Origin: Atribacterota bacterium
GTDB lineage: Bacteria > Atribacterota > Atribacteria > Atribacterales > Caldatribacteriaceae
Direction of reading: 5' to 3'
Assembly (NCBI GenBank): GCA_039638595.1
Contig: JBDIWM010000014.1
Location: 1 to 43,276 of the forward strand
DNA: 43,276 bases
In this document: in pieces, positions 1-43,276 of the stretch
Numbering within the stretch: the stretch's first letter is position 1
How the letters are laid out: every line of letters starts with the position of its first letter
The notes under the pieces: generated by a model
Database searches by the model: none
Told to the model about the DNA's origin: nothing
The model's input: the letters and a program-made list of their open reading frames with translations, nothing else
Translations under genes and position numbers: made by a program

Positions 1-2
1 AC

Positions 3-92
3 CAGGAAGCAGAGGAAAAAACCCGGGTGGCATTCCAGAGAATACAGAAAAAGACCCTGGAGAACCTGTTGAAGCGGATGGCGCCGGAATGA
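3..92 (+). CDS. 3' end of an unidentified gene (partial)
   Basis: An open frame enters from the left edge and ends in TGA at 90-92. The 29 visible codons encode a charged, helix-prone tail rich in Glu, Lys, Arg and Gln, compatible with a coiled-coil C-terminus. Another frame stays open to 112, but its glycine/proline-rich translation looks like a shadow. No function can be assigned from so short a piece. It lies 65 bp upstream of the FIST-GGDEF gene on the same strand and could be cotranscribed with it. Confidence 0.45.
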   Translation, partial: QEAEEKTRVAFQRIQKKTLENLLKRMAPE

Positions 93-157
93 TACAACGA
101 ATGCTTAGATGAAAAGAGGCCAAAAAACGGTGAAAAAGAGTTTTTCCAGAAAAAACC

Positions 158-2215
158 ATGGGGTATGGCGATCAGAAAGCAATGAAAGCCGGTTTGGGAT
201 GGAACATCCAGTCCGATGAAGCCCAGGCTTTGAGCGAAGCGTTATTCCAGGCTACCAAAATGAGTGGCGAACCCCGGATGGTGTTCCTCTTCGGTACACG
301 GGAGTACAACCCCTCCATAATCCAGGAAGCTCTGCGGGAACTCACCCCTCAGGCGAAGGTTTTGGGGTGTTTGAGTGAGGGAGTTATTGCCGAAGGTGAG
401 TGTTTTCACCAGGGAGTCGTGGTCCTCACCCTGAGTGGGGATGATTTTGCCGTGGACACCTTGACTTCCCCGAAAGAGTTAAGGGACCCATACCTCATGG
501 GAAAAGACCTGGGGAAACGGGTTCTGGAGGCGGGATTCACCGCAGGAACCCTTTGGATTCTGGTTAACCCCGATCTGGAAGTACCGCTTCTTCTGCAGGG
601 AATGTATGCCCTCCTGGGACCTCGGTTTGTCTATCTGGGAGGAGGAACCAACTCCCGGCCGTGGACTGAAAAGAAGGGGAATGGAGGTCTGGTGAGTCTG
701 GCGGTTTTGCAGGGCATCGACATCCATTCTGCAGCCAACCATGGGTGGATTCCCACCCGGGAACTTCTTTTGGTTACCAAAACCAAGGGGCAGGAAGTGA
801 TGGAAATCGACGGGATTTTACCTCTGGAAGCGTACCAAAAAAGAATCAGGGATTTTACCCGGGAGGATTTCCCCCGAATGGGAGCTATGTACCCCCTGGG
901 ATTTCCCAATGTGTGTGGAAAATTCCTCATCCGAGATCCGGTTGCGTTGACCCCTGAGGGAGGGATGAAGTTTGTCGGTAGCCGCATTCCCCAGGGAGCA
1001 GTGGGGTACATCATGCAGGGGGAGAAAGAAAAGATTCTGGCTGCGGCCGAACAGGTCGCTCAAAAAGCCATCTCCGAAATCAGGGAACCGGTCTTCGCCC
1101 TGCTTTTCGACTGCGTGAGCCGTCCACTTTTTTTAGCGCATGACTTTCCCCGGGAACTGGCTCTGGTGAAGGAGAAACTCGGCGATACCCCCCTGTGCGG
1201 ATTTTTGAGTTACGGTGAAATCCATTCCTATGGACGGGCGCCGGTATTTTTAAATAAAAGCGTGGTGGTGGCCGTCGGAGGGAAAGGAATCCAGAAGACT
1301 GGCGACCTCATCCAGCCCCGTTTATGTCCAATTGAAGCAGAACTGGCCATCCTCCACGAGATTTCAGCCCTTTCCCTTTCCAGCTCACCGAGAGAATTCT
1401 TTGTGGAACTGGTGGAACGGGCAGTGCGTCTTTTAGGAGTACAGCGAATGGGTTTACGCCAGATGGTCAATGGCCAACCGGAGCTTCTGGCTTCCTGGGG
1501 ATTTCCCAATAGCGAAGATTTAGAAAGGGAAATCTGGAAAAAAGACTCCCGCCATTTCGTTTTTCATTTCAGAGAGGGAGCACTCCTTTTTTTGGAGGCT
1601 CCCTGGGAACTTTCCCCCCGTGAAGAACGCCTATATACCATCTTTGCCCGGAGGGTGGAAGAAATCCTCCGTGAAGCGCAGAAAGCCGAAGAAAACGTTC
1701 AGCGGATGCAGGAACTGGAACACCTCTCCCTCAGTGACGAACTCACCGGCCTTTATAATCGAAGAGGCTTCTTTGCCCTGGCTGAGCACCAACTCCTGGT
1801 AGCCCGGCGCAGTGGCAAGAGGGTGGGGATTTTCATGATGGACCTTGATGACTTCAAGTGGATTAATGACTCCTTTGGACACGCCATAGGAGACCTGGTG
1901 TTGTCTGAATTTGGACGCATGCTCCAGGAAGCGTTCCGGAAGTCGGATATTCTGGCCCGGATTGGGGGAGACGAGTTCGCGGTATTCGTCCTTGATATCG
2001 ACGAAACCAAAATGGAGAAAATGCTCTCCCGCCTGCGGGCGCTGGTGACCAACTGGAACGCCAGCAATCAGTATCCCTACAGTCTTGATTTTAGCGCTGG
2101 CTGGGTGATTGTTCCTCCATCCCAGGCGCGAGAAGTCCGGGCGTTACTCCATGAAGCCGACCAAGAGATGTACCGGGAAAAATACCGGAAAAAAGCATCA
2201 AACCCTCCTTTTTAA
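158..2215 (+). CDS. FIST sensor domain diguanylate cyclase
   Basis: A 685-residue soluble protein. Residues about 40-215 match the FIST N-terminal domain and about 220-375 the FIST C-terminal domain (ending near GFLSYGEIHSYG), a sensory module thought to bind small ligands such as amino acids. A weakly GAF-like segment (about 395-510) and a short helical linker follow. The GGDEF domain starts at DELTGLYNRRGF (about 526), with the catalytic GGDEF at 603-607. RKSD at 594-597, five residues upstream, fits the RxxD inhibitory site, so active cyclase with product feedback is predicted. There is no membrane segment or signal peptide. The start is uncertain: an in-frame TGA at 131 rules out anything much further upstream, neither ATG 158 nor ATG 182 has a good Shine-Dalgarno, and 158 is the longer choice. 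The 3' end faces a membrane GGDEF-EAL gene on the other strand. Confidence 0.9.
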   Translation: MGYGDQKAMKAGLGWNIQSDEAQALSEALFQATKMSGEPRMVFLFGTREYNPSIIQEALRELTPQAKVLGCLSEGVIAEGECFHQGVVVLTLSGDDFAVDTLTSPKELRDPYLMGKDLGKRVLEAGFTAGTLWILVNPDLEVPLLLQGMYALLGPRFVYLGGGTNSRPWTEKKGNGGLVSLAVLQGIDIHSAANHGWIPTRELLLVTKTKGQEVMEIDGILPLEAYQKRIRDFTREDFPRMGAMYPLGFPNVCGKFLIRDPVALTPEGGMKFVGSRIPQGAVGYIMQGEKEKILAAAEQVAQKAISEIREPVFALLFDCVSRPLFLAHDFPRELALVKEKLGDTPLCGFLSYGEIHSYGRAPVFLNKSVVVAVGGKGIQKTGDLIQPRLCPIEAELAILHEISALSLSSSPREFFVELVERAVRLLGVQRMGLRQMVNGQPELLASWGFPNSEDLEREIWKKDSRHFVFHFREGALLFLEAPWELSPREERLYTIFARRVEEILREAQKAEENVQRMQELEHLSLSDELTGLYNRRGFFALAEHQLLVARRSGKRVGIFMMDLDDFKWINDSFGHAIGDLVLSEFGRMLQEAFRKSDILARIGGDEFAVFVLDIDETKMEKMLSRLRALVTNWNASNQYPYSLDFSAGWVIVPPSQAREVRALLHEADQEMYREKYRKKASNPPF

Positions 2216-2360
2216 GGACGCTCACTGGCCTCTTTGTCGATTGCTCCTCCAAGCCTGCTTTTCCTGCAAACTGTCCTTTTGGTGACCATCCCCTCTTTTT
2301 GTTCCACACTCGGTCTAAAAGAGCTCCAAAAACCTTCCACGGACAAACGCCACCACCTGC

Positions 2361-5300
2361 TCACAGCTTCCAGGGAGAAACCAGAATCCTCTCCAGTTCC
2401 TTCGGGGGAAGTGGCTGGTAGTAGTAAAATCCCTGCACCGTTTCACAACCCTCCTTGAGCAAAAACACAACCTGTTCCTCGGTTTCCACCCCTTCGGCGA
2501 TAACCTGGATATTCAGGGAACGGGCCATGCGAATGATTCCTCTCACAAGTTCCTGGTGGTTGGGGTTATCCGGGAAATCTTTGAGAAAAGAGCGGTCAAT
2601 CTTAATCCGGTCTACTGGAAGGGTTTTCAGGCGGGTGAACCACGAATACTCCACTCCAAAATCGTCCAGCGTAACACCGACTCCCAGGCGTCGCAGAGCG
2701 TGCAAAATTTGGCTCGTATGTTCTGGATCATGAAGGAACATGGTCTCCGTAATTTCAAGGTCAAGATACCGGGGGTCAAAGTCAGTTTCAGTCAAAATTC
2801 GTTCCACCTTCCTGACCAGTTCCGCATCCCGCAGCTGGGTGGTGGAGAGATTCACCGAAAGACGTAACGGGAAAGCGCTTTCCTTCTGCCAGCGTACCAC
2901 CTGTGCGCAGGAAACCTGCAATACCCACTCCCCGATGGGTACCATGAGGCCAGTTTGTTCAGCCAGGGGAACAAAAGTTCTTGGCAATACGATTCCCATC
3001 TGGGGATGATTCCAGCGCAAAAGTGCTTCCACCCCCACGATGTTCCCCCTTCGAGCGTTCACCTGAGGTTGATAGTAGAGGAGGAATTCCTTTCGTTCCA
3101 GAGCCCGGTAAAGCCCAATAATCAAATTTTTCTGGGCAAGAGCCTGTTCTCTGATTTCCAATGAACAAAAGGCATACCCGTTTCCCCGCTGACCCTTCGC
3201 CACGTACATGGCAAGATCTGCGTTTTTGATGAGGTCTTGGGGTGTTTCCCCGTCCTTAGGGTACTGGGCAATCCCGATACTGGCGGTGAGAAAGAACTCC
3301 TGGTCTTCAAGAACAAAGGGTTGTCGAAACGATGCCAGAATTCGTTCCACCACAGGTAACACCTCTTCCAAATAGTCAAGCTGGGGAAAGAGCACCAGGA
3401 ATTCATCACCTCCAAAACGGGCTACGGTGTCCTGCTCCCGTACACACCGCATCAGGCGATGGGCCAAATGCTGTAATAATCGGTCGCCCACTTCGTGTCC
3501 TTCGGAGTTATTGATGGTTTTAAAATCGTCAAGGTCCAAAAGGAGGATCCCCAACACCTTCCCGGTTCGCCGGGCCAGCTGGATTGCTTTTTCCAGGTGT
3601 TCCCCGAAAAGAATCCGGTTGGGAAGCCCGGTGAGGGAATCGTACAGGATAGCATGGTGGAGGTGCTTTTCCTGAATGATCCGCATGAAGGCATCCGTCA
3701 TCCGGTGAGAAAGGACCCGAATCAGGTCCGGACACGATGACTCCCGACTGCTCCCATTTTTGATCCCACACCCCAAAAACCCCAGAATTTCCCCGCCTCT
3801 TTTCACCGGTTGAAGGAAGACCGTTTCCACACCTACCTGAGACAGAAACTCCCGCTCAAGGGGTGTTCCTGAAAAATCCACGGTGAATCCCTCCCCACCT
3901 TTTCCTTTCTCTAAAAGCAGGGCAAAGCCCGAAAAATCTGGGAATCCTTTAGGACACCCCTCCCCGTAACACCACCTCGACACTTCCATCAATTCTTTCC
4001 CCACCGGAGAAAAGAGGAAAAACGAGCTACGATGGAAACAACCGGAGTAACCCATTGCCTGAAGAACTCTGGGGAATCCCTGTTCAAAATCGGCGTAATT
4101 CAAGTCGGCAAGCAAGGTCGACAACGTTCCCACCACCTGTTCTCGTTCGAGCTGAATCTGGCTCTGCCTGAGACGCCGTCGGTACACCCGGTGGACATAC
4201 AAGGAGAGGACAAAGAAAAGGAGAAACGAAAAAAGGAGAGTCTGGAAGTTCACTAATCCATCCGCAGGCAGAAACGGCAAACTCCACCGCCACAAAAAGA
4301 GGAGGATTCCCCCCATGAGGGCCCCTTGCAACACAAAGAGGAAGGGGTTACTGAGAAGAACTGCCACCACCACCGCGGTGAAGAAAAAGGAAGCGTACAG
4401 GACTTCACCCAGGAAGTGTACCCGGGGAGCAAGAAGAAGAGCAATAAAAGAAACGAGTCCCACATAGAGGAGGTCTCGCACCGTTTCTTCTACATTGAGC
4501 GTCCCCAAATAGTGGACAGCCATCCCCAGAAGGATAAATAACGCTCCCCAGGGAAAAGCCGTCTCTAAAGGATACCGAAGCACCAAGTGGGTGTACAGGA
4601 CGTAGGCCACCCCATCGAGAACATACACCAAGGAAAGGAAGGAGTAAAGGCGAATCTTCTCCAGTCGGTCCAGGATCTCCCCCTTCTGGGCTCCTTCAGA
4701 ACGCGTGGGAAGTGAAAAAAAGACCTGCCGGCGAAACATGGTGACGTAAATCACGATGAAGGGGAAAAGGATGAGTATCGGTGCAACCGGAGGGTAATGG
4801 ACCCGAAAAAATACCGCCACGATTCGATCCATCGTCCAGGCCACGATAAACACCACCAAAATGGCACTGGCTATGGCGTAAGCCTGTCGCCTGATGCGAG
4901 CTTCCTTCGCCCTCTTTCCCCACCCAAAGAGGAGCATCACCCCAAGGAGAATATAAACCGCCACATATCCACTGTAAAAATCGTTCCAGAAGTGTGGGGC
5001 CGGTAAAGCCACCCAACCAAACGGTGTCTTCTCAAATCGGTACAGCGCCTCCGAAACTCCTGACCAAAACCCAAAAACAAGGATGTTGACCCCGGCCGGA
5101 AGGTACAACCACACCGGAAACCACCTGTTCTTAAGCCATCGACTCTGACTGACCGTAAGCACCCAGTGGAGGAAAAGGCTACACCCTATCGTCCGTCCCA
5201 CGGCGGCAACTCGAACCCAAAAAAACGCCCGCTCATAGCTTGAAGCCACCTGCACCATGGCAAAACCAAATGCCCACAGAGCAAAGCACATGAACATCCC

Positions 5301-5423
5301 ATGGGCAAAGTAGAGCTCTGGGTCTCTCCGAAAGTGACTTACGAGGTACACAGCCAGAAAATAGGCCACACTGAAAGAAGCAAATGAAGCCAGGGCCAGA
5401 AGGCTTCCTCCAAACGACTCCAC
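2361..5423 (-). CDS. Membrane GGDEF-EAL c-di-GMP signalling protein (paralog 1)
   Basis: A 1020-residue protein. The N-terminal ~420 residues are mostly hydrophobic: a 7TM block like the N-terminal sensor of some histidine kinases, then a second multi-helix block. A GAF-like domain (about 430-570) follows, then GGDEF (671-675) and EAL (799-801). REQD five residues before GGDEF is an intact RxxD I-site. EAL catalytic features are present: EALLRW, the Asn of NLS, Glu of ITET, the Asp pair 920-921, Lys of RIKIDRSF, Glu of AEGVET and Gln of VQGF. Loop 6 is odd: DDFG is followed by VEYSWF instead of the usual T/V-GYSSL, so phosphodiesterase activity may be altered. Start is GTG, with AGGGGG eight bases upstream. 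The gene at 9571 encodes a paralog of the same architecture. Confidence 0.92.
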   Translation of the reverse strand: MESFGGSLLALASFASFSVAYFLAVYLVSHFRRDPELYFAHGMFMCFALWAFGFAMVQVASSYERAFFWVRVAAVGRTIGCSLFLHWVLTVSQSRWLKNRWFPVWLYLPAGVNILVFGFWSGVSEALYRFEKTPFGWVALPAPHFWNDFYSGYVAVYILLGVMLLFGWGKRAKEARIRRQAYAIASAILVVFIVAWTMDRIVAVFFRVHYPPVAPILILFPFIVIYVTMFRRQVFFSLPTRSEGAQKGEILDRLEKIRLYSFLSLVYVLDGVAYVLYTHLVLRYPLETAFPWGALFILLGMAVHYLGTLNVEETVRDLLYVGLVSFIALLLAPRVHFLGEVLYASFFFTAVVVAVLLSNPFLFVLQGALMGGILLFLWRWSLPFLPADGLVNFQTLLFSFLLFFVLSLYVHRVYRRRLRQSQIQLEREQVVGTLSTLLADLNYADFEQGFPRVLQAMGYSGCFHRSSFFLFSPVGKELMEVSRWCYGEGCPKGFPDFSGFALLLEKGKGGEGFTVDFSGTPLEREFLSQVGVETVFLQPVKRGGEILGFLGCGIKNGSSRESSCPDLIRVLSHRMTDAFMRIIQEKHLHHAILYDSLTGLPNRILFGEHLEKAIQLARRTGKVLGILLLDLDDFKTINNSEGHEVGDRLLQHLAHRLMRCVREQDTVARFGGDEFLVLFPQLDYLEEVLPVVERILASFRQPFVLEDQEFFLTASIGIAQYPKDGETPQDLIKNADLAMYVAKGQRGNGYAFCSLEIREQALAQKNLIIGLYRALERKEFLLYYQPQVNARRGNIVGVEALLRWNHPQMGIVLPRTFVPLAEQTGLMVPIGEWVLQVSCAQVVRWQKESAFPLRLSVNLSTTQLRDAELVRKVERILTETDFDPRYLDLEITETMFLHDPEHTSQILHALRRLGVGVTLDDFGVEYSWFTRLKTLPVDRIKIDRSFLKDFPDNPNHQELVRGIIRMARSLNIQVIAEGVETEEQVVFLLKEGCETVQGFYYYQPLPPKELERILVSPWKL

Positions 5424-5469
5424 ACCCTCTACCCCCTATCCACGGTCGCCTATTCTCGATTTGGCTCTT

Positions 5470-5496
5470 ATTATACCAGTTTTTCCCCGCTGTCAA
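5470..5496 (-). promoter_or_regulatory. Promoter of the paralog 1 GGDEF-EAL gene
   Basis: Read on the minus strand, TTGACA (5496-5491) is followed by TATAAT (5475-5470). The spacing is only 15 bp, but the -10 is preceded by TGG, giving the extended TGn form. It lies about 47 bp upstream of the GTG start at 5423 and is nearly back to back with the tRNA-Glu promoter. Confidence 0.6.
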
Positions 5497-5523
5497 CCAC
5501 TTCATCCAGGGATACCCATTCTA

Positions 5524-5552
5524 TTGACAGAAAAAACCCACAATCCTATAAT
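5524..5552 (+). promoter_or_regulatory. Consensus sigma-70 promoter of tRNA-Glu
   Basis: TTGACA at 5524-5529 and TATAAT at 5547-5552 are separated by exactly 17 bp, a perfect match to the housekeeping consensus. The expected transcription start (about 5559-5561) falls on or within two bases of the mature tRNA 5' end, leaving almost no leader for RNase P to remove. Confidence 0.88.
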
Positions 5553-5560
5553 GATGTTGT

Positions 5561-5635
5561 GGCCCAATCGAATAGTGGTTAGTTCGGCGGGCTCTCAATC
5601 CGCAAGCCGGGGTTCAATTCCCCGTTGGGCCACCA
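5561..5635 (+). tRNA. tRNA-Glu (anticodon CTC)
   Basis: A complete cloverleaf can be drawn. The acceptor stem pairs GGCCCAA with TTGGGCC, followed by discriminator A and a genome-encoded CCA. The D arm holds AGTGGTTA. The anticodon stem is GCGGG/TCCGC, with loop CTCTCAA presenting CTC. The T arm is CGGGG/CCCCG with TTCAATT. The cognate synthetase gene gltX lies in the same window at 13243-14724, but is not adjacent. Confidence 0.95.
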
Positions 5636-5779
5636 TGAAGGTTGATCCTCTATGTCCATGGGTCATCAACACCGCTTTCGAGTTGAAATCTGGCAGCGAC
5701 AAATGGAGGAAGATCGCCACCCTCTCCTCTTTCTGGTCCTGACCACAGAAAGGGTTCATGAATACCCCAAACTCCACCT

Positions 5780-7090
5780 TCACTCCGCAGCACGGGGCGA
5801 TTGCTCGAATTGCAGACCTTCACCGGGAGAGTAACGCGCCTCGAGGCGCTTCAGGAGAACATCATAAATTAGTTTTCCTCCCAGAAGGTCAGCGACCACA
5901 TAGGCAAGAAGACAGGTGAGTGCTATGACCGGAAGGTGAGACCAGGAACCGGTGAGTTCAAGGATTAAAAGGATACCGGTGAGGGGTGCTCTGGTAATGG
6001 CCGAAAAGTACCCGGCCATACCCAGAGCCACGAAGTCCAGGGACATAACTCCGGTGAATAGCTTTCCCCAGAGTCCTCCCAGAAGCGCTCCGATGGTAAG
6101 GAGGGGGAAGAAAATTCCCCCTGGCGTAGAAGAAGCATAGCTTCCCATGGTGAACCAGAACTTGACGAGCACAAGCAGCAAAAGGGCTGACCACGGATAT
6201 GGGTCTTGAGGCAACGAAGCGATGAGGTGGTGTCCACCACCTAAAACCTGGGGGAAAACAAACCCCAAAACTCCCGCCAAAATAAAAATCGGAACCGGCT
6301 GAAAAGATGGGGACACCCACCGCAAGCTCAGAAAGAAGTCCTGGGTTTCAAGGAGCACCCGGTTGAACACCACACCCAGAACGCCCAAAAGAAGCGCCAA
6401 AAGGAGAATCAAACCATACTGATGCAGCGGAAAGGGATGTTCGAGGTGAAAATCGAGAATAGGCTCCATCCCGAAGACACTCCGGGACAGGACATCTGCG
6501 GTGAGCGATGCAGTCATGGAGGCAACCAGAACGAGGGACGAAAACCCCCGGTGCAATTCTTCCAGGGCAAACACCACTCCGCTTAGGGGGGCGCCAAAGG
6601 AAGCCGCAATCCCGGCACTAGCTCCAGCAGTGACAAAAAGAGGGATTCTATTTCGATCACGGCGGTACGTTCCCCACCCCTGCCCAACCATAGCCCCAAT
6701 TTGTACCGAAGGTCCTTCCCGGCCCAAAGACAAACCGGCCCCTATTCCCAGCAGCCCTCCCGCAAATTTGACGAGGAGAATTCGCCACCATACCGAGGGA
6801 AGGGCACCCTGCAAAACCCCTTTCACATGGGGAATGCCACTCCCCGCAGTCAGCGGTTCCCACCGGACCATGATACCAACTGCCCATCCACCAAGAAAGA
6901 GAAAACAAAAGAACAGAAATAAAAGGAACCGGTTCGAAGAGGCAGAGAGCCGGAATAACCCCGTCCACCGGGCCACCATCTCAAGACCAAGTCGATAGCA
7001 AACCACCGCCCCACCAGAGAGCACACCCACCAGTATTCCGTCTACAAGTCCCCCTACCCTTTTGCGACTGCGTCTTTTGGAGATGCGCAT
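5780..7090 (-). CDS. CLC-family chloride channel/antiporter
   Basis: A 436-residue polytopic membrane protein with the hallmark CLC segments: GSGIPHVKG near residue 85, GREGPS with the gating glutamate at E125, and a GGIFFPLL segment in the second half. ALEELHRGF places E178 at the position of the internal proton glutamate (E203 of E. coli ClC-ec1), which argues for a Cl-/H+ exchanger rather than a passive channel; this is inference from alignment by eye. No cytoplasmic CBS domains follow, as is usual for short bacterial members. The start ATG has only a weak AGG upstream. It sits 15 bp behind the DUF362 gene and is probably last in a three-gene minus-strand operon. Confidence 0.92.
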   Translation of the reverse strand: MRISKRRSRKRVGGLVDGILVGVLSGGAVVCYRLGLEMVARWTGLFRLSASSNRFLLFLFFCFLFLGGWAVGIMVRWEPLTAGSGIPHVKGVLQGALPSVWWRILLVKFAGGLLGIGAGLSLGREGPSVQIGAMVGQGWGTYRRDRNRIPLFVTAGASAGIAASFGAPLSGVVFALEELHRGFSSLVLVASMTASLTADVLSRSVFGMEPILDFHLEHPFPLHQYGLILLLALLLGVLGVVFNRVLLETQDFFLSLRWVSPSFQPVPIFILAGVLGFVFPQVLGGGHHLIASLPQDPYPWSALLLLVLVKFWFTMGSYASSTPGGIFFPLLTIGALLGGLWGKLFTGVMSLDFVALGMAGYFSAITRAPLTGILLILELTGSWSHLPVIALTCLLAYVVADLLGGKLIYDVLLKRLEARYSPGEGLQFEQSPRAAE

Positions 7091-7105
7091 CGGCGAAACC
7101 TAATC

Positions 7106-8218
7106 TTAAACGTGTTGCAGTTCGTAGGTTCTTTTTCCCAAACCCAGTTTTTCCGCATAGTCCAGTTGCGTTTGCCATAACGCTTCTGGATGGACATCGA
7201 GAAGTTTATCGGTTCCCGGACCGAGCGCGTTTTTCAGCTCAGTTCCCGGTAAACCCTGGGAAGCTTGGATGAAGTCCGCAGAAGCCTGGTCAATGGCCAA
7301 AAGGTCGTGACTCCCCAGGATGCCCACATCGGGAATGAGGGAGGCATCGTGCCAGGGAGCACAGTCGCAGTCGGGACTCACGTCGGTGATGAAGTTGATG
7401 AAGGCACACTTTCCCTTCTTTCCTTGCAAAACCCCTAAGGCATATTCCACCATCCGTTCCTGAAGCAGGGCACTCGAAGAGGACCAGGATGGCTCAATCG
7501 CTTCAGTGGGGCAGTAGAGTAAACACTCCGCACAGCCAATGCACAGCTCCCTCTTGAGTCCAGCCTTTTTTCGCTCATTTAAAAAGAGGGCCTGCGTAGG
7601 ACAGTGCCGAATACAGCGCTGGCAACCAATGCATTTCTCTTCCTGAGGTTGAGGGAAAAAAGTTTCTCCGTGCTGCATCTGTTTTCCAGCCCGGGAGGCA
7701 CAGCCCATACCGAGGTTCTTGATGGCTCCTCCCAAACCTGTTTCCATGTGTCCTTTGACATGGGTCAGCGCGAACAAAAAATCGGCTTCATGGATAGCCC
7801 GGGCGATTTTCACGGTTTGAAAGTGGTTCCCCTCAACTTTCACCTCCACCTCGTCATTCCCCCGCAAGCCATCGGCAATGATAAGCGGTGCTGGCACCGC
7901 TGGATACCCAAACCCATGGAAAAGAGCCGTCTCCAGATGGTCCACGGCGTTATGGCGAAAACCCGTGTAGAGGGTGTTGGTATCGGTCAAAAAGGGTTTA
8001 GCCCCAGCTTCCCGGATGGCTTCCACGATGGAGCGGACGAAAACCGGCCGGATGAATCCGTGGTTTCCCCGTTCCCCAAAATGGAGTTTCACCGCCACAA
8101 AGTCGTTTTTTGCCACTTTTCCTTCCACCAGATGCCGGGTGAGCTTTTTTAAACGCAAAAGAACCGAATCGTTTTCACTCGTAGCGCGCAAGCTCAAGAA
8201 GTACACTGGAACAGACAC
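7106..8218 (-). CDS. DUF362 family protein with two [4Fe-4S] motifs
   Basis: A 370-residue protein. The N-terminal half fits DUF362 (KLHFGERGN near residue 45; a conserved VKGHMETGLGGAIKNLGMGC stretch in the middle). A ferredoxin-type insert follows with two cluster motifs, CIGCQRCIRHCP and CIGCAECLLYCP, each CxxCxxCxxxCP, so two [4Fe-4S] clusters are predicted. It is usually annotated as an uncharacterised Fe-S centre protein; a redox role is plausible but the substrate is unknown. There is no signal peptide or membrane helix. Start is GTG with an ideal AAGGAGG eight bases upstream. It lies between the exonuclease gene (39 bp gap) and the CLC gene (15 bp gap) on the same strand. Confidence 0.88.
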   Translation of the reverse strand: MSVPVYFLSLRATSENDSVLLRLKKLTRHLVEGKVAKNDFVAVKLHFGERGNHGFIRPVFVRSIVEAIREAGAKPFLTDTNTLYTGFRHNAVDHLETALFHGFGYPAVPAPLIIADGLRGNDEVEVKVEGNHFQTVKIARAIHEADFLFALTHVKGHMETGLGGAIKNLGMGCASRAGKQMQHGETFFPQPQEEKCIGCQRCIRHCPTQALFLNERKKAGLKRELCIGCAECLLYCPTEAIEPSWSSSSALLQERMVEYALGVLQGKKGKCAFINFITDVSPDCDCAPWHDASLIPDVGILGSHDLLAIDQASADFIQASQGLPGTELKNALGPGTDKLLDVHPEALWQTQLDYAEKLGLGKRTYELQHV

Positions 8219-8257
8219 TGGTTTAACCTCCTTCAGGTCGATTTTGCCGAATTCATT

Positions 8258-9160
8258 TCACCCATGCAGGGACTTTAAATAGTCGATCAATCGGCTGGCC
8301 CCATCCCGGGTGAGCACTCCACTTTCCTGAAACCAAACGAAAATCTGGCGGGCCGCCTCTTTTTCTCTCCCCTCCAGCCGGCTTAAGAGCTTCGCCAGGT
8401 AGTCAATCTGCCGTTCGCTGGGAAGGTTCACCTCTTCCTCCCCTATATAGGGCAAAAGCCGCAAATACAAAAGGGCAGTCATGAGCGCGTCGTTACAGTT
8501 ATACCGGGCGATTTCCCGGTATCCCCCACGTAAAAACACCTCGTGCACTTTTGACCCATCCATGGTGCCCTTACCGATTTCAATCCCAAACCGCCGGGCA
8601 ACGAAATCCAGACTCAATCGTTCCCCCTCTCTGGCAAAAAGGAACTCCACCAAATCAAGATGAAAATCTCCTCCCCTTCCGTAACGGGAGAGCTCCAGTT
8701 CTTTACGCACCGGAAGGTTATATAGCATGCTTCGCAAACGCAGAAACGGCAGGTCAAAGCTCCGCCCATTATAGGTCACCAGCCGCTCGCTTTCCTGGAT
8801 TTCCAGATTAAAACCCTCTAAAATCATCCGCTCCCCATCCGCCACATCCCTGGGAATCTTCACACAGGGCACCGGATGGTAGTGAATTTCAATCTCTTCC
8901 CCTCCCACGGTTTTCTCCTCCACCCATGCTTTATCCTCTTCCTTTGAGAGGTAGTACACCACTCCCTCTTCAATGTGGTCATCCGCAACATGCACCAGGG
9001 CCAGAGCAATCACATGGGCCAGAAAAGGATTGAACGATAACCCCCGCTCCACCTCTTCGTCGGTCTTTTCCCGTCCCCGATTTTTTAAGTACTGATAATC
9101 GGGGTACTCCAGTTCTTCCATAAATCCACAGGTTTCAATATCAATCACTGCAACACGCAT
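8258..9160 (-). CDS. Predicted 3'-5' exonuclease (PolB exonuclease-like, RNase H fold)
   Basis: A 300-residue protein with the three exonuclease motifs of the DnaQ/PolB superfamily: DIET at residues 6-9 (ExoI), YNGRSFDLPFL (ExoII), and YNCND with the ExoIII tyrosine/aspartate pair. HLDLVEF and RRFGIE between motifs II and III are typical of the predicted PolB-related exonuclease family (DNA_pol_B_exo2). The last ~60 residues look like a helical C-terminal extension. The ATG at 9160 abuts a GGAGG with almost no spacing; a GTG four codons downstream would be better spaced, but would leave only one residue before the ExoI aspartate. Likely first gene of the exonuclease-DUF362-CLC operon. Its DNA or RNA substrate cannot be told from sequence. 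Confidence 0.85.
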   Translation of the reverse strand: MRVAVIDIETCGFMEELEYPDYQYLKNRGREKTDEEVERGLSFNPFLAHVIALALVHVADDHIEEGVVYYLSKEEDKAWVEEKTVGGEEIEIHYHPVPCVKIPRDVADGERMILEGFNLEIQESERLVTYNGRSFDLPFLRLRSMLYNLPVRKELELSRYGRGGDFHLDLVEFLFAREGERLSLDFVARRFGIEIGKGTMDGSKVHEVFLRGGYREIARYNCNDALMTALLYLRLLPYIGEEEVNLPSERQIDYLAKLLSRLEGREKEAARQIFVWFQESGVLTRDGASRLIDYLKSLHG

Positions 9161-9570
9161 CCTCCATCACCCACCTATACTATAGCAGAAAAAAGGAGCC
9201 CTGAGGAAAGTCAGGAATGCCCCACTTCCTCTATTCTACCTCATTCTCACCGTTTCTCCCCTCATACCTCACCCCTCCCTATCCCTACCCCAACAGCGTC
9301 AACTCCCTTTTCCAGGGAAAAACGGAGGGATAACTCTGGGGTTCGCAAAAAATCCGGGGATCGTCATCCAGAGCGATGGCGTGCAAGGCATGAGTAGAGC
9401 TCTTTGAAGCATCTTCTTGAAGCACAGGTTTTTTCCAAACAAAAAAGAGGAACCGCACCAATTTCCTCGTGCATGAACCTCATAATCGATTATACTATGA
9501 TATGGGGATCCGGAAGAAGAAGGCCATCACTACCGAATGAGAGGAACACGATAAAGGGGACTTCAAATCT
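9161..9570 (+). other. Gene-free divergent intergenic region
   Basis: This 410 bp stretch separates the minus-strand exonuclease gene from the plus-strand GGDEF-EAL paralog 2. No open frame of useful length is present. Read on the minus strand, a small hairpin (CCTGA/TCAGG) at about 9198-9213 is followed within six bases by a T run, so it could act as a weak terminator or attenuator in the exonuclease leader. A short inverted repeat CTCTGG/CCAGAG occurs near 9335-9373. I recognise no riboswitch here. Confidence 0.5.
9473..9501 (+). promoter_or_regulatory. Possible promoter of GGDEF-EAL paralog 2
   Basis: TATGAT (9496-9501) is a good -10 and overlaps a TATACT. At 17 bp spacing the -35 would be ATGAAC, only a 3/6 match to consensus. 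The leader to the ATG at 9571 would be about 60 nt. Weak call. Confidence 0.35.
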
Positions 9571-12500
9571 ATGTTTTTAACCAGCATGGTCACGGTCGTT
9601 ATGCTGTTCGTTTTCTACTCTGCTCTGTCTGTGGCGGTGTACCTTTCCAGCCATTTCCACAAAAGGGTGGAAATCCATCTCGCTCACACCATATGTGTTC
9701 TCCTTGCGGTATGGTCGCTGGGACTGGCTCTGGTACGAATTGCTCCCTCCTATGAAAAGGCGCTCTTCTGGCAGCGGATATCAGCCACAGGCTGGACCAC
9801 AATATACAGTGTGTTCCTCCACCTTTCCCTCATCCTGAGTTCGGCTCACCTTTCCAGAAAGTGGTGGGTTCTGGTTCTCACCTATTTTCCAGCCTCTTTG
9901 AGTCTCTTCGCCTTTTCCATCCTTCCTGGAGTTGCCCAAAGGGTCCAGCATCTGGCACTGATGCACTCGACCTGGGTGGTCCTCCCGGTTGCGGATTTCT
10001 GGAATCGTTTTTTTGAACTGTACTGCACCACTTCGGTGGGCATTTCCAGCTTCCTCATTTTTAGGATGGGATGGAAATTGAATCATTCAAAAGAGAAAAA
10101 GAGTACGACCTTTTTTATCTTCTCTCTTCTTTGCGCCATGACCCTGGGTATGATTTTCGACCGGTTCTCGATGCCCCGGCGTTTTCCTGAGTTATCCAAT
10201 CTGGCGCCAGTCATGGCACTCTTCCCTCTCACGGTATTTGCCCAAACCATACGAAACAGTCAGAATTTCTGGATCCTCAGGAAAAAGCGCTGGAGACAAC
10301 AGGTCACCCAGGGAGAAATCTTGAGTGAAGCTGACAAAGCCTCCCTCTACCAGTTCCTGGCTGGAATACACATCCTCACCGGCTTTGGTTACGCCACTCT
10401 GGCGGTGCTCGCCCAGCGGCCTGCCGTAACCAACCGGGTCCTCTGGGGAGTGCTCATGCTGTTTCTGGGAATGAGCACGAGCTACCTGACTTCCCTGGAG
10501 ATATCGGAGAAAAGCCGCGATAGTATATCCGGTGCTATTTTGGCTCTTTCAGCTTTTTTCCTCTGGTTTGAAATCACCACCGTCCTTGGAAGAGTAGACG
10601 TTTTCCTTTCCCTGGTTATCCTGCCCTTTCTCTTTCCCGCAATTCTTTCGGGCAATCGCTGGGCTTTATTCATGGGAGGGGCGGTGCTCTTCCTGGTCCA
10701 GACCTATACCTGGACCAGCCTCCAATCCGAGGGAAACCATCCTGAAGCCGTGCTCACCCAGATTCTGGTCACCGTCCTCTCTGGTTTAGCCATCCTGGCA
10801 ACCCTTTTCATCCGCCAGGTGTACCTGAGACGTCTGGAAGAAAACCGAAAGCAGCTGCAAATCCAGGAATTGATTGCCGGTGTCTCGTCCCAATTCATCG
10901 GGCCTCAACCCCAGAATGTCAAGGAAAACCTGCAGAGCGCCCTGTGCATCATAGCGACACAGCTCAACATGCCCTGGGGCTTTCTTGAGGTATCAAGCGA
11001 AGAAGGAAGCGTACTCCGCAGGATCCATCTTGAAGACGGCCCTCTTTGGGTTGAACCAGACGAACTGACCTTTCTCAGGGCCCAAACCGAAAATGGAACA
11101 CCCCTTTGGCTGGATAGTGCCCACCTTTCTCCCCTCGAAGAACGCCATCTGGGTCAACTTTTCGCCCGGGAAATGCTACGCGCCATAGTGGCTATTCCGC
11201 TTCAGAATAAAGACGTGCGCTGTGGCCTTCTTGTCCTGGGTACGCGAGATAAGGTGGCATGGTCAAAATACGGACAGGAGTCGCTCAGGATTCTGGGAAA
11301 TGTACTGGTGGAAGCACTGGCCAGAATGAAAGCCGAAAAGCGGCTTGAACACATGGCCCTCTATGACTCCCTGACCGAGCTTCCCAATCGAGTGCTTTTC
11401 CTGGATCGCCTGACGAAAGCCATGCAGCGGGCCAAACGAACCGGGAAACTGGTGGCGGTAGCTTTCCTGGACATTGATTCCTTCAAGCTGATTAACGACT
11501 CCGAAGGCCATGAAGTCGGTGACCAGCTCCTCAAACAGGTTGCCCAGCGTTTTTCTAGCTGCATACGCGAACACGACACCATCGCCCGCTTTGGAGGCGA
11601 TGAATTCCTGATTGTGTTCGACAACCTTAATCAGTTCAATGAAATACCACCCATGGTGGAGCGGATCACAGAGGAAATTCAGAAACCTTTTTTCATCGGA
11701 AACCAGGAATTCCTGATTACGGCAAGCTGCGGAATTGCCCTGTATCCTGGCGATGGGGAATCCCCCGAAGAACTCATCCAGGCTGCGGATTTAGCCATGT
11801 ACGCGGCTAAAGCAACCGGTGAAGGCCGCTATGCTTTTTGTTCTCCCCATTTGAAAGCCGAAGTCCAGCAAAAACAAACCCTGACCAGCGGCCTCTACAA
11901 AGCAATAGAGCGGGAGGAACTCACGATCTATTACCAGCCCCAAGTAGAAGTCACAACCGGCAGCATCGTGGGACTGGAAGCGCTTTTGCGTTGGAACCAT
12001 CCCGAACTCGGATTACTCCTACCAGGGTCGTTCATTCCCCTGGCCGAGCAAAAAGGGCTCATCATCCCCATTGGAGAATGGGTACTCAAAAAAGCTTGTT
12101 CTCAGATCACTTCTTGGCAGAAAAAGGGTGTTTCCATTCCTCGCTTAGGGGTCAACCTCTCTCCCGTTCAGCTCCGTGACCCGCAACTGGTGCAAAAAGT
12201 ACACCGAACGCTCAGTGAAACCGCTCTCCCTCCAGAAATCCTTGAGCTTGAGGTCACCGAAAGCGCCATTTTCCACAATCCCGATGAAGCCATTGCTCTC
12301 CTGCAAAATCTGAAAAACCTGGGGGTACGCATTGCCCTGGATGACTTTGGGGTGGGATACTCCTCGCTTATCCGATTGAAAATGCTCCCCGTTGACCGCA
12401 TCAAACTGGACCGGCGTTTCTTCCACAACGCCCCGTACAACCTCCGGGATCGCACCATTGCCGAAAGCATCATCCAGCTGGCTCGGTCCATCGACGCTGC

Positions 12501-12645
12501 CGTGATTGCCGAAGGGGTGGAAACGGAGACGCAACTTCAGTTTGTGACGGAACAGGGATGCTACGAAGTTCAGGGATTCTACTATTACCATCCCCTACCC
12601 CCTGAAGAAATCGAAGCACTGCTTTTGAAGGGAGTAAAACACTGA
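9571..12645 (+). CDS. Membrane GGDEF-EAL c-di-GMP signalling protein (paralog 2)
   Basis: A 1024-residue protein with the same layout as the one at 2361-5423: about 420 hydrophobic N-terminal residues in two multi-helix blocks, a GAF-like domain, GGDEF (675-679) and EAL (803-805). REHD five residues before GGDEF is an intact I-site. All expected EAL catalytic residues are visible: EALLRW, Asn in GVNLSP, Glu in EVTES, the Asp pair in LDDFGVGYSS, Lys in RIKLDRRF, Glu in AEGVET and Gln in VQGF. Unlike paralog 1, loop 6 is canonical (GVGYSSL), so this copy is the better candidate for an active phosphodiesterase. The SD AAGGGG lies 11 bases before the ATG. The two copies probably arose by duplication and now flank the tRNA/CLC/exonuclease segment. 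Confidence 0.92.
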   Translation: MFLTSMVTVVMLFVFYSALSVAVYLSSHFHKRVEIHLAHTICVLLAVWSLGLALVRIAPSYEKALFWQRISATGWTTIYSVFLHLSLILSSAHLSRKWWVLVLTYFPASLSLFAFSILPGVAQRVQHLALMHSTWVVLPVADFWNRFFELYCTTSVGISSFLIFRMGWKLNHSKEKKSTTFFIFSLLCAMTLGMIFDRFSMPRRFPELSNLAPVMALFPLTVFAQTIRNSQNFWILRKKRWRQQVTQGEILSEADKASLYQFLAGIHILTGFGYATLAVLAQRPAVTNRVLWGVLMLFLGMSTSYLTSLEISEKSRDSISGAILALSAFFLWFEITTVLGRVDVFLSLVILPFLFPAILSGNRWALFMGGAVLFLVQTYTWTSLQSEGNHPEAVLTQILVTVLSGLAILATLFIRQVYLRRLEENRKQLQIQELIAGVSSQFIGPQPQNVKENLQSALCIIATQLNMPWGFLEVSSEEGSVLRRIHLEDGPLWVEPDELTFLRAQTENGTPLWLDSAHLSPLEERHLGQLFAREMLRAIVAIPLQNKDVRCGLLVLGTRDKVAWSKYGQESLRILGNVLVEALARMKAEKRLEHMALYDSLTELPNRVLFLDRLTKAMQRAKRTGKLVAVAFLDIDSFKLINDSEGHEVGDQLLKQVAQRFSSCIREHDTIARFGGDEFLIVFDNLNQFNEIPPMVERITEEIQKPFFIGNQEFLITASCGIALYPGDGESPEELIQAADLAMYAAKATGEGRYAFCSPHLKAEVQQKQTLTSGLYKAIEREELTIYYQPQVEVTTGSIVGLEALLRWNHPELGLLLPGSFIPLAEQKGLIIPIGEWVLKKACSQITSWQKKGVSIPRLGVNLSPVQLRDPQLVQKVHRTLSETALPPEILELEVTESAIFHNPDEAIALLQNLKNLGVRIALDDFGVGYSSLIRLKMLPVDRIKLDRRFFHNAPYNLRDRTIAESIIQLARSIDAAVIAEGVETETQLQFVTEQGCYEVQGFYYYHPLPPEEIEALLLKGVKH

Positions 12646-12671
12646 CAATAGAAACAATAAAAATCAAAGAC

Positions 12672-12696
12672 CCCTGAGCTCCAAGCATACTCAGGG
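12672..12696 (-). terminator. Weak stem-loop, possible minus-strand terminator
   Basis: CCCTGAG (12672-12678) and CTCAGGG (12690-12696) form a 7-bp stem with an 11-base loop. Read on the minus strand it is followed by a T-rich stretch (TCTTTGATTTTTATTG), which would suit termination of transcription coming through the DUF5615 remnant. On the plus strand there is no T run, so it is not a convincing terminator for the GGDEF-EAL gene. Confidence 0.4.
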
Positions 12697-12720
12697 TGAA
12701 CTGAATACCATGCCACGGTG

Positions 12721-13086
12721 CTAAAAAAATTCCAGCAGGGGGCAATACCACACCGAGCACATCGCACCAATTCTCGGATTCTTCCCGAACCGAAACCCTT
12801 TGCGCCCTTTGGGAAAGAACATCCGTGAAACACTGGCAAAAAGGGCAAAACCTGTAGGGAAAAGGCCGGTCTCCTCTGACCTTCCTCTTTTTGGCTCGAA
12901 ATGGGTAAACTTTTTTACATCTTTGCTTGAAAGAATGGCTCTCCGTCTTCTGACGAAATCGAGGATTTCCCAATCCGAACTACCGGGGCACGATTCAATC
13001 ACCGAAAAAACTTCAAATCCGGAATTTCTGAGAATCCGGACAATGCGAAAGTCAACATTTTCATCAACCAAAAAATCAGGGAACAA
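12721..13086 (-). pseudogene. Truncated DUF5615 (PIN-like toxin) remnant
   Basis: The first ~56 codons match the start of DUF5615 PIN-like proteins: FLVDEN at the N-terminus (acidic active-site Asp), then ILRNSGFEVFSVIE, PGSSDWEIL and RRAILSSKD. In intact members the last element continues as a DFG motif and another ~50 residues ending in a short hydrophobic strand. Here homology stops after SSKD (about 12919), and the remaining frame is unrelated in composition, so the gene looks truncated or frameshifted. It overlaps the end of the DUF433-like remnant, the usual order for these toxin-antitoxin-like pairs. Any start (TTG) is weak. Probably non-functional. Confidence 0.6.
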
Positions 13087-13189
13087 TGCGTTTTTCTCCA
13101 GCCAGGATTTCAGCAGAATGCGCCAGGGCCCTCAAAATATCCTCTCGCCTCAAGCGGGGATATGCCTCAAGGAGTTCGTCGACAGTCAT
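13076..13189 (-). pseudogene. DUF433-like antitoxin fragment
   Basis: A 37-codon frame starting at ATG 13189 reads MTVDELLEAYPRLRREDIL followed by RALAHSAEIL. This is the typical C-terminal half of DUF433 proteins, the winged-helix antitoxin partners of DUF5615. The N-terminal half (usually with a GKPxIxGTRI motif) is absent: the in-frame sequence upstream is unrelated and runs straight into the gltX 3' end. It ends by overlapping the DUF5615 remnant. The pair looks like a decayed toxin-antitoxin module left downstream of gltX. Confidence 0.6.
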
Positions 13190-13210
13190 GAATAACCAAG
13201 AGCAATCGGC

Positions 13211-13235
13211 AGCCCCAGGATTCCATTCTGGGGCT
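13211..13235 (-). other. gltX 3' stem-loop
   Basis: AGCCCCAG and CTGGGGCT form a perfect 8-bp stem with a 9-base loop just after the gltX stop codon. A second pair, AGCAATCG (13201-13208) and CGATTGCT (13249-13256, inside the last gltX codons), encloses it. There is no T tract, so it may mark a transcript 3' end by another route or protect the long operon mRNA from exonucleases; function is inferred. Confidence 0.5.
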
Positions 13236-13242
13236 ATTCTGG

Positions 13243-14724
13243 TTAACGCGATTGCTTCCGTTCCTCGATAACCCGCAGAGCCCGCTCAATGCGGGAAATC
13301 ACCCGGTCTTTACCAAGCACGGCCAGAAGCTCAAAAAGGCCAGGACCAACCTTTTGCCCGGAGACCGCAATCCGTAAGGGATGGATGAGGGAAGCGGCCT
13401 TGACACCAAGGGTTTCGGCCTTTTTACGGATGGCATCCTCCAGGGTTTCCAGGGTGAAAGGTGAAAGTCCCCGCAGGGTGTTGAGGCATTCCCGCAAAAT
13501 CCGGTCGGCTCCTTCGGCCAGAAGGATTTTTTCGAAGGCTTCAGGGTGAAAGGCAAAATCCTCCCGGAAAAAGTAGTCTGCCTCTTCCAGAAGCTGCCCC
13601 AGGTATTTCAGGCGGTCCTTCATGATGACCATAACCCCTTCAAGGTAGGAGAGAAACTCAGGGGTGAAATCTCCCTCCCGGAAGCGCCCTTCCCGCAACA
13701 GAATATCTTTCAAAATGGAAACCAGGTACTGGTTCTCGCTTTCCCGGATGTAGACCCCGTTCATCCAGTTGAGTTTATCGAGGTCAAACACCGCAGCGTG
13801 TTTGGTGACCTGAGACAGAGAAAAACGCTCAATGATTTCCTCCCGACTGAAAATTTCCTTTTCCTCTTCACCGCTGGCCCAGGAGAGGCGAGCCAGATAG
13901 TTGAGCATGGCTTCCGGCAAATACCCCTTATCCCGGTAGTAGGTAACCGAAGGGGAACCGTGGCGTTTGGAAAGGCGGGTGCGGTCTTTACCTAAAATCA
14001 TGGGGATGTGGGCAAATTCGGGCACCGGAAATCCCAGGGCGCGATATAGAAGCACCTGGCGGGGGGTGTTGGAGATGTGGTCATCACCCCGGATCACATG
14101 GGTAATCCGCATTAAGGCGTCGTCCACTACACAGGCAAAATTGTAGGTGGGCATTCCATCCGATTTCATGATCACAAAGTCATCCAGTTCCCGATTCTGA
14201 AAAGCCACTTCCCCTCGCAGCATGTCCTGGAAGGTGGTCTCCCCCTCGGGGATGAAAAAGCGCAAAACTGGTTTACGACCCGCTTTCTGGAATTCCTCTT
14301 CCTCCGCCGCGAGGAGGTGGTAACATTTCCGATCGTAGCGCCAGCTCTGACCCTTTTTCACCGTTTCCTCCCGGCGCTTTTCCAGTTCTTCCGGAGTACA
14401 GTAACACCGGTAGGCCAAACCAGCCTGGAAAAGTTTCTCCGCGTATTCCCGATAGAAGGAAAGCCGTTCACTCTGATAATAAGGGCCACAAGGACCACCC
14501 ACCCGGGGACCTTCATCCCAGTGGAGGCCCAACCATTCCAGGCTTTCCAAAATGACCTCCACCGACTCTTCAGTAGAGCGCACCACGTCGGTATCTTCAA
14601 TGCGGAGGATAAAGGTTCCCTCCATCTTTCGGGCAAAGGCCCAGTTAAAGAGTGCCGTCCGCGCCCCTCCGAGGTGCAAAAACCCGGTGGGACTGGGTGC
14701 AAACCGTACCCGCACCTTATCCAT
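13243..14724 (-). CDS. gltX: Glutamyl-tRNA synthetase
   Basis: A 493-residue class I synthetase that charges tRNA-Glu. The N-terminus carries RFAPSPTGFLHLGGARTA with the HIGH-type motif HLGG, and the KMSKS-type loop reads DRTRLSKRHGSP. Length is normal for bacterial GluRS, and the C-terminal helical anticodon-binding domain ends in a basic tail. The ATG has AAGGAG six bases upstream and overlaps the end of the thioesterase gene by 8 nt, so translation is probably coupled. It appears to be the last gene of the 16-gene array starting at secA. Whether it is discriminating cannot be judged; no gatCAB genes are in the window. Confidence 0.97.
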   Translation of the reverse strand: MDKVRVRFAPSPTGFLHLGGARTALFNWAFARKMEGTFILRIEDTDVVRSTEESVEVILESLEWLGLHWDEGPRVGGPCGPYYQSERLSFYREYAEKLFQAGLAYRCYCTPEELEKRREETVKKGQSWRYDRKCYHLLAAEEEEFQKAGRKPVLRFFIPEGETTFQDMLRGEVAFQNRELDDFVIMKSDGMPTYNFACVVDDALMRITHVIRGDDHISNTPRQVLLYRALGFPVPEFAHIPMILGKDRTRLSKRHGSPSVTYYRDKGYLPEAMLNYLARLSWASGEEEKEIFSREEIIERFSLSQVTKHAAVFDLDKLNWMNGVYIRESENQYLVSILKDILLREGRFREGDFTPEFLSYLEGVMVIMKDRLKYLGQLLEEADYFFREDFAFHPEAFEKILLAEGADRILRECLNTLRGLSPFTLETLEDAIRKKAETLGVKAASLIHPLRIAVSGQKVGPGLFELLAVLGKDRVISRIERALRVIEERKQSR

Positions 14725-15127
14725 TCTTCTTCACTCCTTCTTTGGGAATCACGAAGACTCCTTTTCCTTCGGCTACCAATTCTCCGTTCTGCACCACTTC
14801 CCCCCGGGCCTGAATGAGGCGCCCTTTCTTTTCCACCACCCGACCCCGCAGGGTGACAATTTCCCCAGTGCGGCAGGGGCGGAGGTATTTCACTTCCAGG
14901 GTCCCGGTCACGGCAATTTCCCCGGTGGCTTTCACCGCGTGGGACATCACTTCATCCAGAAGTGCCGCCACCATTCCCCCATGGGCCACCCCATCAAAAC
15001 CCTGATAGTACCAGGGTATCACAGTTTCAGTCACCGTATCGTTCTCCTCCTGGCGAAAACGGAGCTGAAAACCATGGGGATTCAGGTTTCCACAGAGCCA
15101 GCATCGACTGTTATCCACAAAGGCCAT
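14717..15127 (-). CDS. PaaI-type hotdog-fold thioesterase
   Basis: A 136-residue single hotdog domain. VAHGGMVAALLDEVMSHA contains the HGG-(A)-D/E core of PaaI/YbaW-like acyl-CoA thioesterases, and VKYLRPCRTGE and ARGEVVQNGELVAEGKG match the following strands. A C-x-x-C pair (CWLCG) near the N-terminus resembles the short Cys-containing lead seen in some members. A longer frame extends to 15178, but ATG 15127 is better: it is one base after the upstream stop codon, with AAGGAG ten bases before it. Substrate unknown. Its place between an envelope deacetylase and gltX does not indicate a specific pathway. Confidence 0.85.
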   Translation of the reverse strand: MAFVDNSRCWLCGNLNPHGFQLRFRQEENDTVTETVIPWYYQGFDGVAHGGMVAALLDEVMSHAVKATGEIAVTGTLEVKYLRPCRTGEIVTLRGRVVEKKGRLIQARGEVVQNGELVAEGKGVFVIPKEGVKKNG

Positions 15128-15128
15128 G

Positions 15129-16220
15129 TTACATCGACTCCTTCTTTTGGATTTCGGAAAGAAACACGAATTCCACATCTGGATCCGAGAAACTGCTTAA
15201 GAAATCAGAGAGCGCCCGATAGGTCGACTCCCGAGGGTGCCCGATGGCGATGGCATACCCCTTCTTTTTGGCCACCTGAATCGTGGTCCGAAGTTGATTC
15301 TTCACGTACTCCACGGCAGGATAGGTATCAAGGAAGACATCCCGCCGAAAAGCCCGGATTCCGTTTTCCTGAGCAATCTGAAAAGCCACCGACTTTGAGG
15401 TGGTGAGGCTATCCAGAAAATAGAGGTCATGCTCTTTCAGGTGCCCAAAGAAAACTTTCATGAGCTCAGGAGTGGAAGTGACCCGGGAACCCTTGTGGTT
15501 ATTGAGCCCCCGAGCACCCGGGATTTCACCACAGACCCGATCCAGAAGTTCTTTGACTTTTTCAGAGGACATTCCCACCCGCAGGAGTAATCCTTCCTTG
15601 GTGTTTTCCTTCCCATTGAACGCCTCCATGGGGAAATGAATGAGGATTTCTTTCTCCTTCGCTTTCGCCATTCGGACCACATCCTGGGTATGGGGAAGGT
15701 TCGGAAGCACCGCCACATTGAGTTTCACCGGAAGGGCAAGGAATTTTTCTGCCAGGCGCAGGTCATATCCCAAGTCATCAATCACGATCGCCACCTGAAA
15801 ACGGGGTTTAACCTTCAACCTCAGGAAAAAGAAGGGGTGTTCTCCGAAAAAGAGGGTATAGGTCTCATCCTCACCTTCTACCCTCCTCTCTCCCCGAAAA
15901 CCCATATAGGGTAAAAGGGTAAAGAAGTTTTCCATTCCCTCGGCAAAACTTTGAAGAGAATCCCGGTTGGCAAAAATGGCCTGGACCTGCCAAACCCCTT
16001 CGCCTTGCGGAGGAATGGTTTCCACGTGCAGGGCCCGAAGATGCAATTCCTGCACAATCACCGTGGTACACAGGCGATCCAGCCCCCGGGAAAAAACCTG
16101 AGCCAGAGCAAAGCGCGAAAACGGTGCATCGTGCTCCCGGAGACCCTCCCAGAGAAAGTACACCCCCAGCGCCATGAGGAACAGTAAAACCCAGAATGGA
16201 ACCCTACGAAGCCAATTCAT
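15129..16220 (-). CDS. Divergent polysaccharide deacetylase (YibQ type)
   Basis: An envelope protein of 363 residues from ATG 16220. A single N-terminal hydrophobic helix (VPFWVLLFLMALGVYFLW) anchors it or serves as a signal peptide. The C-terminal ~220 residues match the divergent polysaccharide deacetylase family (DUF610): VAIVIDDLGYD, VAVLPNLPHT, ILIHFPMEAF, LNNHKGSRVTS and AIAIGHPRESTY. The conserved Asp pair and His residues are those expected of the fold. A TTG three codons upstream with a close AAAGG is an alternative start. It overlaps the CtpA gene and follows the EnvC-like gene by one gene. In E. coli yibQ is the neighbour of envC, so linkage to septal peptidoglycan processing is likely although the substrate is unknown. 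Confidence 0.88.
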   Translation of the reverse strand: MNWLRRVPFWVLLFLMALGVYFLWEGLREHDAPFSRFALAQVFSRGLDRLCTTVIVQELHLRALHVETIPPQGEGVWQVQAIFANRDSLQSFAEGMENFFTLLPYMGFRGERRVEGEDETYTLFFGEHPFFFLRLKVKPRFQVAIVIDDLGYDLRLAEKFLALPVKLNVAVLPNLPHTQDVVRMAKAKEKEILIHFPMEAFNGKENTKEGLLLRVGMSSEKVKELLDRVCGEIPGARGLNNHKGSRVTSTPELMKVFFGHLKEHDLYFLDSLTTSKSVAFQIAQENGIRAFRRDVFLDTYPAVEYVKNQLRTTIQVAKKKGYAIAIGHPRESTYRALSDFLSSFSDPDVEFVFLSEIQKKESM

Positions 16221-17394
16221 CGTTACCAAGAAGACCTTTCAGTTCTCTAACCGCCTGTTCAAATTGTTTCTCCTCTTCTTTGACCTCCACGTCCGGAGGA
16301 AGTCCCACTTTATCGACCAGGGTCCCATCAGCCAGGTAATATCTGGAAACGGTAAAAATCACACCTCCACCGTGGGAAAGCGGGAAAATTTCCTGTACCA
16401 CGCCTTTCCCAAAGGTATTCTCCCCGACGAGTTTCGCCTTCAATACCATGCGCAGGATTCCAGCCATGATTTCCGCACCACTGGCAGTCCCTTTATTGAC
16501 AAGCACCACCAGGGGCTTATCCCAGAGGGGGCTCACAAAGTTTTTAATCACTTCCTTGCGCCCTTGCCGGTCCTCAACCACAAGAAGGTCCCGATTCTGG
16601 GGTACAAAAATACCCGAACAGAGGAGCGCTGCTGGGAGAAGTCCCCCTGGGTTATCCCGCAAATCGATCACCAATCCCCTGACTCCAGCATCCTGCAGGG
16701 CAAAAATAACCTCACGCAACTCGTTAAAAGTTTTTCCGTGAAACTCAGAAATCCGCACCACTCCCACTCCATCAGAACGGACCTCGTGTTCCACACTCTG
16801 AATCGAGATGATATCCCGCACGATTTCCACTGTCAGGTTCTCCTTTTGCTCTTCTCGTTTGATTTCCAGCACCACCTTGGTCCCTTTGGTCCCGCGCATC
16901 TTTTTGACCGCCCGGTCAAGCGAGATTCCTGCAGTGGACTCTCCATCAATGGCCACAATCATATCTCCCGCCTTGACTCCCGCCCGCTCAGCCGGAGACC
17001 CCTTGATGGGGGAAATCACGGTCAACTGTTCATCCTTAATGGCAATCACGATGCCGATTCCAGAAAATTCCCCCTCCAGCCGGTCGCTGGTCTCAATCTT
17101 AAAATCTTCCGGGTCAAGGTACCGGGCGTAAGGGTCATCAAGGGACTTCAATATTCCCCGGATGGCCTCTTCCATGAGGATGTCCTCTTTCAGGGGTTGC
17201 TCACCAATAAACTTTTCTTTGAGGAACGTAATGGTCTCAAAGAGGGGTTCCCAGGTTTTTTCATCGACATCCTGAGTAACACTCTGTACCTCCAGAAAGC
17301 CATACGCATCCCGGCTGGCACCAGCATAAGCCAAGCCAATCCCTAATGCCACCACACTCAAAATGACCACAAACCACCGTTTTTGCCGCACCAT
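16204..17394 (-). CDS. C-terminal processing peptidase, S41 family
   Basis: A 396-residue secreted or membrane-anchored protease. It has a signal-anchor (WFVVILSVVALGIGLAYA), a helical N-terminal region, a PDZ domain around GIGIVIAIKDEQLTVISPI, and a catalytic domain with Ser305 in GTASGAEI and Lys330 in TFGKGVVQ. The 25-residue Ser-Lys spacing is that of CtpA/Prc proteases. ATG 17394 is preferred to the GTG two codons upstream because GAGGTG then serves as ribosome binding site. It lies 15 bp behind the EnvC-like gene. CtpA/Prc proteases often trim envelope or peptidoglycan enzymes, which fits the neighbours. Confidence 0.94.
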   Translation of the reverse strand: MVRQKRWFVVILSVVALGIGLAYAGASRDAYGFLEVQSVTQDVDEKTWEPLFETITFLKEKFIGEQPLKEDILMEEAIRGILKSLDDPYARYLDPEDFKIETSDRLEGEFSGIGIVIAIKDEQLTVISPIKGSPAERAGVKAGDMIVAIDGESTAGISLDRAVKKMRGTKGTKVVLEIKREEQKENLTVEIVRDIISIQSVEHEVRSDGVGVVRISEFHGKTFNELREVIFALQDAGVRGLVIDLRDNPGGLLPAALLCSGIFVPQNRDLLVVEDRQGRKEVIKNFVSPLWDKPLVVLVNKGTASGAEIMAGILRMVLKAKLVGENTFGKGVVQEIFPLSHGGGVIFTVSRYYLADGTLVDKVGLPPDVEVKEEEKQFEQAVRELKGLLGNDELAS

Positions 17395-17409
17395 ATTCAC
17401 CTCGATTCT

Positions 17410-18579
17410 TTACTCTAACCACTGCAAAGGATTTTCTTCTTTGGCTTTTTCTCCCACCCGCACTTCAAAATGGAGGGTCGGTCGGTCCACCAGTCCCGTA
17501 TCACCCACAAGACCAATCACCTGTCCCTCTTTTACCTCCTGCCCAGAACTCACCTTCAGCTCCCCAAGATGGGCGTATACCGTAAAGATATCCCGTCCAT
17601 GGTCGAGGATAATGGTTTTTCCATAGCCCCGCACGTTCTGGGCCAGAATCACCACTCCCGATGAAGCCGCCACAACCGGCGAACCCAGGGGGGCAGCGAC
17701 ATCAATCCCCGGGTTATAAAAGGTGACTCCGTAACGGGGATCTTTGCTCTCGCCAAAGGAACGAATCACTTTCCCTCCCTGGACTGGCCAGAGCAACCGC
17801 CCCCTTTTGGCCGTAGACACAACCGGTGCGCTTTTTCGCTCAGCCAACTTTTTCTGCAGCGCCACGATCATCCCTTCCACTTCCTTCTGAGCTTGGGCTA
17901 ACTTCTGCCGGGTGGCCTGAAACTTCTGCCGGTCGGCGTTCACTTTGGCGAGCATCTCCTGACGAGCCTTTTTGAGTTGAGTAAGGCGTCCATTTTCCAG
18001 AGCCATTTTCTCTTTGAGGGTACTCTCCAAGCGCATGGTGTTTTTGATTTCCTCTAGCTTCCGGCTCAACGATTCTTTCTCCTCCACATGGGTGAGGATG
18101 ACCCCGGTTTCAAACTGATAGTATTTCCGCAGTAAATACCACTTTTCCTCCCATTCTGAAGGGGAAGCACTTTCTAAGAGGAATTCCCAGAAACCCATCC
18201 CCAAATCCTGGCGATAGACCCGGGCAAGCACCTCCCGCACCTTGGCCTCGTTACTGGCGATACGCTGCGACAGCGATTCCACCTCTTTTTCCAGGCGCAT
18301 CCGTTCCTCCTGGAGTTCCAGAATTCGCTTCCGAGAACGGGCAATATCCTTTTCCAAACGGTCAATCTGACCGTCCAGCTTCTCGATTTCTCCCAGGAGG
18401 TTTTTTTCCTTCTTCAGCACCTTGTTCAATTCCTGTTCCACCCGGGCCTGCTCATTTTTGAGCTCCATCAACCGTTTTTCCTGGGAAGTAATTTCCTGTT
18501 CCAGGTTTTCCCCCTGGGCCCAGAGCAGAGGCACACCACAAAAGAAAACCGTCAGGAAAATCAGGATTGTCCTTTTCAT
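17410..18579 (-). CDS. EnvC-like coiled-coil protein with degenerate LytM domain
   Basis: A 389-residue exported protein: signal peptide (cleavage after about LLWAQG), long coiled-coil (about 25-245) and a C-terminal M23/LytM domain (about 270-389). In active M23 enzymes the first zinc ligand is the His of HxGID. Here it is Asn (NPGID). The catalytic first His of the HLHFE motif is Thr (TLHFE). The YAHL His and the last HFE His remain. This pattern resembles E. coli EnvC, which lost hydrolase activity and activates cell-wall amidases when driven by FtsEX. The gene overlaps ftsX by 4 nt and follows ftsE, supporting that role. No amidase gene is in the window. Confidence 0.88.
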   Translation of the reverse strand: MKRTILIFLTVFFCGVPLLWAQGENLEQEITSQEKRLMELKNEQARVEQELNKVLKKEKNLLGEIEKLDGQIDRLEKDIARSRKRILELQEERMRLEKEVESLSQRIASNEAKVREVLARVYRQDLGMGFWEFLLESASPSEWEEKWYLLRKYYQFETGVILTHVEEKESLSRKLEEIKNTMRLESTLKEKMALENGRLTQLKKARQEMLAKVNADRQKFQATRQKLAQAQKEVEGMIVALQKKLAERKSAPVVSTAKRGRLLWPVQGGKVIRSFGESKDPRYGVTFYNPGIDVAAPLGSPVVAASSGVVILAQNVRGYGKTIILDHGRDIFTVYAHLGELKVSSGQEVKEGQVIGLVGDTGLVDRPTLHFEVRVGEKAKEENPLQWLE

Positions 18580-19436
18580 GGCATCTCCTTCAGCACTCCG
18601 TTGACCGCCACAAAGGTTCCCACCATACTCAGGATACCACTCAAAAACACGTTAATCAAAAAAAGGGGCAGAAAAAAATCCGCAAACCGCACCCAGAAAA
18701 AGGCGGGAAAAGACGCTTCCAAAAATTCCAGAAAGAAGCGAAAAAAGAAGCTGCTCACCACAAAAGCCGTCATCCCCCCCAAAAAACCCTCCAGGACCCC
18801 CTCCCCTAAGAACGAAGCTCGGATCTGCCGGTTGGTGGCCCCCAAAAGACGCAACACTCGAATCTCCTCTTGATGGAAACGGACTTTCAGGGTGACCATG
18901 CTTCCAATCAAAAGGAGCACAAAAATGAACACCCCCAAAATTACGACTCCCCCTGCCCCTACAAAAAACCGGTGGAAGCGGAGCAGTTCTTCGACGTTTT
19001 TCCCCCCATAGACCACCTCATCAAAGACCGGAATCTTTTTCATCTCCGCCGCCAGTTTGGGGAGGTCTTCAAGCCGCTCGGGAAGGACCTCCAGAGAAGC
19101 CGGAAAAGGATTCTCTCCTCCAGGTAAATCCTCTTCCTGCAGAGCAAAATACTGCAAAAACCGCCTGCGGGCTTCCTCCGCATCCACAAACACCACCTGC
19201 TTCACCGCAGCCCAATCTTCGATTTTTTGCTGGACTTCCTGGATTTTCTCCAGAGGGGTGCCCACCACAAAAAAAGCCCGCAGAGTGAAGCTCCCTTTCC
19301 ACATCTCCCGCATCTTATCCAGCTCCAGGTAGCCGAAGATAAAAAGATTGAGAATCAGCTGAGTAAAAAAGATACTCAAGCACCCCATGATAAAAAAGGA
19401 AGGTTTGCGAGAGAGGCGGCGGAAGAAAAATTTCAT
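18576..19436 (-). CDS. ftsX: Cell division protein FtsX
   Basis: A 286-residue protein with the FtsX layout: a first membrane helix (about 15-37), an extracytoplasmic loop of about 120 residues, then three helices (about 165-190, 213-235, 255-280). The segment VRFHQEEIRVLRLLGAT is the conserved coupling-helix region of the FtsX permease family. It overlaps ftsE and the EnvC-like gene by 4 nt each (ATGA junctions), so expression is tightly coupled. In the family FtsX relays ATP-driven movement of FtsE to a periplasmic hydrolase activator, here presumably the adjacent coiled-coil LytM protein. Confidence 0.93.
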   Translation of the reverse strand: MKFFFRRLSRKPSFFIMGCLSIFFTQLILNLFIFGYLELDKMREMWKGSFTLRAFFVVGTPLEKIQEVQQKIEDWAAVKQVVFVDAEEARRRFLQYFALQEEDLPGGENPFPASLEVLPERLEDLPKLAAEMKKIPVFDEVVYGGKNVEELLRFHRFFVGAGGVVILGVFIFVLLLIGSMVTLKVRFHQEEIRVLRLLGATNRQIRASFLGEGVLEGFLGGMTAFVVSSFFFRFFLEFLEASFPAFFWVRFADFFLPLFLINVFLSGILSMVGTFVAVNGVLKEMP

Positions 19437-20122
19437 GAGGCACTCACTTTTCCTCGCTCCAGCCTGACCACTCGTCCTCCAAAAACCTGCAGGAGTTCCT
19501 GGTCGTGGGTGGCCAGGATGACGGTTGCCTTCGTCTTCTGGACAAACTCAAAAAGGATACCCACCACTTCCTGCGCGGATTCCTCATCCAGGTTCTTGGT
19601 CGGCTCATCAGCTAAAACCAGTCCTGGCTGGTGAATCAGTGCTCTTCCCAGGCTCAACTTCTGCCTCTCACCCCCTGACAGCCATTCCACCCGATGCAAC
19701 CCCTTTTTCTCCAATCGCAAAAACCGAAGCATTTCTTTGGCCATCCGAAAGGCCTTGTTCCGCTTCACCTGCAACACCTCTAAGGGGACGAGGAGGTTCT
19801 CAAGAACCGTCCACTCTGGTACAAGGTGTAGGTCCTGAAAAATCATTCCCAGATTCTGGCGCAACAGCGGCACATACCGTTCCTCCAGGTGACTAATCCG
19901 GCACCCCGAAAGCCACACTTCTCCTCTGGTGGGTCGCTCTTCCCGGTTAATGAGCTTTAAAAGGGTCGTTTTCCCCGCCCCACTTGGCCCAAAGAGGAAC
20001 ACGAACTCCCCTTCCCCCAAGGCCAGATTAACCCCTTCCAGAGCCCTCACTCCGGTGGGATAGATTTTGGATACATCTTTAAATTCCAGAAACGGTTTCA
20101 CGTTTCCCATTATACCATTCAC
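19433..20122 (-). CDS. ftsE: Cell division ATP-binding protein FtsE
   Basis: An ABC ATPase of about 229 residues with Walker A GPSGAGKT, Q-loop in MIFQDL, signature LSGGERQK, Walker B LVLADEPT and the switch His in ATHDQE. KNLDEE replaces the usual GNLD after Walker B, a mild divergence. A frame extends to 20221, but that part overlaps the glycosyltransferase gene. GTG 20122 overlaps the upstream stop in a GTGA junction, with GGGAG upstream; ATG 20110 is the alternative. The next gene is ftsX with a 4-nt overlap, which fixes the identity over other ABC ATPases. Confidence 0.92.
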   Translation of the reverse strand: MNGIMGNVKPFLEFKDVSKIYPTGVRALEGVNLALGEGEFVFLFGPSGAGKTTLLKLINREERPTRGEVWLSGCRISHLEERYVPLLRQNLGMIFQDLHLVPEWTVLENLLVPLEVLQVKRNKAFRMAKEMLRFLRLEKKGLHRVEWLSGGERQKLSLGRALIHQPGLVLADEPTKNLDEESAQEVVGILFEFVQKTKATVILATHDQELLQVFGGRVVRLERGKVSAS

Positions 20123-20835
20123 CGCTGTATTCGCTCCCGCAAAAGGAGGACTCCAAAGCGAAAAAACGAAGGAAGGACCCTGCGGACTCGTTGCGGCTCG
20201 CTCCCCACTCGCCAGAGCCATTCGAAGCCCAGCCGCCGGACAAAATATGGTGCTCGTTTCTTCTCTCCACTCCAGACATCAAAACTTCCCCCAACACCCA
20301 TAAAAAGGGAAGGAATCAATGCGTCTCGGTACGTGTCAATCCACAGTTCCTGCCGTGGAGACCCCATCCCCACCAGAAGCAATGTCGCCGCAGTTTGGTT
20401 GATGGCTCTGACCACCTGAGCATCATCTGCACAGTAGCCATGGTGAACACCAACAATTTGAAGCCCCGGATACCGCCTGCACAACACCTCGGCTGCTTTT
20501 TCCGCAACCCCCTCCTTTCCCCCCAAAAGGTAAACCCGCCACCCTTCGTCGCGGCCTCTCTCCAGCAGAGCCTCAGCCAGCTCTATCCCGGGAAGGCGTC
20601 TGATAGGGGTTTGCCCCAGAAACCTTGCCCCCCAGATAATCCCCATCCCATCGGGAATCAAGAGTTCGGCCCGCTTGAGCACCTCTCGAAAGCGATGATT
20701 CCGGGACTGACAGGCCAGCATCTCGGGGTTGAGGGTTACAAGGTGCATTTTTCGTCCTTTTTGTACTGCCTCACTGAGAAGGTCCACAATGGCCTTTTTT
20801 TCAAGCTCCGAAATGGAAAAACCCAGAAAATCCAT
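20119..20835 (-). CDS. WecG/TagA/CpsF family glycosyltransferase
   Basis: A 238-residue GT26 enzyme. Family segments are clear: TLNPEMLACQ (the TxN motif), LLIPDGMGIIWGARFLG, VYLLGGKEGVAEKAA, LLVGMGSPRQELWI and GVGGSFDVWSGEKKRAP. The family adds N-acetylmannosamine-type sugars to lipid-linked intermediates in teichoic acid, secondary wall polymer or enterobacterial common antigen synthesis. Neighbouring csaB, whose product pyruvylates such polymers, suggests a secondary cell-wall polymer that anchors an S-layer. It starts 3 nt after the csaB stop codon and overlaps ftsE. Confidence 0.93.
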   Translation of the reverse strand: MDFLGFSISELEKKAIVDLLSEAVQKGRKMHLVTLNPEMLACQSRNHRFREVLKRAELLIPDGMGIIWGARFLGQTPIRRLPGIELAEALLERGRDEGWRVYLLGGKEGVAEKAAEVLCRRYPGLQIVGVHHGYCADDAQVVRAINQTAATLLLVGMGSPRQELWIDTYRDALIPSLFMGVGGSFDVWSGEKKRAPYFVRRLGFEWLWRVGSEPQRVRRVLPSFFRFGVLLLRERIQR

Positions 20836-20838
20836 GGT

Positions 20839-21885
20839 TCACCCCAGAAGTTGCAGGAAATCGAAGAGTTTTTCCTCCATCCTCCCGAAACGAGTGGACA
20901 AAAGCGCCTTCGCTACTTTATTTTTTTCTGCAAGAAGATGCCGCCTGGTGTACATGGCGATGAGCGCTTCCGGGGAAAGTCCCTGGAAGGAAAGGAGATT
21001 TTCTCCCGAAAAAAGCGAAGCCAGAGCCCGAATTTTGGGGTCAACATCAAAAGCCACCCAGGGGATGTCGAGCATGGTGGAAAGCACCAGAGGATGAAAG
21101 CGCATGCTGAAAACCATATCCACGTTCTGAAAATAGGCCAATACCTCCATAAGATGGTCAAACGAAAAACTCCGTACCCCCAGGCGTTTCGCAAGACGGC
21201 TCACAAACTCCCCATCCAGCTGGTGGTGAAAGGCCACGAACTCCATTTCCGGCACGAAAGCCAAAAGGGCTTTGAGAGACCGAAAGAGGTTTTCTTCTTT
21301 TTCCCTATCCACCGGGCGCAAGAATACGGCCACCTTCTCTGCGGAACCTTTTTTTTCCGGGAGGAGGTCCTGGAGCAAAAAGACCGGGTCCACCCCCAGC
21401 ACTACCCGGGATGGCCTGGTCCCCAGTTGATACGCCAAAGTGCAACTCTCCTCATCCCGCAAAAGGAGGAACGAGCGGCGCAGCACCCCGGAAACCATCC
21501 ACCGACTGAGAGACCGCTTGAAGGGTCCCAGCCCACATCCATAGAAGAGAATGGGTTTTCCCCAAAAAAGGGCAAAACGGAGGAGGCTATAATAGTAAGC
21601 AAGCGAACGGAAGCTGGTCGTATCCTGGAGAAGGCTTCCTCCCCCCACCATGAGGGCTTGGGAATTCTTCACCTGCTTGAGGATCTGGGGAAAGCACTCC
21701 CGAGAAACCACCTCCACTCCTGGAGGAAAATCAAATAAGGGATTTGTGGTCCGGTAGAGGACCTGGCATACAAATTGCCCACCGTTTCGTCTCAGTTTTT
21801 CCACCGCACGCAGGGTGGCAAGGAGACTCAGCTCGTCGCCCCAGTTTCCGAAACCATAGTACCCCAGAAAAAAAAGGTGGGTAAT
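20839..21885 (-). CDS. csaB: Polysaccharide pyruvyl transferase CsaB (AUU start)
   Basis: About 348 residues. The N-terminus LGYYGFGNWGDE is the CsaB signature, and VGGGSLLQDTTS, LFYGCGLGPFKRS, DEESC and MRFHPLVLS are further family blocks. CsaB adds ketal pyruvate to cell-wall polysaccharide so that SLH-domain S-layer proteins can bind. No ATG, GTG or TTG lies at the expected start. ATT at 21885 is one base after the upstream stop codon, six bases from GGGGAG, and places the signature at the usual distance from the N-terminus. A TTG at 21906 inside the upstream gene has no ribosome binding site. AUU is therefore the best-supported start. The longer frame to 22005 is an overlap artefact. Confidence 0.88.
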   Translation of the reverse strand: MTHLFFLGYYGFGNWGDELSLLATLRAVEKLRRNGGQFVCQVLYRTTNPLFDFPPGVEVVSRECFPQILKQVKNSQALMVGGGSLLQDTTSFRSLAYYYSLLRFALFWGKPILFYGCGLGPFKRSLSRWMVSGVLRRSFLLLRDEESCTLAYQLGTRPSRVVLGVDPVFLLQDLLPEKKGSAEKVAVFLRPVDREKEENLFRSLKALLAFVPEMEFVAFHHQLDGEFVSRLAKRLGVRSFSFDHLMEVLAYFQNVDMVFSMRFHPLVLSTMLDIPWVAFDVDPKIRALASLFSGENLLSFQGLSPEALIAMYTRRHLLAEKNKVAKALLSTRFGRMEEKLFDFLQLLG

Positions 21886-21886
21886 G

Positions 21887-23737
21887 CTACTCCCCCCAGC
21901 GCGCAAAAAAGTGGTAGATGGCCAGTCCCACTTTGATTGCCACCCAATAAACGAAGAACACCGCGATACTGAGCGCCATGGCGTTTCCAAAGCGCAGGAG
22001 CACAAAGAGAAACGGGGTATGGAGGTGCGAGAAGGAATTCAAAAAAGTGGTGAACCCCACCGTCACCGCCAGCCACAGCAATATCTGGTAGGCCGGGCGA
22101 AAAGCTGACAGGGGAAACACCGAAAGCAACCACAACGCCGGATACCCAATCAGGAATTCCTTGGTTCTGGGCCGCATGAAGAGCATCCGTTCTAAACCTC
22201 CCCGCATCAGGCTCTCCAGACCCCCCGCGGGAAGAAGGGGAAAATTTCCCGAACGGGTAAGGTAAAGCACCGTTCCCACCGCTACGATTCCCAGAATCAA
22301 AAGCTCAAATCGCTTCAGGTAATCCAGGAAAAACTGCCCAACACTCACCCCCAGTAGCCGAGCTTTGAAAAGATAAAGCAGTACAAAAAGCGGCGGTAAG
22401 GCCAGAGAGACCTTTACCCCGAAGTACTGGTGGATACGCAGCACAAACAGCCAGTGATAGAGCCCCATCGAAACCACCATGGCTCCAGCAAAAAGGGTCA
22501 GAAAAGAGAGACCAAGACCCTGAAGGATTTTTTCCTTGCGAAAGTTTTCCACACAGAGGATAACCGCAAGCGTCGGCACCACCACTCCAGCCCAGAGTCC
22601 CAAAATTTTCATCCCCCCAATGGGGTTTAAAAAAATCCCCAGAAGGAGCACCACCAGGGAACCGAGAAAGGGCACAAGGTGAAAATCGAAGAAAAACTCC
22701 CAGAGCAAAAGTGTCATCACCGCCATCGAAACGGCAAAAAGAGCGAGCATGAAGCGAGGCACCGCAAAGGGACGCTGAGGTACCACCGCCTTCCCCAGTA
22801 CAAAACCATTTTCCCGAAGAGTTTGCAAAATATTTTGGAAGTAGGTCAGGTTTTTCTCCACGCTCTTGGCCGAAGGGGGCTCAGTAAAGGCTCGCAGATA
22901 GATAAGTGCCACCGAGCGTTCTTTGACCGCCCGCAAAAATCGCTCCTTGGCGGCCACCGGGGTATAGTTTTTCAATTCATCTGGAGCAATGCTGTGCACC
23001 CGCACCGTCAAATCAGGAATGAGGGAACTCAACGTGGTTTCCCCTTTCTGGCCCACGAATTCAAGGTAACCAAAAAAGAGCTTTCGTTCCCGCAAGAATG
23101 AAGCCATCCGCTTCAGGGAAGCCGGCTCTCCATATCCCAGAACCGAATCTCCCTGGAAAATAACTCCCTCAGCCCTCTCCCAGACCGGGTCCTCGAGGAG
23201 TGTCTCCATCGTCTCCGGAGAAAGGTCGTAACGGTTGATGGGGCGCAAAACAACCCGGAATCCGGCATCGGATAAAAACTGAACCAGTTCCCGGTTCCAG
23301 CCCAGCCCCATTTTGTCTTCCTCTTCGAATACGACGTTCATTCCCACGATTCCTTCCTGGGGTTCCTCCGCCTTTTTCCCCAAAATGTTGAGCTGTCGGA
23401 TAATGGTTTCCCTGAGCCTGGGGTCAGGGACCTGAAAGTAGCGGTACAGTGTCCCTCCAGAATAGGCCACCGGTATCACCCTTCCCGTATCCTTGAGACG
23501 CCTTAGAGAGTACTCGTTCACCCCCACGGTTTCCACACCCATCTCCCGGAGCTTGGTTATCAGAGCCAGTGGGTCAATCCCCTGGGTTTTCCCCAGCCAT
23601 TCGATGTCATCCCAATCCACCACCACTTCCACCCGGCGGCTAGCAAATTCTCGACTCACTCGGGAAGGCACCAGTGAAAGACCTGTTCCCAAGGCGATGA
23701 TACAGGCCAAAAGAAGGAAAAAAACCCTGCGTTCCAT
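21887..23737 (-). CDS. DUF5693 multi-pass membrane protein
   Basis: A 616-residue protein. The signal-anchor at residues about 5-25 is followed by a ~300-residue soluble part (VDWDDIEWLGKTQG, GVNEYSLRRL, FGYLEFVGQKG), which would lie outside the cytoplasm, then about eight to ten hydrophobic helices to the C-terminus. The arrangement and location immediately before csaB match the DUF5693 family, often a neighbour of csaB in Firmicutes; function unknown. A role in moving or polymerising envelope polysaccharide is possible, but nothing visible proves it. ATG 23737 has GGAGG five bases upstream and shares one base with the stop codon of the biotin carrier gene; a GTG four codons upstream is less likely. 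Confidence 0.8.
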   Translation of the reverse strand: MERRVFFLLLACIIALGTGLSLVPSRVSREFASRRVEVVVDWDDIEWLGKTQGIDPLALITKLREMGVETVGVNEYSLRRLKDTGRVIPVAYSGGTLYRYFQVPDPRLRETIIRQLNILGKKAEEPQEGIVGMNVVFEEEDKMGLGWNRELVQFLSDAGFRVVLRPINRYDLSPETMETLLEDPVWERAEGVIFQGDSVLGYGEPASLKRMASFLRERKLFFGYLEFVGQKGETTLSSLIPDLTVRVHSIAPDELKNYTPVAAKERFLRAVKERSVALIYLRAFTEPPSAKSVEKNLTYFQNILQTLRENGFVLGKAVVPQRPFAVPRFMLALFAVSMAVMTLLLWEFFFDFHLVPFLGSLVVLLLGIFLNPIGGMKILGLWAGVVVPTLAVILCVENFRKEKILQGLGLSFLTLFAGAMVVSMGLYHWLFVLRIHQYFGVKVSLALPPLFVLLYLFKARLLGVSVGQFFLDYLKRFELLILGIVAVGTVLYLTRSGNFPLLPAGGLESLMRGGLERMLFMRPRTKEFLIGYPALWLLSVFPLSAFRPAYQILLWLAVTVGFTTFLNSFSHLHTPFLFVLLRFGNAMALSIAVFFVYWVAIKVGLAIYHFFARWGE

Positions 23738-24108
23738 TATTCCCTCCACTCTTCCACCTCCAGCAACGTATCACCCACATCCACCGTGTCGTTCTCTTCC
23801 ACATAGACACCGGTGACCACCCCAGGGTGTTCGATGGAAATTTCGTTTTCCATCTTCATGGCTTCCAAAATCACCGCCACCTGCCCAGCTTTCACCTGGT
23901 CTCCCTTTTTCACATTCACCGCCAGAATCCGACCAGGCATGGGTGAACGGATGGTGGTGGTGACCTGTAACCCTTCACCGCTTTTTTTCCCCTCCCGAAC
24001 CCTGGCGATGTTGCTGATTTCAAAACCCTTTCTTTCACCCTCTTCAACGATTTCCATCACTTCTACCTGATACTCTTCTCCATTGACCCGAACCCAGAAT
24101 CGGCGCAC
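23737..24108 (-). CDS. Biotin carboxyl carrier protein of a biotin-dependent decarboxylase/carboxylase
   Basis: A 123-residue protein. The last ~75 residues form a biotinyl domain with the attachment motif EAMKME (biotinylated Lys85). The first ~45 residues (VRVNGEEYQVEV) are the lead strand seen in carrier subunits of methylmalonyl-CoA, glutaconyl-CoA and oxaloacetate decarboxylases. A loosely structured linker joins them. Its place behind the carboxyltransferase subunit and small subunit indicates one enzyme complex. The stop codon overlaps the DUF5693 ATG by one base. Confidence 0.93.
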   Translation of the reverse strand: MRRFWVRVNGEEYQVEVMEIVEEGERKGFEISNIARVREGKKSGEGLQVTTTIRSPMPGRILAVNVKKGDQVKAGQVAVILEAMKMENEISIEHPGVVTGVYVEENDTVDVGDTLLEVEEWRE

Positions 24109-24114
24109 CAGTTT

Positions 24115-24312
24115 CTACCTCCTCAAAAAGTGGACCACTAAACTTCCTTCCTGCAACGCCATCTCTTTCCAGCCCCGGTTTTTTCGCACCACATAAGGAC
24201 GGGTTTTTTTCGGGGCTTCTTCTTCCTTCAAAATTTCCGAAAGGACGGCCATAATGGCCGCCACCACTTCCGGCTTCAACGCCACACCCATGTCATACCG
24301 GGAAATTGCCAT
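24115..24312 (-). CDS. Small subunit of the biotin-dependent complex (OadG-like cytosolic part)
   Basis: A 65-residue soluble protein. LKPEVVAAIMAVLSEIL followed by a basic stretch and RGWKEMALQEG resembles the cytosolic tail of the gamma/delta subunits of sodium-pumping decarboxylases, which bind the carboxyltransferase. The usual membrane helix of those subunits is missing. The start has a long purine run (GAGGAGGGGG) eight bases upstream and overlaps the carboxyltransferase gene by 20 nt. Assignment rests on weak resemblance plus context, so it may be a linker that tethers carrier and transferase. Confidence 0.6.
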   Translation of the reverse strand: MAISRYDMGVALKPEVVAAIMAVLSEILKEEEAPKKTRPYVVRKNRGWKEMALQEGSLVVHFLRR

Positions 24313-25852
24313 GTTTTTTCCCCCTCCTCCCCTCCCGTTTCGACCAGAAAATCTCCAGAGCCCGCACCACTTTCAAGCGAGTCACCACCGGATCAATAAC
24401 CTGGTCCACATAGCCTCTTTTCGCTGCCTGATAGGGATTATAAAACTCCCGCCGGTACTGGTCGATGAGTTTTTCCCGTTCCACCTCCGGATCCAGAGCC
24501 TTTTCCAGTTCCTGACGGAAAATGATGGCCACCGCCCCCTCAGCCCCCATCACGGCAATCTCTGCCGTGGGCCAGGCCAAAACCAAATCCGCTCCCAAAT
24601 CCCGGCTGCACATGGCCAGATACGCCCCTCCGTATGCCTTACGCACGATTACAGTAATCTTGGGAACGGTGGCTTCAGAATATGCATAGAGCATTTTCGC
24701 TCCGTGGCGAATGATACCTCCAAATTCCTGGTTGGTCCCGGGAAGGAAACCGGGTACATCCACCAGAGTCAAAAGTGGAATCCCAAAACAATCGCAGAAC
24801 CGGATGAACCGGGAAGCCTTATCAGCTGAATCGATATCCAGACATCCAGCTAAGTGATAGGGCTGATTGGCTACTATCCCCACCACGTGCCCTCCCATCC
24901 GGGCAAATCCCACGATGATATTCCGGGCAAAATCCTTCTGCACCTCAAAAAAACTTTCCTGATCCACAATTTCCTGGATCACCTTCTTCATGTCGTAGGG
25001 CTTATTGGGATTGGGAGAAACAACCTCAAGAAGGGTCCGATTCTCTCGGTCCACGGGGTCACTGCTTTCCGCAAACGGTGGTTCTTCAGCGTTATTAGAA
25101 GGGAGATAACTCAACAACCGGCGTAGGTCCAGAAAACACTCCTCTTCGTTTCGGGCAATGAAATGGGCCACCCCACTTCTGCTGGCATGGGTCAATGCCC
25201 CACCCAGCTCTTCGGCCGACACTTCCTCACCGGTGGCGGCTTTCACTACCTGAGGACCGGTGACAAACATCTTACTCATTCCCTCAACCATGAAAATGAA
25301 ATCCATGAGAGCCGGAGAATACACCGCACCGCCAGCACAGGGACCGGCGATGACCGCAATCTGAGGAATCACCCCTGAAGCCTGGGTATTGCGCCAGAAA
25401 ATCTGGCCGTATCCGGAAAGGGAATCAATACCTTCCTGAATGCGCGCTCCTCCAGAATCGTTGATACCGATGACCGGCGCTCCCACCTTGAGGGCCATAT
25501 CCATGATTTTACAAATCTTTTTGGCGTGCATCTCCCCCAGCGATCCCCCCATCACGGTGAAATCCTGAGAGTAGGCAAAAACCGCCCTTCCATCCACCGT
25601 CCCAAATCCCGTCACCACCCCATCGGCCGGAACGGTTTTTTCTTTCATCCCAAAACGTTCTGCCCGATGCTCCACAAAGAGGTCCACTTCTTCAAAACTT
25701 CCTCTATCGAAGAACATCTCCATCCGTTCCCGAGCAGTGCGTTTTCCCGACTGGTGCTGCTTTTCAATGGCTTTCTTTCCCCCACCCAAAATCAGGGCTT
25801 CGTTTTTCTCTTTCAGCTCCTGAACTAGCTCGGCAATGCGCTTATATTTCAT
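24293..25852 (-). CDS. mmdA: Carboxyltransferase subunit (methylmalonyl-CoA decarboxylase alpha / propionyl-CoA carboxylase beta type)
   Basis: A 519-residue crotonase-fold carboxyltransferase. Typical blocks: KRTARERMEMFFD, YSQDFTVMGGSLGE, NDSGGARIQEGIDSL, AGPCAGGAVYSPAL, LVDVPGFLPGTNQE and MCSRDLGADL. These fit the acyl-CoA carboxyltransferase family acting on propionyl-/methylmalonyl-CoA. With the carrier and small subunit next door it may be part of a sodium-pumping methylmalonyl-CoA decarboxylase or of a soluble acyl-CoA carboxylase. Neither the membrane beta subunit nor biotin carboxylase is in the window, so the reaction direction is undecided. ATG 25852 with AAAAGGG upstream is preferred to a TTG seven codons earlier that overlaps the previous stop. 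Confidence 0.9.
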   Translation of the reverse strand: MKYKRIAELVQELKEKNEALILGGGKKAIEKQHQSGKRTARERMEMFFDRGSFEEVDLFVEHRAERFGMKEKTVPADGVVTGFGTVDGRAVFAYSQDFTVMGGSLGEMHAKKICKIMDMALKVGAPVIGINDSGGARIQEGIDSLSGYGQIFWRNTQASGVIPQIAVIAGPCAGGAVYSPALMDFIFMVEGMSKMFVTGPQVVKAATGEEVSAEELGGALTHASRSGVAHFIARNEEECFLDLRRLLSYLPSNNAEEPPFAESSDPVDRENRTLLEVVSPNPNKPYDMKKVIQEIVDQESFFEVQKDFARNIIVGFARMGGHVVGIVANQPYHLAGCLDIDSADKASRFIRFCDCFGIPLLTLVDVPGFLPGTNQEFGGIIRHGAKMLYAYSEATVPKITVIVRKAYGGAYLAMCSRDLGADLVLAWPTAEIAVMGAEGAVAIIFRQELEKALDPEVEREKLIDQYRREFYNPYQAAKRGYVDQVIDPVVTRLKVVRALEIFWSKREGRRGKKHGNFPV

Positions 25853-25869
25853 CCCTTTTCCCTTTTCGC

Positions 25870-26718
25870 TCAAATTTCGTATTTACTACCAGATAATGCC
25901 GCTGAAGTCAAGGGGACCCCGGCAATGCCGCTCACGTCCACATGGACCACCCGAATCTCCACTCCGGTGAGGTATTCCACTCGCTCCCGCAGATATCCCT
26001 GGATGAGCCGTCCAAAGTGGGCCACAGGAAAACCTTTCCGAAAAACACATTCCACTTCCACCTCCATTTCCCCACCCAGACGACGCAGTTCCACCGCTTC
26101 GACCGTTTCTACCCAGGAAAGGCGAAGAAGAAGTAAGGCCACCAGGGAACGCAGAGCGTTTTCGGTCACCACCAATTTTCCTAAGTAACTGAAGGGAGGA
26201 CGCACCACCGTCTTTTCATGCGAAGAGTAAAACCATCGCCAGACCACCACCGGAATGATATCCACAAAACCACTCCACAGGTTCCGCTTAATCTCCACCA
26301 GCGGCACCGGAATGGTGTGCTTTCCCTCGTTTTCCCGTGCGTTCAGAGCCATGGTAATCTCCTCAGGACTGGCAAGCTCCTGAATCTCCAGAATTTCTTT
26401 GGGATAGGGAATTTCCAGCCGTTCACAGATTTTTTCCACCATGGAAAGGGAAATCCCCAGTACCATGATTTTCTGCGGATTCAACCGTTGAATGGCTTTT
26501 TTGACCTCCTCCCGATGGGAGGGGAAATAGAAAATAGCGACTTTAGCCGCCCGAATTTTGGAAAGCTCCGCCTTGGATGATCTCCCGGCGATAATCCTCC
26601 CCTGGGCGATGAGAAGGCCATCATCGATGATGCAGTCAATGCCGTATTTCTGGGCGATATGCGGTGCCCGGTAACTTTTGCCGGTTCCCGTGGGTCCAAT
26701 GAGGGCGTAAACTTTCAT
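25870..26718 (-). CDS. P-loop NTPase fused to an Asp23-like domain
   Basis: A 282-residue protein. The N-terminus is a P-loop (GPTGTGKS, residues 8-15), followed by an aspartate-rich IDDGLLI and a strand (VAIFYFP) in nucleotide-kinase style. The C-terminal ~110 residues resemble the Asp23/Gls24 (DUF322) family: YLGKLVVTENALRSLVALL, then RLIQGYLRERVEYLTGVEIRVVHVDVSGI. Such two-domain proteins are known from Firmicutes-type genomes, but their function is not. The ATG overlaps the prfB stop codon (ATGA), with AAGGAACG upstream, so it is coupled to prfB. Confidence 0.75.
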   Translation of the reverse strand: MKVYALIGPTGTGKSYRAPHIAQKYGIDCIIDDGLLIAQGRIIAGRSSKAELSKIRAAKVAIFYFPSHREEVKKAIQRLNPQKIMVLGISLSMVEKICERLEIPYPKEILEIQELASPEEITMALNARENEGKHTIPVPLVEIKRNLWSGFVDIIPVVVWRWFYSSHEKTVVRPPFSYLGKLVVTENALRSLVALLLLRLSWVETVEAVELRRLGGEMEVEVECVFRKGFPVAHFGRLIQGYLRERVEYLTGVEIRVVHVDVSGIAGVPLTSAALSGSKYEI

Positions 26719-27810
26719 AGGCTTCGTTCCTTTTTTAAAAACGCCTCGATAAAGTCATCGATCTCGCCATCCATCACCCGGTTGACGTCTCCGGTTTCGT
26801 GACCGGTGCGATGGTCCTTAACCAGATTATAGGGATGAAAGACATAGGTGCGAATCTGGTTCCCCCAGGCAATTTCTTTGTGTTCCCCTTTAATCTCCTG
26901 AAGTCTCCTCTTCTGTTCTTCTCGGTAGCGTTCATACAGGCGAGCCCGAAGGATTTTCATGGCCACCGCCCTATTCTGATGTTGTGACCGCTCATTTTGG
27001 CACTGCACCACAATTCCGGTGGGAATATGGATGATACGCACTGCCGAATCGGTGACATTCACATGCTGTCCCCCATGCCCTCCAGCCCGGAAGGTTTCGA
27101 TTTTCAAATCCTGGGGATTGATTTCAACTTCCACCTCTTCACCCATTTCCGGAATCACGTCTACCATGGCAAAGGTGGTATGCCGGCGCTTATTGGCATC
27201 AAACGGAGAAATGCGAATCAACCGGTGCACCCCGTGTTCCGATTTCAGGTACCCGTAAGCATACTCCCCCTGGGCAATGAAAGTCACATGTTTTAAACCC
27301 GCTTCTTCTCCTTCCAGTTCATCGGTCACCCTGGCTTCAAACCCTTTGCGCTCACAGAAGCGGAGGTACATCCGCAACAGCATCGCCACCCAATCCTGTG
27401 ATTCCACACCTCCCGCCCCGGAATGAATGGTCACAATAGCATTCCCCTTGTCCTCCGGTTCCCGGAAAAGCATCCTGATGTCGAGGTCCACCACCTCCGT
27501 AAAGAGGGCCCGGGCCTCGCTCTCCAACTCCCGATATTCTGGATCGCCCGGATCCAGGATGCCTTTCCACTCCTCCACCTCCTGCCATTTCTCCTTTAGA
27601 TTGTTGTATCCCTCCATAATCTGTCGCAGATACTTATATTCTCCCAGAACCTGGACCTGTTCCACTGGATCACTCCAGAAATCGTCCCGGGACATTTTCT
27701 CTTCCAAAGCCTTAATCCGCCGGGAAAGCCCTTCCTGGTCAAAGATACTCACCGATTTCAGTGAGTTTTTCCCGAATCACATTCAGCATATTCTCCATAT
27801 CCAAGGGCAT
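26715..27810 (-). CDS. prfB: Peptide chain release factor 2 with programmed +1 frameshift
   Basis: The gene has two frames. Frame one starts at ATG 27810 (GGAGG eight bases upstream) and runs 23 codons to CTT at 27744-27742, followed by an in-frame TGA at 27741-27739. Skipping one base (27741) continues into the long frame ending at 26715, for about 364 residues in total, normal for RF2. RF2 markers are the stop-codon recognition motif SPF (RISPFDANKRRH) and the catalytic GGQ (GGHGGQHVN). RF2 terminates at UGA and UAA. The gene lies 21 bp after secA, and its end overlaps the P-loop/Asp23 gene by 4 nt. Annotating only the second frame would lose the N-terminal helix. Confidence 0.95.
27739..27753 (-). 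promoter_or_regulatory. prfB recoding site
   Basis: On the minus strand the sequence is GGT GAG TAT CTT TGA C. The slippery CTT-TGA-C is identical to the E. coli site. GGTGAG three bases upstream stands in for the usual AGGGGG internal Shine-Dalgarno, a weaker but plausible stimulator. When RF2 is scarce the ribosome pauses at UGA and shifts +1, giving autoregulation as known for this gene. Confidence 0.92.
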
Positions 27811-27831
27811 TCACTTTTCCTCCCTTCTTTC

Positions 27832-30528
27832 TCAGTTCTTCCCACAGCAGTATTTATACTTCTTTCCGCTCCCACAGGGACAGGGATCGTTCCGCCCTAC
27901 CTTTTTTCTGGACTTCTCTTTTTCTTCCTTGTGCTTCACAATCTGGGCACTGGGAGCGGTGCTTTCGGAACGGTCTCGATGCTCTCTTTGCCCTTTTTCC
28001 CGTACCACCTGAACCTGTAAAAGGTACCGCAGGGCATCTTCCCGAATGTTGGCCACCATATCTTGAAACATGGCAAAGGCTTCCATCTGGTACTCCACAA
28101 AGGGATCCTTTTGCCCCACCGCCCGTAGACCAATCCCCTCCCGTAGGTGGTCCATGTTGTAAAGGTGTTCCTTCCAGTGGTGGTCCACCACCCGCAAAAT
28201 CACATAGCGTGCCAGGTTCTGAAAAACTTCTTTTCCCAGGTCCGCCTCCCGCTTCCGATAGCGTTCGGTCGTAGCCGTAAGGAGGGTTCCTTTCAACTTT
28301 TCCGGAGTCATTTCCGGAATCCTTTCCTGCGGTATCTCCAGGCGCATTCCGAAAAGGTCCTGGAGCCTTCGGTTCAAGCTCTCCCAATCCCATTCTTCCG
28401 GATAGGTTTTCTCATCCGCATAAATGGCCACCACATCGGCAATCACTCCCTCAAGCATATCCATCACCAAGGAATCGAGGTTATCTTCGAAAAGAATCCG
28501 CCGTCTCTGGCTGTAAATCACTTCCCGTTGCTTATTCATCACATCGTCGTACTGGAGGAGGGTCTTGCGGATGCCAAAATGGTACCCTTCCACTTTCTTC
28601 TGCGCCGATTCAATAGCCCGGTTAACGAGCGGATGCTCAATGGGAACTCCCTCTTCGATTCCCAGACGGCTCATGAGGTTGGAAATCCGTTCTCCTCCAA
28701 AAAGCCGCAACAGGTCATCTTCCAGAGAAAGGAAAAACTGTGACGAACCCGGGTCACCCTGTCTTCCGGCTCGTCCCCGCAACTGGTTATCAATTCGACG
28801 GCTTTCATGCCGTTCGGTTCCCATCACATGGAGCCCGCCCAGCGCTTTCACTTCCTCCGCTTCCCGGTCAGTTTCCTCTTTGAATTTCCAGTAGAGTTCC
28901 TGGTATTTTTCTCTGGCTTTCTGCGCTTCCGGTTCCTCTGCAGGGATGTACTGGGCAATCCGCCGGATGGTTTCCTCGTCAAACCCCAGACGGCGCAACT
29001 CCTGCTTGGCCATAAAATCGGGATTCCCCCCGAGAAGGATGTCGGTTCCCCGACCAGCCATGTTGGTGGATATGGTGACCGCTCCTTTCTTCCCCGCCTG
29101 GGCGATGATTTCCGCTTCCTTCTCATGGTGTTTGGCGTTGAGGACCTGATGGGGAATTTTTCTCTTCCACAAAAGCGCACTCAACTGCTCTGACTTCTCA
29201 ATGGAAACCGTACCCACCAGAATTGGTCTACCCATCTTATGGAGCCTTTCAATCTCCTGCGCCGCCGCTTCAAACTTTTCTTTGGCTGTGCGATAAATCA
29301 CATCAGGAAGCACCGTGCGCCGTAAAGGTTTATTGGTAGGAATCACCACTACCGGCATCCCATAGGTATAGATGAACTCATCCTCTTCGGTTTTGGCCGT
29401 GCCCGTCATCCCACACAGTTTTTCGTACATTCGGAAATAGTTTTGGTAGGTGATGGAAGCCAGAGTCTGATTTTCGCTGGCCACCTGTAACCCTTCCTTA
29501 GCCTCAATGGCCTGATGCAGACCCTCACTGTACCGCCTCCCGTGCATCAACCGGCCCGTGAATTCATCAACGATGATAACCTGTCCGTCCTTCACCACGT
29601 AGTCCACATCTCTTTTATACAGATGGTGGGCTCTCAAGGCCTGACGGACCAAATGCTCTAACGTTCCCTTCCCGGAATCCCCATAGAGGTTATCAACATG
29701 GAGGAGCTTCTCGACTTTAGCCACCCCTCCTTCAGTCAACCATATGGAGCGGGTTTTCTCTTCGTAATCGAAGTCCTCTTGATAAGCCAGTTTCCGTACT
29801 GCCCGATCCACTTTATAGTAAATCTCGGTGTCTTCTTCTGATGGACCAGAGATGATAAGCGGGGTACGGGCTTCGTCAATCAGGATACTGTCCACCTCGT
29901 CCACAATGGCGTAGTGAAGTTTACGCTGTACCACATCCTCTTTACGCCACACCATGTTATCCCGTAGATAGTCAAAGCCAAACTCCACATTGGTCCCGTA
30001 GGTGACATCACACCCGTAGGCAACCTGCCGTTCTGCAGGATTAGACTCATGCTGAATCAGTCCCACCGATAAACCCAAAAACTCATACACCGGTCCCATC
30101 CAGTACCGGTCACGTTTAGCCAGGTAATCGTTGACGGTAACAATGTGCACTCCCTTTCCGGTCAACGCATTGAGGTACGCCGGCATGGTGGCCACCAGGG
30201 TCTTCCCCTCACCAGTCTGCATCTCGGCAATCTTTCCCTGATGGAGCACCACCGCCCCGATAATCTGGACATCAAAATGGCGCATCCCAATGGTTCTCCG
30301 CGCCGCTTCCCGCACCACCGCAAAAGCTTCCGGCAGGATATCGTCAAGACTCTCCCCCTGGCTCAACCGCACTTTAAACTCCTGGGTTTTTCCGCGAAGC
30401 TCTCCATCGCTGAGTCGGCTGATATCCTTTTCCAGGGCATTAATGGGTTCCACAAATTTCTGCTCTAACTCTTTTATCAGCCGGTCTTGTGACCAGCGCT
30501 GAAACACTTCTTTCACCAAACCAAACAT
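27832..30528 (-). CDS. secA: Protein translocase ATPase SecA
   Basis: An 898-residue motor that drives preproteins through SecYEG. Walker A lies in [11 protein letters not shown] (Lys109), Walker B in [15 protein letters not shown], and helicase motif VI in [15 protein letters not shown]. The preprotein-crosslinking region and helical scaffold follow ([12 protein letters not shown]). The C-terminus carries the zinc/SecB-binding motif [13 protein letters not shown], preceded by a basic linker. Length and N-terminus ([19 protein letters not shown]) are normal. The ATG has AGGGGGC upstream. It is the first gene of the 16-gene minus-strand array. Confidence 0.98.
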
Positions 30529-30564
30529 AATGCGCCCCCTTCAGGGAATCTCCAAAGCGAGAAA

Positions 30565-30593
30565 ATTATATCACACTGCGATTTTGAGGCCAA
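30565..30593 (-). promoter_or_regulatory. Promoter of secA and the downstream array
   Basis: On the minus strand, TTGGCC (30593-30588) and TATAAT (30570-30565) are separated by 17 bp. The -10 is perfect and the -35 keeps TTG. The leader to secA would be about 30 nt, with no room for a regulatory RNA. Confidence 0.6.
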
Positions 30594-30604
30594 ACCAAAC
30601 GGAC

Positions 30605-30727
30605 TGACCCCATCGTTCCTTTTTCTTGCCATATACGACGGCTTTAGAATCCCTTGGCGGGATACTCCAGACGCGCTTTTCAACCCATGGGAAGGTTCTC
30701 CCCTTTTTAGACCACAGAATGGGGTCA
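30605..30727 (-). other. Inverted-repeat segment between tRNA-Gly and secA
   Basis: TGACCCCAT (30605-30613) and ATGGGGTCA (30719-30727) are a perfect 9-bp inverted repeat closing a 105-base interior. Inside, AATCCC-ttggc-GGGAT makes a small hairpin, and AACC/GGTT around 30690 makes another. No plausible open frame fits the segment; one frame runs through it but also crosses the tRNA. It could be a structured RNA made from the tRNA-Gly transcript, or decayed sequence. No known RNA family is recognised. Confidence 0.3.
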
Positions 30728-30824
30728 TCGCGTCCTCCCAGGGACACCGAACCACACTCATCCTCAAATGGGGAAAACAAAAGGAGCGAATCAACTGTGG
30801 GATTTTCGTGGTTTGCCCAATTCC

Positions 30825-30900
30825 TGGAGCGGGAAACGGGACTCGAACCCGCGACACCCAGCTTGGAAGGCTGGCGCTCTACCACCTGAGCTATTCCCGC
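30825..30900 (-). tRNA. tRNA-Gly (anticodon TCC)
   Basis: A full cloverleaf on the minus strand. The acceptor stem is GCGGGAA/TTCCCGC with discriminator T and encoded CCA. The D arm is AGCTCAGGTGGTAGAGC. The anticodon stem CCAGC/GCTGG carries loop CTTCCAA with anticodon TCC. The T arm is GCGGG/CCCGT with TTCGAGT. It has its own promoter upstream and lies about 300 bp before secA on the same strand. Confidence 0.96.
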
Positions 30901-30916
30901 CCAGCATCCACAGAGG

Positions 30917-30944
30917 ATTATAACATACTCCCTGGAATCGTCAA
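30917..30944 (-). promoter_or_regulatory. Promoter of tRNA-Gly
   Basis: TTGACG (30944-30939) and TATAAT (30922-30917) on the minus strand, 16 bp apart. The predicted start is about 10 bases before the tRNA 5' end. Strong call. Confidence 0.82.
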
Positions 30945-31188
30945 GAAGAAAGCGTTTCGCTTCGGAGTGAAACTGGCAATACCTCAAACACCGGTAACGA
31001 TGCGTTTGCAGGCCAAAAGAGCAAAAATAAAGAAGGAAGTCAAAAAGAGGACCCCCCGCCATGGCACCGTATGTGACTACAACAACCCACCGCCTAAAAG
31101 AAACCCTTTTTCCTTTTTCCACTCCTCCTACGGAGCATATGGAAAGAGAACGTGTTCATTTTGAGGAGATGGATCCCAATTTGGGATT
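30945..31188 (+). other. Intergenic region without recognised features
   Basis: Between the tRNA-Gly promoter and the 3' end of the lipoprotein gene I see no gene, hairpin with T tract or repeat. A short plus-strand frame starting near 31061 has no ribosome binding site and runs antisense into the lipoprotein gene, so it is not called. Confidence 0.4.
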
Positions 31189-31836
31189 CTACATATCAGC
31201 CCAGCTCCCATTCCGGCAATTTTCCCGTTTGATGAAGGCACAGCGCAAAATGACTCTGAGCGTGAGTCGGCGCGTGGTTCCGGAAAGAACACAATTTTTC
31301 GTGATGCTATATTCCAAGCGTTCCCCAGGGCGAATGAGCAGTGTTTCAGGAGGAATAGGATTCGGAAAGGTGAGTTCGAAAAACGTGATGGTGGGATTTC
31401 CCTTCTGGATTAGGAGGCTTCCATCGGGACGCATTTCCCGAACCGAAAGAACGCCAGAGACGAAAGGAAAATCGGTAATACCCAGAAGACCACTGGTGGC
31501 ACCAGAACCAGCCGAACCAGAAAGGGAGATACCTTTACCGACGATGAGGTCAACAGCGTAAGGATTTACCTTTCCTTCCTCGCTCCCGAAGGCACCGTTA
31601 AAACTCGTGAGGGTTCCCTCTTCTTCCCGGAAACGGTAGGTGGGAAAATCGATGAAAATGTACGGGGGTCCTGGCTCACCTTCAATGTGAATCTGTTTCT
31701 CGAAGAAAACAAGACCCTCTTCAAAATCGAGCGGTTCAAGAACTGGAAAATCCAGGGCATGGTCTCTCGAAGCACAGGCAGGACAAAGAAAAAGGATAAG
31801 AGAGAGTATAGCCAACAGGAAAAATCGAAAACTCAT
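31189..31836 (-). CDS. Putative lipoprotein of unknown function
   Basis: A 215-residue exported protein. A hydrophobic signal peptide ends in LFLCPAC, a non-standard but usable lipobox, so Cys21 may be lipid-modified. The mature part is mostly beta-prone with acidic patches (EEGLVFFEKQIHIEGEPG) and a Gly/Ser-rich SGSAGSGATSG loop. I recognise no domain. It overlaps the DUF4097 gene stop codon in an ATGA junction, so the two are coupled and probably act together in the envelope. Confidence 0.7.
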   Translation of the reverse strand: MSFRFFLLAILSLILFLCPACASRDHALDFPVLEPLDFEEGLVFFEKQIHIEGEPGPPYIFIDFPTYRFREEEGTLTSFNGAFGSEEGKVNPYAVDLIVGKGISLSGSAGSGATSGLLGITDFPFVSGVLSVREMRPDGSLLIQKGNPTITFFELTFPNPIPPETLLIRPGERLEYSITKNCVLSGTTRRLTLRVILRCAFIKRENCRNGSWADM

Positions 31837-32687
31837 ATGGTTTCCCTCTTTAATTTTTTCAGCGACACATTCCCGGAAATGGTCTTGACAACAATGGTTT
31901 TTCGTGGTTCAGCACTGGTTTGACCCTGAAAGGTTCGTCGCCCAAAAGATCCCCCTTCATGAATCTCCAGGGGGACTTCGGAAACAAAGCGACCGGAAAC
32001 CGTCTCCACGATGAGTTTCATTTCTTCTTTTTCGTGGACAAACACGGTGACATTCCCGCTTACCGAAGAAAGGGAAATTTCCAGAAAATCGTGACTCAAA
32101 GGAATATCAACTTCTACAGGACCACTTATGGTGCGCACCGCCATATCTCCCAGGAGCCGCCCCACGTTGACTACACCACTCACCGTTTCCAGGTTCACCT
32201 TCCCGGCGAGACCCTGCGTGGTGATTCGGCCGCTTACAGTTTTGATCTCGGTTTCACCCCGGAGATTGGTAGCCTGTATCTCCCCACTGACCGTTTCAAC
32301 ATACACCTGAGCCGTATAAGGTAACGCAAGGAAGTAGTCCACTCTTGGGGTTTGCCAGGTAAGAAAGGTGCTCAAAAACGTGCCTGAAAGGTCGGTGGTG
32401 ATCCGGATGGCGTTTTCCTCCACCTCGGTTTTGACCTCAACCCGGGAAAGCAGTTCTTGAGCCTTTTCTTCCGAAACCCCTTCTACAGATTTTGTGGCCG
32501 TCATGTTGACCACCTTTTCTCCATGTCCTTCCATCACCACCTTGCCCTGGATGTTCGATACCACTACCCGCACTCCTTCTCCGACCAGGAAATTCCGCAT
32601 GGTAGTTTCTTCGTAGGCCCAAGCTGGGGTAAGAGAAACAAGGACCAGAATGGGAAAAAGGACACCGACAAACCATCGCCAACTCAT
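31833..32687 (-). CDS. DUF4097 beta-repeat exported protein
   Basis: A 284-residue protein from ATG 32687, which has AAAGGGGGG upstream; a longer frame to 32723 lacks this. The signal peptide ends near PAWA-YEE. The mature part is a series of repeats built on (V/I)(K/E)T(V/I)SG, seen at least five times (VETVSGEI, IKTVSGRI, LETVSGVV, VRTISGPV, VKTISGNV). This is characteristic of DUF4097 beta-solenoid or adhesin-like proteins. Many family members sit beside anti-sigma or envelope-stress genes, but none is here. Function unknown. It is first in a two-gene operon with the lipoprotein. Confidence 0.85.
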   Translation of the reverse strand: MSWRWFVGVLFPILVLVSLTPAWAYEETTMRNFLVGEGVRVVVSNIQGKVVMEGHGEKVVNMTATKSVEGVSEEKAQELLSRVEVKTEVEENAIRITTDLSGTFLSTFLTWQTPRVDYFLALPYTAQVYVETVSGEIQATNLRGETEIKTVSGRITTQGLAGKVNLETVSGVVNVGRLLGDMAVRTISGPVEVDIPLSHDFLEISLSSVSGNVTVFVHEKEEMKLIVETVSGRFVSEVPLEIHEGGSFGRRTFQGQTSAEPRKTIVVKTISGNVSLKKLKRETI

Positions 32688-32713
32688 GGTGATCCCCCCT
32701 TTGAATTTCCCCC

Positions 32714-32722
32714 ATTGTAACA
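32714..32722 (-). promoter_or_regulatory. Extended -10 promoter of the DUF4097 operon
   Basis: On the minus strand TGTTACAAT gives a TGn-extended -10 (TACAAT at 32719-32714) about 27 bases before the ATG at 32687. No clear -35 is visible. Confidence 0.45.
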
Positions 32723-32807
32723 CGTTTCAGGATCGCACTCCATATACTTCGGGGGTTCCTGACAGGGTTTTTGATAAGAAAAAGCCCTAAAATTTTTCTC
32801 CTCCTGA

Positions 32808-32836
32808 TTGCAACCACCTTTGTCCTCGATTAGAAT
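32808..32836 (+). promoter_or_regulatory. Promoter of the symporter operon
   Basis: TTGCAA (32808-32813) and TAGAAT (32831-32836) are separated by 17 bp. The predicted start near 32843 leaves a leader of about 50 nt before the small accessory gene. Confidence 0.6.
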
Positions 32837-32892
32837 ATACCTAATTTTTATTGAAACTCTTGATCACACTGCAGTACGAAGGGGGGATTTTT

Positions 32893-33060
32893 TTGTTTGG
32901 CTTGCATGACCCATGGATTGTTCTCTCGTATGTCTTCTGTATTGGAAGCACTGTACTCTGTGTTCTGTATGGAGCAATCAACTGGAACAGGGGTGGCCTT
33001 GAGGTGAAGGAAGAAAAAATCATCCAGTGGGAAAAAGAAGAGGAAGAACTGGAAGAATAA
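32893..33060 (+). CDS. Symporter small accessory protein
   Basis: A 55-residue protein. A single membrane helix (IVLSYVFCIGSTVLCVLYGAI) follows an FGLHDPW lead, then a short NWNRGG link and a highly acidic/basic tail with many Glu and Lys. This pattern and the position just before a sodium:solute symporter match the small accessory proteins of SSS transporters. The frame extends upstream to TTG 32851, but TTG 32893 is six bases after GGGGGG and starts at the conserved motif, so it is preferred. The symporter ATG follows 12 bp after the stop codon. Confidence 0.75.
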   Translation: MFGLHDPWIVLSYVFCIGSTVLCVLYGAINWNRGGLEVKEEKIIQWEKEEEELEE

Positions 33061-33072
33061 GGAGGGATAAAG

Positions 33073-34668
33073 ATGTACCAGATTGCCCTGATTGTTTCTG
33101 TCCTTGTTTACTTAATGATCACCGGATATCTGGGGTATATTGCTTACCGGAAGACGCAAAGTACCACCGATTACCTTCTGGCAGGGAGAGAAGCACACCC
33201 GTACATCATGGCCATGTCGTACGGGGCAACATTCATCAGCACTTCGGCAATTGTGGGATTCGGAGGGACTGCAGCTCTTTTTGGGATGAGTTTACTCTGG
33301 TTAACTTTTTTGAACATCTTTGTAGGAATCTTCATCGCCTTCGTATTCTTTGGCCATCGCACCAGAGCCATGGGATATAATCTGGATAGCCACACCTTTC
33401 CAGAGCTTTTGGGTAAGCGCTACCAATCACGCTTTATCCAGGTTTTCAGTGGAATTTTGATTTTTCTGTTCATGCCCATCTACACCGCAGCGGTGTTGAT
33501 GGGAGCCACACAGTTTCTGGTGGTGAACCTGAAACTCGACTATGAGGTGGCACTCTTTGCCTTCTCCGCCATCGTGGCAATTTACGTCATCATGGGGGGA
33601 TTAAAAGGCGTGATGTATACCGATGCCTTTCAGGGAAGCGTGATGTTCATCGGCATGGTGCTCCTGCTCTTTTTCACCTATTACCGGCTGGGAGGTATCA
33701 CCAGCGCCCATGAGTCTCTGGAAAAGTTGAACCCTATGATTACAGAAATAATGGGTAAGACCGGACACAGAGGATTTACTCACATGCCCCTCTTTGGGTC
33801 AAGCACCTGGTGGACGGTGATTTCCACCATCGTCCTGGGAGTAGGAATCGGGGTTCTTGCCCAGCCACAACTGGTAACCCGCTTTATGACCGTGAAGAGC
33901 AGTAAAGAACTAAACCGGGCAACCCTGGTGGGGGGTATTTTTATCCTGGCAATGACTGGAGTCGCCTTCACCGTTGGGGCGGTTTCCAATGTGTACTTTT
34001 ACAACACCACGGGGCAAATCGCTTTCCTTGCTGCTGGGAAAAAGGTTGATTCCATCATTCCCATGTTTGTGGAGCAGACCATGCCGGCGTGGTTTGGGAT
34101 TCTTTTCTTGGTGACGCTCTTTGCTGCCGCCATGTCCACCATGAGTAGCCAGTACCACACCATCGGTGCTGCCTTGAGTCGGGATATTACCGAAACACTG
34201 AGTAAGAAAAAGGCCGGAATCGGTGTCAACCGTCTGGGCACTTCCATTGGCATCATCCTGAGTACCATTGTAGCCTGGGGGTTACCCCGATTTTACGAAA
34301 CTGGCTCGGAAATCATCGCCCGAGGAACTTCCATCTTCTTTGGTCTCTGTGCCTCTTCGTTCCTCCCCATGTACTTTGGGGCCCTCTACTCGAAAAGAAT
34401 CACCCGAGCTGGAGCTATAGCCGGAATGCTCACTGGATTTTTGAGCAGTATGTTCTGGTTCCTTTTTGTCCACGAGAAAGAATCCCAACCCCTACGAATC
34501 TGCCAGGCATTGTTTGGACGACCTTCCCTCTGGGGTGAACCATGGAAAGTAGTGGATCCCATCGTCATCAGCCTGCCGCTCGCGATTGCTGTGACGGTAC
34601 TCGTCAGTCTATTCACAAAACCCATGGATGAGAAACACCTGAAGAGCTGTTTCAACGGATTGCAATGA
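33073..34668 (+). CDS. Sodium:solute symporter (SSS family)
   Basis: A 531-residue polytopic membrane protein with about 13 helices. Early DYLLAGREAHPYIMAMSYGATFISTSAIVGF is typical of the SSS family (first Na+-site helix region), followed by the broken-helix GGLKGVMYTDAFQG segment and the TLFAAAMSTMSSQYHTIGAALSRDI stretch of helix 8. The substrate could be a monocarboxylate, amino acid or similar; the sequence does not say. AAGGAGGG precedes the ATG. It is expressed with the accessory gene. An inverted repeat follows the stop codon. Confidence 0.93.
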   Translation: MYQIALIVSVLVYLMITGYLGYIAYRKTQSTTDYLLAGREAHPYIMAMSYGATFISTSAIVGFGGTAALFGMSLLWLTFLNIFVGIFIAFVFFGHRTRAMGYNLDSHTFPELLGKRYQSRFIQVFSGILIFLFMPIYTAAVLMGATQFLVVNLKLDYEVALFAFSAIVAIYVIMGGLKGVMYTDAFQGSVMFIGMVLLLFFTYYRLGGITSAHESLEKLNPMITEIMGKTGHRGFTHMPLFGSSTWWTVISTIVLGVGIGVLAQPQLVTRFMTVKSSKELNRATLVGGIFILAMTGVAFTVGAVSNVYFYNTTGQIAFLAAGKKVDSIIPMFVEQTMPAWFGILFLVTLFAAAMSTMSSQYHTIGAALSRDITETLSKKKAGIGVNRLGTSIGIILSTIVAWGLPRFYETGSEIIARGTSIFFGLCASSFLPMYFGALYSKRITRAGAIAGMLTGFLSSMFWFLFVHEKESQPLRICQALFGRPSLWGEPWKVVDPIVISLPLAIAVTVLVSLFTKPMDEKHLKSCFNGLQ

Positions 34669-34675
34669 TCAGTTG

Positions 34676-34702
34676 CAGAGGGGGTTACGACGACCCCCTC
34701 TG
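34676..34702 (+). terminator. Convergent stem-loop between the symporter and response regulator genes
   Basis: CAGAGGGGGT and ACCCCCTCTG form a perfect, very G+C-rich 10-bp stem with a 7-base loop. It sits just after the symporter stop codon and covers the last codons of the response regulator on the other strand. Neither side has a proper T tract, so it is a likely but atypical bidirectional terminator. Confidence 0.6.
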
Positions 34703-35347
34703 GGTGGTTTGTGCAGCCAGAAGCGCCAGCTCTACCCGATCTTTCACACCCAGCTTCTGGAAAATTCGACTCAGATGATTTTTCACGGTGCTCTCGCTAA
34801 TAAACAGTTTTTCGGCAATCTCTTTGTTTCCCATTCCCCGAATTACGAGCCGAACGATTTCCAATTCCCGCTCTGAAAGGAGGTCGCTCAACGGCGAAAG
34901 GTCCATTCCTTCGGCTCCGAATGGAATCCCCTTTTTCAGTTTCCCTAACACTTTAAGATAAACCTCTTCCCCCCAGAGCACTTCACCCTCAAGACAGGCT
35001 TTCAGACTTTTGAGGAGGACTTCTGGAGGACTGTGTTTCAGGATATATCCTCGAGCGCCTTCCCGGATAGCCTGGAAAATGATTTCTTCATCCTCTTCTA
35101 CGGTAAGCATTACAAAAAGCGCGGTGGGCATTCTTTCCTTGAGAATCCGCAAGAGTTCGACTCCATCCTTTCCCGGAAAATGCACATCGAGGAGCACCAG
35201 TTCTGCTCCAGAAGAAGGAAGTAGTTCCAGAGCTTCGCGGAAATTTCGTGCTGCACAAACCACCTCGTACTGGTCCTCAAGCAATTTTTTTAAACCTGCT
35301 AAAACAATCTGATGGTCATCAACCAGAGCAACCTTGACTTTGGCCAT
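34685..35347 (-). CDS. NarL/FixJ-type response regulator
   Basis: A 220-residue DNA-binding regulator. The receiver domain has the acidic pair D10/D11, phospho-acceptor D54 in LVLLDVHFPG, a T in MLTVEE and Lys in YILKHSP. A linker leads to a LuxR-type helix-turn-helix (LSERELEIVRLVIRGMGNKEIAE, then STVKNHL) at about 155-205. It follows the sensor kinase gene by 15 bp on the same strand, forming a two-component system. The targets are unknown; the divergent hydG-like gene is the nearest candidate. Confidence 0.94.
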   Translation of the reverse strand: MAKVKVALVDDHQIVLAGLKKLLEDQYEVVCAARNFREALELLPSSGAELVLLDVHFPGKDGVELLRILKERMPTALFVMLTVEEDEEIIFQAIREGARGYILKHSPPEVLLKSLKACLEGEVLWGEEVYLKVLGKLKKGIPFGAEGMDLSPLSDLLSERELEIVRLVIRGMGNKEIAEKLFISESTVKNHLSRIFQKLGVKDRVELALLAAQTTQRGSS

Positions 35348-35362
35348 CCTGCTTTTCCTCTT

Positions 35363-36880
35363 TCACTGTAAAGGAATCTTGGCTTCAATCGTCAGGCCCT
35401 TTTGCGGAGAAGAAATAAGGCGCAGGCGACCTCGAGCCAGTTTGACTCGGTTTCGCATATTGTAAATCCCAAAATGTCCACCCTCTGCCTGCTGCACCGC
35501 AACACCCTTCTCCAATCCCTTCCCGTCATCCTTTATAGAAAGATATAAGAACTGCGCATCATCGTGGAGGGTAATCCAGACGTTTTTGGCCTGAGCATGC
35601 CGGATAACATTGGAAAGCGCTTCTCGAACCACGGAAGTGATAACCCGATAAACCCGGAACGAAACCGAGCGCACTCCTACCGTCACTTCTTGATGGATAA
35701 CAATCCCTGGATAGGAAAAGACGTTCACAATGCTTTCGAGCTCATTTTTCAAACGCAAGGCAGAAACGGGTTTTCCTGCCAGTTCCGAAAGAATAAAACG
35801 GGATTCCTCAATTCCCATCCTGGTCAGGCAATCGAGTTTTTCTAAGATTTCCTGCCAGACATCCCCACCATGTTGCGGTATATTGTTTTTCAAAAAGTAA
35901 AGATAGAGCTGAGAAGAAGCGAGAATCTGAGCCAATCCATCGTGGAGCTCTCGTGCCAACTGGTTTCTTTCCCGCTCCTGCACCAGCTTCTCATTTCTTC
36001 GAAAAAGGAAAATATTATCAAGACATGATTTTCCAAGCCGAGCAATCATGGACAAAACCAAATGCTCCAGGAGTTCCAATTCTTTATCGAGAAACGAAGT
36101 GAAGAGAAAACGCCAGCCCAGGTCACTCGCAACCGGAAGGAGAAGGAGCTTTCGCTCTTTACCCCTCCAGGAAATATCGAGTACCCTGGCTCTCTCCGCA
36201 GGAATAGCCTCAGGTGGTAAGCCCAACGTACAAAAACTGAGGGAACGGGGCCATTTTTCCCGAAAAGCCAGATATGGACGCCGCGGCGAAAGCTTAAATA
36301 CTGCACCCTGCTCAATTCCAAGAAGCATTTTCACGGCTAAAAATATTTTGGCAAAAACCAGCTTCTCGTCCATGAGATAATCATTCCCTTCAAACAGATT
36401 CACAATCTCGGAAAACACGAGGAGCAATTTCTCACGATTACGGCGTAGGATATTCTCCTCGACAAGAAGGGCAACGGCCGAAGCAAGCTTTTCAACCACC
36501 GCGATATCTTCACTCGAAAACGGCACATTGACCCGGTTGAGGTTCAAAACGCCAATCACTCGAGTACTGGTATCTCGCACTGGAAAAGAGAGCGAGTAAC
36601 GGTCTTCACGTCTTCGCCTGGATGCAAACCAAAGGGGGTCATTGCTATCGATGCACAGTGGTTTTCCACTTTCAAAGACCATTTCGGAAATACCCCGTAT
36701 ACGCCGGGAAAGTTCCCCAAAATGGGAAGGATGGAGGTTTTTACCGGCCACCAGAACCAACCCCTGTCCCTGCTCACCCTCAAGCAGTAAAGATCCACTG
36801 ATGCTCCTTGCCAAAGAAAGGGCCAGCTCCAGAATAAAATCCAGGTTTTGCTTCTCAAAGCTGGAAAATGGATACGACAA
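35363..36880 (-). CDS. Cytoplasmic GAF-domain histidine kinase (HisKA_3)
   Basis: About 505 residues with no membrane helix. Two GAF-like regions (about 15-165 and 180-290) precede the HisKA_3 dimerisation helix, with phospho-His313 in ARELHDGLAQ. A HATPase_c domain follows, with N-box EALSNVIRHA, DDGKGL and FGIYNMRNR. It probably senses a cytosolic small molecule or redox state. The longer frame to 37087 crosses the hydG leader and is not real: a TGTTATAAT -10 at 36920-36912 would start the mRNA near 36904, just before AAGGGGGG. After that the first in-frame choices are ATC at 36886 (8 bases on) or TTG at 36880; TTG is given. Confidence 0.88.
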   Translation of the reverse strand: MSYPFSSFEKQNLDFILELALSLARSISGSLLLEGEQGQGLVLVAGKNLHPSHFGELSRRIRGISEMVFESGKPLCIDSNDPLWFASRRRREDRYSLSFPVRDTSTRVIGVLNLNRVNVPFSSEDIAVVEKLASAVALLVEENILRRNREKLLLVFSEIVNLFEGNDYLMDEKLVFAKIFLAVKMLLGIEQGAVFKLSPRRPYLAFREKWPRSLSFCTLGLPPEAIPAERARVLDISWRGKERKLLLLPVASDLGWRFLFTSFLDKELELLEHLVLSMIARLGKSCLDNIFLFRRNEKLVQERERNQLARELHDGLAQILASSQLYLYFLKNNIPQHGGDVWQEILEKLDCLTRMGIEESRFILSELAGKPVSALRLKNELESIVNVFSYPGIVIHQEVTVGVRSVSFRVYRVITSVVREALSNVIRHAQAKNVWITLHDDAQFLYLSIKDDGKGLEKGVAVQQAEGGHFGIYNMRNRVKLARGRLRLISSPQKGLTIEAKIPLQ

Positions 36881-36911
36881 ACTGATCTCTAAATCCCCCC
36901 TTCGTGAGGGA

Positions 36912-36920
36912 ATTATAACA
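36912..36920 (-). promoter_or_regulatory. Extended -10 promoter of the two-component operon
   Basis: TGTTATAAT on the minus strand is a perfect extended -10. At 17 bp the -35 is a poor TGGTTT. The start at about 36904 implies a leader of about 20 nt. Confidence 0.55.
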
Positions 36921-36966
36921 CGCCCATTCCAAGAAAACCATTCGATAATCAATTTTTCGTGATATA

Positions 36967-36975
36967 TGATATAAT
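36967..36975 (+). promoter_or_regulatory. Extended -10 promoter of the hydG-like gene
   Basis: TGATATAAT is a perfect TGn-extended -10 with no obvious -35. The predicted start near 36982 falls exactly at the first base of the leader element described next. The -10 elements of this and the divergent kinase promoter are about 50 bp apart, so one bound regulator could affect both. Confidence 0.6.
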
Positions 36976-36981
36976 AGTGTA

Positions 36982-37068
36982 CACCTGCGGTGAGGAAAGG
37001 TTCTTTCTGAAACCAAGGGGAAAAGAAGGGAAAAATCCCGACTTGCCTTCCGCAGGTTGGGATTTTTT
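36982..37068 (+). promoter_or_regulatory. Candidate riboswitch/attenuator leader of the hydG-like gene
   Basis: The leader ends in a strong intrinsic terminator. AAAAATCCCGAC (37031-37042) pairs with GTTGGGATTTTT (37056-37067, one G-U pair), with TGC/GCA closing the loop, followed by the T run and 18 bases later by the ATG. At the very start of the transcript ACCTGCGG (36983-36990) is perfectly complementary to CCGCAGGT (37050-37057), which spans the terminator loop and inner 3' arm. CACC-tgc-GGTG and GGTT/AAACC hairpins, and GGG/CCC and GAAGG/CCTTC pairings that compete for the terminator 5' arm, offer further alternatives. This is the layout of a conditional terminator or loop-loop pseudoknot. 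I could not match it to TPP, SAM, preQ1, cobalamin, fluoride or other classes I know. Confidence 0.65.
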
Positions 37069-37085
37069 TATGGGAGGGACAAACC

Positions 37086-38561
37086 ATGTCTCAGGTGGCA
37101 TCGCTATCGGCCAAAGAATGGATGAACCGAATCATCAAGGAAGAAGAGGTGGAAAAGTACCTGTCGGACGGAAGGGACTTTATCGATGACCAAGGTATCG
37201 AAACACTGCTCCGGCAACATGCTCGTCCTGACCCAAAGCAGGTACGGGAAATCCTGGAAAAATCGCTCCACCTAGAACGTCTTGAACCAGAGGAGACAGC
37301 CACACTCCTCAACGTTGAAGACCCAGAAATGTGGGAAGAAATGTTCGCCACAGCGAAAGAAGTGAAAAGAAAAGTTTATGGAGACCGAATTGTTACTTTT
37401 GCCCCCCTTTATTGTAGCAATTACTGTGTGAATAACTGCCTATACTGTGGTTTCCGTCGGGACAACCATCTCCAAAAAAGGCGGCAACTGACCATCGAGG
37501 AAGTGCGCCGAGAAGCGGAAGCTCTGGTGTCTCTGGGACACAAGCGCCTGATCATGGTCTACGGAGAGCATCCCACATCCGATGTGGACTACATCGCTCA
37601 AACCATTCAAACCGTGTACGAAACCAAGGTCGGTCATGGTGAAATTCGCCGGGTCAATGTGAACGCTGCTCCTCTGGACATTGCCCGGTACCGAGTGCTT
37701 AAAGAAGTGGGTATCGGGACATTCCAGGTCTTTCAGGAAACATACCATCACGAAACGTATCGTAAGCTCCATCCTTCTGGTATTAAGGCTCACTACCGGT
37801 GGCGGCTCTATGCCCTGCATCGAGCCCAGGAAGCTGGTATTGATGATGTTGCCATCGGAGCTCTTTTTGGACTCTATAACTGGAAGTTTGAAGTCATGGG
37901 ACTGCTCTACCATACCATCGACCTGGAGAACCATTTTGGGGGAGTGGGACCACATACCATTTCCTTTCCCCGTCTGGAACCTGCCGTCAACACCCCTCTG
38001 GCCCAAGAAAGCCAATATCGAGTTTCCGACCGAGATTTCAAAAGACTGGTTACGGTCATCCGCCTCTCCGTCCCCTATGCTGGGATGATCATCACTGCCC
38101 GAGAACCAGCCCATGTGCGCCGGGAAGTGATTCCGGTGGGATGTACGCAAACCGATGCCTCCACCCGCATTGGCATTGGTGCTTACAGTGAGCGCTACGG
38201 TGAACAGGAATTGGAACGGCAGCAGTTTGAGATTAACGACCCTCGCTCTCTGGATGAAGTGGTGCGCGAACTTGCCAACATGGGATACATCACTTCGTTC
38301 TGCACCGCAGACTATCGCTGTGGGAGAACCGGCAAGTACTTCATGGACATCACCAAAAAGGGGAAAATTCACCATTTCTGCATGCCGAACGCCATCCTAA
38401 CTTTCAAAGAGTACCTCCTGGACTACGCTTCACCAGAAACAAAGGAAACTGGAGAAAAAATCATCGCCCAGAAATTTGCCGAACTCGACGACCGACTCAA
38501 ACCCCTGATCACCGAGTACCTCCAAAGAATCGAAAATGGAGAACGAGACTTGCGAATTTGA
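37086..38561 (+). CDS. hydG: HydG-like radical SAM tyrosine lyase with altered C-terminal cluster motif
   Basis: A 491-residue protein, the length of HydG. The radical SAM cluster motif is C114-x3-C118-x2-C121 in YCSNYCVNNCLYCGF, the typical HydG form. HydG cleaves tyrosine to make the CO/CN-bearing iron synthon of the [FeFe]-hydrogenase H-cluster. Its C-terminal domain normally binds a second cluster through C-x2-C-x22-C. Here the first and last Cys (406, 432) are in register, but the middle one is Asp409 (FCTADYRCGRTG), and a new Cys412 lies three residues on. The gene may therefore be a functional variant or a paralog with another product. SD GGGAGGG precedes the ATG. No hydE, hydF or hydrogenase gene is in the window. 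Confidence 0.9.
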   Translation: MSQVASLSAKEWMNRIIKEEEVEKYLSDGRDFIDDQGIETLLRQHARPDPKQVREILEKSLHLERLEPEETATLLNVEDPEMWEEMFATAKEVKRKVYGDRIVTFAPLYCSNYCVNNCLYCGFRRDNHLQKRRQLTIEEVRREAEALVSLGHKRLIMVYGEHPTSDVDYIAQTIQTVYETKVGHGEIRRVNVNAAPLDIARYRVLKEVGIGTFQVFQETYHHETYRKLHPSGIKAHYRWRLYALHRAQEAGIDDVAIGALFGLYNWKFEVMGLLYHTIDLENHFGGVGPHTISFPRLEPAVNTPLAQESQYRVSDRDFKRLVTVIRLSVPYAGMIITAREPAHVRREVIPVGCTQTDASTRIGIGAYSERYGEQELERQQFEINDPRSLDEVVRELANMGYITSFCTADYRCGRTGKYFMDITKKGKIHHFCMPNAILTFKEYLLDYASPETKETGEKIIAQKFAELDDRLKPLITEYLQRIENGERDLRI

Positions 38562-38868
38562 AATTTGGCTCCGTCTCGTACGGGAATCCAGTAGCGTAGG
38601 ATTATCTGGTAACCTCCTGAACCAAATCGCTCAGGAGGTAGAGAAGCGCTATGGAGCAAGAATCTGGTTTGCGGAAATCCTAGGAAAACGATGGTCGTAT
38701 CGCTCAGGGGTAAGACAGGATTTTCCCGTCTCGCCCCTGAACCATATTCCCATTACACCGTGTTTTGGATTGGTTGCAGAGGGGTGGGAAATGGTCCCCG
38801 AAATGGTCCGCGCTGCGCTTCTCTCTTTTTTACGGGATCATCTGGCATCAGAGCAGGACAAAGGCTGA
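38536..38868 (+). CDS. Hypothetical protein overlapping hydG
   Basis: A 110-residue protein of unknown function that starts inside the last nine codons of the hydG-like gene (26-nt overlap, different frame), so translation probably depends on hydG. No Shine-Dalgarno is evident. The sequence is amphipathic, with an N-terminal helix (IWLRLVRESSSV), a middle strand/loop region (GARIWFAEILGKRWSYRSG) and C-terminal helix (EMVPEMVRAALLSFLRDHL). There are no Cys pairs apart from single residues, no signal peptide and no membrane helix. It could be a partner of the radical SAM enzyme. The frame extends to within 10 bp of the convergent radical SAM gene. Confidence 0.6.
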   Translation: MENETCEFEIWLRLVRESSSVGLSGNLLNQIAQEVEKRYGARIWFAEILGKRWSYRSGVRQDFPVSPLNHIPITPCFGLVAEGWEMVPEMVRAALLSFLRDHLASEQDKG

Positions 38869-38873
38869 GGATA

Positions 38874-38890
38874 CTCTCTATAAAAGAGAG
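38874..38890 (+). terminator. Small convergent hairpin
   Basis: CTCTCT and AGAGAG make a 6-bp stem with loop ATAAA, enclosed by AGGAT/ATCCT. It lies in the convergent gap and covers the stop codon of the radical SAM gene on the minus strand. There is no T tract; a weak candidate for a shared transcript end. Confidence 0.3.
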
Positions 38891-40023
38891 AGCTGCAATC
38901 CTCTAGTAAACCGCTTACCCCGAAAGAGCACAAATGGAAGAGCCTTTTCCACCTGGATTCCCAGTGCCTTCAGCGCCTCTGGCTGAGTCAGCGGTTCGCG
39001 GACTCGGATGGTCATGATTTTTCGTGCCGATACCGGTCCAATTCCTGGAACTCGAACGAGTGCTTCAAAGGGGGCTTGGTTCACCTCCACCGGAAAGAAC
39101 TCAGGATGTCGCACTGCCCAGGAAGTCTTGGGGTCAACGGTAAGCGGAAAGTTCCCTTCTCTGTCAAAGCACAATTCTTCAAAACCAAAACCGTATCGCC
39201 GCAACAGGAAATCCGCCTGGTACAGACGATGTTCTCGCCATGTTGAAGTAGGCGGCAGGTCTTCAAACGGTGTTCCTGCAATTGGCTGAAAAGCACTGTA
39301 ATACACCCGAGCCAGTTTCATTTCCCGGTAAAGGAGCGAAGTGGTTTGCATGATTTCCCGGTCGGTCTCCCCACTCGCACCGACCACAAATTGAGTGGTA
39401 AAGTCAAAACGAGCCACTCTTTTATCCTTGAGGCACTTCAAATAACGCAATGTATTCCAGATATCTTCGAAATTCTTCTCAGGGGCAATGCATCGCAGGG
39501 CTGAAGGAGTTGGCGCCTCCAGATTCACCGACACCCTTGTGCTCAAGCGAACCGCCTCCTCAATGAAGTCAGCACTCACCTCAGGAAGAATCTTGAGGTG
39601 AATATACCCACGGAACTGCATCTTAAAGCGTAAGATTTCGACCACTTTCATCATTTCCGTCATGGTGCGGGCCGCGTCACGCTCCACTGCGGAACTCAGG
39701 AAAAGTCCCCGCACCATCCCCTGATGGTACAATGTGGCAAAAAGTCGCACCAGCTCTACAGCGGTAAAAGAAGCAGCTTCTTTGTGACACCGATCTACCC
39801 GGTTGACACAGTAAAAGCAGTTATGAATGCACCGATTGGAGAGAAGAATTTTCAAAACGTTCACCCGTTGCCCGTCCGGAAGGGTCACGGGATAAATCCA
39901 GTGACCCAGGGGGTGCTTGGTGCGCGATTCGCCTCCAAAGCAGGATCCACAGAGGTCAAAGCGTGCTCCATAACCCAAAATGGCTATTTTTTGACTCAAC
40001 ACTCTCTCATCCCTCTTGACCAT
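38878..40023 (-). CDS. Radical SAM protein with C-terminal helix-hairpin-helix (putative DNA modification/repair)
   Basis: A 381-residue protein. An N-terminal CGSC is followed by a radical SAM core with CIHNCFYC (Cx3Cx2C) after LLSNR. The core continues through VNLEAPTPSAL and FVVGASGETDREIM. The C-terminus has a helix-hairpin-helix, VPGIGPVSARKIM, typical of DNA-binding proteins. This combination fits the family annotated as putative DNA modification/repair radical SAM protein, usually linked to a small DUF4130 partner. The partner is not adjacent here. ATG 40023 has GTGAGG upstream; the frame to 40113 would run through the leader hairpin and is rejected. The chemistry of the family has not been established as far as I know. 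Confidence 0.87.
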   Translation of the reverse strand: MVKRDERVLSQKIAILGYGARFDLCGSCFGGESRTKHPLGHWIYPVTLPDGQRVNVLKILLSNRCIHNCFYCVNRVDRCHKEAASFTAVELVRLFATLYHQGMVRGLFLSSAVERDAARTMTEMMKVVEILRFKMQFRGYIHLKILPEVSADFIEEAVRLSTRVSVNLEAPTPSALRCIAPEKNFEDIWNTLRYLKCLKDKRVARFDFTTQFVVGASGETDREIMQTTSLLYREMKLARVYYSAFQPIAGTPFEDLPPTSTWREHRLYQADFLLRRYGFGFEELCFDREGNFPLTVDPKTSWAVRHPEFFPVEVNQAPFEALVRVPGIGPVSARKIMTIRVREPLTQPEALKALGIQVEKALPFVLFRGKRFTRGLQLSLL

Positions 40024-40059
40024 GATGACCTCACCACAGATTTCCCAATTGTGCAAGCT

Positions 40060-40087
40060 CCTTCTTGAATTCGAAAATTCAAGAAGG
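40060..40087 (-). promoter_or_regulatory. Perfect 12-bp UUCG hairpin in the radical SAM leader
   Basis: CCTTCTTGAATT and AATTCAAGAAGG are perfect arms around four bases, read as TTCG on the minus strand, an exceptionally stable RNA tetraloop. It is 36 bases upstream of the ATG at 40023 and leaves the ribosome binding site free. No T run follows, so it is not an ordinary terminator. It may be an mRNA stabiliser, a protein-binding site, or at DNA level a palindromic operator. Confidence 0.7.
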
Positions 40088-40345
40088 TCACCTTTCTCTC
40101 CCCTAGCTCCCACCTTTCTTCCTTGAGGAGAGCGACTTGAACATCACCTCAAAGCCACACTACAGGGGAAAATACCCTTGGTAAAGGGATCAGCAATATC
40201 CAGCCAGTAATCCCTCTATAGTATAAACCATTCACATCAAAAGGACGAATCCTATCCCCGTTGAGCTGGAATAAAAACCATCTTTTCATGTTTCCTTTCT
40301 AATGATAAGATTCTATGAAGAGATACAGAAAGAGGAGGTCCACCA
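40088..40345 (+). other. Divergent intergenic region before the export operon
   Basis: Separates the minus-strand radical SAM gene from the plus-strand adaptor gene. An imperfect CCCTTGGTAAAGGG dyad lies near 40167-40180, and AT-rich TATAGTATAAACC near 40217 could hold -10 elements in either direction. No convincing -35 pairs were found. A TAAGAT about 40 bp before the adaptor start is another weak -10. No gene is seen. Confidence 0.4.
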
Positions 40346-41533
40346 GTGAAGAAGTGGTTACCGTTTTTACTCATCGTTATCTCCCTAATCGGCTTTTTTA
40401 CCTACCGAAGGTTTACTCCCCGAAAAGTTGACTATTTCCTTCTCGAACCCAGAAACTTTGTGGAGAGTCTCGTTTCTGCAGGACGAGTGCAATTTTCGCA
40501 GGACATCGAGATGGCTTTCCAGGTTTCTGGGGTCATAAAGAACATCCTGGTCAAGGAAGGCCAAAAAGTGCAGCAAGGAGATTCCCTCATCACCCTTGAC
40601 GATACCCTGGAACAGAGCCAGGTCGCTCTGGCAAAAGCTGATTTAACCCTTATGGAAATCAATTTTCAGAAACTCGTGGAGAATGAACGACAGCTTGCCC
40701 AGGAAGAATATCGCCGAGCAGAAATCAATCGCCGTACCACTTTTGAACAGTACCAGCAAGCCCAGATTCTCTTTGGGCGAGGAAGCATTTCCGAAGAAGA
40801 GTTCAAAAGTGCCCAGCGCAATTTTGAAAATGCCCTCTCCTTAGAAAATTCTGCCCGCCTGCGCCTCACGAATATCGAAGAAAATGGTCCCGGATTCTTA
40901 GAAGCCAAAGCGCAGATCGAACGTGCCAGACTTCAGCTTTCCCAGGCCGAGACGAACCTCAGGAAAAAATGGCTCTTTGCTCCAGCCAATGGGATCGTGG
41001 TGTCTCTAAAAAAAAATCCTGGTGAATTCGTTCAGGCCGGTGAAGTGGTCCTCACACTGGGAGAAAACCCTTTTCAGGTAACCACCAGTCTCGATGAACG
41101 AGAATACAAAAAAATCGAGCTCGGAATGAAGGCCTTGGTCAGCGAACAGGTAAACACAACACCAAAGGTTATTCCAGCATCGGTGGCCAAAGTTGCCCCT
41201 GCGATTGACCCCGGCCAGGGTACCATTGAAGTCACCCTCACTTTCGATGAAAAAGTGGATATCAAACCAAATGCAGCGGTGAACGTGGAAATCATCGTTC
41301 GTGAGGAAAAGGAGATACTCCTTTTCCCAAAACGGTACCTTTCCTTCCAGGGGAATCAACCCATGGTATGGACCGAAAACGATGGTCGAGCCAAAGCCAT
41401 CTCCCTTACCCAGGTCGAATACTTCGGCGAATGGGTGAAGGCAGAAGAACTCCCATCTGGAACGCCAATTCTCAATCCCAGAAACCTTCGGGAAGGATGG
41501 CGGGTGGTTCTTGGGGAAAGGAAGGAAAACTAA
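40346..41533 (+). CDS. Periplasmic adaptor (HlyD/MacA-type membrane fusion protein)
   Basis: A 395-residue exported protein. An N-terminal membrane anchor (WLPFLLIVISLIGFFTY) is followed by a lipoyl-like half (VSGVIKNILVKEGQKVQQGD), a long coiled-coil hairpin (about 85-190), the second lipoyl half (APANGIVVSLKKNPGEFVQAGE) and beta-barrel segments. This is the standard layout of adaptors for MacB-type ABC exporters. Start is GTG with GAGGAGG seven bases upstream. The stop codon is one base before the permease ATG. The cargo is unknown. Confidence 0.92.
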   Translation: MKKWLPFLLIVISLIGFFTYRRFTPRKVDYFLLEPRNFVESLVSAGRVQFSQDIEMAFQVSGVIKNILVKEGQKVQQGDSLITLDDTLEQSQVALAKADLTLMEINFQKLVENERQLAQEEYRRAEINRRTTFEQYQQAQILFGRGSISEEEFKSAQRNFENALSLENSARLRLTNIEENGPGFLEAKAQIERARLQLSQAETNLRKKWLFAPANGIVVSLKKNPGEFVQAGEVVLTLGENPFQVTTSLDEREYKKIELGMKALVSEQVNTTPKVIPASVAKVAPAIDPGQGTIEVTLTFDEKVDIKPNAAVNVEIIVREEKEILLFPKRYLSFQGNQPMVWTENDGRAKAISLTQVEYFGEWVKAEELPSGTPILNPRNLREGWRVVLGERKEN

Positions 41534-41534
41534 G

Positions 41535-42758
41535 ATGCTCCGTTTTGCTTTACTCATTGCCTGGCGTTTTCTGCGGACCTCCCGTTCCCAGACGCTCCTC
41601 ATCATCCTGGGAATTACCGCTGGCGTTTCTATCCAGATTTTTCTTTCTTCTCTGATTTCTGGTCTTCAGGCGAACCTCATTCAACAGACGGTTGGTGACG
41701 CACCGCATATCATCGTCGCCCCCGAAGATCGAACCCCATCGTCGTCCATATCTTCTTCGAATACGGTGGTTTCCTCAGTGTTAGCGAATCCAGTCAAAGA
41801 GGAAGCCAAAATACTCGCCTGGCAGCGGATTCAAGCCACCCTCCTAAAGCAATCTGATCTACGCGTAGCATCACCCCTGGTAGAAGGTCCAGGTTCGGTG
41901 CGCAAAGGAGAACTGGTCCGCAGTGTAGTACTCAAAGGAGTTATTCTGGAATATGCTGACCAAATCTATGAATTGCGAGAACGAACCATCCAAGGAATTT
42001 CCCAAATCGGAGGAAATGGAGTATTGCTGGGCAAAGAATTAGCCAAAGACCTGCGCCTCAAAGCCGGTGACTCACTCCTCATCACCACCCCCGGGGGAAG
42101 GAGTGGAACGTTTATCGTCAACGGGATCTTTGACCTCAGTAACAAAGCCATCAACTCTTCTTGGATATTCCTCGACCTCGTCCCAGCGCAAAATCTTCTT
42201 AACCTCGAGGGAGCTATCTCCACGATTGAAATCCAGATTGACCAGGTTTTCCAGTCGGAACAGATTGCCAGGGATCTCAAACAAGCACTGCCCCAGTATA
42301 CCATCGAAACCTGGCAAACTCGCAATCGGCAACTCTTGAGTGCCCTACGTAGCCAAAGTCTCTCTTCGTTCATGATTCAGTTCTTCGTGCTCGTCGCTAT
42401 TACCTTGGGCATCGCCAGTGTCCTGGTTGTCTCTGTCACCCAGAAAATTCGAGAAATCGGTATCCTCAAAGCGATTGGCACCACTAATACCGGGGTAAGC
42501 CTTATCTTCCTCCTCCAGGGTGCGATTCTGGGACTTTTCGGGTCTTCACTGGGAGCGCTATTTGGATTTTTCCTCATTGGTCTCTTTCAACAGGCGGCGC
42601 GAGCAAGTGGTGGTGCCATTTCTTTCTCCATAACGCTCAACCCAAGAACCCTGGTGACGATTATCATCATTTCCACCATTGCCAGCCTCCTGGCAGCCGT
42701 CTCTCCAGCACGCCAGGCCACTAAACTCACTCCCATCGAGGTGATTCGCAATGGATGA
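41535..42758 (+). CDS. MacB/LolC-type ABC transporter permease
   Basis: A 407-residue FtsX-like permease. The first helix (SQTLLIILGITAGVSIQIFL) precedes a large extracytoplasmic domain of about 220 residues; three helices lie at the C-terminus (about 280-305, 325-350, 375-395). VTQKIREIGILKAIGTTNTGV is the conserved coupling segment, and SPARQATKLTPIEVIRNG the family C-terminal signature. ATG 41535 (one base after the adaptor stop codon, GGAAGG upstream) is preferred to a start 24 bases earlier. The ATPase gene overlaps its end by 8 nt. Confidence 0.93.
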   Translation: MLRFALLIAWRFLRTSRSQTLLIILGITAGVSIQIFLSSLISGLQANLIQQTVGDAPHIIVAPEDRTPSSSISSSNTVVSSVLANPVKEEAKILAWQRIQATLLKQSDLRVASPLVEGPGSVRKGELVRSVVLKGVILEYADQIYELRERTIQGISQIGGNGVLLGKELAKDLRLKAGDSLLITTPGGRSGTFIVNGIFDLSNKAINSSWIFLDLVPAQNLLNLEGAISTIEIQIDQVFQSEQIARDLKQALPQYTIETWQTRNRQLLSALRSQSLSSFMIQFFVLVAITLGIASVLVVSVTQKIREIGILKAIGTTNTGVSLIFLLQGAILGLFGSSLGALFGFFLIGLFQQAARASGGAISFSITLNPRTLVTIIIISTIASLLAAVSPARQATKLTPIEVIRNG

Positions 42759-43276
42759 TGGTACACTCGTAACCGTTCAGAACGTGAATAAAATCTACGG
42801 AACAGCTATTCAGTACCAGGTACTGTTCAACATCACCTTGAACGTTCCTGGAGGGCAATTTCTGGCCCTCATTGGACCGTCCGGCTCAGGAAAAACCACG
42901 CTTCTCAACATCATCGGTGCTCTTGACCGACCCACCAGCGGTGCGGTTTTCATCCGGGGGCAAAATCTCAACCACCTTTCTGACGAAGATCTGGCGCGCT
43001 TCCGAAATAAGTTCCTCGGTTTCGTCTTCCAATTCCACTACCTCCTTCCAGAATTCAACGCTCTGGAAAATGTACTCATTCCGTACTCCATTTCCTCGGG
43101 AAAACCAAATAAAGAAATCGTGGAGCGAGCAATGTATCTTCTGGAACGGGTCGGTCTTAAGGAAGCCATCAAAAAACGGATCAACCTCCTCTCCGGGGGT
43201 CAGCAACAGCGAGTGGCCATCGCTCGAGCACTGCTCAATTCTCCGCAACTCATCTTAGCTGACGAACCCACGGGAG
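42751..43276 (+). CDS. MacB/LolD-type ABC transporter ATPase (3' end outside the window)
   Basis: The first 175 codons are visible. They hold Walker A GPSGSGKTTL, Q-loop FVFQFHYLLPEF, signature LSGGQQQRVAIARAL and Walker B LILADEPTG, where the window ends. The HYLLPEFNALENV stretch after the Q-loop is typical of the LolD/MacB exporter branch. ATG 42751 overlaps the permease stop codon by 8 nt. With the adaptor and permease it completes an ATP-driven export complex for a peptide, lipid or lipoprotein; cargo unknown. Confidence 0.94.
   Translation, partial: MDDGTLVTVQNVNKIYGTAIQYQVLFNITLNVPGGQFLALIGPSGSGKTTLLNIIGALDRPTSGAVFIRGQNLNHLSDEDLARFRNKFLGFVFQFHYLLPEFNALENVLIPYSISSGKPNKEIVERAMYLLERVGLKEAIKKRINLLSGGQQQRVAIARALLNSPQLILADEPTG

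Follow-up and report, generated by a model that had tools for sequence, protein, structure and literature searches.

The leader RNA described here precedes hydG (37086–38561, plus strand) in the window, by which we mean the whole 43,276-nucleotide stretch of Caldatribacteriaceae DNA that was analysed. Sequence comparison retrieved Candidatus Caldatribacterium and other Atribacteria as relatives, which places the window in an Atribacterota genome. The preliminary description had called this gene hydG-like, and its product indeed scores well above the cut-off for HydG, the radical SAM maturase of the [FeFe] hydrogenase H-cluster (TIGR03955, 493.5 bits against 312). A TATAAT sequence at 36970–36975 (plus strand) may act as the −10 element of a promoter with a predicted transcription start at about 36981, so that the RNA would begin, at its own 5′-end, with the leader element; the ribosome binding site, GGGAGGG, lies at 37072–37078 on the same strand. 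The reading frame of a minus-strand ORF (35363–37087) encoding a GAF-domain sensor kinase of the NarX/NarL type crosses the leader, and the true start of this gene is probably near 36910; the response regulator of the kinase is encoded at 34685–35347. At the other end of hydG, a plus-strand ORF of 110 amino acids (38536–38868) overlaps the gene by 26 nt and has no Pfam or NCBIfam match, and the minus strand at 38878–40113 encodes a putative DNA modification/repair radical SAM protein (TIGR03916, 324 bits, under the cut-off of 343.5).

Just 5′ of the ribosome binding site, where a strong terminator had been proposed, the plus strand carries an intrinsic terminator at 37029–37069, with an 18-bp stem (37029–37046/37052–37069), a U-run at 37063–37069 and a predicted folding energy of −24.8 kcal/mol (z −3.44). 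A simple terminator scan did not pick it up. A hairpin with a U-run is present in 42 of the 46 relatives tested. The 5′ segment reported to complement the terminator loop and inner arm also proved to be where it had been placed. This strand, ACCUGCGG (36983–36990, plus strand), can form 8 bp with CCGCAGGU (37050–37057, plus strand), which extends from the terminator loop into the upper part of the 3′ arm, and the two segments, ACCTGCGG and CCGCAGGT, are perfect complements, a match with a probability of about 0.005 to 0.01 in dinucleotide shuffles of the hydG leader.

The 5′ strand overlaps two helices, P1 and P1b, of a second structure, a hairpin of about 36 nt at 36984–37019 (plus strand; −12.7 kcal/mol), which is the conserved core of the element. 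The preliminary description had noted mutually exclusive side hairpins; what it under-described is that such a side hairpin is this core, which is not visible from the window alone. Purine-rich internal loops divide the core into three short helices; in order, it comprises P1 (36984–36986/37017–37019, CCU/GGG), an internal loop of GC/AA, P1b (36989–36991/37012–37014, GGU/ACC), a purine loop of GA/GAA, and P2 (36994–36999/37003–37008), all on the plus strand. The purine loops are near-invariant over several phyla, and covariation across 31 to 65 relatives supports the helices. In an alignment of 31 sequences, 92% of pair cells are standard, falling to 71% or less on sliding by a single column, and two-sided changes occupy 52 cells compared with 21 in shuffles (0 of 500 reached the observed number); two related measures, the pairs showing any two-sided change and the further pair types, did not exceed the shuffles in this set. 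Among 65 relatives parsed by eye, a procedure biased towards the structure, 50 have C-G and 12 have U-A as the outer pair of P1, and 47 have G-C and 15 have A-U as the middle pair of P1b. Three divergent copies from upstream of TM1266 genes were folded, and all gave the same rod, in which a helix, a 2×2 purine loop, a helix of 3 to 5 bp, a purine loop and a further helix follow one another. A CC-UGC-GG mini-hairpin at the leader 5′-end was rejected, as relatives do not keep it.

The same core lies 5′ of hydG in 13 Atribacterota genomes. The motif CCUGCGGYGAGGA-hairpin-UCUGARRCCAAGGG, followed by a terminator with the complement of CCUGCGG in its loop, is common to the hydG leaders of the window's own family and of two neighbouring ones (12 genomes besides the window's), which otherwise vary greatly in sequence and length. 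When 84,980 species were scanned with this pattern, the motif turned up in Atribacterota and three further named groups: Omnitrophota, TA06, where it is flanked by an [FeFe] hydrogenase subunit gene and TM1266-aspA-hydF-hydG, and Lentisphaerae, where it precedes TM1266 and hydF. Seven other pattern matches, at which no terminator was seen, and the one match in a viral scan were judged to be chance. Two covariance models, R1 and R2, were then run on whole genomes from Atribacterota (50) and from the TA06 (35), Omnitrophota (285) and Lentisphaerae/Verrucomicrobiota (338) phyla, and on 386 genomes spread across the domain, a sample that covers part of the domain and consists mostly of MAGs. Relatives were found in Omnitrophota, TA06, Verrucomicrobiota/Lentisphaerota, Thermotogota-like and further lineages. 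[FeFe]-hydrogenase genes adjoin 48 of the 54 distinct matches, 47 of which immediately precede TM1266 or hydG, while one directly follows a hydrogenase gene at a contig end; the other six, beside which no hydrogenase genes were found, were judged to be chance, roughly ten such matches being expected at the same threshold. Because the probability that a random match lands in the 350 nt preceding such a gene is only about 1e-4, as estimated from genome size, the linkage to [FeFe]-hydrogenase genes is beyond doubt. About 30 diverse genomes were read 5′ of their TM1266 genes, and many have divergent copies there (e.g., CCUGAGAUGAAGGGAGUAAUCCUAACAUCAAGGGAGG), among them Thermotogota-like genomes, whose TM1266 closely matches the T. 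maritima protein 2NZC. One Atribacterota family whose hydG at first seemed to lack the RNA has a divergent copy 5′ of its TM1266 operon. A model built on the broad set, R3, detected the element in 19 of 32 TM1266 leaders (E < 0.05), of which 14 belonged to its training set; the non-training leaders gave 5 of 18.

The core hairpin and the antiterminator are mutually exclusive, and the predicted minimum-energy fold of the hydG leader changes with transcript length. The core hairpin is predicted up to 37051, the antiterminator is favoured when the transcript ends at 37055–37059 (−28.7 versus −23.5 kcal/mol), and from 37062 onward the core hairpin together with the terminator is the predicted fold; these energies ignore pseudoknots and kinetics. 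The decision would thus depend on whether the hairpin resists invasion during a window of a few nucleotides. Across 59 leaders, both strands of the hairpin show complementarity to the downstream leader (Fisher p of 4e-9 for the 5′ strand and 1e-4 for the 3′ strand), and an antiterminator partner is significant in 20 individual leaders (either strand, p < 0.02). The strand used is the 5′ one in Atribacterota, whereas other lineages have a 3′ strand that either pairs with the terminator or belongs to the Shine-Dalgarno sequence: two leaders have a 3′ strand complementary to the 5′ arm of the terminator over a long stretch, two others have 11 bp between the 3′ strand and the terminator, and in four more the Shine-Dalgarno sequence is inside the 3′ strand. 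Because its strands serve these different elements, we infer that in all versions the formed hairpin most likely means that expression is off. At one further locus no terminator was seen, and a hairpin of UCCUUUUA and UUAAAAGGA could mask the Shine-Dalgarno sequence of TM1266, which would be a third type of platform.

These alternative pairings suggest a mechanism in which the core hairpin, located at the transcript 5′-end, is the earliest structure to fold. An effector that kept it closed would make its strands unavailable to the downstream leader, so that the terminator would fold and hydG would not be transcribed; in other lineages the closed hairpin would hide the Shine-Dalgarno sequence within its 3′ strand. 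Without the effector, 36983–36990 would be captured by the emerging 37050–37057 segment, and this pairing would occupy the upper part of the terminator's 3′ arm, thereby favoring read-through. The 8-nt pairing is therefore the antiterminator of one lineage's expression platform and not the core that defines the class. An opposite polarity, in which 36983–36990 and the terminator loop form a pseudoknot belonging to the ligand- or protein-bound fold, so that bound RNA reads through as in the terminator-embedded HMP-PP riboswitch, would fit the finding that this complementarity occurs in every Atribacterota hydG leader found and in some from Omnitrophota. We consider it improbable, however, because many members, lacking the pairing, rely on the 3′ strand or the Shine-Dalgarno sequence, and because the covariation is seen in the local hairpin and not in the pseudoknot. 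That the terminator is an ordinary constitutive one, with complementarity arising by chance, is a far more remote prospect still; the terminator alone is thermodynamically dominant, but conservation, covariation and gene linkage all contradict this explanation.

A search of the window and 33 relative loci against Rfam 15 matched no family at the gathering cut-off other than two tRNAs in the window, and at relaxed E-values no family recurred at the motif, in keeping with the original impression that the leader belongs to no known class. The literature searched, with the RNA-motif lists of subscription journals outside its scope, contains no description of this RNA, of RNA-level control of [FeFe]-hydrogenase maturation or of an RNA element for the TM1266 family. 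Since the hairpin has no Rfam match, is conserved 5′ of maturation genes in several phyla and is seemingly built to stop expression, it constitutes a new regulatory RNA family. The proposal of a new riboswitch or attenuator is thus borne out by the Rfam result, conservation, covariation and gene association. In PyrR attenuation, a leader hairpin acts as an anti-antiterminator that controls a terminator, and the first gene of the operon often encodes the binding protein. The RNA described here is similar in having a leader hairpin as putative anti-antiterminator, a candidate binding protein often encoded by the first gene and terminator control; it differs in its genes, in having no match to the PyrR sequence or model and in the existence of versions that mask the Shine-Dalgarno sequence. 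It is not itself a PyrR binding site (RF00515; 16.2 bits with an E-value of 4.9, cut-off 54), and hydG rather than pyrimidine genes lies downstream. The HMP-PP (thiS) riboswitch places its aptamer inside the terminator, and its ligand turns expression on (PMC6478431). Our RNA resembles it as a small RNA intertwined with a terminator, with a possible pseudoknot and a narrow co-transcriptional decision window, but its core is upstream of the terminator and the terminators that follow are varied; identity with this thiamin-gene element was rejected on the absence of an Rfam match and the different genes. ANTAR-type attenuation was dropped because the core is a single hairpin, and classic leader-peptide attenuation because no leader ORF was evident on reading.

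The preferred candidate for the effector is TM1266 (TIGR03959, PDB 2NZC), the protein family whose genes the RNA precedes and which is annotated as a putative hydrogenase system regulator. A protein-responsive attenuator is expected to be accompanied by its cognate protein wherever it occurs, and TM1266 follows this pattern. Among the 386 genomes, HydG is present in 105, TM1266 in 53 and the RNA at hydrogenase genes in 18, and 16 of these 18 have TM1266, the two exceptions being incomplete MAGs whose genus-mates have it. Of 19 RNA-bearing genomes inspected, 18 encode a TM1266 that scores above its cut-off. The RNA occurs in 16 of 46 HydG genomes with TM1266 versus 2 of 59 without (Fisher p 2e-5, not corrected for shared ancestry), and inheritance of a single regulon from a common ancestor could also account for the co-occurrence. 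The Caldatribacteriaceae have their TM1266 gene at another site, where the RNA is absent. The protein has about 87 residues and lacks a separate DNA-binding domain, and its predicted structure (pLDDT 96) matches 2NZC and then NikR/ACT regulatory domains; such a stand-alone regulatory domain is a fair candidate for a regulator acting on RNA. We infer that the effector may be this small ACT/NikR-like protein, probably with a bound small molecule, acting in the manner of PyrR. For the reading as a whole, a new family of cis-acting leader RNAs whose effector-held hairpin switches [FeFe]-hydrogenase maturation genes off, with TM1266 as the likeliest effector, we estimate a probability of about 0.48.

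The choice between TM1266 and direct metabolite binding is close to even, with TM1266 slightly favoured. The RNA has the conserved, structured leader and mutually exclusive regulatory fold of riboswitches in general, and its core could be a small aptamer for a metabolite or ion of H-cluster assembly, binding of which would stabilize the hairpin and cause termination or Shine-Dalgarno masking, with TM1266 simply one of the regulated genes of this pathway. The compact core with its near-invariant purine loops, the two expression platforms and the associated ECF S-component and TonB receptor genes, a context after TM1266 that is also typical of metabolite riboswitches, make this a possible, if tentative, account. 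Against it, the RNA is confined to TM1266-bearing genomes, R3 finding it in 0 of 38 hydG leaders of genomes without TM1266 (1.8 kb upstream of hydG scanned), and no pocket is evident in the core, which could be simply a rod-like hairpin. Somewhat less likely is the specific version in which the RNAs of these several phyla form a new riboswitch class that itself senses a compound of H-cluster assembly and turns hydrogenase maturation off by termination or Shine-Dalgarno masking; the compound could be an iron-carbonyl/cyanide precursor or a precursor that the associated ECF/TonB transporters import. The occurrence of the RNA upstream of TM1266 in Atribacterota lineages with no detected HydG speaks against a HydG-specific ligand, such as the tyrosine suggested in the preliminary description.

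The RNA family offers a direct handle on how H2 metabolism is set in anaerobes, and it gives TM1266, an unexplained protein, a testable role. It also points to transport genes as a possible source of H-cluster parts for lineages in which HydG was not detected; in Atribacterota of this kind, an ECF S-component gene follows TM1266. At three such loci, from Atribacterota families without detected HydG, an [FeFe]-hydrogenase-like gene, the RNA, TM1266 and the ECF transporter S-component gene occur in this order, with formate dehydrogenase nearby. At three other loci, TM1266 is followed by a TonB-dependent receptor gene (assigned by sequence only at one of them), and the compound that the receptor carries may hint at the signal.
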